From NCBI GenBank assembly GCA_015345905.1, contig JADDTR010000013.1:625411-689410 (forward strand): a stretch of 64,000 bases of DNA, in the 5' to 3' direction. This DNA comes from Aotearoamyces nothofagi (lineage: Eukaryota; Ascomycota; Leotiomycetes; Leotiales; Tympanidaceae). Numbering within the stretch: the stretch's first letter is position 1; each line of letters starts with the position of its first letter. Positions 1 to 64,000 of this stretch are shown one piece after another. Position numbers and translations under genes: made by a program. The notes under the pieces are model-generated. The model worked only from the letters and a program-made list of their open reading frames with translations, had not been told where the DNA came from and ran no database searches.

Positions 1-3000
1 GCATCTCTGGTTGATTCGGATAGATAGGTTCAGAGTATCCGTCAGGGATCTCCAGCGGTTTGTTCGTTGAAGATGCAGTTACATATGAGCTATCCGAGCC
101 ACTTTCATCCGCGGAACTGGCTATTGAACCTCTCAAAGTCGACGGCTGCGAGCTCAGCGGAGACTCCACCAATATTTTTGTAGGCTCTCTTGCAGAGAGT
201 TCCTGAAAAATATGTAATATACTCCTTGCCAGTTTGTACGGTCCGAGCGGAGTACAGATCTGTTCTGAATGTTTAATCCCTTGCCTATATTTCCTCTCAC
301 GCAGGTCCGAAATATTTTCACGAACCACCAAAACACGGTAATCATCCGAGGTAGGTAGAGGCAGTGACTCCTTCATGTTTCCGTCAAGTCTTTCAACTAT
401 GACAAGATCGGCTTTCGCTAATGCATCCTCTTCCTGAGAAATAATAATATTGAAGCCAAACCACGAAGAGCAGTATCTTTCAACACACTTCCACGCAAGA
501 GCCTTGTTTTGTTTTAGTTGGGGGCTAACAGGATCACTGCGCACAATTACAAGGGATTTTCCTTGCGCGATGCTTCTCAGTGATTGAAGGCATTGTATTG
601 CTTCGGCATCTGCAGTCTTTGTGCCATCCATTCGATCCTTGGAGATGGTTTTATCGTCGTTATATTCAGCCGTCTCCAAAGGTAGGGTGACCTCAACATC
701 TGTGCCTTTGCCTAACTCACTCCGAACTCGAATCTTACCCCCTAGCTGACTAACAATGCTCCAACTGTGTTCTAATTAGTATAATACGTCTATACAGTTT
801 TTAAGTACGGACTTACACGATCGATAGGCCCAGTCCAATTCCCGGAGCAAAGGTATCTTCTTGGGCAAATGGAGTATATAATTTTCGCTCCATATATTCG
901 GATGACATTCCACGTCCTGAATCTATGATATTCAATGCTAAAGTCTTCGAAGAGGACTTTAAACCTTTTCCTTCCGCACCACGGACATGTAATTGAACTA
1001 AGATGAATCCGGATTGTGTATACTTCTGTGCATTTCCGAATATATTCATTATCACTCGTCGTAATGCTCCTATCAAGGGTATTATTATTAGACAGAGAAT
1101 ATTAATGCTGGTGTGAATCGCTTACCTGGCTGGATCGTGAAGTTCCAATCTCGTTGTTCAAAATCCAAAATAATTTCAACAGGGTGTTCATGCGGAAGAT
1201 GCGTGTTGGGTGTGGAAGGGCGTTGTACGGGAGAGCCAGAATCGGTTGTTTGGAACTTGCGCGCGGCAATCATTCCGTTTACAATGTCCTCACATAGTAG
1301 AGCAACATTACTTGTTTGATTTAGCTCATTTGAGATGGTACCTGATAGTGTAAGCTTTGCGTGTAGCTACACCTGGACCTGGTACAAACCTTTCTCAGTA
1401 CCGCTCTTCTCAAAAGAATTGATTTTGCTGTAATCCAATACGTGATTGATAGTATCCTGGATAAAACATTAGTACTCTAACAATGTTAGTAGCGTTAGAC
1501 TTACCAGGAGTGTCGAACCGCAGTTCTGGATAGTTGAAGTGAACTCGATTTGCATTGTATCAAGCTCCGACTCCCGTAGTAATTCGGCACTCGCAAGAAT
1601 ACCATGCAAAGGACTTCGAAATTCATCTGCATTCGTTAGAGACGTCCGAGCAGTGTGAGAATGGCAGGAGCATACGTGAAATACTGCTGATGAAGTCTGA
1701 TTTCATTTTGTTGGCTGTGATGGCGTCTAGGCGACTGACTTCGACCATAACTGAGTTGGTAAAGGCTGAGAGGAAGGAGATCTCGGATTCGACAGTAAAT
1801 ACGGGCACCGCAGATTGACTCCAAACAAAACATCCGGAATGCCAGCGATCTATTAATGTAAGCACAAATCTTTCGAGGAAATACATTTTCACGACTCACC
1901 TCCACCGGCATCCCATAAAGGCAAAAAAATTATTTGTCGGGCATTTTTGAAGATTTTGGAAAGTAAATTCGCTTCTATTCTCTGTCGTTTTAAGTCGAAT
2001 GGTGCTGTCACTCCCCTCTTTCCTGACGGGCTTATAGGTATGATCTGTGAGGGCTCATTTACCTGTTCAAGGGAGGAGAAATAGCCTTCATCATCAATAT
2101 ACCAGACGTTACCTTTTGGATACACGCTAATAAGACTCTGAAGAGTTTTACCATCCAACGGGATTTGTGAATTGTCTTGCAGTGCAGATTCGGTAGCTGA
2201 TATAGCCAGGACTTTGGCTACTCGATATTGGTCGTTAAAACTCCGGACAATGTCTGGCGATATACCTATCCTAGATGAAGAATCCGCGCGTGGGCGAGTG
2301 TCGGATTTTAGAGGTAATACTAGATTACTATAACTTCCGCCTTTCTTAATCGTAGCACCGAGGTCTGGCTTTGTGTCGAAATACGCGTCGATAACTCCGG
2401 GCTCGTTACTGCCTAAAGCCGTGTCCAAAAATACAACACCACCAGCAGTAAGCTCCAGAGAATCTCGAAGGATATTCGCTGCATTATCAAGCGTAAGCTT
2501 GATCTTGTCGAGTACAACTTCTGAAACTTTCTTGCCAGTCGCATCGGCTGTATTGGCGCCAGGCTCCGTAATTGGTGGTGTTTTGGTTCTCACAATGGTC
2601 TTAGTAGAATCTGAAGACTGGTCTTTCTGTTTCACAACTTCTTTCGGGATTTCTAGCTCAGTCGGGCCTTGTATATTTACTTGTGTGTCTCGTGTTTTAT
2701 CAAGGAAATTTGCTATGCCTTTGCTCATAAGTGCAACACGGCGTCGTTCTGATGCTTCCTTTTTGGTCTGGAGATGTCTCATGACATTAGCAGCCGATTC
2801 AAAAAGATCTGCGACAATGGTCAGTAACCATGTTCGGTAATGAAGGTAGGAATCAGGCCGTGAGACGACGTACTCTTCCTTTGCAGAAGGGTTAGACCAT
2901 CTGGCCGAGACTTGTCATCGAACATGAAGAAGGAGCCTATATTTATTCCCTGGTCCGTTGTAATAGGTGTGCCGGCATAGAAGCGGTAGTTCGAGATAGT

Positions 3001-3593
3001 ACCATCGACAACCGGAAGCTTAGCGAAGCGCTCATCTGCTTGGAGATCTCTGACCTCGAAGCAGGGGTATTCATCCGACTTAGGGTCAATTGCGATAGTA
3101 TGCTGTTGGCACATGTCAGGTCTACTATTCAGTACAGCATAGGAGCCTGCTCACCTCGCAAAGGCCTCCAGGCGTGGGCATAGTGCTACACCCAAACCAA
3201 TCTTCGTCGTATAAAACTTCAGAGCTTTCACAGCCACCATGGCGGGAAGCTCCAGCAATGAAATACTGCACCTGACGATCGATCAAGCTACGGCCAACTT
3301 AGCAGGAGCCGAAAAGGAGCTCTCAAATAGCAATGGCTTACGTGACCACGACGCGAACACCTCCGAGCCGCCACAAAACGATTTCGGCGTATGCATCAAG
3401 GGCTCCATCGTTGTTCAGGGTATCATTGAAGTGCTTATCTTTTTCCGTAGCTCTTCCCAGCGGATCCAGCGGCGCAAAGAATCTACAGCAAGCACCGCGT
3501 ATCAGCCCTGCCACGCAGCATTATTGCTCCACCAAGTCTCAGAACACGCTTTGCATACTTCCGGAGTTCGAGACCACGTTGACTTTCCGTCAT
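1..3593 (-). CDS. Hybrid histidine kinase with GAF domain (5' part; continues past the left edge)
   Basis: This is a two-component sensor kinase, probably cytosolic since no membrane segment is seen. I read exons 3593-3559, 3482-3342, 3287-3155, 3102-2874, 2808-1900, 1849-1676 and from 1626 onward; frames join exactly. The N-terminal part has the fungal GAF signature: a FAPLDP start, a TLIDRQVQYF strand, EDWFGCS, GGLCEHTIAI, FYAGTPI and INIGSFFMFDD. The H-box reads SHEFRSPLHG with the phospho-acceptor His, created across an intron. The ATPase part has the N-box NIFGNAQKYTQSG, the G1-type DSGRGMS and the G2-type GIGLGLSIV. The receiver domain expected in this family would lie left of base 1. 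I chose the ATG at 3593; an in-frame ATG at 3677 would add an Ala-rich tail encoded by a small repeat. Ligand and pathway cannot be told. Confidence 0.93.
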
Positions 3594-4806
3594 GTCTATA
3601 ATTGACGCAGCCGCAGACGCAGCCGCAGACGCAGGTCCAGCAGGGTCCTGGCTAGCGCGCAGAAGGTCCACAGCCATGGCAGCGGCAATGGCGACGGTAG
3701 TGTCCGAGGTTTGTCGATATTGAGAATGCGAGGGTTACTCACTCGCATCGAGCGAGTGGTGCTTTGAATAAAGACGTGGTGACATATACGCAAGTCGGAC
3801 TATCAAAGACGCTGAAAAGGGCAATGGCAGGCCCTTTACTTTATCGTACGGGCAAGGTGCAGGCGAGCCTGGGTGCCTGGCATCGATCGCGGTGGGAAGC
3901 AGAGATTTGGTGTGGCTGGCCTGGCCTGGCGTTTGGCGTGGGCCTGGACGCGGCGGCTGTTCACGGGACCTGCACGCCAATACGCCGGGGTGGGGATTCC
4001 CGGGACTCTGATTGGCCCGCGCGGCGGACCACAATCTGCTCGCTTGCATTCCCCGATTGCTTGCGCATGGCATTTGCAGCACGGGCGGGCGAGCGGGCAC
4101 TCGATGGCTTGCCATGCGATGCCGCGGCGCTTTGTGCACCAGATCACGTGTTCTCCATCGCACGCTTTCGGCGGCCGGCCTCTAGGGGCCGGGCAGAGCT
4201 ACACACAGCGTCTTCATCGTCCGTGATGCTCTCTTTCCATTCTCCCCGTCGGTCCTTCCAGCCGCCAACACCAAAGCTCCGCTCTTTCAGCCTTATGCCG
4301 CCCTTCGTAAGCTGCCTCAGTATTTCTGCACTGATGGTGTGTATGTAACTGCTAAGTATCCGTATCCACTTGTTGGACCCTGAATCGCTAGCACCGCTCC
4401 ACGAACGCGGAAACTCGGGGGTTGGGCTATCGCTGGGGAATGGGCCGCTATCGGGTATCGGCAGCGTACGGAAATGGTACAGGATACAGGACGGTATTCG
4501 CATCCGCATCCGCATCCGCATTTGGACCACAGTGTGCGCCGGTTTATATTCACCTACATGTAGTCAATGCACGTGATATCTAATCTTGCCAGCAGCCGCC
4601 GTAGCCACGGCATATCTTCCGGTTGTCCAACGCCTCTCAAGCTGAGTGCTGTGCCAGAGACCGGCTGGCAAGGCTGCTGGCTAGGTATGAGGGTAGTTAA
4701 ATCCGGTACGGAGACCTACAGATAGGCGGCTACCTACCTATGGTAGAACTGGGCTCTGGGAGAATCTTGGGAACTATACACTTGCAGTAAAGTGGCCGAG
4801 GACACT
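3594..4806. other. Intergenic region, no gene seen
   Basis: This 1.2 kb spacer holds the upstream region of the histidine kinase and the 3' flank of the PrpF-like gene. It is GC-rich in the middle and gives long open frames on both strands, but none has a recognisable domain or splice structure. It contains a GACGCAGCCGCA repeat at 3604-3634, a CACGTG at about 4145 and a CATCCG hexamer repeat at 4500-4522. Confidence 0.6.
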
Positions 4807-6216
4807 CTACCTCCAGTAGACTTCTCCCTCCATGATCCTTCTTGCTGTTCTAAAGACCGTCACACGGTCCACTGTCTTGTTACCTCCTTCATCCTCCTTA
4901 AATGCTGCATCAACCAACAACTTTCCACTTGCATGTCCGATCGTAAGTCCACCCTCCGGGTCAACTGGATTCCTGCCAGGCACAAGCGCGCTCTGTACGG
5001 TTGATCCTTCCATCTTCGCTGCTGCTCCCAGAGCTAACGAAACAGTAATCTGGCACGCTCGGTGCGGCTGAAAGTCCTGCGATATGGACCTCACCACCAG
5101 ATCTACCGACTGCCCATCTATCTCCTCGCCAGATAGCAGCCGGTGTTTTTTGCCCGGTCGAGATACCATCGCCAGTTTAGGGACAGACTGCGGAAGCGAT
5201 TTGGGATCTTGGTTAGCAAGGCCCATCGCCATAGCTGCCTCATGACGGATCTTAGCCAGTCGTTCTAGTATCTGTGTAGAATGTGATTCTAAAGCTTCGG
5301 GGAGAAGGGTGCCATCTATTCCAAGTTCTTCAGCTCGGACGAAGACGCAGGGATTCCCTACGTCGATGCATGTTGCTGTTGTGCCATCGAATTTATCTGT
5401 AATGTGCCCTGTAGGGAGAAGTTTGCCGGTTCGAGACCCTCTGGATCATATATGAAAGCTGTCAGCTTCTTCGTATGTCTCCTAGTATCACAAATCCCAC
5501 ATTCCTTGAATCTATGTCTCTATACAACTTAATATCGTGATAAAACGAGAAAGGTAGGCCTACCCCGGATTCATGAAATCGAGTCGGATCTTCGATCCCG
5601 TGCCAGCAACGCCAGCAATAGCAAAGTCCCCATTAGTAACAGCTTCTCCATCTAAGACCGGAAACGACGAATGTATGATCTTATTAGTATTCGTGTTGAA
5701 TATTCGCACAATGGCTGTGGTGGCGGCATCTGAGCCTTCTGGTCCTGCTGAAGGTGCCGAGACCAAGCCACAGTCTACAGCGAACGGTCCAACGGCACTA
5801 GCAATATTCCCACAATTACTCGAGTAATCAATATCAGCATCCTTTATTCCGACCTGGACAAAAGTATAGTCCACGTCTGCATCATCCCGTTCAGACGCAC
5901 CGATTACAGCAATCTTGGAGAGACTTGCAATACCTACGCCCAAACCATCAAGCTGACGCCCATTCGGATCAGGGGAACCCAGCGCGCCTGCGAATATCGG
6001 GCCCCATTGTTTCTGGTCGGATGGAAGGTCATGTTTCCGGAAAATGAGCGCTCGCGAGGTGCCTCCTCGGTAGTAAGCTGCTCGGGTATGGTTTTGCTTT
6101 CCTGGTTTTGCCGACATGAAGCTTGACTGACAGAATGAGCCGGTGAGAAACTGGTTTGCTTTCGAAGCTAGACCTAATTGCCGTAAGACGGGTTTCGGTG
6201 TGAGCAGCTTGTACAT
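4807..6216 (-). CDS. PrpF-family protein (diaminopimelate-epimerase fold; methylitaconate isomerase-like)
   Basis: The 428-residue protein belongs to the PrpF family, whose bacterial members isomerise 2-methylaconitate in the methylcitrate route of propionate breakdown; the substrate of fungal members is generally not known. Two exons, 6216-5564 and 5440-4807, join at a GG/A boundary to give the family motif MNPGGSRTGKLLPTG. Other family marks are RAAYYRGGTSRALIF near residue 40, DYSSNCGN, and the C-terminal HPR-like block around QPHRACQITV. The first 35 residues are basic and hydroxylated (MYKLLTPKPVLRQLG...), which would suit a mitochondrial presequence. I took the ATG at 6216 because the open frame further upstream begins only with TTG. 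No prpD, aconitase or citrate synthase gene is nearby, so a methylcitrate role is not supported by context. Confidence 0.88.
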
Positions 6217-6583
6217 TTTGTTATAAGAGAAGAAGAGGGTAGGTTTAGTCAAATGTCCAACGTTATATGTATAGTACAGTATGCGATGGTGCCTTGCCTA
6301 TTTGGGTTAGCCTTCCACCTCGAAAGCACAAATATAACAGGTACCCATGTTAAGGTAAGTAGGTGTTGTTCCCTATAGCATATTTAATTAAATATCTTCT
6401 ATGTACAATATGAATTCACGGAGTCATCGAGCACAAAGCAAGTTTATAAAGATATCTTATTCTCAACTATTGCCACAATCCTGAGCTATCCTGAGCTGCC
6501 GGGCGGGTATAAAGCTTAATACTAACAAAGGGACAATAAAACAACGGCTTAACACAAAAATAAGTTCGGATCTAATCCAGACC
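6217..6583. other. Intergenic region / promoter of the PrpF-like gene
   Basis: An AT-rich spacer between the start of the PrpF-like gene and the stop of the next gene on the same strand. It has runs such as TTAATTAAAT near 6385 and no open frame of interest. Confidence 0.5.
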
Positions 6584-8272
6584 TCAACATCTCATCCCAA
6601 GACAGTTGACGACATCCAATGCACTTTCAACGCTCTTGTTCAAGCTCTCAACTTTATCCTTCAGGCCCTTATTCTCAGCCTTGAGTAGACCAACAGTGTC
6701 CCAAGCGACGCTGGCTTCTCCGCCTCGACAGTTCTTGCATCCTTCATCTGCAACGCCAAGTTCGTTGTCCGGCTTCTCCTCTGTTCTGGTATCTTCGCCC
6801 ACCATCCCTAGGATCTTTTGAAATGTGCTCTTCTGCTGAACCGACTTTGGTCTCATGCCTGTCCCATTTACTACTTTTGCAAAGACAGCCAGCCCCACCT
6901 CCGGTATACTCGTGTCGCTCATGCTGGACAATGTCGGGCTCATGCTGCGCGAAAAGACACTGTCTGCCATGCCGCTGTCATCGTCACTCTCAAAGCAGCT
7001 AGCTTCTGAGCCAGTAGTTCCATCGCTACGTCTCCGTGAATTTTTGCTATGCCGTCTATCGATATCCAAGTCCTCCGTCATTATAGTGTCCTCGGATGGT
7101 GAGTGGCGATGCTTCTTAACAATATTGATGCTCTGTTCTCTAGCTTCCTTCTCCTCTGCTCTTGCTTGGCGCTCTGCGGTAAGCTCTGCGACCACGCGCG
7201 CCATGTCCTCATCGTGCAGCACAACTCTCGCAGCCATATCTTCAAGCTGCATCTTTAGGTGCTTAGCTCGTGTCTCAGCTTCCTCAAGCTCGTCAGCCTG
7301 CACCTCTTTCTCAGCAGCGAGTTCATGTAGTGTGATGGTGCGCTGTTTGTATGCTGTTTGTAGCTTGGTAAGAAGTCCTTCTGCATTTGTGAGGAGATTC
7401 TTAAAAGCCGAAGGAGAGAATGGATCGTGGTCGGCGGGGTCAGAGGAAGGAAATAGAGCAGTCTTTATATCGAGAGACAGGAATTCATCATCGAGCTTCG
7501 AGTTGACTTGTACAGTCTGTTTTGTCGGTGACTTGGGTAGCGAGAAGAAACTGAACCGTGAGGTCGACGCCGGAACAGGCCTTGCCGGTTGTTGTGGGAT
7601 TTCTGGAGTCATCGTTGTTTTCTTCCGTAACTTCGCAGACTCGCGTTCTTCTGATCGTGCTGGCATTTCGGGGGTTTGGATCGAAATGGTTTCGAACTCT
7701 TCCGCCGGAACGCCTACGGCAACTGGTTCGGAGGACCCAGAGAACCAGCTACTCAGACCACCCTTCGACTTATCCGCGATTCTGATTTGGCCGTTCTTGT
7801 CTCCCGTTAAGGTAGGCATGAAGTCGGAATCTGATTTCTCCTTGACAGGTGATTGCTGGGGACTTATAGAAGTCGTTCGTACTCGAAACGGAAGTAACGC
7901 AGTGAGGGAGCGTTGGTGCGTTCGTGGCTGACGAGGAGTGGGTGCGTCTTCTTCACAGGACAACGGGATGCTTCGTGGAAACGGCCTTTCTGTCAGTGCC
8001 GCAGATGCAGGTGTTGCAATAATATCTTCGAATTTGTTCCTGTGACTTCTTCCACAATCATCGGAACAATAATCATCGGCCCATGCTTTGTGTAATGATG
8101 CTGACCTCGAGTCTTCTGGAAGTATGGATGACTTTGTTCGTCTGTGTGTTTTCGGGAGAGTCTTTGACTGATACATGATGCAGTGATTTTTACTGTGTTT
8201 CAGTGTTTCGTCGTGGACCCGCTCGTTCCTGCCAATTTTGGGTGGTTTCGTTGTTATATTGGTATCCACCAT
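6584..8272 (-). CDS. Uncharacterised Ser-rich coiled-coil protein, single exon
   Basis: A 562-residue intronless gene of unknown function. The N-terminal half is low-complexity and rich in Ser, Pro, Arg and Thr, with basic patches (KTLPKTHRRTKSS) and many SP/TP sites, as in phospho-regulated scaffold proteins. A charged heptad region, roughly residues 310-390, is strongly predicted as coiled coil (blocks such as LAAEKEVQADELEEAETRAK). A second short helix with heptads lies at the very C-terminus after a CKNC pair. The ATG at 8272 is the first in frame; MYQSKTLPKT at 8176 is an alternative start and may be the better one, since the residues before it look unstructured. I do not recognise a named family. 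Confidence 0.75.
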   Translation of the reverse strand: MVDTNITTKPPKIGRNERVHDETLKHSKNHCIMYQSKTLPKTHRRTKSSILPEDSRSASLHKAWADDYCSDDCGRSHRNKFEDIIATPASAALTERPFPRSIPLSCEEDAPTPRQPRTHQRSLTALLPFRVRTTSISPQQSPVKEKSDSDFMPTLTGDKNGQIRIADKSKGGLSSWFSGSSEPVAVGVPAEEFETISIQTPEMPARSEERESAKLRKKTTMTPEIPQQPARPVPASTSRFSFFSLPKSPTKQTVQVNSKLDDEFLSLDIKTALFPSSDPADHDPFSPSAFKNLLTNAEGLLTKLQTAYKQRTITLHELAAEKEVQADELEEAETRAKHLKMQLEDMAARVVLHDEDMARVVAELTAERQARAEEKEAREQSINIVKKHRHSPSEDTIMTEDLDIDRRHSKNSRRRSDGTTGSEASCFESDDDSGMADSVFSRSMSPTLSSMSDTSIPEVGLAVFAKVVNGTGMRPKSVQQKSTFQKILGMVGEDTRTEEKPDNELGVADEGCKNCRGGEASVAWDTVGLLKAENKGLKDKVESLNKSVESALDVVNCLGMRC

Positions 8273-9073
8273 GGGATAAGCACGCTGTACGATCAATGCG
8301 TTGTACTTCTTTCAGGCGTTAACTGTCAACTGCGCAACCTCCTTACGAGATCGGCGATTTGTCGTACGAGTTCGTGTCTTGCAGCGCTGAGCTTCGCGTT
8401 CCTTCAGGTATCGACAAGGACGGAGATAGAATATAATTGAGGAGCGTAGATGAAGTTGTTCCAAGCTGATCCTTTGCTGTTGCGACGCTCTTTGTTCGGG
8501 TGCGGGGAATTCTATTGGCCGTGTGCGATAAGGTGCTTAGGCGGCTCGGTGCGGTATGTATGATTGATAGAAAAGTCTCATCGATAGCTAAGAAATAGTA
8601 GGATGTTGATATTCTGTGAATGGAAATGCAAAGAATATTCAGATGGCCCTTAAGTTTTGACTCAGATGCATCGTGGTAGTTATAATCAAGCGGCTGGATT
8701 TCCTGGGGGTTGGTTACAGGCATGCGATTTTATTACGTGGCTGGCAAGCTTTGCAAGTACGGACGCATTCAGACCATGGAACTAAAGCTGGTTTGACGAA
8801 CTTCAAATGCAAAACTGCCCACAACGAGACGTCATTCCTTGGTCTCCAATGCATAATTGGTGCCTTTAAATAGAAAAGATCAAGTTGGCAGCTCGAGACC
8901 GCTGTCGCAACTTGGCAACTTGGCACTGGAAACGGTACAGTAAGGTAGTTAGTTACATTCCACAGAGCATCTAATCTTATCTATAGTCGCTAGCTCTATA
9001 ATCCATAATCGATTCAAGGAAACAGTACCTCAGTAACTTTATGTTCGTAATTCATACTAGAAATCTATGAAAA
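8273..9073. other. Intergenic region, no gene seen
   Basis: About 800 bases between two genes on the minus strand. Several short open frames occur on both strands, none with a domain signature. It presumably carries the promoter of the coiled-coil gene. Confidence 0.5.
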
Positions 9074-10369
9074 TCATAGGTTATTCATCATTCCCCAATC
9101 AACCCACCGTCTGATAATTTCATCAACTGCTTTGACGCCCTCTCTAGATGCGTCGGCCTCAAACCATTCTCTGTGTTCCCGGCCACAACTTTCACATTTT
9201 CCGCTACCTTGTGGTCTCTTTCCATTCAGCTCTAGGTGGATTAACCTCTCGACCTTATGCGCATGTGGAACTTTACGGGGTGTAGATGAGGGTGCATTGG
9301 ACGCGGAAGACGATTGATAAGGATAGTATCTAATAAGAGATAAATTATATCCGCATTGGCGCGTCCACTCATTCAGCCTCCTCTGCACATTCGAGGCTCT
9401 TCCGATCTTGAGAAGGATAGCCTTAGTTGACTGCCTAGATGGTGACGAGAATGACTGGAGAACATCACTGGTTCTCCGGCGGCCAGGGCGAGATCGGTCT
9501 GTGGGAATTTCCAGTAGAGACGATGCGGCTTCATATGGTGGTGTAGAAGGAAGAGTTTCAGAAGTCAGCCAAAACATATAGATATAGCCCTCTTCATCAG
9601 AAGTCGATACTGGCTTTGCTAGCTCAGCAAGAAGGAGTGAGGTGGTTTGAGGTGTTGTAGTTTTCGGTATGAGGGACAAGAATTCGGCAGTTTTTGATGA
9701 TGGATCTCGGATAATTGGCGGTCGGCTGAGATTCCTTGATGAGGGCGGTTTTTCAAATCGAACTTGATTTGGGTGAAGCTCTTGCATTTGTTGGAAGCCA
9801 GTACGTATGGGTACTGCCGATATCCTGGCGCCGTCTTGTACTCGAGTTCGTCTTGGTGCAATCCGTTCATCATCTGCCTCCCCGATACAGCAGAACAGCG
9901 CTAGGTTGCTTGTTGATTTCCGGCCAGGACGAGAAGTGCTTGACGGAGGACTATAGCGATCTCCTACTCGGTGCGGTGATTCATTTTGGTTCGTGATATC
10001 AGTGCGCTTTTGTTTCCTCCGGCGCCGGTCTTCACGGCTAACCTCAAGCAAGCCAAGCCTATCAACCAGAGTATCAACGCTTGTTCTCTCCCTGATTGTA
10101 GTAGATTGTAAGCCCTGGGGCGATGCATGGGGAGAAGACTGTGCAGCCTGTTCCTTATGTTGCCAGCAGAAAACATCGTGGCTACCACCACCAGGGCTTG
10201 TATTTTCTGGATCGGCGATCGGCTTTCTCGATTTCAAAGACCGTGGAGATCCTGAGATGGCTCTTCGACATGGTCGACCACTAGATGTAAGACCTCTGCA
10301 TGTTGCAGCTGGGTTTTTGGAATCTGAACGAGGGAGCAATGACTCTGGAGTATGTGGAATAAAGGGCAT
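9074..10369 (-). CDS. T5orf172 / GIY-YIG-type domain protein (MUG113-like)
   Basis: A 431-residue single-exon protein. The C-terminal third (about 255-425) matches the T5orf172 domain of the GIY-YIG nuclease superfamily: EEGYIYMFWLTSE as the GIY-YIG-like strand, then KIGRASNVQRRLNEWTRQCG, the downstream VERLIHLEL helix and CESCGREHREWFEAD. The N-terminus has a Cys/His cluster (CRGLTSSGRPCRR, then CWQHK) often seen ahead of this domain, probably binding zinc. The region between them is disordered. Fission yeast Mug113 of this family is up-regulated in meiosis; any nuclease activity here is unproven. The ATG at 10369 is the first Met of the frame. Confidence 0.85.
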   Translation of the reverse strand: MPFIPHTPESLLPRSDSKNPAATCRGLTSSGRPCRRAISGSPRSLKSRKPIADPENTSPGGGSHDVFCWQHKEQAAQSSPHASPQGLQSTTIRERTSVDTLVDRLGLLEVSREDRRRRKQKRTDITNQNESPHRVGDRYSPPSSTSRPGRKSTSNLALFCCIGEADDERIAPRRTRVQDGARISAVPIRTGFQQMQELHPNQVRFEKPPSSRNLSRPPIIRDPSSKTAEFLSLIPKTTTPQTTSLLLAELAKPVSTSDEEGYIYMFWLTSETLPSTPPYEAASSLLEIPTDRSRPGRRRTSDVLQSFSSPSRQSTKAILLKIGRASNVQRRLNEWTRQCGYNLSLIRYYPYQSSSASNAPSSTPRKVPHAHKVERLIHLELNGKRPQGSGKCESCGREHREWFEADASREGVKAVDEIIRRWVDWGMMNNL

Positions 10370-10971
10370 CTTCCGCTAGATTTGTTAGTGAAGGAAGAAG
10401 AGATTTGAGCAATGAAATAAAATATAGTAGCAATACTACTATAAACTAAACACATTCATGGTGAGAGTCACAACGAGAGTCACAAGTGAACGTGGCAGTG
10501 TGATCTGGAGCGATGATAGCCAGTGAGTTGGTCGAGTCGCAATTTTGAAGGTGGCTGGCGCGTGGCTGGGTTTTACGAGTTACGCGACTTGTGATACTGG
10601 GGCTACACAGTAAGGCTTGGCTGAGGCTCCAGGTGTCATCCCGTGACTCGGCGATGATAGCTCCTACTCTTTACCAACAGCAGAATTTCCATTCGCAAAG
10701 TCTACACTCGATATACGCAAGATAGGTTGAACAGACTGCTTCGCTGTCTTCTCATCGGATTACCTCCTATCGGATACTAGCTCACTCTCGGAAGCCCGAC
10801 ATGGAATCTGGCATATAAGATAAGCATGCGGGCGCCATCAATTTGATGTTCCATGGCAGGCATGACTTCATGTCTCTTACTTCATACTTTTATTCTAGCC
10901 TACCTAGAAATTGCATAAGAAGCCTCAAGTTTTCATATTTTGTTGAGCAGGCCATACTAGTTTCTCTCGCG
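10370..10971. promoter_or_regulatory. Shared upstream region of two divergent genes
   Basis: Six hundred bases separate the start of the T5orf172 gene (-) from the start of the racemase-like gene (+). An in-frame ATG at 10843 exists upstream of the chosen racemase start, but the 43 residues it would add do not resemble the family. Confidence 0.5.
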
Positions 10972-11703
10972 ATGGATAAACGTATCCGTCTCGGCATCCT
11001 TACACCCTCTTCTAACACTGCGCTGGAACCCCTCACTTTCCAGATAGTATCATCTTTAGCCAACGTCTCTGTCCACTTTTCTCGTTTTCCTGTCACAGAG
11101 ATTACACTTACCCCGGAAGGTCTTGCGCAATTTGATCAGAGCGTCATAATTAGAGCTGCGCAACTACTAGCTGATGCTAGAGTTGACATGATAGGGTGGA
11201 GTGGAACTGCCGGCGGTTGGCTTGGATTTGAAGAAGACGAAAGGCTTTGCGAAGCCATTACAGAATCTACAGGAATACCTGCAACGACGACTGTATTGTC
11301 CAAGAACAAGGCTTTGAAGATCTTCAATATCAACAAGCTTGGACTGGTGACACCGTATATGGACGAGGTGCAGGAGAAGATCATAGAGAACTATGCAGAT
11401 ATTGGTGTTTCTATCACCAGCGAGACAGAACGGCACTTGCGGATTGCCAAGAACACGGATATTGAGCTGATTGGAACAGAGGTCTTGGATAAGCTGGTGG
11501 CCGAGGTTGTCGATGGCGGGGCTGAAGCTGTTTCGACGTTTTGTACAAATATGAGAGCTGCGCACCGGGTTTCTTACTGGGAGGAAATGCACGGTATTCC
11601 CGTATTTGATTCAGTTACTACTGTTGTTTGGGATATGCTAAGAGAATGCGGAGTTAACACGAAGGCTATCAAAGGCTGGGGAAGAATATTTCAGGAAGAA
11701 TGA
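10972..11703 (+). CDS. Asp/Glu racemase-superfamily enzyme (maleate isomerase / arylmalonate decarboxylase-like)
   Basis: A 243-residue single-exon cytosolic enzyme. The start IRLGILTPSSNTALEP and the blocks DMIGWSGTAGGW, GLVTPYMDEV and STFCTNMRA are those of the maleate cis-trans isomerase / arylmalonate decarboxylase branch. In maleate isomerases two Cys act, one in each half. Here only the second is present (Cys at about residue 191), while the position of the first lies in WSGTAGG and has no Cys. Arylmalonate decarboxylase also works with only the second Cys, so a decarboxylase-type or altered reaction is possible, but this is inference. Such enzymes are commoner in bacteria; the gene has the base composition of its neighbours. 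Confidence 0.87.
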   Translation: MDKRIRLGILTPSSNTALEPLTFQIVSSLANVSVHFSRFPVTEITLTPEGLAQFDQSVIIRAAQLLADARVDMIGWSGTAGGWLGFEEDERLCEAITESTGIPATTTVLSKNKALKIFNINKLGLVTPYMDEVQEKIIENYADIGVSITSETERHLRIAKNTDIELIGTEVLDKLVAEVVDGGAEAVSTFCTNMRAAHRVSYWEEMHGIPVFDSVTTVVWDMLRECGVNTKAIKGWGRIFQEE

Positions 11704-12645
11704 TAGATTTAATATATTAGTGAAGTATAAGAGAATATTAAATCGTAGTACGAGATACTATAGCCTGGGAATATTTTAGAGCTCGGGTTACACATCGGAC
11801 ATTTATTTGTCTTTTATTTGATAATATGTTTTAAACCTTTGATTTATATCAAGACATAATTTATTCACTATTTTAAATTTATAAAGTTCTAAAACCCGAT
11901 TTTATTTCCCCGGCAAGATTAGCTATTTAGCTAATAGGGGTCAATAAAGCTTGTCTAGAGAGCCAATATAGCTTCGAAAATAGAAGCTGCTGATCTTCTA
12001 TCAAATCTGGTAACATATGAGGCTCGAGCGAAATGTCTCGCGGTTGTCTCGTTCTCGTTTAGCTCTCCGAAGACTTAGCGACGAAGGACCCTGAGCAGGG
12101 GCTAATCAATTAAGCGCTACAGTGCTATTGGCTTACAGCTGCTGTTAAACGAGTCTGGACAATTTACGCGCGGAAGAAATAAGTGACACTTTGACGCATG
12201 TATGATTAAGATGCTTTTATCTCAACGAAAACTGCGTAGACATTGGCGAAGACGTACGAGACTATTAAGGTATATCTGATCTCTATGCTATTAAAATTTC
12301 ATCAATTTTGAGGTGGTTCCTGTATAGTTCTCATGCAGTTGAAAACAGTGACTTCTATACTTGCCTGAAAAGTGTAACGCTTAGGATTATACACGAATGG
12401 AAGAAGTTTCCAAGGATTTAGAAAGAGGGTTTACTCTCCAACCTTTGATAGAACGATAGAAAAAAATAAAAATAGAATTCCAACGCTGTACTTCTGTATA
12501 GTAAACACCTAAGGCTAAACCATACTTGTTATTTGTCTGTTTTTCGATCTGGAGTAGATTTAAAATACAATCTACTTTCGCATTGGAAGGGAAAAATATA
12601 CAAAAGAAACAAAAAAATTTAAACGAAGGAATAATTACTTCATTT
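11704..12645. other. AT-rich intergenic region, no intact gene
   Basis: This spacer is clearly richer in A and T than the genes around it. I see no convincing open frame and no splice pattern. Parts between 11940 and 12300 are less AT-rich and could be relics of an old insertion, but I cannot name a family. Confidence 0.5.
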
Positions 12646-12753
12646 TGGACTAACAGGGAATTGAACCCTGGACCTCTTCTATCGTAGATGTTGTAGACAG
12701 TGAACTGTTACAAATGCTGCTAAAGAAAAATCATACCACTAGACCATTAGCCC
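12646..12753 (-). tRNA. tRNA-Ala(AGC) with a 36-base intron
   Basis: Read on the minus strand from 12753, a cloverleaf folds completely once a 36-base intron (12717-12682) after the base 3' of the anticodon is removed, leaving 72 bases. The acceptor stem is GGGCTAA with TTAGTCC, including a G3-U70 pair, the alanine identity element. The anticodon stem TTTCT/AGAAG frames a TTAGCAT loop with anticodon AGC (12721-12719). The T-arm is CAGGG-TTCAATT-CCCTG. Box A (TGGTCTAGTGG) and box B (GGTTCAATTCC) fit the Pol III consensus. Stem pairing throughout suggests it may be functional. Confidence 0.85.
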
Positions 12754-12882
12754 GTATTATTGGTTGTTGGAGACAGTTTCGGTTATTCTGGTATATAAGG
12801 ATGTGTGGCCGCAGCGGGGTGCACCAAAAATAAAAATAAATGCAAAAAAATTGGGATGCTTGCAAGAATCAAACTTGCTCAT

Positions 12883-13029
12883 TGGACAATCAGGGAATCG
12901 AACCCTGGACCACTCCCAGACGTTGATAGATATCATGTCATGCTAAGGGAGTACTGGAAGACTGTTAGTTGATGATTCGGTAGCGATTGAAGTCGGAGGT
13001 GCTTACTTATACCACTAAACCAATTGCCC
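12883..13029 (-). tRNA. tRNA-Ala(AGC)-like gene with intron plus a second, non-canonical insertion
   Basis: Read from 13029 on the minus strand, the acceptor stem GGGCAAT/ATTGTCC again has G3-U70, and the T-arm CAGGG-TTCGATT-CCCTG and box B are perfect. The anticodon stem CTCCC/GGGAG carries anticodon AGC (12944-12942) and a 22-base insert (12940-12919) at the usual intron site. Between the D-arm and the anticodon stem there are about 52 further bases (about 13003-12952), a place where nuclear tRNA genes do not normally have introns. The D-stem also has a mismatch. It may be a decayed copy or an unusual doubly interrupted gene. Confidence 0.6.
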
Positions 13030-13177
13030 GATTGTTGAAGTACTTTCGCTTATAATCAATAATAACCGTCGAAACTCAATCTAATCCTAAGGCCGCTACC
13101 CGTTGCATACCCAGCCGTGCCGTGCCTGATCAATTTCACCCCACCAAAGGTATTTAAATGTACACAAACTTTACACC

Positions 13178-14853
13178 ATGGAACACGATACAAAGACCCG
13201 TAAGAAGCTCTAAATCTAAGGATCTCCAAATCTAGTAATCGAGACTAGTATTAATCATTTGCAGCCCTATATTCCACCGCGGACAGAAAGTCATTCGCAT
13301 TTATCTCCGCTAGGGACCGTTGGGCCGTCATCCTTGTAGAACCCCTCATTTCCAAATTGAGGCTGTGCTAAGACCATATAGACCGGGGCAATTGACGATG
13401 TATACCGAACGGTTAGTGATGTAAAGGATGAAGCAAAGAGAACAGAAGGAAAACGAATCATTGAAGAACTGGCTAAGCTGAAATACGAAATACAACACGA
13501 TCGAAAGTTGACGTATGCTCCCTGAAGCTCCTTATGAACTACGCTAACCCCTGCAGTCCACTTCCTGACGATGGACAACCAGATGTCTTAGAATATAACA
13601 AAGAGTTGGAGCAATTGGGGTCGCTATCATGGCTCAACGCTCCATGGCTCTACGTGGAATGCTATCTGTACCGGTACGTCCTCACGTAGTCCTCTTAGGA
13701 CAAACGCTTATGCTATAAACAGACGTGCGAATACAATATTCAGCCTGTCTAAATTCTGGAAATCCTACGATGCGTTCGCCCGCCAAAAGATATCTACCTT
13801 CCGATCCTCCCGTCCTGCCATTCTCGAACTCGCTGCTCGATATAAGGAGATCATTCTGCAGATAGAGCAGAAGTCGGAAGAGCACGAGGAAGCCCAGAAG
13901 ATAGTCTTCATGGAGATGTGTGAGATATGTCTATGGGGGAATGCTACGGACCTATCGCTCCTCACATCCTTGACGTACGAGGACATCCAAAAACTTCAAG
14001 GCTCAGAAGCACGAAAAGCATCAGAGAAGAACATCCTTATCAGTGATCTTGAAAAAGCCTATGACGTTTTGAAGAAGGCCAAGGCATCAGGTGCTCAGGA
14101 AAGACGCATCGACATTGTTCTTGACAACTCAGGTTTCGAATTATATGTAGACCTCATCCTGGCGGGCTACCTTGTCTCTGCAGGCCTCGCCACTACAGTC
14201 GTCCTTCACCCGAAGTCTATCCCGTGGTTTGTTTCTGATGTCATGCCTGCCGACTTCGCTGCTCTCTTAAACGCCCTGGCGGACCCCCAGGCATTCTACA
14301 TGACACTTTCCGACGACGAAAAGAATGCTGGCAAAACGCCCGTGGCTTTATCGAAAGAAGAGGCCGACAATCTTTCATTTTTGTTCGAGCGATGGGGCGG
14401 AATGCACCAAGAAGGCCAGCTTGTACTTCGACCGAACCGATTCTGGACAGAAGCTGGCAGTTACTGGCGACTACCTACTTCAAACCCGAGACTATATGAT
14501 GATTTGAAAAGTAGCGAGCTTGTTATCTTCAAAGGCGATCTTAACTACCGAAAGTTAACGGGAGATGTAAGTAAAACGAGCCTGTCTATCTGATCTGTCT
14601 GAATAATGCTGACAACTCACAGGCCGATTGGGATCCGACAACACCATTTACGGAAGCTATTGGCCCTCTGGGCCCTGGGTCTGGGGTCAATGTGCTTGCT
14701 CTGCGTACGTGCAAAGCAGACGTCGTTGTTGGCCTAAAGCCAGGCGAGGATGAGAAGCTTAGAAAGATGGAGGGGGGCGGAGGTGACAGTGGATCCCGAA
14801 AGTGGGCATGGAATGGTAAATGGGCCGTCGTATCTTTTTCCCCAGGGAAGTAA
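13178..14853 (+). CDS. DUF89 metal-dependent phosphatase (ARMT1/Hrt2-like damage-control phosphatase)
   Basis: Six exons (13178-13199, 13265-13335, 13382-13512, 13557-13673, 13723-14566, 14623-14853) give 471 residues in one frame. It belongs to subfamily III of the DUF89 phosphatases, which hydrolyse phosphorylated sugars and related damaged or surplus metabolites with Co, Ni or Mn. Family marks are SFAFISARDRWAVIL at the start, TGAIDDVYRTV, WLNAPWLYVECYLYRR, the catalytic DNSGFELYVDL with its Asp-Asn pair, GDLNYRKLTGD and the final DWDPTTPF block. The first exon is only 22 bases. All key residues that I can place are present. The protein should be cytosolic. The gene stands alone, facing away from the tRNA genes. 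Confidence 0.92.
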
Positions 14854-15074
14854 ATGCATGACGAGGTACTGTTTAGAGGCTTTTCATGTGACTTGTCTAA
14901 AATGCATATAGAACTACATAGAATTACTGAAATACTTTGGCACGCTCACTATCTCCACCCCCTGCTGGACGAGGATCGTGCTGACTTTGGTACTTGGTAG
15001 TACTGTACTAGTACTGTACGGAAGTACAGTACCTTCCTTGTCGCTATTCTCTGCCCGAGATGAGCGATGGCGAC

Positions 15075-15107
15075 AAGAAGCCCAAGAAGCCCAAGAAGCC
15101 CAAGAAA
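15075..15107. repeat. Nine-base AAGAAGCCC tandem repeat
   Basis: Three to four copies of a nine-base unit, the last one altered to AAGAAATCC. It reads as Lys-Lys-Pro in one frame but no gene supports that reading. Confidence 0.8.
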
Positions 15108-15172
15108 TCCCCCGAACAAAAAAAAGAAAAAAAAAACTCACATCTCGACAGAGAAGACCACATCGAGCCCAA

Positions 15173-15195
15173 CCCCCCCCCCCCCCCCCCCCCCC
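15173..15195. repeat. C23 homopolymer tract
   Basis: Twenty-three consecutive C residues. The opposite strand is a G23 run that could fold as a quadruplex; the exact length is liable to sequencing error. Confidence 0.9.
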
Positions 15196-16109
15196 TACCG
15201 CGCGCAGCTCTGCGGAATCTAGGAGAGAGGCAGCGGATGGGCGAGATGGGGAGAGCGCGCAGCATCATAACCCGCCTGCTGCTCCTCTGCGCGCGCAAGT
15301 CGCAAGCCGCAAGTCGCAAGTCCAGACAGCCGTCCTCGACCCTCTCGGGCTCGCACTGCTGGATGCAGGCTGGCCGCTTCAGGGACGGGAGGGAGGGAGG
15401 AGGAGGAGGCTGGCCTTATCCTGGCCCGAGCACTTAATCATCATGCCCGTCTATGTCAACCTGATCCGAGCATCCCGTTCCAAATCCGAGCATCCCGTTG
15501 CGAGCCCGGGCATCCCGTCTCAACTGTCCGTATCTGTCCGTATCAATCCGAGTATCCCACAGCAGCCGAGCATCCCATACATATCCGTATCACATCGTCT
15601 TATCATATTACGACACAACACACCACAGACAACGAGCCAACAATCAATGTGAAAACATTATCAATTTACTACTCCTCTCCTCCTCTCCTCTCAACTCCTC
15701 CCGTCTCATCTCATCTCATCTCACCCCATCCCTCCCCATGCCGACACTAATATAACCATAACAAACATTCATCAATATACGCACTCGCAATCGTACAAAA
15801 CAGACAAGAGCCGCCCCATCAAACCCACACTGTCAAGAGAGGCCCATCGTCTCAAACCCATCCTAGTGTTGATCTAATCCCTATGGGTATACCAGTCCCT
15901 TCCGAACCAAACCAAAAGCCCAGCTTACAAAACTCAAAGAAAGGGTAAGGAGTGTGACGCTATTCGTAAAACAAATGCGTGTCTGAAATATAGTACCAAT
16001 GACACATATGCCTGTGCATACTGTCTGAACTTTTACACACGAGTTGTATGAGTGGAGGTGAGGTGAGACATCAATTTTAAAAAAAGGAAATAATACGCGT
16101 CAGGCAAGT

Positions 16110-17685
16110 TTAGTATCTCCCGAGACTCTGTGAGCTGATATCAGCCCTCTTCATTGGAGGTGGTGGCGGAGGCTTCTTGGTACGGGAGGGAGGAGGTGGA
16201 GGAGGCCCCTTTCTGCCATTTGCACCTGTAAGTCTGCTTTGGCTTGCTGATCTCGATATAGTACTACTATGAGACGTAGCTGGCGAAACCGAACGCTCTC
16301 CCCATGAACGATCTGGGCTGGTACTGTTTAAAGTTGACTCATCGGATGGATCACCGAATACGTCGCTTCCATTGATATTTCTGTTTGACTTTGCAGGACG
16401 GAGCTGGAGACGCATCATTCCTGGGTCATTTGGAATCGAAGCCTTGCGAGCCTCGTTTGTAGGTGTGCTTGTACGGTATATTGCTGTTGGGCCCTGGAAA
16501 GTCTGAGATCGGCCTTGAATGGGTCGGCTAGGAGAAACCGGCTCTTCTTGATATTCTTGCGGTATGGTCAATCGCGAAGACGAAGGTACACGGCCCTGGG
16601 AGCGAATTGAAGGCCGGACAGGCTCCGGGTCTAGGTCGTCCTCGTATGCATTGTATTTCTCGTTGTATGAATTGTTGAATGAATTGTATGAATGAGCAGT
16701 GTTGGACCGTGATCGAGGAGTGCGGCGCTGCTGCTGTTCTCTCTCGCTATAGTGGGTTTGGCTGGCGGCTGTTAGCATCTTCTCATGTATGGCATGCTTC
16801 AAAACGTACCTAGCAGGCCAGTCCCGCTTCAGACGCAGTAGCTCATCTCTACAACGATCATAGTATTCGAGCTCAGCATCTAGGAAAGAACCAAGATCTG
16901 TAACACTATCTGCCTCGGCCTCCTTAATATCCTGCATTCTTCGAAGTACATCCTCGCTGGACTCTTCGTATTTGGCTTTCTGGGATCGAAGCTCTTCCTC
17001 AACACGGAAATCCTCCTTCTTGGCCTTCTGCATCTTGGAGAGGGAAGCATCATAGGCTAGTCGTCGATTCTCGAGCTTCTTTCGGGACGCCTATTCTGAA
17101 GTCAGTTTTGGTATTACCGCGTATTGTGTATTATGTACCTGATAGTCCTTCATTTGTGCCAGTGATCGTTCGAGCGACTCGAGCCAGATGGTGGAGGCAC
17201 GTGCCATATAGGACTCCTGAACTCGAGCAATCCTCTCATTAGTTCTTCCCATACCTGAGAAGTGCGTTAGTATGGTGGAAATGGTACGATGCGACCCGAG
17301 ACAAACTGACTGATTAAGCAGTTTCCGAACTCGGAATCTGGCTCAAAATCCTCGCCATGACTTGTCATAGTCTGTCCCAGATATGCTACGGGAAGAGCTT
17401 TCTCCTTGTCGTCGGTTTCATTGCGCTGCGAGAGGGACTTGACGTAGAGGGTCATCGATTTGTGCAGGCGTTCCGTACCTGGAGAATGTTAGCATGCCTC
17501 TTCCCATAGATTGAACGTCAGAGCAGCGAAGGTGCCCGACAAAAGACGGTAGACTCACCCTCGTGCCTCACTGTCATCTCCGTCTGCAACGACTTGAACT
17601 CATCGGAGACATTGATCTTTGAACCAGTCCCCACCTTCTCACCAGCCCACTGCTTCACACGGTCGAGCTTCTTGTTGATGTTCAT
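16110..17685 (-). CDS. BAR-domain protein with proline-rich C-terminus
   Basis: The gene starts MNINKKLDRVKQWAGEK at 17685 and the first exon ends at 17559; the second starts at 17478 and further exons follow to the stop at 16110. The first 250 residues form a BAR membrane-curvature domain: basic amphipathic start, then TVRHEG..RLHKSMTLYVKSL, GRTNERIARVQESYMARAST, a KLENRRLAYDASLSKMQKAK helix and LDAELEYYDRCRDELL. The remainder is disordered, Ser/Arg-rich, and ends with two proline clusters (GPPPPPPSR and KPPPPPPMKR) that look like SH3 or profilin ligands. It is close to the fungal Gvp36/endophilin-like group, probably acting on Golgi or endocytic membranes. No SH3 domain is present in the protein itself. 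Confidence 0.88.
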
Positions 17686-18183
17686 CCTGGCGGTGTTTGA
17701 TTCCTGCGTATCTATGCCAAATCAGGCGCTCACTTGCCAATTGTTCGAGGCAGTAGTCGTGTGTAAGTAGGCTATGGTTCGTTTGCGGTATCGTGCCGTG
17801 TTTTGATATGTTGCTCGTTATTGTCGCGATGACGGGGATTGCGTGGCTGCTATTCTTGATTGTTGGCGGGCCAAAGAGAGTCGACAACTGCAAGGCAACG
17901 AGCGCACAGATTGTCGAAATAGAAGAAGGACACAGTGAATAAAAGAAAGAGTGAGCGACAGACAATCCAGGCAAAATGCGGGTTGAACGAGCGACAACTC
18001 GGATCCTTGAGTCTGTGGATATTGCGAGATCGAGCAAGTGGGTTGGGATGGCCGATGATTGATGGTCGGGGCGAGGCTGTGCAGCAGCAGATAACGACAA
18101 GCGACGGACGCGACACGCGGTTGGTCTGGGATTGATTCTGGAAGTCTCACGCAAGTTAATGCACAGGATGGAAGGATCAAAAT

Positions 18184-18215
18184 ATGGAAAGATGGAAAGA
18201 TGGAAAGATGGAAAG
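18184..18215. repeat. ATGGAAAG tandem repeat, four copies
   Basis: Four perfect eight-base units within the upstream region of the BAR-domain gene, about 500 bases from its start. Confidence 0.9.
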
Positions 18216-18710
18216 AGCGTTGAGGGAGAGAGGAGATGCGCTTGATTTCTTAAGTACAGTACAGAACAGACATTGCCAGCGACTCGACTGCGCAGAGCCT
18301 TAATTAATTAAGCCTGGGCCAGGGAGAACGCGGAGCCCGTCTTCTCTTCTACAGGAGGGACACGCTGCGCTGCAGCAATAGGAGGCCACTCACCAAGTGA
18401 GCTCTGGAGCCCCGTCGCCGGCATTGGGCTTTGGGGCTTTGGGCATTGGCTCCTGCGTGCAGCAGATACTTCATAGTGATGCCATTCTCCGGGCACGGAC
18501 AAGTATAGAGCATGTTCTGCACACTCTAAAGGCCAGAGCTAAGGCCGGCAGGCATGCACTGGTATGCGCTGTGGTGTGGTATTCTGGACTTGGACATACA
18601 GACGGAGTATGGTTCCTCGCGTTGCAGCTCCCAGCGGCGCCGCCACCCGGGCTACCGACCCGACGACCGGCTAGAGACTATATACAGTAGAGGCACTTAA
18701 GGTATGTACG

Positions 18711-18750
18711 TACGGTACTGTACGGTACTGTACGGCACTGTACGGCACTG
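18711..18750. repeat. Ten-base TACGGTACTG tandem repeat, four copies
   Basis: Two copies of TACGGTACTG are followed by two of TACGGCACTG. Each unit spans a GTAC palindrome, so the array could fold back on itself. Confidence 0.9.
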
Positions 18751-18769
18751 TAGATACGGTAGATGACAT

Positions 18770-18829
18770 CCAGGACCAGGACCAGTACCAGCGCCAGTAC
18801 CAGCACCAGGACCAGTACCAGCACATCCA
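18770..18829. repeat. CCAG-rich hexamer repeat
   Basis: Interleaved ACCAGG, ACCAGT, GCCAGT and ACCAGC units for about 60 bases. Related CCAGC/CCATG repeats follow at about 18971-19027 and a GTGTGGTGGAT repeat at 18901-18929. Confidence 0.8.
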
Positions 18830-20068
18830 GGAAGTCCATACAGTATTGTACATAACCTTACTTCAGCACCCGCCGCCGCCATCCCAGCCTCTGTCAGCGA
18901 GTGTGGTGGATGTGTGGTGGATGTGTGGTTGTGGGTGCTCCCGTACCTTCCATCCCAGCTCTGTGCCCTGCCAGCCCAGCCCAGCCGAGCCCAGCCATGT
19001 CAGCCATGCCAGCCATGCCAGCCAAGCCATGCGACCGACGATGCTGTACATACACAGTACGTACACTATCCTGCCCAGACCGTACAGTCCTTACCGTTCT
19101 GCTCTTACCCATACACTCCTTACCAACCCTACAGAAGCCACTTCCAGCCTCTCAGGAACGAACCGCTCGGCAGTGCGCGCCGTTCAAGATAGCCAGCCCA
19201 CGCCCCTATCCTATCAGGACACATCATCCGAGCTCTGTCACGTTATTGCGCGGCAAACCCGAGGACCCCACTGCAGCGAATGTCCACAGAACATTCCTGG
19301 CCAGGACCAGCGCGCCGACGCTGGTGCAAGCGCCTAGCATCGGACGTTAGACTACCACCACTCGATCCCCAGGGGGAGGCATGATCCTGGAGTGTCGGCG
19401 CCTCGTCTGCCCGTGATGTAGGCGTGACAGCGAGCCAAGTAAGGGAGCTGTGAGCAGAGCATATGGAGGGCCTAGGTTTCAAACATAAATAGATCTGCTC
19501 CACCGCTGCACTATACAGTAGTATTGTGCTTGCTCCAGACGTTACGTGTTTGTCGCGTCTTCATTCCGCTGCCATTTGCTCCGTCGCATGCACCGCTGCT
19601 CACCAAAGTGTGGAGGCTTCTGTAGCTTTCCGGCTTCCCACTCTGCCTGGCGCGTTACCTCCCCTACTACTCTACATACTTCAACCTCATTTATCGACCG
19701 TTATTGACTCACTTGTCGCGCCGCTGTATTTCTGTGGGCTCCTCGCGAGTGGGTTACACTAGTTAAGGGGGGCTGTGCATGTTTTGTGACTGACATTTGC
19801 CTTTCACATGCTCTTGTCCTCCGCTCGTTCGTTCATTAGGTCTGGGAGGAATTATAATTATATTAGCACGCGACGTCCATGGAAAGAGGAAGCTAAGTAG
19901 GTAAGTATTATAATGCCTTTCAAGGTTGCTGACTACCTATGTGCATTGATATATATATATATATTTATTTGTCGAGACTCAATGCCGAGTGATTGATCGT
20001 GAAGATGACCTCTAGTTAGATATCGACGAGAGGTCTGCTTCATTCATGGCTTCGTGCTGCTTGGTTAC

Positions 20069-22941
20069 TCATCTGAACCTTCCATAGCCTCCCAATGCAC
20101 CTCTCAAAGGTAAATTTCTCGACGAGCTTCCCACGTAAACAGTCTTGGGATATCCAGTAATAACCCAATTCTGACTGGCTGTATCCCAATTCGACACATC
20201 CCGTCGAGTGATCTTATATGTGAATGTCCCCGACCCACCGGCTGGGATTTCGATGTCATCAAAGCCTCTCAGGACGACCTTCGGGTCTGTGGGACCACCG
20301 AGAGAGACGTACTGAAACATTGTTAGACCAGGTACAAAATACTAAACCTAGAGAAGAAGCTTACTAGCTGAGGAACTTCAATCCCATCGATCTCCCCAGT
20401 GTTGGTAATAGTAGCTGTGACTTCGTACAATTCATCATAAAGTCCACTATTTCCACCTGCTGATCCGCCAGCCGCAAGCTTAGGCTGCGGTCTCCCATCC
20501 TGGCTACCAGGTGGTGCACTGCCATTGCCACCTTCGGTTTTGCCAGTTGTACTATCGATATAAGGATAGACGTATGCTTTAATAGATGGGAAAGCTGGCG
20601 GGTAACTATTATCAGTAGGAATCGTATCGATTGTGCCGAACGTGGGAGCTGGTGAGGTCCTCCCAGTTGTTGGAAGGTATGGACCACTGTATAGCCTTTG
20701 AATATTCAAGTTGGAGTACTCAAATGTAGTATAGCTGAGTCCAAAGCCAAATTCATAGCTTGGTTCGATACCGGCATGGTCAAACCAGCGGTAATCGATG
20801 AAGACTCCCTCGGGAAAGTCCACCTCTGGCACTTTGGCGGAGGAGCTATATAGAATATCTACGCCCCAGTCTGTCCGATTTTTGCCCCACGTAAACACCG
20901 ACTTTGCACTTGGGTTGACTTTACCATATAGAACATCTGTAATTGAGTTCCCGGATTCTTGCCCTGGAATACCTGCCCATAGAATGGCGGTCACGTTGGG
21001 GTTTTGCTTAATAGCCTCAACAATCACGGCTCCAACGGTATGCAATACAACAACGGTGTTGTTGTTATTCGCCGCGACAGCCGCAATGAGAGCATCACCA
21101 TTACCCCAGAGTGTGAGGTTTTTACGGTCTCCCGCATTACCATCAACAGTGATGTATCCTTCGCCGCTGTCGGCATTGGCAAAGACGATTGCTACTTGAG
21201 CTCCGGTAACAGCAGAAGCAATGGCGCCAAAATTATAGTTGTTGCTGACGTTTTGAAAAGATGTCCCATCCTGCACAGCCTGTGCTCTCAATGCATCAAC
21301 GGGAGCAACTAGGTATGGGAAGTTAGCAGTTCCAGAGCCCCATCCCATTGCAAGGGTACCAGTATCGCACTTGCGGTCTGAACAGCTATTGGGTCCTGCA
21401 GGATTCGAATGAGCATCTTCTCCCACAACGGCGATACTTTGCGGCGTCTTAAGCGGAAGTGTGTTATTTAGGTTCTTCAAGAGAACAGTCGATCTCCCCC
21501 CGATTTCACGGATGAGGTTTGCATGGTCATCCTGGACGTTTACGTGGTAATTAACTTGCCCGATATCTCCCTTGGCAAGCTGATGGAGGTATCCCGTAGT
21601 ATTAAGGGTCCATGAACTGAAATTAACAGGTATCCTAGTCGTGTCACGACCAACTTTGTAGTACGCTGCTATGATTCTTACGGCCATGTCGTCAATACGC
21701 CACTGAGGTATCGTACCATTTAGGACAGCTGCAGTAAGATTTCCACCGAAGTAGGAGTAGGTTCCAATGCCGAAGACTTGCTCTCCGGGCATTGTCATGT
21801 CAAGGCCTGCAAGTGCGCTTGCTACTCCAGAGTGTTGCGCCCCCCAATCGCTCATAACTGTTACAGTCAATATCTGAAACAAAGTCAAGAATACAAATCA
21901 AGAGGCTTACCAAAACCTTGGAAGTCCAACTCATTCTTGAGGATATGATTCAGTAGATAGCTGTTCTGACAAGCATAGCTGTCGTTCAGACGGTTATAGG
22001 AGCACATAATAGACCCGACACCTGCTCGCACTGCATCTGCGAATGGCCTACAATTATCAGTGGCGAGTAAAAATGGCCTCAGCTTCACTCACCAGAGATA
22101 TAGCTCATGTAATGTTTTATCATCTGCGTTTGAGGACAACTGTTCCCGATAATGCTCTTGCTCATTTAGAATGAAGTGCTTTGCACAGGCAATGACACCG
22201 GCTCCTTGAATCCCTTGAATTGTTTCAGCCATAGCAACGCCAGTAAGAACTGGGTCAGGGCTAAAGCCTTCCCAACCACGTCCAGCTTCGGGAACCCGTC
22301 CAAGAGGCCCAGCCTATGCACAAAGAATATTAGCAAGACATTTCAAACTCAGAGACCAAATGGCTGTTGCGGGACATGTTTGTCGACTGTGAAGATCGAA
22401 GAGTATCTCACGAGCCTCCTACAGACTGGACTCCTAAAGCTGGATTAAAGATATACTAACCACCGGCCCTAGTTGTACGTCAACGCCTTTGTCTCGATGT
22501 TCCGCGCCCATAGCTGCTCCTCGGGACCGGATGAGTTGAGTACTCCATGTCGCTGCCGCATTGATACCAGCAGGGAATGCCGACACATAGTCGGCTACAT
22601 TTTGTTAGCTTAAGCTGGTGGTAAGGGTATTCTTATATGCACTTACTATCACGAACGCCTAGTGGGGAATCTTGTGTGCAGATAGATTGGAATCCAAGTC
22701 TTGGAATCGAGCCTGTGTTTCCCACGCACAGCTCTTCAGTCCATCCCGCTCCTGTAGTAAGATTGACCTTCTCGAGTAAGGTAAGTTGGCTTACGAACTC
22801 CTTAGCTTTTTCATAGGCATCGTCCCAACCATTTCCACCGTGAGACCATGGGGATGGGTAGCTTGGTGGGGAGATCCCATCGACCTGAGAGTTTACAAAA
22901 CCCACGAGAGTAGCGACACTGATCAAGACGTCCAAAAACAT
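20069..22941 (-). CDS. Secreted GH3 beta-glucosidase
   Basis: The enzyme releases glucose from cello-oligosaccharides or other beta-glucosides outside the cell. The first exon (22941-22647) encodes a signal peptide ([19 protein letters not shown]) and the GH3 start [26 protein letters not shown]; a donor at 22646 joins to 22594 to give [14 protein letters not shown]. Later blocks are the [21 protein letters not shown] core, [14 protein letters not shown], and [11 protein letters not shown] with the nucleophile Asp. The second GH3 domain follows ([22 protein letters not shown]), and then the acid/base region and a C-terminal fibronectin-III-like domain ([10 protein letters not shown]...GSSSRNLPL). 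Many N-glycosylation sites agree with secretion. The protein has about 850 residues and lacks nothing that I can see. It stands alone with no other glycosidase nearby. Confidence 0.95.
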
Positions 22942-24357
22942 CTTGGAGGCTAACCTGCCTTATTGATGATGTAAAAAATAGTCAGCCACTGCTGACATTT
23001 AGAGGAAACAATATTACAATAGTGGCATGTCGTAAATAATTAGGAAATTGCTTTGTTCTTATACACAGAACTTAGAATTAGTAACAACATTGTCTCCCGC
23101 ACCAAAAAAAGGTTATCTGCCTTGTCTCCGTCGGCGATCTTAGTCTTATTTGTCCTGTTCCAGATGCAAAGGCCGAGGGAAAAGCAAAACTGGGGAGCAT
23201 TGTCCTTGGCAGGACCATGAGGACCGATCATTAGAGTACGGCTGATCACTTATGCCTCTCATTGGAGAACGTCTAGCAACGCCGCACATAGAATTCTCAG
23301 AATAATTCCATATGCATAGAAGTCTGCTGCGAAACAGTCGGACCGATTCTCACTCTCGATTCCGAGATCATTTGATGGCTTCCCGCCATTTTAGATCATG
23401 GAGTCTTGGTCTGATCTATGCTGCTGTGCGACCCTGAATCGCCCTTGCAGGAAGTGCATGCACGGTGCAAACACAACAGCGGAGAAGGGAGGGTAGAGAA
23501 AGAGTATGGAGGTTGCATCCCTGATGTGATGACATCCGCGGCCTCCCCGCACCTAGCCTCCATCTTTGCTGGCAAGTATGGGGTACGGGGTACGAGGCAT
23601 GAGGCATGAGGCAGGAAGCATGAAGCAGGAAGCAGAAAGCACCTCACCATCTGATGTTGCTTGCGGGGTAAACAGCGTTCATGGATGCCAAGTGTCGGGG
23701 AGCGAGGGCCATTCCCAGCCTCGAGACGAATTCCGCCGGCATTCGATTCTCTATTGGCGGCCAGAGAAGACACCCTTCAATCTTCGGCACAGCTCCGGAG
23801 GAACATCCATGACTTATCAGATTGAGAACATCACTTGCAGCTTCGAGGCTTGAGACCTCGAGGCTTCTTGCCTTTTGCGATCACGAGCATCTGCACGGTT
23901 ATGCTCACTGCTCAAAGCCCACAGACGCATATCCGCATATCCGCATGGCTTCGAGTGCAAACCGGATCCCGAGTGCTGGCATTGACTGAGCATCCGGCAG
24001 CACCAGCGATAGCTGTGAGATCCAAAGGCGACATAGAGTTGCTCATCATATATGATCGGTCAGATCGAGCTCTCCAGTAGCGATTGCAAACCAAAGCTCC
24101 TTGAAGCATCTTGGGGATGCGAGGTTAATGTCAGAATCAGGCGGAGGGGAGCAGTGGGGAGGGGAGTGCTGGGCTGCAAGCGAGAGCAGGGAGCCGAGGT
24201 TGCTGATGCCAGAGACCCGAACGTCGTTCCATCACGCCTATCCCTACGGATACGAGCCCACTGAATCCGCAGTCCAGTGTTCGTATGGTTCAAAATTAAT
24301 AGTGAGTAGAAGAGGATTTACGCGCCTTCAGGATCGCTGAATACCGTCTGATCCGCC
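22942..24357. other. Intergenic region between divergent genes, no gene seen
   Basis: This 1.4 kb region separates the GH3 gene from the dioxygenase gene. It contains a purine-rich repeat at 23582-23640 built from GAGGCATGAG and GAAGCAGGAAGCAG units. No frame shows a domain. Confidence 0.55.
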
Positions 24358-26236
24358 ATGTTCGCTTTCTCGCGGACGCTCTCACGATGTCTTGGTGGTG
24401 TTAGTAGGTCGACGCCTTGTGCCATCTCGGCGGCACACTTACGCAGGTAGGATGCATAGAATCCCCGACTGCAATATGCATGGCTGACCTCTGACCCCTC
24501 GCCCCAGAAGCTTCACGACTGGCCATAAGCTTATGGAAGAAATTCCAAGTCAGGCGCCCTCCGCCACAGTACATGACAGGGCTGTCACTATTAAATGGCC
24601 GAAGGGAAACGAGACGGATCTGTGAGCTGAAACCAACCCCTCTTGGTACATGCATACAGACTTCATCTAATAGAGTGCTTTAGATCATCTATCTGGCTCA
24701 GGTGAGGGTATTCTATATCATCACGTGACATATTTACTGATGCTCTCATAGGGACCATTGCCATTGCACAGAATGTGTCAACCAAGATACAATGCAACGG
24801 TCATTTGATACGTTCTCGGTCAGTTATTGCAATCGAACCAACTTCAGTCGGCTTATCTGTATGCATTTACTAGGAGTGTGAAAGTCGTCCCCAAAACGTG
24901 ATACTCAACGAAGAGGGACTAGAGGTAACATGTAAGTTCTATTCTAGAGCTTGAAAACTCACCGGTATTTACAAAAAAAATAGGGGATGAGAGTGGACAT
25001 AAAAGCTCATATTCATGGCCATGGCTGTTAACCCACGTGAAAGAGAAGCCTGTAACTATTAAGTAGGTTTGCAAATCCTTCTGGTGAAGTTTACGCATGC
25101 TAAATGGATAAGACGAAAATTTTGGGGCTCTGAGATCAAAGCATGCCCACCAACAATTCATTATGACGAGATCATGGCCAATGACCAAGGTGTTGGGAAG
25201 TGGACTTCCAAGATTGTAAGGCCTCAATTTGAAATAATGCTTCGTTTACTAAACATGGAACCAGCTCGAGTATGGATTCTGTTTCGTAGATGGCACCCCG
25301 GTGTCTCCTAAAAAGACAGAGGAACTGCTTGAACGTATTGCTTTTATACGGACTACTCATTATGGTAAGTTGTGATCTCCATTTTAGATAACCTTCACAT
25401 TATAGAACGATCAACTAATAGTCAATAGGTGGTTTCTATGACTTCACGTCGGATCTTAATATGAGAGATACTGCATACACAACTCTAGCCCTGCCAGCCC
25501 ATACCGATACAACATACTTCACGGATCCTGCAGGCCTGCAGATGTTTCACCTTCTCTCACATACAGACGGATCTGGCGGAGCCTCACTGCTCGTTGATGG
25601 ATTCTTCTGCGCTAGTCAGTTAAGGAAAATCGATCCAGCAGCGTATGAAATTCTCTGCAAGGTACCAGTCCAATGGCACGCAAGTGGCAATGATGGGATT
25701 GTGATAACTCCAGCACGAAAATTCCCCGTATTCAATATCGACCTTGAAAAGCAACAATGGCTTTCCGAGAAGGACGATGACTATTTGACACCGATGCAGA
25801 TTCGCTGGAATAATGACGACCGTGCCTCCATGCCCTTGATACTCGAATATGGCGTCAGTTACGATGAATGGTACGAGGCAGCAAAATTGTGGAATTCGAT
25901 AATAAAGGACGAGAAGAATGAGTACTGGGAACAGCTGACTCCCGGGAAGCCCTTGAGTATGTTTCAATCTCTGCCGTGACGCAGCTCAGCATGAAATACG
26001 GAACAGCAATACTAATAACTTCGAACCGTCTAGTCTTTGATAATTGGAGAGTCATGCATGGAAGATCAGTATTTACAGGAAAGAGGAGGATTTCTGGTGC
26101 CTATAGTAAGTCTCTATAAAGCCCAAAGTTGCCGCGCATATTTAAGCTGACATCAAGAGTCAACCGCGACGATTTCATGTCCAGATATTGGAATACAAAC
26201 TTCTCAAGAGAGGAAGTGTTGAGTAGAATTATTTAG
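24358..26236 (+). CDS. Trimethyllysine dioxygenase, first enzyme of carnitine synthesis
   Basis: This Fe(II)/2-oxoglutarate oxygenase hydroxylates N6-trimethyllysine in mitochondria. I read eleven exons: 24358-24446, 24508-24621, 24684-24701 (18 bases), 24752-24818, 24874-24931, from 24984, a seventh ending 25215, 25271-25364, 25429-25956, 26034-26105 and 26160-26236. The start MFAFSRTLSRCLGGVSRS is an Arg-rich mitochondrial presequence. Next come SSIWLRDHCHCTECVNQDT with its zinc-type Cys/His set, EVTWDESGHKSSYSWPW, FWGSEI, YGFCFVDGTPVSP, then AHTDTTYF with the iron-binding His-x-Asp and FDNWRVMHGRS with the distal His. It ends INRDDFMSRYWNT. The joint between exons 6 and 7 (about 25022-25100) is uncertain: at least two donor/acceptor pairs keep the frame. 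The related gamma-butyrobetaine dioxygenase is less likely because the match to fungal trimethyllysine enzymes is close along the whole length. Confidence 0.93.
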
Positions 26237-26745
26237 GAAATTGAAACATTCTTGTCACCTGAAAGCAAAGCCCTTCAATTGCATCTATAGGATGCTTCCA
26301 TATGTGATGTATCTAGTAACGTAATTAGTTTAACCTTTCCTCTCGGGCCACAACTTATCTCGACTTCTCCTACGAAGATGCCGACAATGTCGGGATTTCC
26401 CCTTTCGGCACGCTGGATATCACAATCGGCCCGCTATAGCACGAAACTAGACTGACAGCAGATAACGGCGCTCGCTGGATGGCTTCAGCAAGCGAAGATT
26501 GTATGCTTCACCCCGCCATCGATGCTATCCATCACGTGTTGCCGCAGTCCCATATCCACCCGTAGCGTCACCGCACGTTAGCATCGGCTTCTTCTTCGAG
26601 GGTCTCGAGATTATAAATTCTTACTGTCGTGATACTCCCTCCTGTCTGTTTTATCGCATCTTGAATATATATCAGAAGAGCGCGCTGCTGGACAGATCAT
26701 CACATATCAACACATCTACCATCCACACTTTAAAAACTGTGTAGC
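26237..26745. other. Intergenic region / promoter of the oxidoreductase gene
   Basis: Five hundred bases between two genes on the plus strand. A CACGTG lies at about 26535. No gene is seen. Confidence 0.5.
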
Positions 26746-27892
26746 ATGGCAAGCACCAAAACATACAATGTCGGCGTCATAGGTTATGGGTATGCCTCTC
26801 CCCTCCTGGATCATGTCCAATAAGCAATACCTGACACTGATCCTCTTTAGCATGTCTGCCAAGGTCTTCCACATCCCTCTCATCCTCGTAACACCTAGCT
26901 TCAAGCTCCATTCCATCGTACAGCGCCACCCGATCCCCTCGAACTCAGCTGCAGCCGATCACCCGTCCGCCAAAATCTTCCCCTCAGCCGACGCCCTCTT
27001 CGCCGACCCCGCCGTCGACGTCGTCGCCATCACAACGACGCCCGACTCGCATTTCCTCTTCGCCAAAACCGCCCTCGAAGCCGGCAAGCACGTCATCGTC
27101 GAGAAGCCCTTCGTGCCCACCGCCGCCGAGGCGCAGCAACTAATCGACATCGCCCAGAAGGCCGGCAAGCTGATCTGCGTCTACCAGAACCGCCGATGGG
27201 ATAGCGACTTCCTGACGTTCCGGAAGCTGCAGAGGGAGGGCAAGCTGGGCCGCATTGTCGAGTTCGAGAGCCATTTCGACAGGTGGAAGCCCGTGAAGCC
27301 CGAGACGTGGAAGGGCACGCTCAAGATGTCGCAGGCGGGCGGCGTCATCTACGACCTCGGCACCCATCTGCTCGACCAGATCGTCGTGGCATTCGGTCTC
27401 CCGAGCAAAGTCACCGGCATCTTCGCGAACCAGCGCGGCGAAGGCGAGGCCGCGGAGCCCGACGCCATCACGGTGCTGCTGCAGTACAAGGACGGGCTGC
27501 TGGCGACTGCAAAGGCGAGCATCATAAGCGCCGACACGGAGCAGCTGCGCTACTGGGTGCGCGGCACCAAGGGCACGTACAAGAAGTACCATCTCGATTG
27601 CCAGGAGGACCAGCTCAAGGCCGGCTTGAAACCGGGCGACAAGGGCTTTGGGATCGAGGATGACGCGAAGGCTGGTACGTTCACCACCATTGAGGGGGAC
27701 AAGCCGAAGAAGGTCACTCTGAAGAATGTTGAGCCGGAAACGTACGCCGCGCTGTACTCGGGCTTCGCGAAGGCTATTGAGAAGGGCGATGCCGCGGCTG
27801 TGCCTGTGAAGGCGAGCGAGGCCCGTGACGTATTGAGGGTCATTGAGGCTGCAAGAGAGAGTGCGAAGACTGGAAGGACGATTGCACTGTAG
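26746..27892 (+). CDS. Gfo/Idh/MocA-family NAD(P)-dependent oxidoreductase
   Basis: Two exons, 26746-26789 and 26851-27892, give 361 residues. The intron splits the Rossmann glycine motif, VGVIGYG|MSAKVFHIP. The family signature EKPFVPTAAEAQQLI follows, with the catalytic-type Lys, then QNRRWDSDFLTF and the second-domain GGVIYDLGTHLLDQ with the conserved Asp and His. It most resembles the scyllo-inositol dehydrogenase/GFO group acting on sugars or polyols, but the substrate cannot be read from sequence. The second exon is notably richer in GC (third codon positions nearly all G or C up to about 27700) than flanking genes. No targeting signal is seen. Confidence 0.9.
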
Positions 27893-28236
27893 ATATTAGT
27901 AGACTAGGATATTATAAGTAATTGACAAAAGTCATATTGTTGGCGTTTCAACGGAGCGGTTCGCCTTGTTCTATAGCATGTTGCTGAAAGAAACAGTAGT
28001 GAAATGCATCCCATTCAAGATAAGCAGCATCCTTTCCTTATATTTCAGAAATGGTAGGCCGGATATATATACTGGAATCACGCGAACAACTTTGACATCA
28101 AATTAAAGAATAATGAGCTATTCGTGCTTGCAATGTCCTCTTGTAAACTATCTAGGAGTGCAAGTTCTAAAATACAAAGCCAATGAGCAAGCAAGCGTTA
28201 ATTAACTTGCCTCTTATTGGACCGCTGAGAACCCTC
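27893..28236. other. Intergenic region between convergent genes
   Basis: This AT-rich spacer holds the two 3' ends. No gene is seen. Confidence 0.5.
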
Positions 28237-29803
28237 TTACAAGTATAAACCTTCTGGCTCACCCTCGGTCTTGGTCTTTAGTACACGCTCTCTCGCTGCT
28301 CTGAAATCGGCCATTTGCACTCTCATTCTGCGTTCTCGTAACGCCATCAAGCCTGCTTCAGAACAAATAGCCTTGATATCAGCACCAGACAAGTCATCCT
28401 TCTGGTTGATAAACTCCTCAAGATCAACATCCTCATTCAGTGACATCTTTGATGTATGTAACGTGAAGATCTTGCGCTTTGTGTGTTGATCAGGATTTTC
28501 GAAGAGAATCTTTCGATCGATACGACCTGGTCGAATAAGAGCAGGATCGAGAGTATCGATTTTGTTCGTAGCCATAATAACCTTCACGTCTCCGCGATCG
28601 TCGAAACCGTCCAGTTGATTCAAAAGCTCCAACATCGTTCGCTGTACCTCACGCTCACCACCAGATGTAGATTCGTATCTCTTTGTACCAATGGCGTCAA
28701 TCTCATCAATGAATACAATCGATGGTGCGTTTTCGGCAGCAACCTGCTACTTGTTAGGATTATGAAGAGGAATTTTTTTTACAAAAACTGGCATACCTGG
28801 AAGAGTTGTCTGACTAGTCGTGGCCCATCACCCAAATACTTCTGAATCAACTCACTGCCCACGATACGCAGGAATGTGGCGCTGGTCTGGTTGGCAACCG
28901 CCTTCGCAAGTAGTGTTTTTCCAGTACCTGGTGCTCCGTAAAGAATTACACCCTTCGGTGGCTTAATACCCATTTCCTCATAAAGCTCAGGATGTAACAA
29001 CGGAAGCTCGACAGACTCTCTAACTTCTTGTATCTGACTTTCTAGACCACCAATATCTGCGTATGACTCCGTTGGTGCCTTATCAAGCTTCATGACCGTC
29101 ACGAGAGGATCTGCATCGTCGGTAAGGACTCCGACAATAGAGACTGACTTGTGATGTAAGAGCACACTGGCACCGGGTTCAAGCAAGTCCTTGTCGACGA
29201 ATGACATGATTGAAACGTAGTACTCTGGTCCAGTTGTGCTTGAGACGATTGCGTGGTCATCATCAATCATCTCCTCCAAAGTTCCAACTCCCATGGGACT
29301 GCCTCTCATGTCATCCACACGACCGCGCTCATCAGCATTCCGGTCAAGTGCATCAGGATCACTGGCATTTGCAACCGGTGCGCCACCTTCTTTTGCAACC
29401 TTTGCCTTTCGTAAACGCTCTTGGTTTTCGACGTATTCTTCTTCAAGCAATAGATGATCGTGGATTCGCTGCATTCGGAGATATCTTAACTTGCATCGTG
29501 ATGTTGGATAGACCTGGGGAAGCTTCGCTGAGGCATTTGGGCCAGCAGCCTTACGCTTCTTGCGACCTATTCTGGTTGTTGGCCGTGGTGGTGGCTCGTA
29601 CTTCGGCTTATCCTTCTACTGAAGATTAGCACCTCCAGGACCTCGATATGCTTGCATCGGCAACGGACCTTCTTATCCTTCTCGTCCCTGTTATCACCTC
29701 CCTGGCCATTACCTCCAAGACCAGACGGCGTGTTACCCTATCACAATTATTAGTTGGCTGATCGATAAACAATCTTGCCTCCTTGGGTTATGCTACTGAC
29801 CAT
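28237..29803 (-). CDS. RPT2: 26S proteasome regulatory ATPase Rpt2
   Basis: The AAA ATPase subunit sits in the base of the 26S proteasome and opens the 20S gate. Exons are 29803-29801 (the ATG alone), 29737-29669, 29615-28797 and 28743-28237, giving 465 residues. It starts [10 protein letters not shown], where Gly2 would be the N-myristoylation site known for Rpt2. A KKRKAAGP stretch, a coiled coil ([14 protein letters not shown]) and the OB domain follow. The ATPase has Walker A GAPGTGKT, Walker [10 protein letters not shown] and the Arg-finger region [11 protein letters not shown]. The end EGLYL is the HbYX-type tail that docks into the 20S ring. The linker of about 25 residues before the OB domain ([15 protein letters not shown]...) makes the protein a little longer than yeast and human Rpt2. 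Confidence 0.97.
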
Positions 29804-30489
29804 CTTGTTCACTGTATCTCAGGATTATCTAAGAAAAGATGTGATCCGTGGATAAATGACAACAATACAGCGGCTCAGACAGCCTTGTTGATGGTATCGC
29901 CGATGTTGATGAAATGGAGTGAGTTGTGTTTGTAATGTGATGACGGGTTCCAGCTTCCAGAGCTACGAACTACATATGGTAGCCTGAAAGCACGGACCAG
30001 AGCTGTACTCGATGCCTTAAACGAAAGGCTCAAAATAGAACTCGACGAGGCACGAGGAACACCTTGGTGATTCAACATATGTTCACTACCACCGGACACA
30101 CAAATACAGCTGCTCTTCGTCCAGGGGCAGCCAAGTCACCGTCTACTCTCCTTATCAGTACTTGTGAGTAGACTCATTCTCGTGGCCTCTTCCCATTCAA
30201 TGAAGCGGAGTGGGGCTGGCAGGCAAGGACCCCGCCAGCACAGCCAAGGCGTGCATCCTTCTTCCGGCAAGGCTTTCTCTGCCTGCCTTGGCTATACTGG
30301 AGTTTAGTTAACACCCCATATAATACACCTGTTGACTGACTGGGACGACCCCACTGACTCTTTCCATATTGCTAGTAACGACATAGCCGTGATACCTGTA
30401 TCGAAACAACCATCGTCCACTCCTCAGCGTCCCCCTCTTTGAATCTTCGACGAATTTTACTTAAAAGTGATATATCTACCTGCTATACT
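29804..30489. promoter_or_regulatory. Shared upstream region of RPT2 and UBC1 genes
   Basis: The divergent proteasome ATPase and ubiquitin-conjugating enzyme genes share about 690 bases. I looked for the proteasome control element GGTGGCAAA on either strand and did not find it. An inverted pair of GCCAAGGC/TGCCTTGGC lies at about 30243 and 30282. Confidence 0.5.
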
Positions 30490-31343
30490 ATGGCTTCCAA
30501 TAGGATGCGCAGGATTGCCAAAGAACTGGGGGATATCCAGAGTGATACCACTTCGGCCATCCATGCACAACCCACGGGCAACGGCGATGATCTCACACAT
30601 CTGAAGGCACAGTTTCAAGGCCCCCCAGAAACACCATACGCAGGTGGTACCTTTATCGTTGATATTAAGATACCCAATGAGTACCCTTTCCGACCACCCG
30701 TGATGAAATTTGAGACCAGACTCTGGCACCCAAATGTCAGCAGTCAGACAGTAAGTTTACTCGTCATGTTAACTTCTTTCGATGACATTTGCTGACCTAT
30801 ACTGTGTCGCAGGGAGCCATTTGCCTTGATACACTGGGTTCAGCCTGGTCTCCGGTCCTCACTATCAAATCTGCACTACTTTCCCTGCAATCTCTCTTAA
30901 GCACGCCTGAACCAAAAGATCCACAAGATGCAGAGGTAGCCAGCATGTTGATGAACCACCCCGAACAGTTCAACAAAGTTGCTCGAGAATGGGCCGTCAA
31001 ATATGCTGGGGCTCCTAAGACCAACCTTATGGCTTTAAGCGGCCCGAGCTACACACAAAGTTCGTCTCAGCCAAAGATCCAGAAATCGAAGGAGCAGCTG
31101 CTAAGGGAAGAAATGGCACGGTAAGATCATCCTGAATATTGTTATAACTAATGCTAATAAACGGACAGATATCAAGGTTACAACAAAGATCTCATCAACC
31201 GTTTTGTGAGTATGGGGTTTGATATCGACCGAGTCGTTGATGCTTTCAACTATGTGGGTATCGACCGTAATGATGGCGAGGACTACGAGCTCGAAGAAGC
31301 ATATATGGGAGACATCACAGCTCGATTGCTAGGAGAGCCGTGA
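30490..31343 (+). CDS. UBC1: Ubiquitin-conjugating enzyme E2 with C-terminal UBA domain (Ubc1/E2-25K type)
   Basis: Three exons, 30490-30750, 30813-31120 and 31169-31343, encode 247 residues. The UBC fold is plain: [40 protein letters not shown] with the HPN motif, and [15 protein letters not shown] with the catalytic Cys. The E2 core ends near residue 160. A Ser/Gln linker leads to a UBA domain ([23 protein letters not shown]) at the C-terminus. This arrangement is that of yeast Ubc1 and human UBE2K, which extend Lys48 chains on proteasome substrates. It lies back to back with the gene for proteasome ATPase Rpt2. Confidence 0.96.
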
Positions 31344-32344
31344 TTGATTGGGATTCGAGACGCAGAGTAAGATGGAAGCATGAGCTTTGGCGTAGAGGAT
31401 CGGGATTTGCTTTGTAGCTTGGTATGGCATGGGCACGGCGTAATTACGTTCATATAGCGGCAGAATTATGCTCTAGATAGCTATAGCGAAATCGAAGAAC
31501 TCCAATAGCCTAGTGTCTGAAAACATAATTAACGCACAGAAAAAGGTATAGAGTGTTCTCCGTTGAAATTTCAGCCGCAAAACCTAGTCTTCGAAATGTC
31601 CTTCCAGCTGTAGAATCCTTTTATTCAGTAGCTTATAAAAGACGCCTGCCAATCGTCGTCATTATATTACAAGCTTTTTGGCTGTATATAATATAAAGTA
31701 ATATATTATTCTAACAATTAAATAATAACTTAGTAAGTAGCAAACTATTAAGAGGCATGAAAGCTTATTATTAGACTTAGGTATGGGTAAGATATCTCCG
31801 CATAATATCTTACCTTTGTCTATCTTCTTCTACAGTTATTTTAATTGCCTGTAATAGGCTTGTTACTGCGAGAATATTGGAAATGGATTTTCTCATTATG
31901 GTAGAGGCACTTAAATGCTACAAGCCAAGAAAGAAATAGTTATCTCTGTCATCGGCCATTCGATAGAGGCTTGACAAAAAGGGTATGCATCTTGTATAGT
32001 GTGTAGTAATTATAGCGAGGACGCGCCCATCGCATACTCACTAGCGATATCCTTTATTCTATGCGCTTCTATTGTTCACCCAGCCGTTCCAGATATGCCT
32101 CTGATAGAGCAAAGCTGTTGACTAGAAACTTCTGATCTCTCGTTCTGAGAAACTCATCGTCCTGTATACTTAGACCATGAGTTCCTAGGTGGGTAGCCAA
32201 TTCCACCTTAACATAGCTTCCCAATCAGATAGCACGGGAACTGAGTTGGTCTCGGTGAGAAAAAGGTTCGGCTGCCTAGATGAATTGTTGTCCTGCTGTC
32301 CATTTGCTTCGTAGCTGATGGACAGTCCAATATATTCAAACTTC
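31344..32344. other. AT-rich intergenic region between convergent genes
   Basis: One kilobase holds the 3' ends of UBC1 and DCP1. The stretch 31640-31960 is very AT-rich and without open frames. Confidence 0.5.
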
Positions 32345-33028
32345 TCATTGAGCACTCTGTTGCCGAAACAGATCACTCAAGCTTATCCTCTGCCCTACTC
32401 CCACAGGATCTGGACTGCTTGGACTTCCTTCAACTTCAAAATTCCCTGCTAACGCGGCTCGTTCTGCACCTTGCAGTCGTGAAGCTCTTGCTTTCTCCCA
32501 ACACTGTTGTATGAGACCCGCATTGACCTCTCTTGTATCGTCTTTATCCTTGTGAATCCAGAGTCCCATAACCTTCTGCGTATCATCGGCCCCGACAAGT
32601 TCCTGAAACCGCATGATGAGCAGATCGTTCGCAATTTCCACATCCTGCGTTTGCCCTAGATCAAGAATGACGTTGTCAAGACCATGGCGATTGAGCACCA
32701 CGATGCAGTAGCTGTCATCACCGCTTGTGGCACTGGGCTCTTGATCACAGACGAAGAGTGTACCTTCGACGCCGGACTTCTCCCACTGCTGTGTTGAAGG
32801 GGTAAAGAGGTAGACAACTGCGTTGGCCGCAATCGATAATATGGACCTAATAGTGGGGTTGTAACGGCGGAGGACAGAAATGTTTAATTCAGTGTTTGTA
32901 CGCGTCGCTGGAGGCACGTGTGTGTCATTGAAGTTATGTACATCGGATTCGTAGTCGGAAACTTGGACGAGTGGAGTAGGATGGTGATGCTGCTGGCGCT
33001 GCTTGGGTTTTCGAGGGGTAGGAGCCAT
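32345..33028 (-). CDS. DCP1: mRNA decapping complex subunit Dcp1
   Basis: A 227-residue single-exon protein with an EVH1 fold that activates the decapping enzyme Dcp2 in P-bodies. The Dcp1 signature begins at about residue 50 with LNISVLRRYNPTIRSILSIAANAVVYLF, then WEKSGVEGTLFVCDQEP, YCIVVLNRHGLDNVILDL and the closing GLWIHKDKDD helix region. The start MAPTPRKPKQRQQHHHP is low complexity, as in other fungal copies. It lies back to back with the inositol phosphatase gene, 625 bases apart. Confidence 0.92.
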   Translation of the reverse strand: MAPTPRKPKQRQQHHHPTPLVQVSDYESDVHNFNDTHVPPATRTNTELNISVLRRYNPTIRSILSIAANAVVYLFTPSTQQWEKSGVEGTLFVCDQEPSATSGDDSYCIVVLNRHGLDNVILDLGQTQDVEIANDLLIMRFQELVGADDTQKVMGLWIHKDKDDTREVNAGLIQQCWEKARASRLQGAERAALAGNFEVEGSPSSPDPVGVGQRISLSDLFRQQSAQ

Positions 33029-33653
33029 ATTTATGAGCTGAAAGCGTCGAAAGCGTCTCGAAGCTTAACCTGTTTGCTAACCTGTGGTGAATTGGAGATT
33101 CGACCTGTGTGGCTCGACAAGCTCTTTTGACCAGTCGCAGAATCGAAAGATAAGGTAGAGACGGGCAACACCTAAAAAGAAAAGTTGTTTTACTGTAGAC
33201 GAGGGTTGTTAGAGTGGCCAAGAGTGGAGGGGAATCAATGTGGAGTTTCAGCCTTGCGGAGGTTAAATGCCGTAAGATCTCAAGCGAGGCTCAAGAAGGG
33301 AAGGATCACACATGCCAATTGTTGCTGGATGCAACCTTGCACTCGGTACACAGCCATCATCACGACCCTTTATACCCATCACTCCAGCTCAAAACTCCCG
33401 GTAGTTGTCTTTGTACGAATATGCTCTTCTTTACCTTTATAGCGCCGCGGATGCCCTTCACAATTACCATTAAGCCTCTTCGTATATCTTCGGTCCTGGT
33501 AAGCACTACGTCATCACCGCCGTGCGACCAATTTTTGATACTGTGATATCGATTGGGATGTAGGCGGGAGCTGTTGGAACAAAGTAGACAATTGATCTAT
33601 GACTGCGATATCGATACTTCTTCTTCTTGCGATTATCCACTGCTGCTTCGAAG
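33029..33653. promoter_or_regulatory. Shared upstream region of DCP1 and the inositol 5-phosphatase gene
   Basis: Six hundred bases between divergent starts. No additional gene is seen; an open frame at 33185-33546 on the plus strand has no domain. Confidence 0.45.
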
Positions 33654-36600
33654 ATGACGTTTGACTCGACGTCCTCTGGTGACCACGCTGGTCAGTCCGA
33701 CGAAGCATACGACGACGTCGCAGTGGCCACCACGTCCACTCCGCATTCTCTCTCACATGCAGTATACCAGCGTCGCGCCGAATATACTAGACCTCATAAG
33801 CTCAGGGTTAAAGTTGGGTCCTGGAACGTTGCCGCATGCCCAGGTGTTGAAAAAGATATCGGAGCCTGGTTTATCGACGGAAAGGGTATAGATAAGAGGC
33901 TTGCAGGACTTTCAATTGCAAGAGAAATCGAAGGAGATCACAGTCAGTATCAAATTGAGAGTGTTGCTGACCAGGAGGATCGGAGGTCGAAGAAAACGTC
34001 GACAATACCATTAGGCGACGAAAGCACTATCATCGGAGGAGAGCACATCGGCCTGTATGTCCTAGGATTGCAGGAGGTAGTTGAGCTTGCATCCGCGAAA
34101 GAATATATCGGCCGAGTTTACATTGACCCCGGACCTCTGAATAAATGGAAGAAGGCAATGGCCGAGGCTGTACCGGATGGCTATCAATTAGTTTCCGAGC
34201 AGCAGCTCTCCGGCCTCGTACTTCTCATTTATGCTTCTCCTCATATCGCTCCCACAATAAGTTCGATATCTTCTGTAAACGTTGGTACGGGTTTCTTGGG
34301 GTATCTTGGAAACAAAGGCGCCGTATCCACCAGAATAGTTCTGGGAGAAACGACCCGACTAGTTTTTATCAATTGCCATCTTGCCTCCGGTACAGATCCA
34401 GCACATCTGGACAGGAGGTGTTGGGATGTTTCTGAAATATTAAGAAGAACAAAATTTGAACCAATTAATCATACTGGGATATTGGATGATACCCAGGAAG
34501 GGATTGGCGATGAGGACTTTGCGTTTTGGTTCGGTGATTTAAATTTCAGGTTAGAGGGTCTACCTGGAGACGACATAAGACGACTTCTGATGCTTCACAC
34601 AAAAGGCGAGTATGCTATAGGCACAAAGACTCATCAGAAATTTCAGGAGGAATTGACGAGTGACGATGAACCTATTGTGATCCATCATATTGATAGCGAT
34701 GATGATGATGATTCAACAACACAATCGTCATCTCAGAGGAGTAATACTGATGCTTCGTCTTCTACTACCCTCCCAGATCCCGACGAGTTCATTCAGGACC
34801 CGAGCTCAGACCCTGCCTCGCTCCAGGCGACACTCGACTCATTGTTACCCCACGATCAACTTCGGCACGTCCAAAAAGTAAAAAAGGCTCTTCACGACGG
34901 CTGGCGGGAAGGGCCTATTACATTCTTACCAACCTATAAGTACGACGTGGGAAGCGTGGGCATGTTTGATTCCAGCGAGAAGAAGCGAGCACCTAGCTGG
35001 TGTGACCGTATCCTGTATCGGACGAGACGAGACAAGCTCGAGTACGATGGCCAGTCACAGGAGGAAGAGTTGGCAAGATTAAAAGATGAAGAGATGAAGG
35101 CACGCGGCATTGATCATGCAGCCGACGACGACGAAGTTCTCTTCGACTACGATCCTGATATGGACGCAGCTGAGGAAATTGGGGACTATGATGAGAACGA
35201 AGATACTGCTAATGAGATTGGTTCCGACGCCACTATCACAAAGGAGGGATATGTTGATAGGTTACGTCTAGATATATATACATCTCACCAGAGAGTTCTC
35301 TCTTCAGATCATAAACCTCTAGATGCTGTATTCACGCTACACTACGACGCGGTTGTACCTGAACTTAAGTCCAAGGTACATCAGGAAGTTGCCCGGGAGC
35401 TCGATAGAGCTGAAAACGAGGGTCGCCCGAATATAACTATTGTCATTGACCATAGCTCGGATGCTGATGATGGTGTAAAACCCGATCCTGTTGGGGAAGG
35501 TATTGAGCGAGTTGATTTCGGCGAGGTTCGGTATCTCGGCAGGAAATCTCGTGGACTCACCATTGCAAATACTGGGCAGGTCCCAGCCCATTTCTCATTT
35601 GTCAACAGACCTTCTTCTACCCCAGACGATCCTGACAGGATTGCTCCTTCATGGCTGAGTGTTCATTTTGTCGGCGCTGAATTGGACGAAGATGAGCGCT
35701 TGATAAGTAACCTAGAACGAGAAGTTATTATTGAGCCTGGCGATGCGGTCAACGCAACTCTTGAAGTTTACGTTGATGATATTGAGCAAGTCAGGGCGTT
35801 AAACGAGCGGACTCTGCAACTCGATGATGTGCTGGTCTTGCGGGTTACTGATGGACGGGATCATTTTATTCCGTTGCGAGGAACTTGGATGCAGTCATGT
35901 TTTGGAAGATCGATTGATGAACTTATTCGCGTGCCTGAAGGCGGTGTGCGAGCTCTTCTACCGCCAAAGCATGATCCTAATGGACGCCCTGTAAATCGTG
36001 GAAAAGACGTCTGCTGGTCCGCACCCCGAGAACTTTTTAAGCTCACCGAAGCCGTTGAATCGTTGATTGAGCGCGCCGTGGCTGATAAAGACATGATAGA
36101 CGGAATGCATACTTCGCCTGAAGATAGTGGTTGGCCTTTTGACTCGGCCTCATGGGCTCTAATAGATGGAAAGCTCGGCGAAATATGGCGAAATCATTTA
36201 TTAGAAGCGTTGGACACGGATAAGAATTTAGTCGAGGCGTTTCCACCAGAAGTACCAGCCGTTGAGAAGCTCGAGATAACTGCTGATATACTACTGAAAT
36301 TCTTGGACAGTCTCGGCGATGGGATAATCACCCAGGAGCTGTGGGACAGATTGGAACAGGATATGCTTTCAAGAAAACAAAGAATAAGCCCCGAAGAAGA
36401 ACGAACTTGGATCCTGGATGTTCTCTCATCCGCACCGAATCACAATATTGCTTTTGTATTCCTTACCTCCATGCTTTGCAAGATTGCATCAGAGCTTGCA
36501 CCTGTATCAAAGTCGAGAAGAACCGGATCCGGCTCTATGAAGAGTGGAATCGATTTTCGAAGATCGCTGAGCTTCAGGTATAGCCCTCCTCCGACCTCGG

Positions 36601-36761
36601 ACCCATCGACAGTCAAACGCCTGCAGACAGATCATCGATATGCGGAGATATTTGCCCCCGTAGTAATCAAAGGATCCGCGTTACGAGAGAAGGACAAGAA
36701 GTCTACCGAGGAACGGAAAAAGGAAGTCATCGAGGTCTTCCTTCAAGATGATAGGGCCTGA
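33654..36761 (+). CDS. OCRL/INPP5B-type inositol polyphosphate 5-phosphatase
   Basis: A single-exon gene of 1035 residues. It removes the 5-phosphate from phosphoinositides at membranes. The catalytic domain (about 45-570) has VKVGSWNVAACPG, LGLQEVVEL, the NKGAVSTR block, INCHLASGT, FWFGDLNFRLEG, APSWCDRILY and SDHKPLDAVF. A disordered acidic insert lies at about 340-390 and a second acidic loop at about 490-535. An ASH-type immunoglobulin domain follows (GLTIANTGQVPAHFSF, WLSVHF), then a degenerate RhoGAP-like domain to about residue 960. I do not see the Arg finger, as in human OCRL where this domain is inactive. The ATG at 33654 is the first; earlier codons of the open frame start with TTG. 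Confidence 0.93.
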   Translation: MTFDSTSSGDHAGQSDEAYDDVAVATTSTPHSLSHAVYQRRAEYTRPHKLRVKVGSWNVAACPGVEKDIGAWFIDGKGIDKRLAGLSIAREIEGDHSQYQIESVADQEDRRSKKTSTIPLGDESTIIGGEHIGLYVLGLQEVVELASAKEYIGRVYIDPGPLNKWKKAMAEAVPDGYQLVSEQQLSGLVLLIYASPHIAPTISSISSVNVGTGFLGYLGNKGAVSTRIVLGETTRLVFINCHLASGTDPAHLDRRCWDVSEILRRTKFEPINHTGILDDTQEGIGDEDFAFWFGDLNFRLEGLPGDDIRRLLMLHTKGEYAIGTKTHQKFQEELTSDDEPIVIHHIDSDDDDDSTTQSSSQRSNTDASSSTTLPDPDEFIQDPSSDPASLQATLDSLLPHDQLRHVQKVKKALHDGWREGPITFLPTYKYDVGSVGMFDSSEKKRAPSWCDRILYRTRRDKLEYDGQSQEEELARLKDEEMKARGIDHAADDDEVLFDYDPDMDAAEEIGDYDENEDTANEIGSDATITKEGYVDRLRLDIYTSHQRVLSSDHKPLDAVFTLHYDAVVPELKSKVHQEVARELDRAENEGRPNITIVIDHSSDADDGVKPDPVGEGIERVDFGEVRYLGRKSRGLTIANTGQVPAHFSFVNRPSSTPDDPDRIAPSWLSVHFVGAELDEDERLISNLEREVIIEPGDAVNATLEVYVDDIEQVRALNERTLQLDDVLVLRVTDGRDHFIPLRGTWMQSCFGRSIDELIRVPEGGVRALLPPKHDPNGRPVNRGKDVCWSAPRELFKLTEAVESLIERAVADKDMIDGMHTSPEDSGWPFDSASWALIDGKLGEIWRNHLLEALDTDKNLVEAFPPEVPAVEKLEITADILLKFLDSLGDGIITQELWDRLEQDMLSRKQRISPEEERTWILDVLSSAPNHNIAFVFLTSMLCKIASELAPVSKSRRTGSGSMKSGIDFRRSLSFRYSPPPTSDPSTVKRLQTDHRYAEIFAPVVIKGSALREKDKKSTEERKKEVIEVFLQDDRA

Positions 36762-37402
36762 GATGCCAAATGAACTTTTGCTTGGTACAGCACATATAGG
36801 CACTTGTGGTGTTCTATATTCAAATGTAGCTGTTATATCATCTAATCCTCACTTCCTGCGTGCTAGCTAAGCCGCAGCATACTTCCCCTTGCCGCTTTGC
36901 CCATCCTCGCCTCAACTCGTGCTCACCTACCGCCACCATTGATTGGAAATAAGATTTATAATATGAAAGAGAGCAAAAGAAACATCCTCGGTTCTTAATA
37001 CTGTAAGTGTAATAAACGAACCCCCTGTAGACAACTTAAACTATTCGTATTCAATCGCTGTGATATATTTTTGATATATTTTTGATCGGCAAGTCCTGCC
37101 CAAATTCCCTTTAATTTACAAAAAAGGCCTATATTACTGTAACTAAGGATCTCATATGACTACATAGTTGAGTTAGGGAGACGAAAACTGAGAGCATTAC
37201 TATTAGCGAGTGAACTAAATCTAATACTAATAATTCGTATTATGTTTCAGTAAGAGAAGGAGGTTGTTGCCATTATCTCCTTGCTCAACACATGCTCAAA
37301 ACGGAAAGATGATCCACGACAGCATTAACATCATTAAAAGATATCCGAAATCCCCCACGACAAGTAAAATATCATCATTCCTGATCACCTGACCCCGCCC
37401 AT
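36762..37402. other. AT-rich intergenic region, no gene seen
   Basis: Downstream of the phosphatase gene. It contains a short direct duplication GATATATTTTT near 37060-37083. No gene is seen. Confidence 0.5.
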
Positions 37403-37736
37403 TCAAACCTGTCTCGTATCAAACCATTTCGTGCCGATCGCGTCACCCGTATTCTCGTCAATCTCAATATGGCAGGTTTTCTGCATGTTGTCCCAGCGCC
37501 AGTCGACAGTGACATGGTAGGTGTGGTGCTTGCTGCCGTCGTTGTCGGTCCAGTCGGACCAGTGGGGAGAGCCGTCGTTGTTCCTAAGTTGAGGTTAGCC
37601 CGGTTGCAGAATCTGGATATTGGGGGGGTAGGACGCGGTGGACGGACCGATATTAGGGTCGGGCGGAACTGGTAAAGTAGCCGGCTTGGATGGCGATTTC
37701 TTTGGTGTTCTAGAGGGTCTGGCGGCTGAGAGACAT
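37403..37736 (-). pseudogene. Small gene with an in-frame TAG near its start, likely broken
   Basis: A CACC-ATG at 37736 opens MSLSRQTL, then TAG, then the same frame continues NTKEIAIQAGYFTSS. A second block near 37585-37403 reads NNDGSPHWSDWTDNDGSKHH and ends WDNMQKTCHIEIDENTG..WFDTRQV before a TGA; an acceptor CTTAG stands just before it. The Trp-rich second block looks like real protein. The two blocks cannot be joined in frame through the only GT available, so either the locus has decayed or I have the exon boundary wrong. The TAG sits in a CTC-TAG-AAC context and could also be an intron acceptor with an unseen upstream exon. I do not recognise the family. Confidence 0.45.
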
Positions 37737-38041
37737 GGTGCCGGTCTGGATGGTTATGATATCGAATCCGAATCTAGGATGGTGGAGATTATGATCTGGT
37801 GGGTTGGAAGGGAGATAAAGGCTCGTCAAATGAAGAGCTGATACCACTTTCTGTAGAATGAGAAGGAGTTCTGATGCATTCTCTCGGGGGACAGTCCGAC
37901 TCTTCTATATACATTCAGCCGTCTTCGAGGCGGTGCAGTTGGTCAAACTTATACGCCAATAGCAGAAATGCCTCTTCTGCAAGGCAGTTTAAGATAGGGA
38001 GGTGGCGCACTTTCTCAGGCTGTAATTGTCTGGATTGTCTA

Positions 38042-38148
38042 CTGAAGGTGGTCAGCGTAAGAGTCACGGGATATTATATTCCAGGTTACAGTTCAATTTG
38101 GTGTGCATGGTGTACACGTGACTGCACCATTACGCTGGCCACCTTCAG
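38042..38148. mobile_element. MITE-like inverted-repeat element, 107 bases
   Basis: The left end CTGAAGGTGGTCAGCGTAA and the reverse complement of the right end match with one mismatch over 19 bases, then again over AGTCACG after a small indel. About 45 bases of unrelated sequence lie between the arms. The base before and the base after extend the pairing by one (A/T). A TA precedes the left arm but the right side reads TG, so a target duplication is not clear. Confidence 0.5.
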
Positions 38149-38756
38149 TGGCTAGTTCTAACGATTATACTGCTCCTCGACTTGAAGCACTGGTATATGA
38201 TGAAAGGAACATCAAAGTCGAGAAGTAAGCCTACGTAACCCCGGAGAGTAGTGAGGTTGCAGACGAGACATCAATAAGTGACGAATGTACAGATATAGAA
38301 AAGGGAGTAGATGCTGTCAAAATACGAGAATTCGGATACTCTTGCTACTAGAGGCTAAGGTATATGAAATCTACTGATGATCAATGACGTATAGTTAGAC
38401 ATATCGAAAAGGCGTGGAAGGACAGCGAGGATTTGAAACGCTGTGATGGACACTATGACGTTCCGGTCATTTTATAGTTCGATCAGGAGGTAAGTGCAGA
38501 GGCCTCCATCTATAATTATGCTCCGCCAGGCACAAGAGCAAAAAGAAAGAAGTTTTGAGGCCTCCTGGAGACCCACGACCACACACCATCAATCCAGCAC
38601 AAGAGCAAAAACATAGCAAAAAACAAAGGAGCAATAAAAAAAATCGGCAAAAGAAAACCCGCAAGGTAGTACTGTTCGCACTACACTCGCGGGAAAGAAA
38701 CTCTGACCGGGGCCAGGCGCAGAGGCCCCGATTTGGTTTACTTTTTTACAACACAT

Positions 38757-38878
38757 GGCGGGTGGAGAAGAGGCGGCTGTCGAGATAACCTGACTGTCCT
38801 CCAGCCGAGTATTGCACGGCGGGTGGTGAGGAGGCGGCTCTCGAGATAACCTGACTGCTCACCAGCCGAGGACCGGAT
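38757..38878. repeat. 61-base tandem duplication
   Basis: Two head-to-tail copies beginning GGCGGGTGG, sharing GAGATAACCTGACTG and CAGCCGAG blocks and differing at about ten positions. No reading frame is supported. Confidence 0.8.
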
Positions 38879-39859
38879 GCTAAGCGGCAAGAAACCCGTA
38901 GATGTTCTTAACCACTCGACCACCCGGCCCGTTGGAGGTGTTTTGCTTATTTGATCTTATGTAGTTGGGGGGGAGAGAGTGAATATGAAGTGCTCGCGGC
39001 TAATGCTGGCGGCTGGGATAACCGAGGTGCTTTTTGTGCCTGGCGGTTTTAAGGCCTGACTGACTGAATCTGTAGCTCTTCCAATGGCCAGGGAGGTGAG
39101 GAAGAGCTGCCGTGGTTATAATAGGGGAGCAAATAGTGTGCACGTAGGTCTGGACATGGTATTTTGCACAAGAAGCATAGGCTTGAGCTGCATGAGAACG
39201 AAATTTCTTCACTAGCAGTGACAGCGTCCATTTAGTATATGATATATCGTTGGGTTGGCCAACGGATGGTTGTCATTTTGATATTTCTATAACGATATCA
39301 GCCATTTTCGCGTAGGAAGTACACAACCGTGGCACTCGAGACAGCATCGTGAATTGCCCACGAAGAAACTTTACTGCAAACCTATTGTACATATAAGTTA
39401 AGCGACTTCCTGTAGGTTTTGGGGCAAACCAGACAGTCCCTATGCTTCTTCTGAGACGACCAGGAGGCAGAGAACTCAAGATCGGCGTGCTTTTGACTCC
39501 TCGAAGTAGCTATACACTTAGAAATAGCTCCGCTAATTTTGGCTTCGGCTTGCATCGAAGCCTAATTATGCAAAAGTCACTGCAGAATTCTCTTCCTACA
39601 TTGTAATTGCTAATTATTATTGAAGTTCTATGAAAGAGGTGAGATTCGTCTAAGGGGCAGCAACATAACTTGACACCTCAGGCCTTGCGATTAGGTGCAG
39701 GTCACATGATCCCGGGACCCACGCTAGGGCCGCTAGCGTCTTCCAATCGCTATTTCATTTTGCTTCCGACTTCTTTTTTCCTTTCTTTCTCCCATCAAAC
39801 TCGTGTTTAGCTTGATTCCAACCCGCCTCCGGGCGTAAAGGAGTCGCTATTCAGCTTGA

Positions 39860-40045
39860 TTACAAGGAGCCATCAAATTCCATGATGTCAATCATCCAGT
39901 CAACGGGTCTTAGATTGATCAAATATTGCTTTGACGTCTTGAGTTCCTCGTTGAGCTCGGCGGAGAGGTAGTATTCTGTCACTATATTCCAAATCTTTTC
40001 GCTGAGCGGCCGTCGGCTGATGATGCTAAAGACACGCCATAGTGC
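39860..40045 (-). other. Possible last exon of an unrecognised gene
   Basis: After an acceptor-like TCAAAATGTAG at 40046 the minus strand is open for 61 codons, beginning ALWRVFSIISRRPLSEKIWN and ending PVDWMIDIMEFDGSL before TAA. The composition looks protein-like. A possible 5' exon starts at the ATG at 40280 (MSQDFKASEGSK...) and meets a GTAACT donor near 40135, but the frames do not agree with this exon. It may be a fragment of a decayed gene. Confidence 0.3.
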
Positions 40046-40849
40046 CTACATTTTGATACGAAAGATCCAATGTGATTGTGGGTTTGAGATGGGCGAGGCG
40101 CAAAACGCATCTACGATGCTAATGTAGGAGTTACGGGATGTTTTCTTCTCTGCTCTCTGTTCTGGCTGCGAACACGACTGGTGATAAGCAGGCGCACCAC
40201 AATACACCGCTCCTCCACGAACCTCGTTTGCCGTTGTCGCTGCCTTTGCTACCTTCGCTGGCCTTGAAGTCCTGGCTCATCGCAAGGCATATACATACTT
40301 GAATAGAAGGGATAGGCTAGACAAAAGACTGGGAAGATCTTCTACTTTTGCTGTGAAGGAAGGTGCTTCCGAAAATAGTTTTGCTAAAAGTGATGCTGCC
40401 AAAATTGGTGCAACACATACAATTTTATATATTGGAGATAGAATTGAAGTTATCCCTAACCTCTTCGTCATCTGTGTCTCTGCCATCCTGTCGCACCTTA
40501 AACATCCATAGCCCGACCATCATTATTCCACGGAACCTCTGATTTAATGGCTAGGGAGTGAGTACTCTTTCCGAGCTTTGAAGTATGTAGCCTTACACAA
40601 TACTTTGGACGCAGACCAACAAGTGAAAGTCTTCACACAATTATTACCAACTAGAGGATCTAGTGCATCAAGGCATGCGACATCCCTCTGGGTCGTCGGT
40701 CTTCGTTATAGTATTTACTGACAGGTCCGGTTGTCTACCATTTCCATTCAGAGCGCGACATTTCTTAGCCATTTGACTTAATTTCATCATCTGAGAAGAG
40801 TATGTATGTACACATCAGCCGGACCCACTCTAGGCACCCCAAGCACCAG
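40046..40849. other. Intergenic region, nothing certain
   Basis: Between the possible exon and the S28 peptidase stop. Apart from the candidate 5' exon starting at 40280 on the minus strand nothing is recognised. Confidence 0.4.
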
Positions 40850-42675
40850 TCAAAGCTCCTCTCGCTCTACCCTGGCCAAGTCCCACTCCAGCAGCCAAGC
40901 CTCCAGGACCTGGATCTCCAGCCTCTGGGCCTCGGCGACGGCGGGCGGCGGGAGGTCGGGCGCGGTCTCGTTGGGGAAGAGGCCGTTCTCGTCGTAGTGG
41001 TGGATGGCGTCGGGGATGAGGATGAAGGGCTGGCTGGCGGTGCTGGAGCGGTTGTGCAGGCCGGGCACGAAGGGGCTGGCGTGGACGGTGGCGGGGCGCC
41101 AGGGGTCCCACTCGCCGTCGATGAAGGCCAGGCGCGGGTACGAGATGGAGTAGCCGCCGTACTTGTTGATGGCGGTGACGTTGGGCGGCGTGGTGATGTT
41201 GAAGGCGGCGCGGCAGATGATGCTCGAGTAGGCGAGGTCGAGGGTGCGCGAGATGAGCGGGAGCTGGGTGGCGGGCGTGCCGGAGCCGGTTTGGAGATAG
41301 CCCCATTCGGTGCAGTACTGGTAGGGCCAGGAGCGCCAGGACTGCGTGATGTCGTCTTGGGCGTAGTAGGTGGTGTTGTAGTTTGAGAAGCAGGAGTCTT
41401 GGGAGCTGGTGCAGGGCGCGACGGCGGTGAGGTTTACGTAGCCGATGTAGTTGAGGAGGGGCGTGGTCAGATTGGCCATCTCGGAGCCGTAGCCGCCGAG
41501 TTCGATGAGGCTTTCGGCCGTGCTGAGGAGCGAGAGGGTTGATGGGTAGACGACGCTGGACGAGCTTATGTTGCTGCAGTAGAGATCGAATGACGGGTCG
41601 TTCAGGGCCGGGTCCCAGTTCTTGCTCTGCCAGTTGTCGATCCCGTAGCTGAGAACATTTGCAAAGTCCGTGTCATGACTGATTCCATTGCAGTTAGTAT
41701 CTGTTTATTTGCCGAAAGAGCAGCTCCTTACGTGACATTTCCAAGGCCGAAAGCGTCCTTCAACGTCTGGATCGTCTCGATGTCATTCTGCTTCCCGATC
41801 AGAATATTATCAACAATATGCGTAAGCTTCTGCTGATTCAGAATACACTCCGCCGGTCCGTATTCTCGAATCGGCTCAAAATACTGCCAGTAATCGTATA
41901 TGGCTTCGACGACTCCAGACGAGGAGAAGGTGCCTATGGCGATTTAGCTATAGATATACAGGTCACGTGGAACAAACATACCCCAGAAAACGTCGGGATA
42001 CAATGTCCTCAGAAAAGCATTAAAGCCCCCGGCATATGACCCACCATATCCAATATACGGCACGCTTTTGGAAGTAAGATCCTGATCTTCAAAGCCTTCA
42101 AACACGACATGCTGAGCGAAATATACCTCGTCAGCGAGAGCTTGTTCGGTTGTCAAGAAGCGCAAGCTTTCGGTAGACAAGTCGGGCGTTGGGAAGCTTG
42201 TTCCGTAATAGCGGTGCTCGAGGACGACGGCGATTCCGTGGGTAGCCTGTGCAAACTGGGCCAAGAGACCCTTTTGGAGAAAGGTCAATCGATCCACGGC
42301 GTCGTCTTCGCCGCTCTGGAGCACGATCACGGGGCCGCCCGACACGTAGCTGCTAGCATCAAAGAAATAACGAAGGTTGAAATAGTCATTGGTATGTGGC
42401 TCGTACTTGGAGTCGTTATGGAAATGATCAATGGGTACTGAGAGATTGTACGCAGGATAGAGCTCTGATGGGTCTACGTCACGTGACTGGAGACTGCGAC
42501 GAGAGACCGTCTTTTTCTGTACGAGAGGGTTAGTTGGAGATTAGAAACGATGACGCCTACTCCCACTGCTCTCCCTCTTGCTTACCCTTTCCAACCTCTT
42601 CTGGATACTGCCCATATGCTCAGACGCCAGTGCCAACCCCAGGACAGAGAGCAAGAGCACGAACTTGAGAGCCAT
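40850..42675 (-). CDS. Secreted serine peptidase of family S28
   Basis: The enzyme is of the lysosomal Pro-X carboxypeptidase/dipeptidyl-peptidase II family, which fungi secrete to clip proline-containing peptides. The first exon (42675-42586) encodes a signal peptide MALKFVLLLSVLGLALASE; exon 2 is 42516-41982; an intron then joins FWG|TFSSSGVVEA, and one more intron lies at about 41731-41683. Family blocks are PIDHFHND..YFNLRYFFDA, GPVIVLQSGE, LEHRYYGTS, and IGYGGSYAGG with the nucleophile Ser. The catalytic Asp is in FIDGEWDPWRPATVH and the His in DAIHHYDENG. Several N-x-S/T sites agree with secretion. The last exon is strongly GC-rich, giving long empty frames on the other strand. Confidence 0.94.
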
Positions 42676-44366
42676 CTCTACGACAAAGTGCACCTGTCAC
42701 AGCTGCCGTCTTGCAGTTGTTGAGCACGAATCGCAGATGGATATGTCGTGCATCTTATACATGTCTCTCCTCCGGCCAACGGGGAGGCGTCAGGCGAGCG
42801 AGAGCGACGGGGCTGTAGATTGTCGTCACGGCGGCATAGTACATCAATCTTAGCGATGCCAGCTGCCTATTTCAGGCCGATCTAGCTGATAACAAGGAAT
42901 TCGAGATAGTGCCGACGGCATTGATCATCCGACTTTGACTATGGACATTTCAGTGCTCGTGGGATTGATTAATAGTGTACAGGTACAGGTACAGGTACAG
43001 GCACGACATTGTATTGTATTATCTATTCTCCGGGGAGCGTCTGGTGGATGGGAGTGCCCGAGGGCGCGTAGAACCTGTGGTGTGGGAGGGATTAAGAATT
43101 CCAGGCCGGAAGAATCACCGCCTCCTTATTGCTTTTTCCTACTCTCTATTACCTCTTTGCGCCGAAGTGAGAAGCGACGCGGCGATTGTTTAGTTGCAGC
43201 GGGTGCATCCGTATCACGTGCCGCTACTGCACGTGCAGCGGTGTCACGTGCAGCCGGATTGATTAAGCACCGCGGCATCCCCTCGGCAGCTCTCACGCAT
43301 CTGGAAATCCTCGCCGAAACAGCCACCACTTGCCGGGGAGATCGACGCCGCGCCAGCACGTGATTCCACGTGACCAAAACCACCAAACCTCACCGACAGG
43401 GCCCAAGACCGATAGTGCACATGGTGTCATCTCCCCTACCTCTCTGGCAGACACCGCGACCAGGATGTGCAGAGTCTAGATCACTCCCCCGTCCTGCCAT
43501 CCCCGGCGCGAGCTCCTGTTCAGGTACGGCGGCGGGTGCGCGGCTCATGTTATCAATGGGCGACGGCGAGGGCGAGGGCGAAGCGGACGGGGAGAGGATG
43601 GCGTGCGCTACGGACTACCGCGTCGTCGAGATGCCATCTGCCGTGCTGTAGACTGTACTTTGGTATGTGTGCCGGGACATGTATCTATCATAGGGAGATG
43701 TATCTATGCAGAAGGAAGCTCATTTGCTGGATAATATGATGTTAATTTGATCGTGAATGCAGTTTTGCATCTGTTGCTGATTGCCATGCCATCGCCATGT
43801 CTTCTTCACAGCTGCAGTCCTTCGATCTGCCGTGCCGCCAGAGTTGGATTCGGGGTCCATGGCGCTGCCGACACTTCGCGGCTACGAAGTCCCACTGCAG
43901 CGAGGAATATCAATCTTTCCCGCCATTCCGCACCCTTCCCCGAACTCCCGGGGCCGTCCCCGTCAGAGGCCGTGATAGCGGTGCCTTCCTTTACTGGACG
44001 ATTTCTCCAGCATCTGGATTAGGTGCTGGGCATCTCGCCCCCCCTGCTTTGCCCATCTCACCCCTGGATATCTCCAGTATCGCCAAGATGACGTGCGAGC
44101 ACGACATCCTCGCGGATCTGCAAAACTCCCAAGATGCAGAGATACCTGTGGACTGCGTGCGTCGAACATTCTGCACAAGTATTTAACTTGTCCCGCTCCG
44201 TGCGGAAGATGGAGGTGCCTCTGGTGATCACGGTGCATTTGCTGCTTGCTCTTCTTGCACGTATTCTGGCATATACTGTTTACAAAGGATCTACTCATTG
44301 GATATCCAGGAGACGGCAGATCATCAATCATCCGTCCGCGCTGCGTAATTGCCCTGCGGAGCAGCA
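42676..44366. other. Intergenic region between divergent genes, no gene seen
   Basis: This 1.7 kb region lies between the S28 peptidase and the UNC93-like gene. It includes an ACAGGT repeat at 42978-43003 and the CACGTG cluster listed separately. Plus-strand open frames at 43370-44460 carry no domain. Confidence 0.5.
43215..43372. promoter_or_regulatory. Cluster of five CACGTG palindromes
   Basis: CACGTG occurs at 43215, 43230, 43245, 43357 and 43367. The first three are spaced exactly 15 bases apart. Such E-boxes bind bHLH factors (Cbf1, Pho4 and SREBP relatives). The cluster lies 540 bases upstream of the S28 peptidase start and about 1 kb upstream of the transporter start. Confidence 0.6.
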
Positions 44367-46033
44367 ATGGCAGACACTCCCGTCAGCAAGACGGAATCGA
44401 TCTCCACCCCCGGAGAACTCGTCGATGCCGAAGAGCAGCTTGCCCATCGCAGGATAGCCAAACGTATGTGCTTCCTACTCGACTCCCTGTGTTCGGCGGC
44501 CGCTCTGGCCCTGCATTGGATGTGATCATGGGGTGCGTACTGATTCTTATGTAGCAAAATGGTACCGCTCGACTATCTACAATGCTACCATCCTCGGCAT
44601 CTGTAACTTCCTTGCGCCTGGTATATGGGGTGCCATGAACTCCCTCGGTGCCGGCGGAGAGGAGAAGGCATATCTCGTCAATGCTGCTAATGCCTTGACT
44701 TTTTGCCTCATGGTCGTCTCGTGCTTCTTCTCAAGTATCATCGTCCGACGAGTCGGCATCAAATGGGCTCTCATCATTGGCACTCTTGGATACGCTCCGT
44801 ATGCAGGTGGTCTCTACACCAACAATCGTTTCGGCAACGAGTGGTTTGTGCTGTTGGGCGCCGCCCTTTGCGGCCTTTCAGCAGGTGTCTTCTGGATGGC
44901 TGAAGCTGCGATCGCGCTCTCCTACCCCGAGCCACATAACCAAGGCCGTTTTCTTGGATTCTGGCTCAGCTTTCGCATTGGCGGTCAGGTCCTCGGTGGC
45001 ATCATCAACCTGGCTCTGAACGTCGACAATAGCAAGGCTGGCAAGGTCTCTTACAACGTTTACTTGGCCTTCATTGCCCTGCAAGGACTGGCTCCTTTCG
45101 CCGGCCTCCTGCTCAACCGACCTGAACAGGTCCAGCGCAAGGATGGCGTTCCAGTCAACCTCAGCATCACCAACAGCAACTGGTTCGAGATCAAGGCTGT
45201 CGTCAAGCTCTTCTTGAGCAAGAACTTCCTCCTGATCGTTCCGCTTATTGCTCAAGGTGTCTTCACGGAGTCGGTCATGTTCACCTACCAGTCTCTCTGG
45301 TTCAGCGTCCGTGTTCGTGCTCTAGGATCATTCGTCTCCGGCATCGCCGCAATGATCGGCGGCAACATACTTGGTGCTTTCCTCGACCGGAAGCAGATTT
45401 CTCTCAAGACCAGAGCTCGGGGGGCCTTCTTTACCATTTTGGGACTGCAAGGTGGTTGGTGGATCTGGGCTACTATCCTGGTTACGGACTTTCACAAGAC
45501 CAGTCCCACCTTTGATTGGCTTGATGCTGGCTTCGGAAAGGGGTTTGCGCTGTTTTTGTTCTGGGTCATTGGCTTTCAAGTCAACTACATGTACCTGTAC
45601 GTGATACTCTTGCCATGCTATTGCCAACAACCACTGACACATCTAGCTACTTCGTTGTTGGTGCTCTGGCCAGTACCGAAGCCGAAGTTGTCCGCATCGC
45701 CGGCTTGCTACGAGGAGTTGAATCTGCAGTTCAAGCAGTCAGCGTAAGTCGTCCCGATCCCAGCATATGACAAGCCCAAGCTAACACACACGACCCTTCC
45801 AGTACGGCTTGGATAGCATCGACATCATGGGCGCTGTCGGCTGCGTGTATCTCAACTTTGGGCTCTGGGCAATCGCGCTGTACCCGGGATGGCTCGTAGT
45901 CAAGCAGATCGGCGTCACTCTCGGCGACCGGAAACTCGAACGCGAGGGCCAGGCTGCTGCCCTCGCCAGGGAGGCCGAGCGGGAAGCCGAGCAGGCTGCG
46001 AGGGAATCTGCCGTGACGGAGATCAAGAACTGA
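44367..46033 (+). CDS. UNC93-like (DUF895) membrane transporter of the major facilitator fold
   Basis: Four exons (44367-44463, 44555-45596, 45647-45743, 45803-46033) give 488 residues. The start is a short polar tail; then the UNC93/DUF895 signature WYRSTIYNATILGICNFLAPG, MNSLGAGGEEKAYLVNAANA with a first set of membrane helices, GALCGLSAGVFWMAEAAIAL-type helices and YPEPHNQGRFLGFW. About eleven to twelve hydrophobic segments can be counted. The C-terminus is a charged helix rich in Glu, Ala and Arg, predicted coiled. Fungal members are plasma-membrane or vacuolar proteins with unknown cargo. A 5S rRNA gene starts 50 bases after the stop. Confidence 0.92.
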
Positions 46034-46083
46034 ACCCGCCCGCGCCGCACAGCTACAAGACTCGTATTAAGGCAATCCCTTCC

Positions 46084-46202
46084 ACATACGACCATAGATT
46101 CAAGAGAACTGGGCATCCCGTCCGCTCTGCCTTACATAAGCTTGAAATCGGTAGATTAGTAGTTGGGTGGGTGACCACCAGCGAATACCTACTGTTGTAT
46201 GT
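46084..46202 (+). rRNA. 5S ribosomal RNA (dispersed single gene)
   Basis: The 119 bases start ACATACGACCATAG and end CTGTTGTATGT, pairing as helix I with one G-U. Inside are the conserved CATCCCGTCCGCTCTGCC of the loop A-C region and GTAGTTGGGTGGGTGACCAC followed by CAGCGAATAC of the IV/V arm. It closely fits the known Neurospora 5S in both length and invariant segments. A run of eight T follows after one base, a Pol III terminator. Dispersed 5S copies are usual in filamentous ascomycetes. Confidence 0.95.
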
Positions 46203-46203
46203 C

Positions 46204-46211
46204 TTTTTTTT
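46204..46211 (+). terminator. Pol III terminator of the 5S gene
   Basis: A T8 run begins two bases after the 3' end of the 5S rRNA sequence and is followed by more pyrimidines. Confidence 0.85.
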
Positions 46212-46859
46212 CTTTCCTTTTGCTTCTCGTACTGAATGCGAGCTCCGACGACACTATACCTAGCCCATCACATACAGTCTCTCTCCCCTGTATTTTCCTT
46301 TTATCAATGCTGGGAGACAAAAGAAAGCTATAGAGTTTAGAGATCACGACGGGACAGGCCTGTAGAGCCGTATCCAGGCCAGTCGCTTTTGGCTGTAGAA
46401 TATAGATAGAAGGCCGCTTAGAACTCTTCAGAATCGAGCCATGGTTGGAGTTGTCTCATCTACCCGCGGTCTGTGCAGGCAGGCGTGTAGTGTATGTAAA
46501 CTTGTGGTGCACTAGCGTGGACTTGGGAGTCCGCTTAGACGACGGTGGATGCACAAGTGTACAAGCGTATAGGCCAGTACTATATAATAACCAGCACATT
46601 CTAAAGCAACTTATTGCGGAAATAGATGATGAATCTATTAGTTCAACTTGATGAATATGAAATCAAGCTCTGAAGTATTCTCAAAATCCTATTTATTGTT
46701 GCTTCTGAAATTCTACCCTGACCCTAGCTCTAGTTCTGGCTCTGAATACAGATGTGCTTGAGCCTAGTGCCGAGTCGATTCGTCCACGTAGTACTTCCTT
46801 TCAGAACTCGGGCTCGCGTACATAGAAACCTGCTTCCAGTGTCCGCTTTCGGCTCGTAC
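46212..46859. other. Intergenic region, no gene seen
   Basis: Between the 5S gene and the 3' end of the epimerase-like gene. No gene is seen. Confidence 0.5.
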
Positions 46860-48340
46860 TTAGCCTCTGGCAGCCGCAAAGAGGGAACCAATAAGACCGC
46901 TTTTCGCCTTCCCAAGCTCCACGACAGCATCTATCTCATCATCTACATGCTCCAAGAACCGATCCTTATCCCACATTGGCTTCCACCCGATTTTGTTGGT
47001 GTTTTCGGAGGTGATTTTCTCACTATATTTTTTCACCAGTCAGACGGAGTATCATCAACATCATCTCAAACGACCAACAAGAAGTATTTACCCCGAGTTG
47101 AAAAATATCTGCACAAAATTAAGAGGGATCCCAAGTGCCTCCGCAGCAGCTTTATTGCTGGGCCAAATCTGCGTCTTGGAATCCGTGACAAGTCCACGAG
47201 CCTTGAGGGCGACAGCGAGCCGATCCAAGAATTCCCACCAGACAATTTCATGGGCTAGTGCAAAGTAGTAGCCGTCTTCGCCGCTCGGGAGCGTCTCTTT
47301 TTGGAGGATCTTCTCGATTATTCGGCTGTAGAGGGCAGTCAAGTCTGAGATATGCACGCCTGCAACTTTCTGGGTGAGTTAGTTAATTCAAATTTCTGAG
47401 TTAGGTGTATGCTGGTCGTTCTCACAGTATTCTGAGCGAACTTATAAACTTGTCTCTGTGAAATGTAGGCTTGGATCGCAAGTGGAAGAACTACGGATAG
47501 CTGGTTCCATTCACCGGTGCCTTTGCCATCTGATGAGACGTGTCAGTCGAAAAGTTGCCAACCGTCATTGAATTCATGGTGATACTTACAGACTGTGGAG
47601 GGTATGACGATGAAGCTAGTCACTCCCTGTGCTTTAGCATATTCGATAACAGCCACGTCAGTCTGCCCAAGTCAGCATCCGCGTTATAGAAATGAAGATT
47701 TCCGTGAAAATATTGGTAATACCTTTCGGATAGCGAAGGAATCTGCGGTTTCTTTCTCTAGACTAAACACCGTGCGAGCATCTGTGATCTCTTCATCTGG
47801 CCAGCCAGTCTTTTCATAGAATGCGCTCAACCCTGAGGTCTGTATCCTTGTAAGTACTTGACGAGGTGAAGGTCAATAATTTACATACGTGAATAAAATA
47901 TGTTTGATTCCCGCTCACTTCCTGCTGTTTACTTAGCGCAGTAATCAGACGAAGCGCAAGAGCTGGGTTTAAGGAGCTTGCGGTGTGAATAATGATGCTG
48001 ACTAGGAAACAGTCAGCCTATTCCGCCTCTTTCAAATGCTTTCCGAGTGTGGAAAGTTGCGTACTGTTGTGGCGCAGAACGCCTTTCACCACGGCTGCTT
48101 CGTCAGCCAGGTCTAACTGAAGCACGTTGATGCCCAAATGCGACAGGGCCTTGGCGTGGTCATCAGATCTGACAACAGCGTGGATATGCTTTTTCTTAAT
48201 CAGAGTGTTGTTGCTCGCCAAAAAGTTCGTGATGAGGGAACCGCCTCTGTAGAGAAGTTAGTTATTGATAAGTCCAACGCTTTCAGCAGTGAAGCATACA
48301 TGTAGCCGGCAGCACCTGTGATGAGAACGTTTGAACCCAT
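46860..48340 (-). CDS. NAD(P)-binding epimerase/reductase-like protein (extended SDR)
   Basis: The gene starts MGSNVLITGAAGY at 48340; exon 1 ends at 48300 and exon 2 begins at 48246, joining the Rossmann motif GAAGYIGGSLI. Further exons give LGINVLQLDLADEAAVVKGV, HTSGLSAFYEKTGW, and FIVIPSTVYGKGTGEWN, where the Tyr-x-x-x-Lys place reads less clearly than in classical SDRs. The final exon joins NSG|EKITSENTNKIGWKP and ends GLIGSLFAAARG. The family covers NmrA-like and dihydroflavonol-reductase-like fungal proteins of uncertain substrate. It is divergent from a second SDR-fold gene with a 674-base shared upstream region. Confidence 0.87.
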
Positions 48341-49014
48341 TATATTTGTGACTGGAGGAATACAACGCAACTTATTGGTAGGAACTTCGATGCAGGCACA
48401 CAAGCTGTTTGAGACGAATATCGAGACACCAACGCTGAATCGGACGTCTTCTTATAAGGCTCTCTTTCATAGTATATACAGTGGACAGTATCTTGGACTG
48501 TTTTGTCATCAAAGCCGCACAAGGTGTATTATGGAAGAAGCAAGTGATGCAGGTATTACGAGCCAACCTTACCTGGCCCTGACGTTGGAGCACTCGGAGA
48601 ATCCGAAGCCTCCGCTCCGGAACGCTCGAGGTTGGTTATTCGCTATACCTTAGGCTGCCCCTTCGCCAATTAGGTTAGTCCGAAACTGCCGACCCCAGAT
48701 TTCGAATCTCGCTTACATAAGGTGTACTTCGGAGCACTCGAAGACTCCGGTCCGGCATCCTCTGAAGGCCACTTGGTAGCCATTCCTTGGTAGCCATTAC
48801 TAAGTAACGATGCTCGTCAGGCCAAGGGCAATCGGCCGTTGTGTAGAGAAAAACAGTTTCGTCAGATATATATAAGGACGCATAACGTGGAAACCCAGAC
48901 TTCCTTCTCACATACCACGAAGACGAAGACGGAACTCAGACAACTCAGTCAACTTAGACTTTCTACTCTCACTCTACTAAACTTCATTCTTGCACACCCT
49001 TCGAGCTAAAAACC
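48341..49014. promoter_or_regulatory. Shared upstream region of two SDR-fold genes, with repeated motif
   Basis: A motif with GGAGCACTCG..GA..TCCG occurs twice in the same direction, near 48589 and 48730, with GCTCCGG and GGTCCGG after it. TTGGTAGCCAT is repeated at about 48772 and 48788. A TATATATAA lies at about 48866, 145 bases before the start of the plus-strand gene. These are candidate factor sites for co-regulation of both genes. Confidence 0.45.
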
Positions 49015-49852
49015 ATGGCCACCAAATCCCCCATCATTCTCATTCTCGGCTCAGGCTCCAACGTCGGGCAGTCCGTAGCCCGCACCTTTGCTGCAAAGGG
49101 CTATAAGGTCGCTCTTGCATCCCGAAAAGCGAAGGAAGAAGAGAGCACTGCAGACCAGGTAAACATCGTGGGTGACTTCTCAGACCCGGCCTCTGTCGTC
49201 CACGTATTTTCGAGAGTCAAAGCACTACTCGGTCTCCCAAGTGTTGTCGTTTACAATGGTTAGAACCCAATTCCCAGGACAATGCCTGAGGACTCAACTC
49301 GACCGAGACTCTGCTGACATTCTTGATTCTCAAAGCCAGCGCCACGACTCCCGACGAAGCAAATGACCCACTCTCTCTCCCCCTGGAGGACTTCACCGGC
49401 GACTTAACAATCAACACGACCAGCGCCTTCGTAGCAGCCCAACAAGCCGCCCTAGCCTTCGCACAACTCCCAGACTCTGCGTCTAAAACATTCATCTACA
49501 CGGGAAATATCCTGAACACCACCCCCATGAGAACACTCATGGGGTTGGGTGCTGCGAAGTCGGCAATGGCGCATATAGTTCAATCTGCTGCTATGGCTTA
49601 CAAAGATCGAGGATTCAAGTACGTAGATGCATTTCCTGCTCTGGCTTTGGCTTGACTTCGATGAAATCGATATTGATGACTTGCAGGTTCTATTACGCCG
49701 ACGAGAGGAAGGCTGATGGGCCGCCTGCGTACCTGGACATTGATGGAGGGGCGCACGGGGAGTTGTATATGCAACTTGCCGAGGGCAAGACGCAGGGGCC
49801 TTGGCAGCAGACTTTTGTTAAGGGTGTGGGATACAAGAACTTCAGCTCGTAA
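49015..49852 (+). CDS. Short-chain dehydrogenase/reductase
   Basis: Three exons, 49015-49258, 49336-49618 and 49687-49852, give 230 residues. The Rossmann motif is ILGSGSNVGQSVARTFAAKGYKVAL, one Gly short of the classical TGxxxGxG. The NNAG position reads VYNGASAT across the first intron. The Tyr-x-x-x-Lys of the active site is not evident: GLGAAKSAMAH has the Lys with Gly in place of Tyr. These atypical features resemble fungal SDRs of unknown activity. It stands divergent from the epimerase-like gene and 0.8 kb before a Zn2Cys6 gene on the same strand. Confidence 0.85.
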
Positions 49853-50664
49853 TCGGCCGGCATTTGCGGTTAAAAGGTAGTCTGGAAGAAAGCATTATCA
49901 CATGACTTGATTTGAGGTAGTTCCAGCAATACTTTACTCTGCTTCAAGATAGCGACTGATCATGAACAATACTTGTGCGATGCAAAAGTGAAATTAGTGT
50001 CAGAGGTGATGACCGTGGTCATTGAACATGAGCGTCTGCTTATCATAGCAGTATAAAATAGTGGCCTTATTCGGCCTTAGGCCCCCAGGCAACAGGTATT
50101 TTAACAGAGTCAGGTGACACTCACTTGCCGCACATCGCTTTCAGATTGCATGCCCCAGCTGTTTCTTTCGACCCTTCTTCCGACCTGAGACGTTTGGATA
50201 CCCATATGAAGCATCACGGCATCTCCGGGTTCATCAGCTGATCCCGTGACGCGTCGTCTTCTAGTGTTTTTATATAAAAGGTCTTCGCCCAGATGACGAT
50301 ATGCCTGCCTGAATGCGTTCAGGCCTAGAAGGATCTGATAGCCAGCACGATTTGTGAGCAGGCCTTCGGGCTTGACTAGGACTCTCTCTTCGTGGTGGCC
50401 CCGTACGTCACGTCCGTCCAACGTTTCTGCCCGAAAACCTCGAGGGTCTCCTTTATCGACCCTCCTGGTCAATGATGTAGATAGTGTTCTATAATCTGGC
50501 CGTACATGAAGCCAGTAGTACATGAAGTATCCTGACTCCATCCGTCCCAGAATGGAGAGTCTTTCTCGCCCCCCAGTACTGTCGAACTCCGACCAGTCTG
50601 CTAAGCTGGTCTTAAGGGTCTATATCTGAACCCTGTCAGAAGCTCTGAATTTATACTGACGATC
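49853..50664. other. Intergenic region / upstream of the first Zn2Cys6 gene
   Basis: A minus-strand frame at 50110-50541 opens with ATG for 143 codons but has no domain or neighbour support. Otherwise nothing is seen. Confidence 0.45.
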
Positions 50665-52866
50665 ATGCAGGCCTGTGATTTATGCCGTAAGAAAAAGATC
50701 CGCTGTGAATTGATAGAAGATAGGGACTGTGCCGGGTGTGTCAAGCACAACACTCGCTGCGTTTTCACCCCGGTAAAGGCGAAGAAGGAGCCGCGGAGAC
50801 CACCTGGGTATGGCAGCTCTCCCCTGTCGACTGTCTAACTGACTTGGGTCATTTGCTAAAGAGTGAGTGACAGATATAAGCATGTTGAAGCATTGGAGAA
50901 GAGATTGAAGAGGATGGAAGCGATGTTGAATGGTCAAGGTGCTATCATGCAAGTTGCAGATGGCAACGACGACTGTAATGGCAGTGGCGATGTAGTAGCT
51001 ATCCACCAGGGTCAAGCCGGATTAGAAAGAAACATTCACAGGACACCAGAAGTGTCGTCTGCTCTCCCAGATCCATCGGCGTTGACACCGGGTCAAAAAC
51101 GGAAGCGAAGACAGAATCGTGAAAGCTCAATCCGGCCTATAACTGGCTCGTCTTCAACCACTGAGCGAGCTTCCGCCCCTATTTTTGAGGGTATGACACA
51201 TCTGGACTCCTTACTGATGCTTCATTTCAGCTGACGCTTCCTAGGACAGCAACCTGTCGAGAACGACGCCTCAACTCTCGCCCCATCCTGGCAACTCTCA
51301 CCATCCTCCAATATCTTCACCAAACGAACATTAAAGCCACTCCCCCCCAAAGCTGACGCCGCGCTTCTGATCCAAGAAGCAATTGATAGCTTTGTCACCA
51401 CCGCTCTCCCTCTCTTCGACCGCGCCTCTTTCCTACGTACCTTCGAGACGCGTTACGTCAACACCAACCCCCTCAATGAGCAGCCCGATGATATCGCCTG
51501 GTGGGCATGCCTCAACGTTATCTTCGCCCTCGCACATCGCTTCCGCGCCATGCGAACGCCGCAGAACAGCCACTCCAACGACATCCATGCATCGGGATAC
51601 CTCAAGAATGCGCTCGAGGTCGTCACAGAGCTCACGATGCTGGACTCAGGCTCAGGCTCAGTTTCAGAGCTGCTTGCCATCCAGGCCATCCTCGGCATCG
51701 CCATAGTGCTGCAAGGAACGCCGAATTCCCGGCCGTGTGGTGTGTTCGTGGGTATGGCGGTGAAAATGGCGCAGAGGATGGGACTGCATCAGGCGGATCG
51801 AGTCCATGGAGTGGGACGGGAGCTTAGCGTAGCTGAGAGAGAGGAGAGGAAGCGGGTATTTTGGGTGGCGTATGTGATGGATAACGACATCAGCTTTAGG
51901 AGTGGAGATCCGCCGGGGCAGGGGGATGATGATGTGGATACTCGGGTGCCTGAACCTGCTGACGCCGAATCAACTGAGTTGGATCCCCTGGGTAATGCTG
52001 CCATTGGTAGTGGTACCAATCTCTTCAATCTCCGCATCAGGCTAGCTGTCATACAAGGACGGATCTACAAGCGTCTCCTCTCGATGAAAGCCCTACGACA
52101 GTTGGGGTCCGAACGAGGAGATGCGGCGAAAGAGCTGTATACGACGCTTGAGACGTGGAAAGGGAGTGTCTTAGTTGAGTTCGACGGTGCTGCCTCCAAC
52201 GCCGGTATTACGCTCGGTGCTTCGAGATTACCGGCCGTGTTGCAAGCAGCTTTCCTGCATTTCCCCTATTTTCACGCCATGTACACCATCTCCCGCTCCC
52301 TCCGCTCCGGCCCTTACTCTCACTCCCCCTCACTCATCGCCTCCTCAGGGCCCTATGCAGATACAGCCATCTCTACCGCCACTCTCCAGGACCTCATCTC
52401 CACGACAGCCCTCTCCGCAGCGCGGCGAGCGATGAAAACCCTCCCGCTACTTCCGCTGGGGGATAATGCTTGTACGTGGCCCCTACTGCCCCACATTGTC
52501 ACAGCGTCGACAACTATCTTATCACATGCCATCTCAAATAATTCTTGCACGCCCAAGGATGAGGATGATTTGAAGCTTGTGGAGCCGGTGATGGGGCTCC
52601 TGGAGGTGTTGCGTGGTGGAGGAGAAGAGGTGCGGAGGATGGAGGGATCATTGAGGGGGTTATTGAGGGAGGCAAGAGGGAAGCTGGTGGCGGTGGATGG
52701 TATGGGTGGGCTGAGGGAGAGAGATGGAGAGGGCAGGGATAACGATGAGAATGAGGCTGGAGGTAGGGATGACAACGGGAGGAAGGGGATTACGAGTGTT
52801 AATGATTTTGTTGCGAGGATTGAACGAGATGCCGAGTGTTGGAATATTGATAAGTGGGTTATATAG
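50665..52866 (+). CDS. Zn2Cys6 transcription factor with fungal-specific domain (first of two)
   Basis: Exons 50665-50807, 50862-51190 and 51245-52866 give 697 residues. The DNA-binding cluster sits at the very start: CDLCRKKKIRC, then CAGCVKHNTRC, six Cys in the canonical spacing, followed by a basic linker and a short coiled coil (YKHVEALEKRLKRMEAML) for dimerisation. The middle-homology domain begins near residue 220 (AAWWACLNVIFALAHRFRA-type helix) and includes VFVGMAVKMAQRMGLHQADR and ERKRVFWVAYVMDNDIS. The final part is Gly/Asp/Arg-rich. Targets are unknown; the neighbouring SDR genes are plausible. Confidence 0.93.
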
Positions 52867-53435
52867 TGGTCATTTTGTAAATATATCAGGATCAAGATAT
52901 TAACCCGTCGGAGTCTCAGGCGTTCCTCTCTATTTTAAGACTGTCTAGACTAGATACTATGATAATTTGCTATTATTTTATACAATAGATCCGCCTAGGA
53001 TCCGACGCTACTCTGTGTTTCTCGATATATTGTTCTTATCCTTTGCTAGTGTATAGAAATATCTATAAGACTTTCTAAGAGACAGCAGCTAAGATATATA
53101 TAGCCGCGTATATGAACAGAGGTACAATAGATAGATTTACAGTATTACCTTTAACTTATCCCCCTTGGCTGTAGACTTCTTGGCTATCAGGTTGTAGCTC
53201 GGCTATAGCAAATCACGTGGAGAATATGCTCCGTCGTCGAGGATCTACTAGCGTCAAGACATGCCCACCTTCTCCGCTTTCCCCACATTTAGCACTGACA
53301 TTCCTTGGTGAAGAGCGACCAGATGCAAACATCCCATCTTTTCTGTAAATAGTTATTACACCACCATCCCTCTACTCTAGCCATGCTTCTCATGAATTGA
53401 TTAATCTCCAGGCTCCGCTCAAGCAGGGACTCATC
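52867..53435. other. AT-rich intergenic region, no gene seen
   Basis: A spacer with several TATATA stretches and one CACGTG at about 53214. No gene is seen. Confidence 0.5.
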
Positions 53436-56400
53436 ATGGATACTGCGTCCGTGCCCCAACCCAAGCTGATCCGCTTTACCCCCAGCTACCAAGGCCCCTT
53501 TCGGCGGAAGCAGCGGACAGCTGCAGCGTAAGCTCACCCTCGTGTTGTCTCTAGTAGACAAGTGTATAAGAGTTGTAAATATGCTGAGCAGAGTTCTTGA
53601 GTAGTTGCCGGACTTGCCGCCAGCGGAAAACAAAATGTGATGGCGATCGGCCGATTTGTGGGACGTGTGCGGAGAGTAACCAGGTCTGCTTAGGATATGA
53701 AGAGGTTAAGAATTCACGGGCCAGCTTGAAGAAGAGAAATTCTCCTCCCCGTGATAATCAGGAGGCCCAGCCACGGCCGATGCATGTGGAGCAAGAAACT
53801 CAACGATTACAGGCACCTTTATCAGGTGATGAAGATATCTCTAGGAAAAAACGCCGTGCAACTCTAGAAGATGACGTGGATGGCCGCGATCATTGGGGCT
53901 CTTATCACGATGATGTACCGGATGTATCAGAAGATTACAGGCAGGCACCGAGCGGTAAGACCAGCAAAATTATCACCGGCAACTGTATTATGGCATCACG
54001 AAGAGCCCATGCTAATTATACCTGATAGATTCATTATTTATCGGCCAGATCAGCGCTCTTTCTATTCCGTATTTTCGCTATTTTGGACCCACGGCAATTG
54101 TCCCCGGATTTAAACAGATGGTTGTTCGAATCAAGGAGAATCGGCGCGGCACCGAAGCTTCTCTTGTACTTGGTAGTGAGTAATCAAATATCATATGCTT
54201 GATATTGATATTGATACTCCTTTAGGTCCAGGATCAAGCAATACGGGGTTATCTCCACTAGAAGCAAGGTCTGAATGTCTATCAACGATAGAATCTGCCT
54301 TCTATGACCCAACCGATCCGTCACCTATCCATGCCCTCATCGAACATCTAGTAGAAACCTTTTTCAAACACCTTGGATGCAATTTCCCATTTCTTCGTCA
54401 TGATCGCTTTATGCCATTATTACGGCAAAAAGCCGTAGATGCGATCTTAGTAGACGCAATCTGTGCCATCGCAGCTCGATTTTCTAAACATCCACTTTTG
54501 ACGGCATTGTATTCCACTTCAGCTGCTAGTCCAAACACTCTGAAGAGCCCGAAATCAGGTTATGGGCATGTTTTTGCCCAACGTGCGAAGTCGGCTGTTG
54601 TAGATTCTTTCCCATGTCCTACTCTTGCAAGTATACAAGCATGCCTGTTACTTGCCTATGAGGGGTTTGGTACAAACCAGGATAGCGCGTTATGGATGTT
54701 TTTGGGTTGTGCTATTCGAATGGCACAAGATCTTGGCTTGCAGAAGGTGGATGGAGTTAAGGGTACTGACAGTCAATCCCAAACTCCTAATGGTTATAAT
54801 ATCGACTCAATCACACCTAGACCCAGTGATAGAGGACAAAGCTTCCAGGATATATCTGACACGCTACCAACCTCGGCTCAAGACAAGTTTGAAACGGAAC
54901 GGATTGACACATTTTGGGCAGTGCTTATGCTGGACCGTGTTATATCTTCTGGTACAGGACGACCAGTTACTCTTCGTGACGAGGATATAGAACTCCCATT
55001 TCCACCCCATGCCATTGATCCGGTATCGGGTTGGCCACGTCCGTTCCCAGAACTCATTCGAATACTTCATCTCTACGGTAGGGTTACTGATCTTCTAAAT
55101 AATATACGCCATACAAAGGATGTGTTGCCGGATACCCGAAAACATCTTGATGAGATGGAGAACGACCTAACTAATATATACCAGAAACTCGACCCCAGAC
55201 TCACTTTCAACGTGGTGAATTTCCAACACTATGTTGAAGCCGGGCAAGGTGCGAACTTTGTATTGGTACATTTTTGGTTTCATACATTGATTATAATCCT
55301 GCATCAACCGACGCTATTACATTCATATACCGGAGCCGCCCAAGAATTGTTCTCAAACAATCGCGAGCTTTCCATGTCATCTGCAAAAACAATAGCGGAT
55401 ATCTTGGCATTCGCAGATCTTGTTGATTCAGATAGTTTTATCAGCAATCCATTCACAAGCCAGCCGATATATATCGCAGCCTGTGCATTTTTGATGGAGA
55501 CCGCCGTCCAGACAGCATCTCGACCCGTCTCAAGACCACCTTCGCCACCTGCTCGACCTAACGATATACGAAAGAATAGGACTGGACCTTCACTGGCTTC
55601 TATATTGGATCAGAGAAGATCTGAAAGACATAGTCTGCTAGCGTCCGTTGCGAAACAAAATTATCAGTGCTGCTACAAAGCGTTACAGCAGCTCGAAACA
55701 TATTGGTCAGGCACGAAATATATCCTTACAGCATTGGACCAAAAGGCCGAAGGAGTGTGGGATCCGGAAACATACACCTCTGAAGAAATGGAGAATGCTC
55801 AGCGGCATATTAATGCTGTCAAACCACCTCTTATCACTCGGCTGAAATCACTCGACACACCAGGTGAGACGGTGGCTGGAACGGATTCTGCTGAGGGAAA
55901 ACCATTGCACGATTCTTCGACAGCACTATCAGAAAATTCGGGGGTGGATGGTGATCAGATGTGGACGCTGAGCGGGAAGACGAATTCTCGGAATGCAAAC
56001 CTGACTTTTTTGTATAAGAACCCGTTTACGGAGACACGGCGTAAGTCTTCCAACATAGACGGGTCTTCTAATATAAATGGTAGTACTTCTGCTAATTTTG
56101 GAGCGGCTACGGGTGGGGATAATGGATTGTTGAGAGGGAATGAGAGTGCCGGAAGTGGTGTGATGGATGGACAATTTAAAAACCCAAGACCTCCTCAGGT
56201 TGTGCGTTCCATTCCGATTCCTGGAGCGCCTTTTCTGATGTATGAACCACAACCTACCACTACCACCACCACTGCCGCCCATCTCTTGAGCAGCGCTACT
56301 CAAACCCATCACCATTCCTTCGCACATTCAGATTCAAACTCAACACCTACTTTCTCGCAAGCCCATCAAACCAACCTACTGCAGAACTTCTCCCCAGAAT

Positions 56401-56666
56401 CCTTCATCCACGGTTCATATTATGAAAACGAAAACGACAATACCAACACCAGCGCCAACGCCAACGACATGCCACAGACCCAACCGCATTGGCAGAACAT
56501 GCTGGCACGTGACGCGAATGAGTATTTGGGACTGGGATCGTCGTACATGGGCGTGGTTGGCGATATGGTGATCGAGAGTCAGGATATCGACGTGGTGGAT
56601 ATTGGAGATGGGGTTCTGGGCGGGAGGGGCTTGGAGTGGCTGGATTGGATGGGTGGGGTTGGGTGA
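53436..56666 (+). CDS. Zn2Cys6 transcription factor with xylanolytic-regulator-type domain (second of two)
   Basis: Exons 53436-53527, 53605-53954, 54029-54172 and 54226-56666 give 1008 residues. A 31-residue basic leader precedes the zinc cluster CRTCRQRKTKC..CGTCAESNQVC, which is formed across the first intron. The conserved PYFRYFGPTAIVPGFKQMVV block comes from exon 3, spliced after SDSLFIGQIS. The fungal-specific domain follows from LIEHLVETFFKHLGCNFPFL through YGHVFAQRAK, ACLLLAYEGFG, ALWMFLGCAIRMAQDLGLQK and TFWAVLMLDRVISS. The C-terminal 300 residues are Asn/Ser/Thr-rich and disordered, likely an activation region. It resembles regulators of carbon-source genes. It lies 3.7 kb from the RpiB-like gene with an old retroelement between. 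Confidence 0.93.
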
Positions 56667-57279
56667 GATGGGTGGGATGGGATGCTGAATAGAACTGAAT
56701 AGGGGGAATTGGATTGTATGTAGCGAGCTGTAAGGTAGAGGAATTCTAGAGATTAGCGTATGTACTGTATTGTTTATATCTAGTCAGCTTGGGTCGAGAT
56801 ATAGTAGACAAGAAATGAAAGGGCTTTTCGATATTTACTTGCTCGTTGCTGCTCCTTTGCCGGTCCGAGGAATCTTATAACCCACGCTCGCTAGCCGTGC
56901 AGATGCTAGACACCCACCGGCGTTGATTACGCATACGCGGACCTCAGAATGCCAAGAATCCCTCAAGAGATAACCGGTACGGGACCGTAGATCTGTATCA
57001 CTGATACCTGCTGGACAGACTCGTGAAACCAGACAATAATCGAGATTCACAGGCATGGATTGTAGGCTGGGCATGCCTGGCTGGCTGGTGCGGCTTCTGT
57101 AAAGGGCCCGGATGCTGAGCGGAGCGGGGGATGGGAGTGTGAAGATGGATGGTGGCGGGGAGTGGGACGGTGGCGAGTTGTCGGAGTGGCGGCGAGAGGA
57201 ATGTTGGGCGTTGCAGGGTTTGGGGGCGATGTTGTGATGTTGTTATGGCTGAGACTGGGTCTGGATGGAGATGGATGGA
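56667..57279. other. Intergenic region, no gene seen
   Basis: G-rich around 57060-57200. A minus-strand frame at 56835-57074 has no domain. Confidence 0.5.
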
Positions 57280-57580
57280 GATGGATGGATTTATAAGTAG
57301 AAGACTGAAAAAAAACTAGCCCTGGAAGCCCGGGAGTGATGTATGAATTGGTCGGTTTGCAAATATAAATATCCCGAGTCCGCTATTCTATTCAGACTAG
57401 TTAAACATGCTTAAGAGCAGATAAGGTCCGTCACAAGAGACATCGTTGGAGGATCAGCCTGTGTAGCCCTTGCTGACATGGATAAGCAAGGAGCCTTTTT
57501 TGGTATTGTGGTGGTGACGAGAGGGTATGTGACGACGGGAGCTGGGATGGCGAGAGGTGGGATGGCAGCGAGAGTTGTGT
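57280..57580. repeat. Diverged direct duplication, copy 1
   Basis: Blocks shared in the same order with 57737-58080: ATGGATGGATTTATA, ACTAGCCCTGGAAGCC with GGGAGTGATG, and further on TATTGTGGTGGTGA with a GGGATGGCGA stretch. The second copy is more AT-rich in places. Identity outside these blocks is weak. Confidence 0.55.
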
Positions 57581-57736
57581 AGATAGCGAAAGAGACATGT
57601 TGGTATTAGAGGGCTGGATAAATTTTCTTTTTTGAAAATAGAGGATGAGGATGATGGAGGAGTTATGATTTTTTTAATCTGCTTGATAGGCGAGATGGAC
57701 TTGTACGTGATATTGACTTTGAATAAAGAGATAGGT

Positions 57737-58080
57737 AGATGGATGGATTTATATTCTGACAACTTGAAAACTAGCCTGGGAAGCCTGGGAGTAATGGATG
57801 GATTATTGATTCTGCGAATAGAAGTGTTCTTATATATTTCTTTCTAGATAACACATTAATCCTATTGCAAGGGCCACAGAATCGGAGCCGGTCCGCACAG
57901 CGGTCCTTGAATTGCTTCGGCATTCGAGAGCGATGAGCCATACTTTAAAAAAATGTCTGCTAGGTAATATGTAAAGGCGAGGAGGGGCTTGATATTGTGG
58001 TGGTGATATGAGCGTATAGCGACGGAAGCCGGGATGGCGACGAGATCTGAAACGATGACGAGAGCTGGAATGATGGCGAC
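57737..58080. repeat. Diverged direct duplication, copy 2
   Basis: Partner of 57280-57580; the shared blocks are displaced by about 455-490 bases. It runs up to the edge of the retroelement fossil. Confidence 0.55.
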
Positions 58081-58600
58081 ATTTGCAGATAATAGGAAAG
58101 ACTTTGATTCCCAATCTGATTTCAGTGGGATCGTCATCCATTCCTCCTCTGGGAGGTCTACACAAGCGAGGTCTTGGAAAAGTGTTAGGAATTCTTCTAA
58201 CACCGCTGCTAGTGTTTGTCTTGTTGGAGCGGTTTTATATACTGTAGCATTGTTTGGTAGTCGTTCTTCCTCCGTTGTCTTCTTGTCTTCACTAGTCTGT
58301 TGTATAGGAATTTGTAGCCTGTGTATTGCTATATCGGCAAAATATACTTCTGTTTCTCTGTAGTTATTGTATTCGATATCTACTATTTTATCGAGGTATA
58401 GGTTCTGTTGTAGGGTCTGTATCCTGTCTATATCGTTTCTGGCTAGTACAGAGTTACAATCGGAACTTACCAGGTGTATATATAGTAAGACACTACATTT
58501 ATCTAGTTCGAAGATATATTCTCGATTGTTGGCTATATAGGCATGTCTTATTGGTAGTAGAGAAGATAATTGTAGTAGTAAGACCATTTCTTATATAAGT
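58080..58600 (-). mobile_element. Fragment of a Ty3/Gypsy LTR retrotransposon (fossil)
   Basis: The minus strand shows polyprotein-like sequence of the stretch between protease and reverse transcriptase of fungal Gypsy elements, with blocks such as VYKTAPTRQTLAAVLEEF and DLPEEEWMTIPLKSDWE. Reverse transcriptase, RNase H and integrase are missing on the downstream side, and no LTRs were identified. The neighbouring DNA to about 59500 is extremely AT-rich, as expected of a copy mutated by RIP, and may be the 5' part of the same element. It is an old, broken piece with several breaks. Confidence 0.6.
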
Positions 58601-60416
58601 ACTACCAGTATATAAACTGGTACTATTCTCCTCATTTTCATTTATATTGGAACAGTGATTATACAACTATTAATGTTTGCTATATTGTTGGTAAGAGAGA
58701 TTTCTATATCCTCTAGGACCAATATATCTGTTCTCAAGAGTATATTTATTTGTAGGTCATCAACTAGATATACTTCTTATATAATATATATAAAGACATC
58801 CTTGTTGTCTTTATCTATTCATTTAAAGTAGAGGTTTAGAACAGTATATATAGAGGAATTGTACTTTATAGAACCGATTTCTAATACCTGTACTAATATA
58901 GCCATCTTATATATCTCAATCTCTAGAGCGATTCTCTAGAGATATAATCGGTCAACCAGTATTATAGAGTATCTGGTGTCTAGATATATTGATTTAGGTT
59001 GCTTGTCTATATTGAGTTGTATATTTGTAGTAATATATCTATAGCTTCAAAAGCCGAAGCTGGTTCCAACATTGATCTAGGTATTATCAGCTCTCTATAT
59101 TGCTATATTGGAGTTTGCAGTTGCTGGTATTGAGGGGGTTCTTTGTTTATATTCATTGAAGCTGGCTATAAAATTGTTTAGTATTCCTTATATCTCTATA
59201 TATATATATATTCTATTATTAATTCCTATTCCAACATCTCTGGTATAGTACAAGCTGAAGAATTTTCTAGATCAGGGTAAGATAAAGGTCTTGAGTGACT
59301 ATTGAGAGGTGGTATATTAGAAGGTGGTCTATCGAGGGGTAGTAATAAGCTTTTGGATATAGGTGTAAATTATTCGACAGACGGGGTAATAAGCAACAAT
59401 GATATAGAGAAATTTAATAACTGTACTACAGCAGCTTTCAACACAGATTTTGACGTGGTCTACTATATAGGGAACTGGTCGATGGGAACTCTACTGCTCT
59501 AGGTAGATTGTAGTAGTGAACTTTCTCTTGGGGAGTCAGTAAGTATCACCTGGATTCAGCTTCGTGTCTCGGCGTTAATATTGTCTGTATAGAAGTGTCT
59601 ATAGTCGATAAAGTTACAGAGCTTCAATGCAAGGTCGATCGCAGCAGGATCAGATATGTAGGAAGTAGTAGTTCACCAAGGGCAAGAGGTGAAAGCGTAT
59701 ATAGTGCAAGTACGAAGATTACTGGGGTACGGGCAGGTACGGAGAGTTTTCCGTGGGTTTGGGCAGCGGAAGGGTGTCAGGTCAATTGAAAGTAAAAAGG
59801 TGCTTAAAGTCTGGTGCCGGGATCAATCGGCTGGTCGCTCTCTCGAGCTGGTGATGGCACGAATTGCTAGGAGAGGAGATCTCTTTAGAATTTAGTAGGA
59901 CGTCACTGGGGTCTTCATGTACTCTGCAGTCCTTTTGGAATAGGAAGCTTGTAGGTTTGCAAGTCTGCAAGGGAGTGCTATATATGTTATTATAGGATTA
60001 TGTAGATTTGGGTGAATGGGAATTATGGGAGTGAAGGGTGATATTATAGGTATGCTTTGAAAAATATAATAGGCGGAGGGAGGGGTTGGAGCTGTTGGAG
60101 CTGTTGGTTGGGTGAAGGGGTTGATTGATAGAAGCGTGGAAATGAAGATGAGAGTTATGATAGTAATAGGACTAGTATTTGTAATAGGACTAGCTATGAT
60201 AGCAGAATCTATAATAACGGTCTTTCCGTAGTTTATACTCTAGACCTACTGCTTTTGTCTAGTATAAACGTCGATGCTGTTATTAACCTGCTATTGTTTT
60301 CATCATCTCCAACCCTCCAAAGCCCAACACCAGCAGCAATTCTGCAGTAAGTAAACAAGCAGACCATCAAATCGTTTGATATATATATTCGCGCTCCACA
60401 CCCCAAACCCACCGCC
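58601..60416. other. AT-rich island, no intact gene
   Basis: From 58600 to about 59500 the sequence is dominated by A and T, with TA runs near 59195. From 59500 to 60100 the composition is more even, with no recognised frame. AATAGGACTAG is repeated at about 60159 and 60183. Much of this is probably retroelement debris. Confidence 0.5.
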
Positions 60417-60908
60417 TCACCCCACGATGCCCACCTTCTCCAGATCATATTTATGAATCGCATCCACCTTCTCCTTACTCTTACTGCCTTGATCGAACCT
60501 ATACTCCAGCCACTCCCCCACCAACCTCTTCGCCAGATCCAGCCCGATGACTCTCTGTCCCAGACACAGCACCTGCGCATCGTTGCTCAGAATCGCACGC
60601 TCGACGCTGTAGCTGTCATGCGCGGTTACGGCTCGCACGCCCTGTACTTTGTTCGCAGAGATGGCCACCCCGAGGCCCGTTCCGCAGATCAGGATCGCCC
60701 GGTCGGCCTCGCCGCTTGCGATGAGCTTGGCCGCTGACACGGCGTAGTGCGGGTAGGCCGTCTTGTCGTTGGGGTCGAGGGGCCCGACGTCGATTACACT
60801 GGCGACGAGGGGGTGTGTGGAGAGGAGGCTTGCGATGGAGGCTTTGTAGTCGTAGCCGGCGTCGTCGCCGCCGAGCACGATGCGGAGTGGAGTTTGGGCC
60901 TGTGCCAT
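60417..60908 (-). CDS. RpiB/LacA-type sugar-phosphate isomerase
   Basis: A 163-residue single-exon enzyme of the RpiB family, which interconverts aldose and ketose phosphates. It begins with [17 protein letters not shown], then [18 protein letters not shown], where the family has its substrate-binding Asp-Tyr-Pro-His part. [17 protein letters not shown] carries the catalytic Cys, and [31 protein letters not shown] is fully typical. In Brucella the relative EryI and in Yarrowia EYI2 act on erythrulose 4-phosphate. It starts 283 bases from the divergent TIM-like gene, so the pair probably shares a promoter. A ribose-5-phosphate isomerase role is less likely because fungi use the unrelated RpiA type for that. 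Confidence 0.93.
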
Positions 60909-61191
60909 GGTTATGAGGCACGGGGTTCGGATGTAGGGGCTGGGTATATTATGCGGATTACTGTGGTTTTGGACCTGGGAATTGGGGACTGCGGGCTATA
61001 TGTTGGCTTCAGAACTTCGATTCCTAATGGAGTAAACCCGAGTGCAGGATCCACTATGCTGACTGATGCAGCATTATTATCACAACAGTTCTTTCAGTTT
61101 GCTGCTTGTACTTTATTCATTGCTGATTTCAGGCGCGTTCTCGATTCTTCGTCTTCCTCTGCATTCTAGAGTTGCGACTTCATACTCTGCA
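60909..61191. promoter_or_regulatory. Shared promoter of RpiB-like and TIM-like genes
   Basis: The two isomerase genes are divergent with 283 bases between start codons. A TATTATGCGGATTA stretch and a CGG-rich part may hold Zn2Cys6 sites, but no clear CGG-N-CCG pair is evident to me. Confidence 0.5.
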
Positions 61192-61932
61192 ATGGCTTCC
61201 CAGACCTCCACCAGACGCATGGTAGGCGTGAGTCTCAAGATGTACTTCACCTACGCTCAGACTCTGCAATATGTCTCCAACATCGTCCATCTAGGCGAGA
61301 AATACCCCAATATCGACATTTTTATCATCCCCGACCTCCTCTCCATCTCCAGCGTCAGCGCAGCTCTTTCAAAACACCACTCGGCAATCATTCTTGGAGC
61401 CCAAGACTGTTTCTGGGAGGACCACGGCGCCTACACTGGCGAAGCGTCACCGGCAGTCTTGAAAGCTCTCGACTGCGCCCTCGTCGAACTCGGACATGCA
61501 GAACGACGCCGACTCTTCTCCGAGACGGATTCGCATGTCCAGAAGAAGGCAGCCGCAGCCTCGCGCAACGGCATGACGCCGCTTGTCTGTATTGGCGAGG
61601 CGACGCGCGGGACGGTGACTGACGCGGTGGAGGAATGCAAGGGCCAGGTCCTCTCCATTCTAGAAACGACAGGCGGCGAGGTTGTGTTTGCGTACGAGCC
61701 GGTCTGGGCGATTGGGGCTGCGGAGCCGGCGGCGGCTGAATACGTGGTGGCGGTGACCAAGGAACTGAGGAGGATCTGTGGCGAGCGGCCGGTCAGAATC
61801 ATCTACGGCGGCAGTGCCGGCCCTGGGACATGGCAGGGAATGAGAGAAGGCGTCGATGGGTTGTTCCTAGGGCGCTTTGCCCACGACGTGACGGATTTCG
61901 AAAGAGTGATCGCGGAGGTGGCTCGGGGATGA
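61192..61932 (+). CDS. Triosephosphate isomerase-family enzyme, probable erythrulose-1-phosphate isomerase
   Basis: A 246-residue single-exon TIM barrel. Catalytic residues are in place: Lys in VGVSLKMYF (here SLK in place of the glycolytic NWK), His in VELGHAERRRLF, Glu in FAYEPVWAIG, and the phosphate loop IIYGGSAGPGTW. It differs from glycolytic TIM by replacement of the NxK asparagine, by the SLKMYF start and by LFLGRFAHDV at the end, features of the second-copy TIM group that includes EryH and Yarrowia EYI1. The ATG at 61192 is chosen because upstream codons in frame encode no family sequence. The neighbours (RpiB type and SDR) support a role in C4 sugar-phosphate metabolism. Confidence 0.9.
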   Translation: MASQTSTRRMVGVSLKMYFTYAQTLQYVSNIVHLGEKYPNIDIFIIPDLLSISSVSAALSKHHSAIILGAQDCFWEDHGAYTGEASPAVLKALDCALVELGHAERRRLFSETDSHVQKKAAAASRNGMTPLVCIGEATRGTVTDAVEECKGQVLSILETTGGEVVFAYEPVWAIGAAEPAAAEYVVAVTKELRRICGERPVRIIYGGSAGPGTWQGMREGVDGLFLGRFAHDVTDFERVIAEVARG

Positions 61933-62622
61933 TGGCGGGCGGACGTGCAGCCTCGAAGGGCTCGGAAGACTCGAGAGACTCGATATCCATGTTTTAGAAT
62001 GCCACTAGAGATGCAGAGAGAATTCAGACTCGCCGTCGGGTTACCTGATGGGGAAATATCCGCGTGGAAATCCCGTCGTCGCGGTCGTGGTTCGATGCGG
62101 GGATTCCGCCCCGTCTCCACTCCCCCGCACAACCTTAAATACCCGAGTCTTCGAGTCTCGAGTCTCGAGTCCCGGGTCCTGAGATGTCCCCGCGGCCACG
62201 TCAGGACGTGCACCGGATTGCCCAATGCGGGCATCCGGCTGTCAACTTCTGCACCACAGCTCTGCCGCCACGCGTGCTTCTGCTGGCGACGCCCGTCGAA
62301 TCCACGATCCGGACGCAATTGCTCGATTTGGAGAGTCGCGGGAATGGGCTGGACAGATGCATGGGATGGCTTCAGACCCGACTGCAACAGGCGTTTTTGC
62401 CGGAAGACTCGGTTTTGCGAGGGCGCCGACTTCTGATATGGCCGCTTCTCATGCACGTGCTATCTTGGAGGGGGGGTAATAAGTATGAACCGGCCTGGAA
62501 TTTCTTGGTTGTAGGAGACACTTCTTGAGCCATCGCCTCTCACGGAAACTGCTTGATTGCCATCTCTCCCATTTTAACGGTTCTCGCTCTTTCGAAAAGT
62601 CGCTTTCTGAACTCGGTCAAGT
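61933..62622. other. Intergenic region, no gene seen
   Basis: About 690 bases. GAGTCTCGAGTCTCGAGTC-type repeats at 62148-62175 form a small XhoI-like palindrome array. GC-rich frames on both strands have no domain. Confidence 0.5.
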
Positions 62623-63678
62623 ATGCCTGTTGCTGTAAATGGACAGAATGGCTCGGCGCCAAATAGTACAGCTCCAGCAGCGCCGTCTCTAGACGCCCTT
62701 CGATCAACGCCATCCTTCAGTCTGGACGGCAAAGTCATTCTGGTATCTGGAGCAGGTCGCGGTTTAGGGTTAACTCAAGCCGAAGCTCTCCTCGAAGCCG
62801 GTGCCACTGGTTCGTCTCAATCCGCACTCTATCTCTACCCTCCTAGGCCTCACTGACCTCCCCCGCAGTCTACGCCTTGGACCGACTTGGTACGCCTGAT
62901 TTCCCGCCGCAGCCAAAACCCCAGTTCTAGTATTAATTCCTTCGCAGAAGAACCATGCCCCGATTTTCTGCGTGTCCAAAAACGCGCCGTAGCAGACCTC
63001 AACACGGCCCTCCATTACCGCCGCATCGATATCCGCGAGGTCGACGAGCTGAACAGAATCATCGAGGATATCGCGACCGCCCATGGCCGGCTCGATGGGC
63101 TGATCGCTGCCGCTGGCATCCAGCAGGAGACGCCGGCGCTCGAGTATACCGCCAAGGATGCGAATGCCATGTTCGAGATTAACATCACGGGCTCCTTCAT
63201 GACGGCCCAAGCTGCAGCCAAGCAGATGATCCGGTTTGGAAACGGGGGCAGCATCGTAATGATTGCGAGCATGAGCGGGACCATCGCCAACCGAGTAAGT
63301 CCTCCTCTCCCATTTCTATCTACCCACCCGGCGCCGCCTCCGAACCGCGACCTGACTGCTACACAGGGACTTCTCTGCGCGCCATACAACGCCTCGAAAG
63401 CGGGCGTGCTCCAGCTCGGACGCAACCTCGCCAGCGAATGGGGCGTGCACGGCATCCGCGTCAACACCATCTCGCCCGGCTACATCGTGACAAGCATGGT
63501 CGAGGCCCTCTTCGAGCAATACCCCGAACGCAGATCAGAATGGCCGACGCAGAACATGCTGGGCAGACTGAGCAAGGCGGAGGATTACAAGGGCGCAGCG
63601 GTCTTCCTGATCAGCGACGCCAGCTCGTTCATGACGGGCGCCGATTTGAGGATCGATGGCGGGCACGCGGCTTGGTAG
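62623..63678 (+). CDS. Short-chain dehydrogenase of the polyol dehydrogenase / sorbose reductase type
   Basis: Exons 62623-62809, 62869-62889 (21 bases), 62948-63294 and 63367-63678 give 288 residues. The start is a 33-residue Ala/Ser/Pro-rich tail. Then come SLDGKVILVSGAGRGLGLTQA with the cofactor glycines, AAAGIQQETPALEYTAKDAN, the catalytic Ser in VMIASMSGTIANR, YNASK with Tyr and Lys, and RVNTISPGYIVTSMVE. It ends MTGADLRIDGGHAAW. This pattern matches the fungal group that oxidises or reduces polyols such as D-arabinitol, mannitol and sorbose. Standing next to two C4-type sugar-phosphate isomerases, oxidation of erythritol to erythrulose is an attractive guess but is not shown by the sequence. 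Confidence 0.92.
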
Positions 63679-64000
63679 ATCTTGGGACTTGGCTAGATGA
63701 GATGAGATAGATAGATGGTTGATCTAAGCTATTCTGAGAAATTGCCTCTGCTTATCTGTTTTGGATTTGAATTACGCGGGTTTAGATGTGTAGCTTTGGT
63801 TTCTCTAGATTGCAACGTATATGTGTCAGTGGTTTCTCATTTTGCTATCAATCTTCTATCATATCAGATTTCACAAACTGATGATCATACGTTATACTCG
63901 CAAGGATTGAACGTGTCAAATAGAACATAATCCATTCTAATTAAATGAAGTCTCTTAATATATTTATAACAGTTGTCACTGTCGGTGGTGTTATTCCTTT
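63679..64000. other. Right-edge flank, no gene seen
   Basis: AT-rich sequence after the SDR stop up to the end of the window. No gene is seen. Confidence 0.5.

What the first reader, a model, noticed from the sequence alone, without database searches (positions are those of the whole stretch)
60417..63678. Partial erythritol (C4 polyol) catabolic cluster
An RpiB-type and a second-copy TIM-type isomerase are divergent from a 283-base promoter, and a polyol-type SDR follows. These two isomerase families together make up the erythrulose-phosphate branch in Brucella (EryI, EryH) and in Yarrowia (EYI2, EYI1). Finding both side by side with a polyol dehydrogenase in a filamentous ascomycete points to the same pathway. 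The erythrulose kinase is not in view and may lie to the right.
Basis: partly seen in the sequence, partly recalled or inferred. Interest (0 to 1): 0.75.

Follow-up and report, generated by a model that had tools for sequence, protein, structure and literature searches.

The report
Fungal tetrulose-phosphate isomerase gene pair
A fungus carries, back to back, two enzyme genes whose bacterial relatives often sit in gene groups for four-carbon sugars, so it can probably turn a four-carbon sugar phosphate into fuel, though whether it starts from erythritol is not shown.

Summary
The TIM groups with an EryH-type enzyme and actinobacterial erythrulose-locus TIMs, apart from presumed glycolytic TIMs (100/95), with Ser where the 65 resolved TIMs outside that group have Asn. 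The RpiB has the unusual phosphate pocket of a Coccidioides RpiB structure whose authors suspected a shorter substrate; the 14 closest actinobacterial relatives (53-68%) share it, and 10 of 14 lie near a dihydroxyacetone-kinase-family gene. Best explanation: L-erythrulose-1-P to D-erythrulose-4-P to D-erythrose-4-P. The RpiB tree nests the fungal proteins inside Actinobacteria, suggesting horizontal transfer. Not shown: erythritol as substrate, the kinase (none found in the window, which ends 322 bp after the SDR), the SDR's role, induction. A new member of a known kind; its main value is a testable substrate for a fungal RpiB of solved structure.

The parts
60417..60908 (-). RpiB-family gene, proposed D-erythrulose-4-phosphate / D-erythrose-4-phosphate isomerase, 163 aa, intronless
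   Evidence: PF02502; TIGR02133 189.5 bits, cut-off 168.2 met; six pocket residues identical to the Coccidioides structure; inside an actinobacterial clade
60909..61191 (.). 283-bp divergent intergenic region, presumed shared promoter
   Evidence: coordinates; with the simple patterns used only CGG-N4-CGG at 60921 and no TATA box were found
61192..61932 (+). TIM-family gene, proposed L-erythrulose-1-phosphate isomerase, 246 aa, intronless
   Evidence: PF00121; nearest solved chains 3s6d, then 11ef 'L-erythrulose-1-phosphate isomerase'; C4-type group split off at 100/95; Ser at the Asn11 position
62623..63678 (+). classical SDR, 288 aa, three introns; possible polyol dehydrogenase, substrate unknown; membership in the pathway is inference from position
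   Evidence: gene model; PF13561; GAGRGLG, YALDR (Asp suggests NAD, recalled rule), IASMS and YNASK motifs; none of the 25 NCBIfam models shown, of 227, is met at cut-off

Best explanation
The divergent pair encodes the two isomerases that carry tetrulose phosphate into the pentose phosphate pathway: the TIM-type enzyme turns L-erythrulose-1-phosphate into D-erythrulose-4-phosphate, and the RpiB-type enzyme turns that into D-erythrose-4-phosphate. A dihydroxyacetone-kinase-family enzyme coded outside the window would make the L-erythrulose-1-phosphate. The neighbouring SDR may make L-erythrulose from a C4 polyol such as erythritol or threitol. Shown here by sequence: family, active-site type, phylogenetic placement, and kinase association of relatives. 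Inferred: the reactions themselves, the kinase, the SDR's part, co-regulation from the shared 283 bp.
For: TIM: 14 C4-type rows (chosen by locus context or PDB name) and 28 others (yeast TPI1 and 27 of the 64 Asn-type loci, presumed glycolytic) separate at 100/95. At the Asn11 position, of 90 sequences 13 have Ser (window, 3s6d, 11ef, 10 loci), 1 Gly (L121), 65 Asn and 11 were not aligned; all 10 Ser loci hold an RpiB with the RSSK or RSSN pocket. RpiB: pocket columns Arg-Ser-Ser-Lys in the window, in 3qd5 and in 14 of 14 close actinobacterial relatives, Arg-Ser-Ser-Asn in two Mesorhizobium loci (of which L008 meets the curated D-erythrulose-4-phosphate isomerase model, 250.7 against 240 bits), His-His-Arg in the ordinary type; 20 His-His-Arg rows form one side of a branch, 100/98. 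Edwards et al. (PMC3212906) suspected shorter substrates because of these residues. Context: 14 RpiB matches of 53% or more in 12 of 296 actinobacterial genomes: Dak-family gene in the fetched stretch of 10 of 14, TIM in 7 of 14; among 20 weaker controls Dak 3 of 20, TIM 0 of 20. The 5 best TIM matches in those genomes all lie 14 bp to 5.7 kb from one of the 14 RpiBs. One of the 14 and one of the 5 is the Rhodococcus genome on which the search was centred. Yarrowia uses the same pair for erythritol.
Against: No kinase in view, no expression data, no genome. The window RpiB misses the D-erythrulose-4-phosphate isomerase model NF051858 (145.8 against 240 bits), and the TIM misses NF000722 (190.9 against 293), which the Mesorhizobium L008 TIM meets (412.7). 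TIM next to RpiB also occurs without C4 features in 3 Sutcliffiella/Bacillus horikoshii loci (Asn11 TIM, His-His-Arg pocket). The RSSK pocket is wider than the kinase association: it is in 10 of 20 controls, of which 3 have a Dak gene nearby, and, with the last column unaligned in one, in 6 of 8 further weaker matches that I had left out of the context count. 3 of the 14 close relatives have Gly for the catalytic Cys.
Confidence: 0.8

Rival explanations
1. A narrower form of the best explanation: the locus is specifically an erythritol utilisation cluster like Yarrowia EUF1-EYL2-EYK1-EYL1-EYD1, with kinase and regulator just outside the window and the SDR as erythritol dehydrogenase.
For: Same two isomerase types. 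T. reesei, a filamentous ascomycete, consumes erythritol (PMC11210129 passage). The SDR has an Asp where this suggests NAD use (rule recalled).
Against: The SDR meets no model cut-off among those shown. No kinase found in 64 kb. Between the pair and the nearest Fungal_trans gene (54195-56666) lies an AT-rich, RIP-like stretch.
Confidence: 0.45
2. Another narrower form: the pair takes L-erythrulose from a source other than erythritol, for example threitol, a sugar acid, or a branched sugar such as D-apiose through apionate, and the SDR belongs to that route or to none.
For: In locus L114 the Dak, RpiB and TIM genes lie near an MFS protein whose best model is the D-galactonate transporter (below cut-off), a hydroxyacyl-CoA-dehydrogenase-like protein and a protein that looks xylose-isomerase-like by eye (no NCBIfam match at 1e-20); L120 has the same MFS type (below cut-off) and L113 looks like L114 by eye. 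A route from apionate to L-erythrulose is recalled, not read here (search 50 listed nothing on it).
Against: None of those accessory genes was recognised in the window. L001 and L115, with SDRs of the GolD/DthD family above cut-off, look like polyol loci.
Confidence: 0.35
3. A glycolytic TIM paralogue and an ordinary pentose phosphate RpiB that are neighbours by chance.
For: Both belong to families with housekeeping members. TIM-RpiB neighbours without C4 features exist in 3 Bacillaceae loci.
Against: The TIM lies apart from the presumed glycolytic rows and has Ser for Asn11; the RpiB lacks the His-His-Arg pocket.
Confidence: 0.07

Closest known systems
Yarrowia lipolytica erythritol utilisation cluster (EUF1, EYL2, EYK1, EYL1/EYI1, EYD1)
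   Same: One TIM-type and one RpiB-type isomerase gene in one locus; a divergent promoter in the cluster.
   Different: There EYK1 and EYL1 are the divergent pair (438 bp); here the two isomerases are. No kinase found and no EYD1 orthologue shown in the window. Sequences were not compared.
   Same: RpiB 64-68% identical (L001, L113, L114), TIM 46-48% (L001, L114); same four pocket residues.
   Different: Order Dak-RpiB-TIM on one strand in L112, L114 and L120; here divergent and no kinase in view.
Rhizobial EryH/EryI (Mesorhizobium L008, L009; PDB 11ef)
   Same: TIM 36-37% (11ef, L008) and RpiB 43-44% (L008, L009) identical; Ser at Asn11; Arg-Ser-Ser in the pocket.
   Different: Separate branches in both trees; pocket Asn instead of Lys; curated cut-offs not met by the window proteins.
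Coccidioides immitis RpiB (3QD5, 3SDW, 3SGW) and the putative TIM 3s6d
   Same: Closest solved relatives: RpiB 66%, TIM 43% identical by blastp; six pocket residues identical.
   Different: The genomic context of those genes was not available here; the species of 3s6d is recalled.

Membership tests
L-erythrulose-1-phosphate isomerase (EryH / LerI / EYL2 kind) | groups with EryH-type rows and apart from presumed glycolytic TIM | tested here: met
   100/95
L-erythrulose-1-phosphate isomerase (EryH / LerI / EYL2 kind) | Ser (not Asn) at the TIM Asn11 position, with Lys, His, Glu kept (feature found here, not a published rule) | tested here: met
Rhizobial EryH group | score above NF000722, the NCBIfam model met by the Mesorhizobium L008 TIM | tested here: not met
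   190.9 against 293 bits; L008 412.7. So not filed in the rhizobial group; L113 and L114 TIMs also miss it (179.0, 181.1)
L-erythrulose-1-phosphate isomerase (EryH / LerI / EYL2 kind) | enzyme activity | not testable with these tools
   none
D-erythrulose-4-phosphate isomerase, rhizobial EryI (NF051858) | NF051858 cut-off | tested here: not met
   145.8 against 240 bits
Actinobacterial-type RpiB (TIGR02133) of erythrulose-type loci | TIGR02133 cut-off | tested here: met
   189.5 against 168.2 bits; L001 187.6 and L113 199.1
Actinobacterial-type RpiB (TIGR02133) of erythrulose-type loci | Cys base plus Arg-Ser-Ser-Lys pocket | tested here: met
   note 3 of the 14 close relatives (L119, L122, L123) have Gly for Cys
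Ordinary ribose-5-phosphate isomerase B | His-His-Arg pocket and its clade | tested here: not met
Glycolytic triosephosphate isomerase | Asn11 and grouping with glycolytic TIM | tested here: not met
Yarrowia-type erythritol cluster | erythrulose (Dak-family) kinase in the cluster | tested here: inconclusive
   none found in 64 kb but the window ends 322 bp after the SDR
Yarrowia-type erythritol cluster | erythritol dehydrogenase EYD1 | tested here: inconclusive
Yarrowia-type erythritol cluster | induction by erythritol | not testable with these tools
   none
GolD/DthD dehydrogenase (SDR) | NF005309 cut-off | tested here: not met
   164.4 against 286 bits

The most novel reading that the evidence does not exclude
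Filamentous ascomycetes took both isomerases from one actinobacterial erythrulose operon and rearranged them as a divergent pair; the pair is a general entry point for L-erythrulose from several sources, and it gives the open substrate of the Coccidioides RpiB of known structure: D-erythrulose-4-phosphate / D-erythrose-4-phosphate.
Probability: 0.35. Interest if true: 0.6.

Novelty: new member of a known kind. Interest (0 to 1): 0.42.

Why it matters
It extends the tetrulose-phosphate route, described in Brucella, mycobacteria and Yarrowia, to what is probably a filamentous ascomycete, and gives two residue signatures that help to tell tetrulose isomerases from housekeeping TIM and RpiB. Such genes may be misannotated as ribose-5-phosphate and triose-phosphate isomerases. 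It also proposes a directly testable substrate for a fungal RpiB whose crystal structure left that open in 2011.

Tried and rejected
Glycolytic TIM paralogue: rejected by the tree and the Asn11 position. Ordinary RpiB: rejected by pocket and tree. Kinase elsewhere in the window: none found with one bacterial Dak query. Pfam on 10 chosen ORFs of the window gave two Fungal_trans proteins, an UNC-93/MFS-like protein, GFO/IDH/MocA, GH3, PrpF, Amdase, S28 and inositol phosphatase domains, and one ORF without a match; I see no tie to this pathway, and intron-split genes were not modelled. Promoter motifs: nothing convincing. SDR as a DthD orthologue: cut-off not met. TIM beside RpiB as sufficient proof: rejected because 3 Bacillaceae loci have it without the signatures. 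My first reading, that the TIM simply falls under glycolytic cut-offs, was dropped: its best model, NF000722, is one that the Mesorhizobium EryH-type TIM meets. RpiB tree: replaced, which has more phyla and leaves out two long rows and two near-duplicates; the nesting in Actinobacteria was weaker (fork of 12 rows 81/78). Searching the host genome: not possible. Papers: the listings of searches (14 of 14 shown; 2 of 2; 15 of 76; 10 of 39; 15 of 22) showed me none that assigns this gene pair in filamentous fungi; I saw titles and abstract openings, and passages of some; the library lacks most subscription journals. Structure prediction was not used.

Rows dropped before counts: the 30 short stretches L081-L110 were left out as duplicates; 8 of them (L094, L095, L101-L104, L106, L108) were not duplicates of a later locus. 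One search scores all 30: of the 8, five have RSSK, one RSS with the last column unaligned, two His-His-Arg, and none has Dak or TIM within its 1.5-kb flanks. The 20 controls were taken in rank order but passing over matches on contigs known or suspected to be short.
Full report
What is there. The two isomerase genes have no introns and diverge from 283 bp. tblastn found no Dak kinase, second TIM or second RpiB in the 64 kb. No genome is held for this window, so the claim of a second TIM copy and the search for the kinase could not be finished.

TIM. Against solved structures the best match is 3s6d (putative TIM, 196.9 bits), then 11ef, deposited as L-erythrulose-1-phosphate isomerase (133.5 bits), then chains named TIM from 123.5 bits down. 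A scan of the bacterial and archaeal genome collection found Rhodococcus wratislaviensis (L001, 46%), Kocuria (L002, 41%), Erysipelotrichaceae (L003, 40%), then others including Mesorhizobium (L008 and L009, 37 and 38%) (the 80 best of 307 kept; the scan works from exact short patterns and missed the closer L114, found later). RpiB relatives lie in 8 of those 80 loci, at 65% in L001 and 61% in L002. In a tree of 42 TIMs, 14 C4-type rows and 28 others (27 loci chosen from the 64 with Asn, plus yeast TPI1; 'glycolytic' is my label for them), the two sets are split by a branch with 100/95 support, and the window TIM pairs with 3s6d at 91/93. At the Asn before the catalytic Lys, of 90 sequences the window, 3s6d, 11ef and 10 loci have Ser, L121 has Gly, 65 including yeast have Asn, and 11 were not aligned there. 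That Ser makes room for a longer substrate is inference.

RpiB. The closest solved relatives are 3qd5 and 3sdw from Coccidioides immitis (66% identity to 3qd5). The structure paper (PMC3212906; parts 1 and 2 of 4 read) reports that of the phosphate-contacting residues only Lys148 is positively charged, with Asp17, Ser109 and Ser145 elsewhere and Ser109 where the ring-opening His usually is; it suspects shorter substrates and notes a separate RpiA. The six positions checked (17, 76, 105, 109, 145, 148) are identical in the window protein. The 14 actinobacterial relatives of 53% identity or more share Arg-Ser-Ser-Lys, though 3 of them have Gly for Cys76; L008 and L009 have Arg-Ser-Ser-Asn; the ordinary type has His-His-Arg. 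L008 meets the curated D-erythrulose-4-phosphate isomerase model (250.7 against 240 bits; L009 was not scanned), which ties the Arg-Ser-Ser pocket to a named C4 enzyme. The window protein does not meet that model but meets TIGR02133, as do L001 and L113.

Context of relatives. In 296 actinobacterial genomes, 251 had an RpiB match, and 14 matches in 12 genomes reached 53% identity; the next is at 44% and 121 bits, and later ones reach at most 50% (among the matches listed). In the stretches held around these 14 (up to 20 kb), a Dak-family gene was found in 10, a TIM-family gene in 7 and both in 6; 3 of the 4 without Dak lie on contigs of 6-9 kb. Of 20 weaker controls, 3 had Dak and none had TIM. 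The 3 Dak cases are among the 10 controls with the RSSK pocket; the other 10 controls had none (this split was made after seeing the data). Of 8 further weaker matches left out of that comparison, 6 have the RSS pocket and none has Dak or TIM within 1.5 kb, so the pocket is wider than the kinase association. In the same genomes the 5 best TIM matches lie 14, 25, 62, 3,599 and 5,661 bp from one of the 14 RpiBs; the Rhodococcus genome, one of these, is the one the search was centred on. The Rhodococcus locus holds a GolD/DthD-family SDR above cut-off (392.8 against 286), a Dak-family kinase above cut-off (PRK14479), ABC transporter genes (by eye), the TIM and the RpiB. GolD/DthD as a D-threitol-type enzyme is recalled.

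Origin. RpiB matches in 249 genomes of the phylum of L008's genome and 245 of the phylum of L003's reached at most 51% and 46%, against 68% in Actinobacteria. In a tree of 63 RpiBs (4 rows left out: two long, two near-duplicates) the two fungal proteins pair at 99/91 and lie inside a set of 12 with 10 actinobacterial rows (96/92), itself inside 17 with 15 (100/100). An earlier tree of 43 rows gave the same nesting with weaker support. This favours transfer from Actinobacteria to fungi for RpiB. For TIM the join with Rhodococcus is weak (82/31), so joint transfer is a hypothesis. Only three phyla were sampled for RpiB, and only two fungal sequences were available.

What is not shown. The SDR has the classical motifs and an Asp after the second strand, which by a recalled rule suggests NAD, but meets no curated model among those shown. 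Locus L114 has a transporter nearest to the D-galactonate type and other enzymes, so the pair marks use of L-erythrulose, not of erythritol in particular. In Yarrowia the five cluster genes respond to erythritol and erythrulose (PMC9835291 passages), and deletion of the RpiB-type gene impairs erythritol use (PMC5992420, part 1 of 6 and passages). T. reesei consumes erythritol (PMC11210129 passages).

Literature seen: PMC5992420 (part 1 of 6 and passages), PMC3212906 (parts 1-2 of 4), passages only of PMC9835291, PMC12780249, PMC11210129, PMC12731236, PMC10935855 and PMC8532513. The M. smegmatis threitol work and the apionate pathway are recalled; the former is also cited in PMC12780249.

Verdict. 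A real pair of genes that most likely encode tetrulose-phosphate isomerases (confidence 0.8), with erythritol as the feedstock unproven (0.45). It is a new member of a known kind.

Noticed in passing
window 58001-60000: AT-rich stretch (GC 0.36-0.40) with TpA/ApT 1.12-1.20 against 0.78 for the whole window, between the RpiB gene and the next gene to the left: looks like a RIP-degraded repeat relic; the 241-aa ORF at 57862-58587 has no Pfam match.
   Followed up: partly
window 51550-52866 and 54195-56666: Two Fungal_trans-domain proteins, the nearer one about 3.7 kb from the RpiB gene across the AT-rich stretch; either could be a regulator, nothing shown.
   Followed up: no
L017 6075-9221 (similar TIM-RpiB pair in L011, L030): Bacillaceae locus with a TIM carrying an N-terminal extension directly before an RpiB of ordinary pocket type; the preceding ORFs look like a microcompartment aldehyde dehydrogenase and shell protein by eye (recalled).
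   Followed up: partly
L119, L122, L123: Three actinobacterial RpiB relatives (54%) have the Arg-Ser-Ser-Lys pocket but Gly in place of the catalytic Cys, and neither Dak nor TIM in the stretches held: a further variant of unknown substrate.
   Followed up: no
L114 7800-15853 (L113 5147-12843 similar by eye): Dak, RpiB, TIM, a xylose-isomerase-like protein (by eye; no NCBIfam match at 1e-20), a hydroxyacyl-CoA-dehydrogenase-like protein, an SDR and an MFS protein nearest to the D-galactonate transporter: possibly a sugar-acid route into L-erythrulose.
   Followed up: partly
window 61066-61191: In-frame upstream ATG would add a 42-residue, partly hydrophobic N-terminus to the TIM; transcript data are needed to choose the start.
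   Followed up: no
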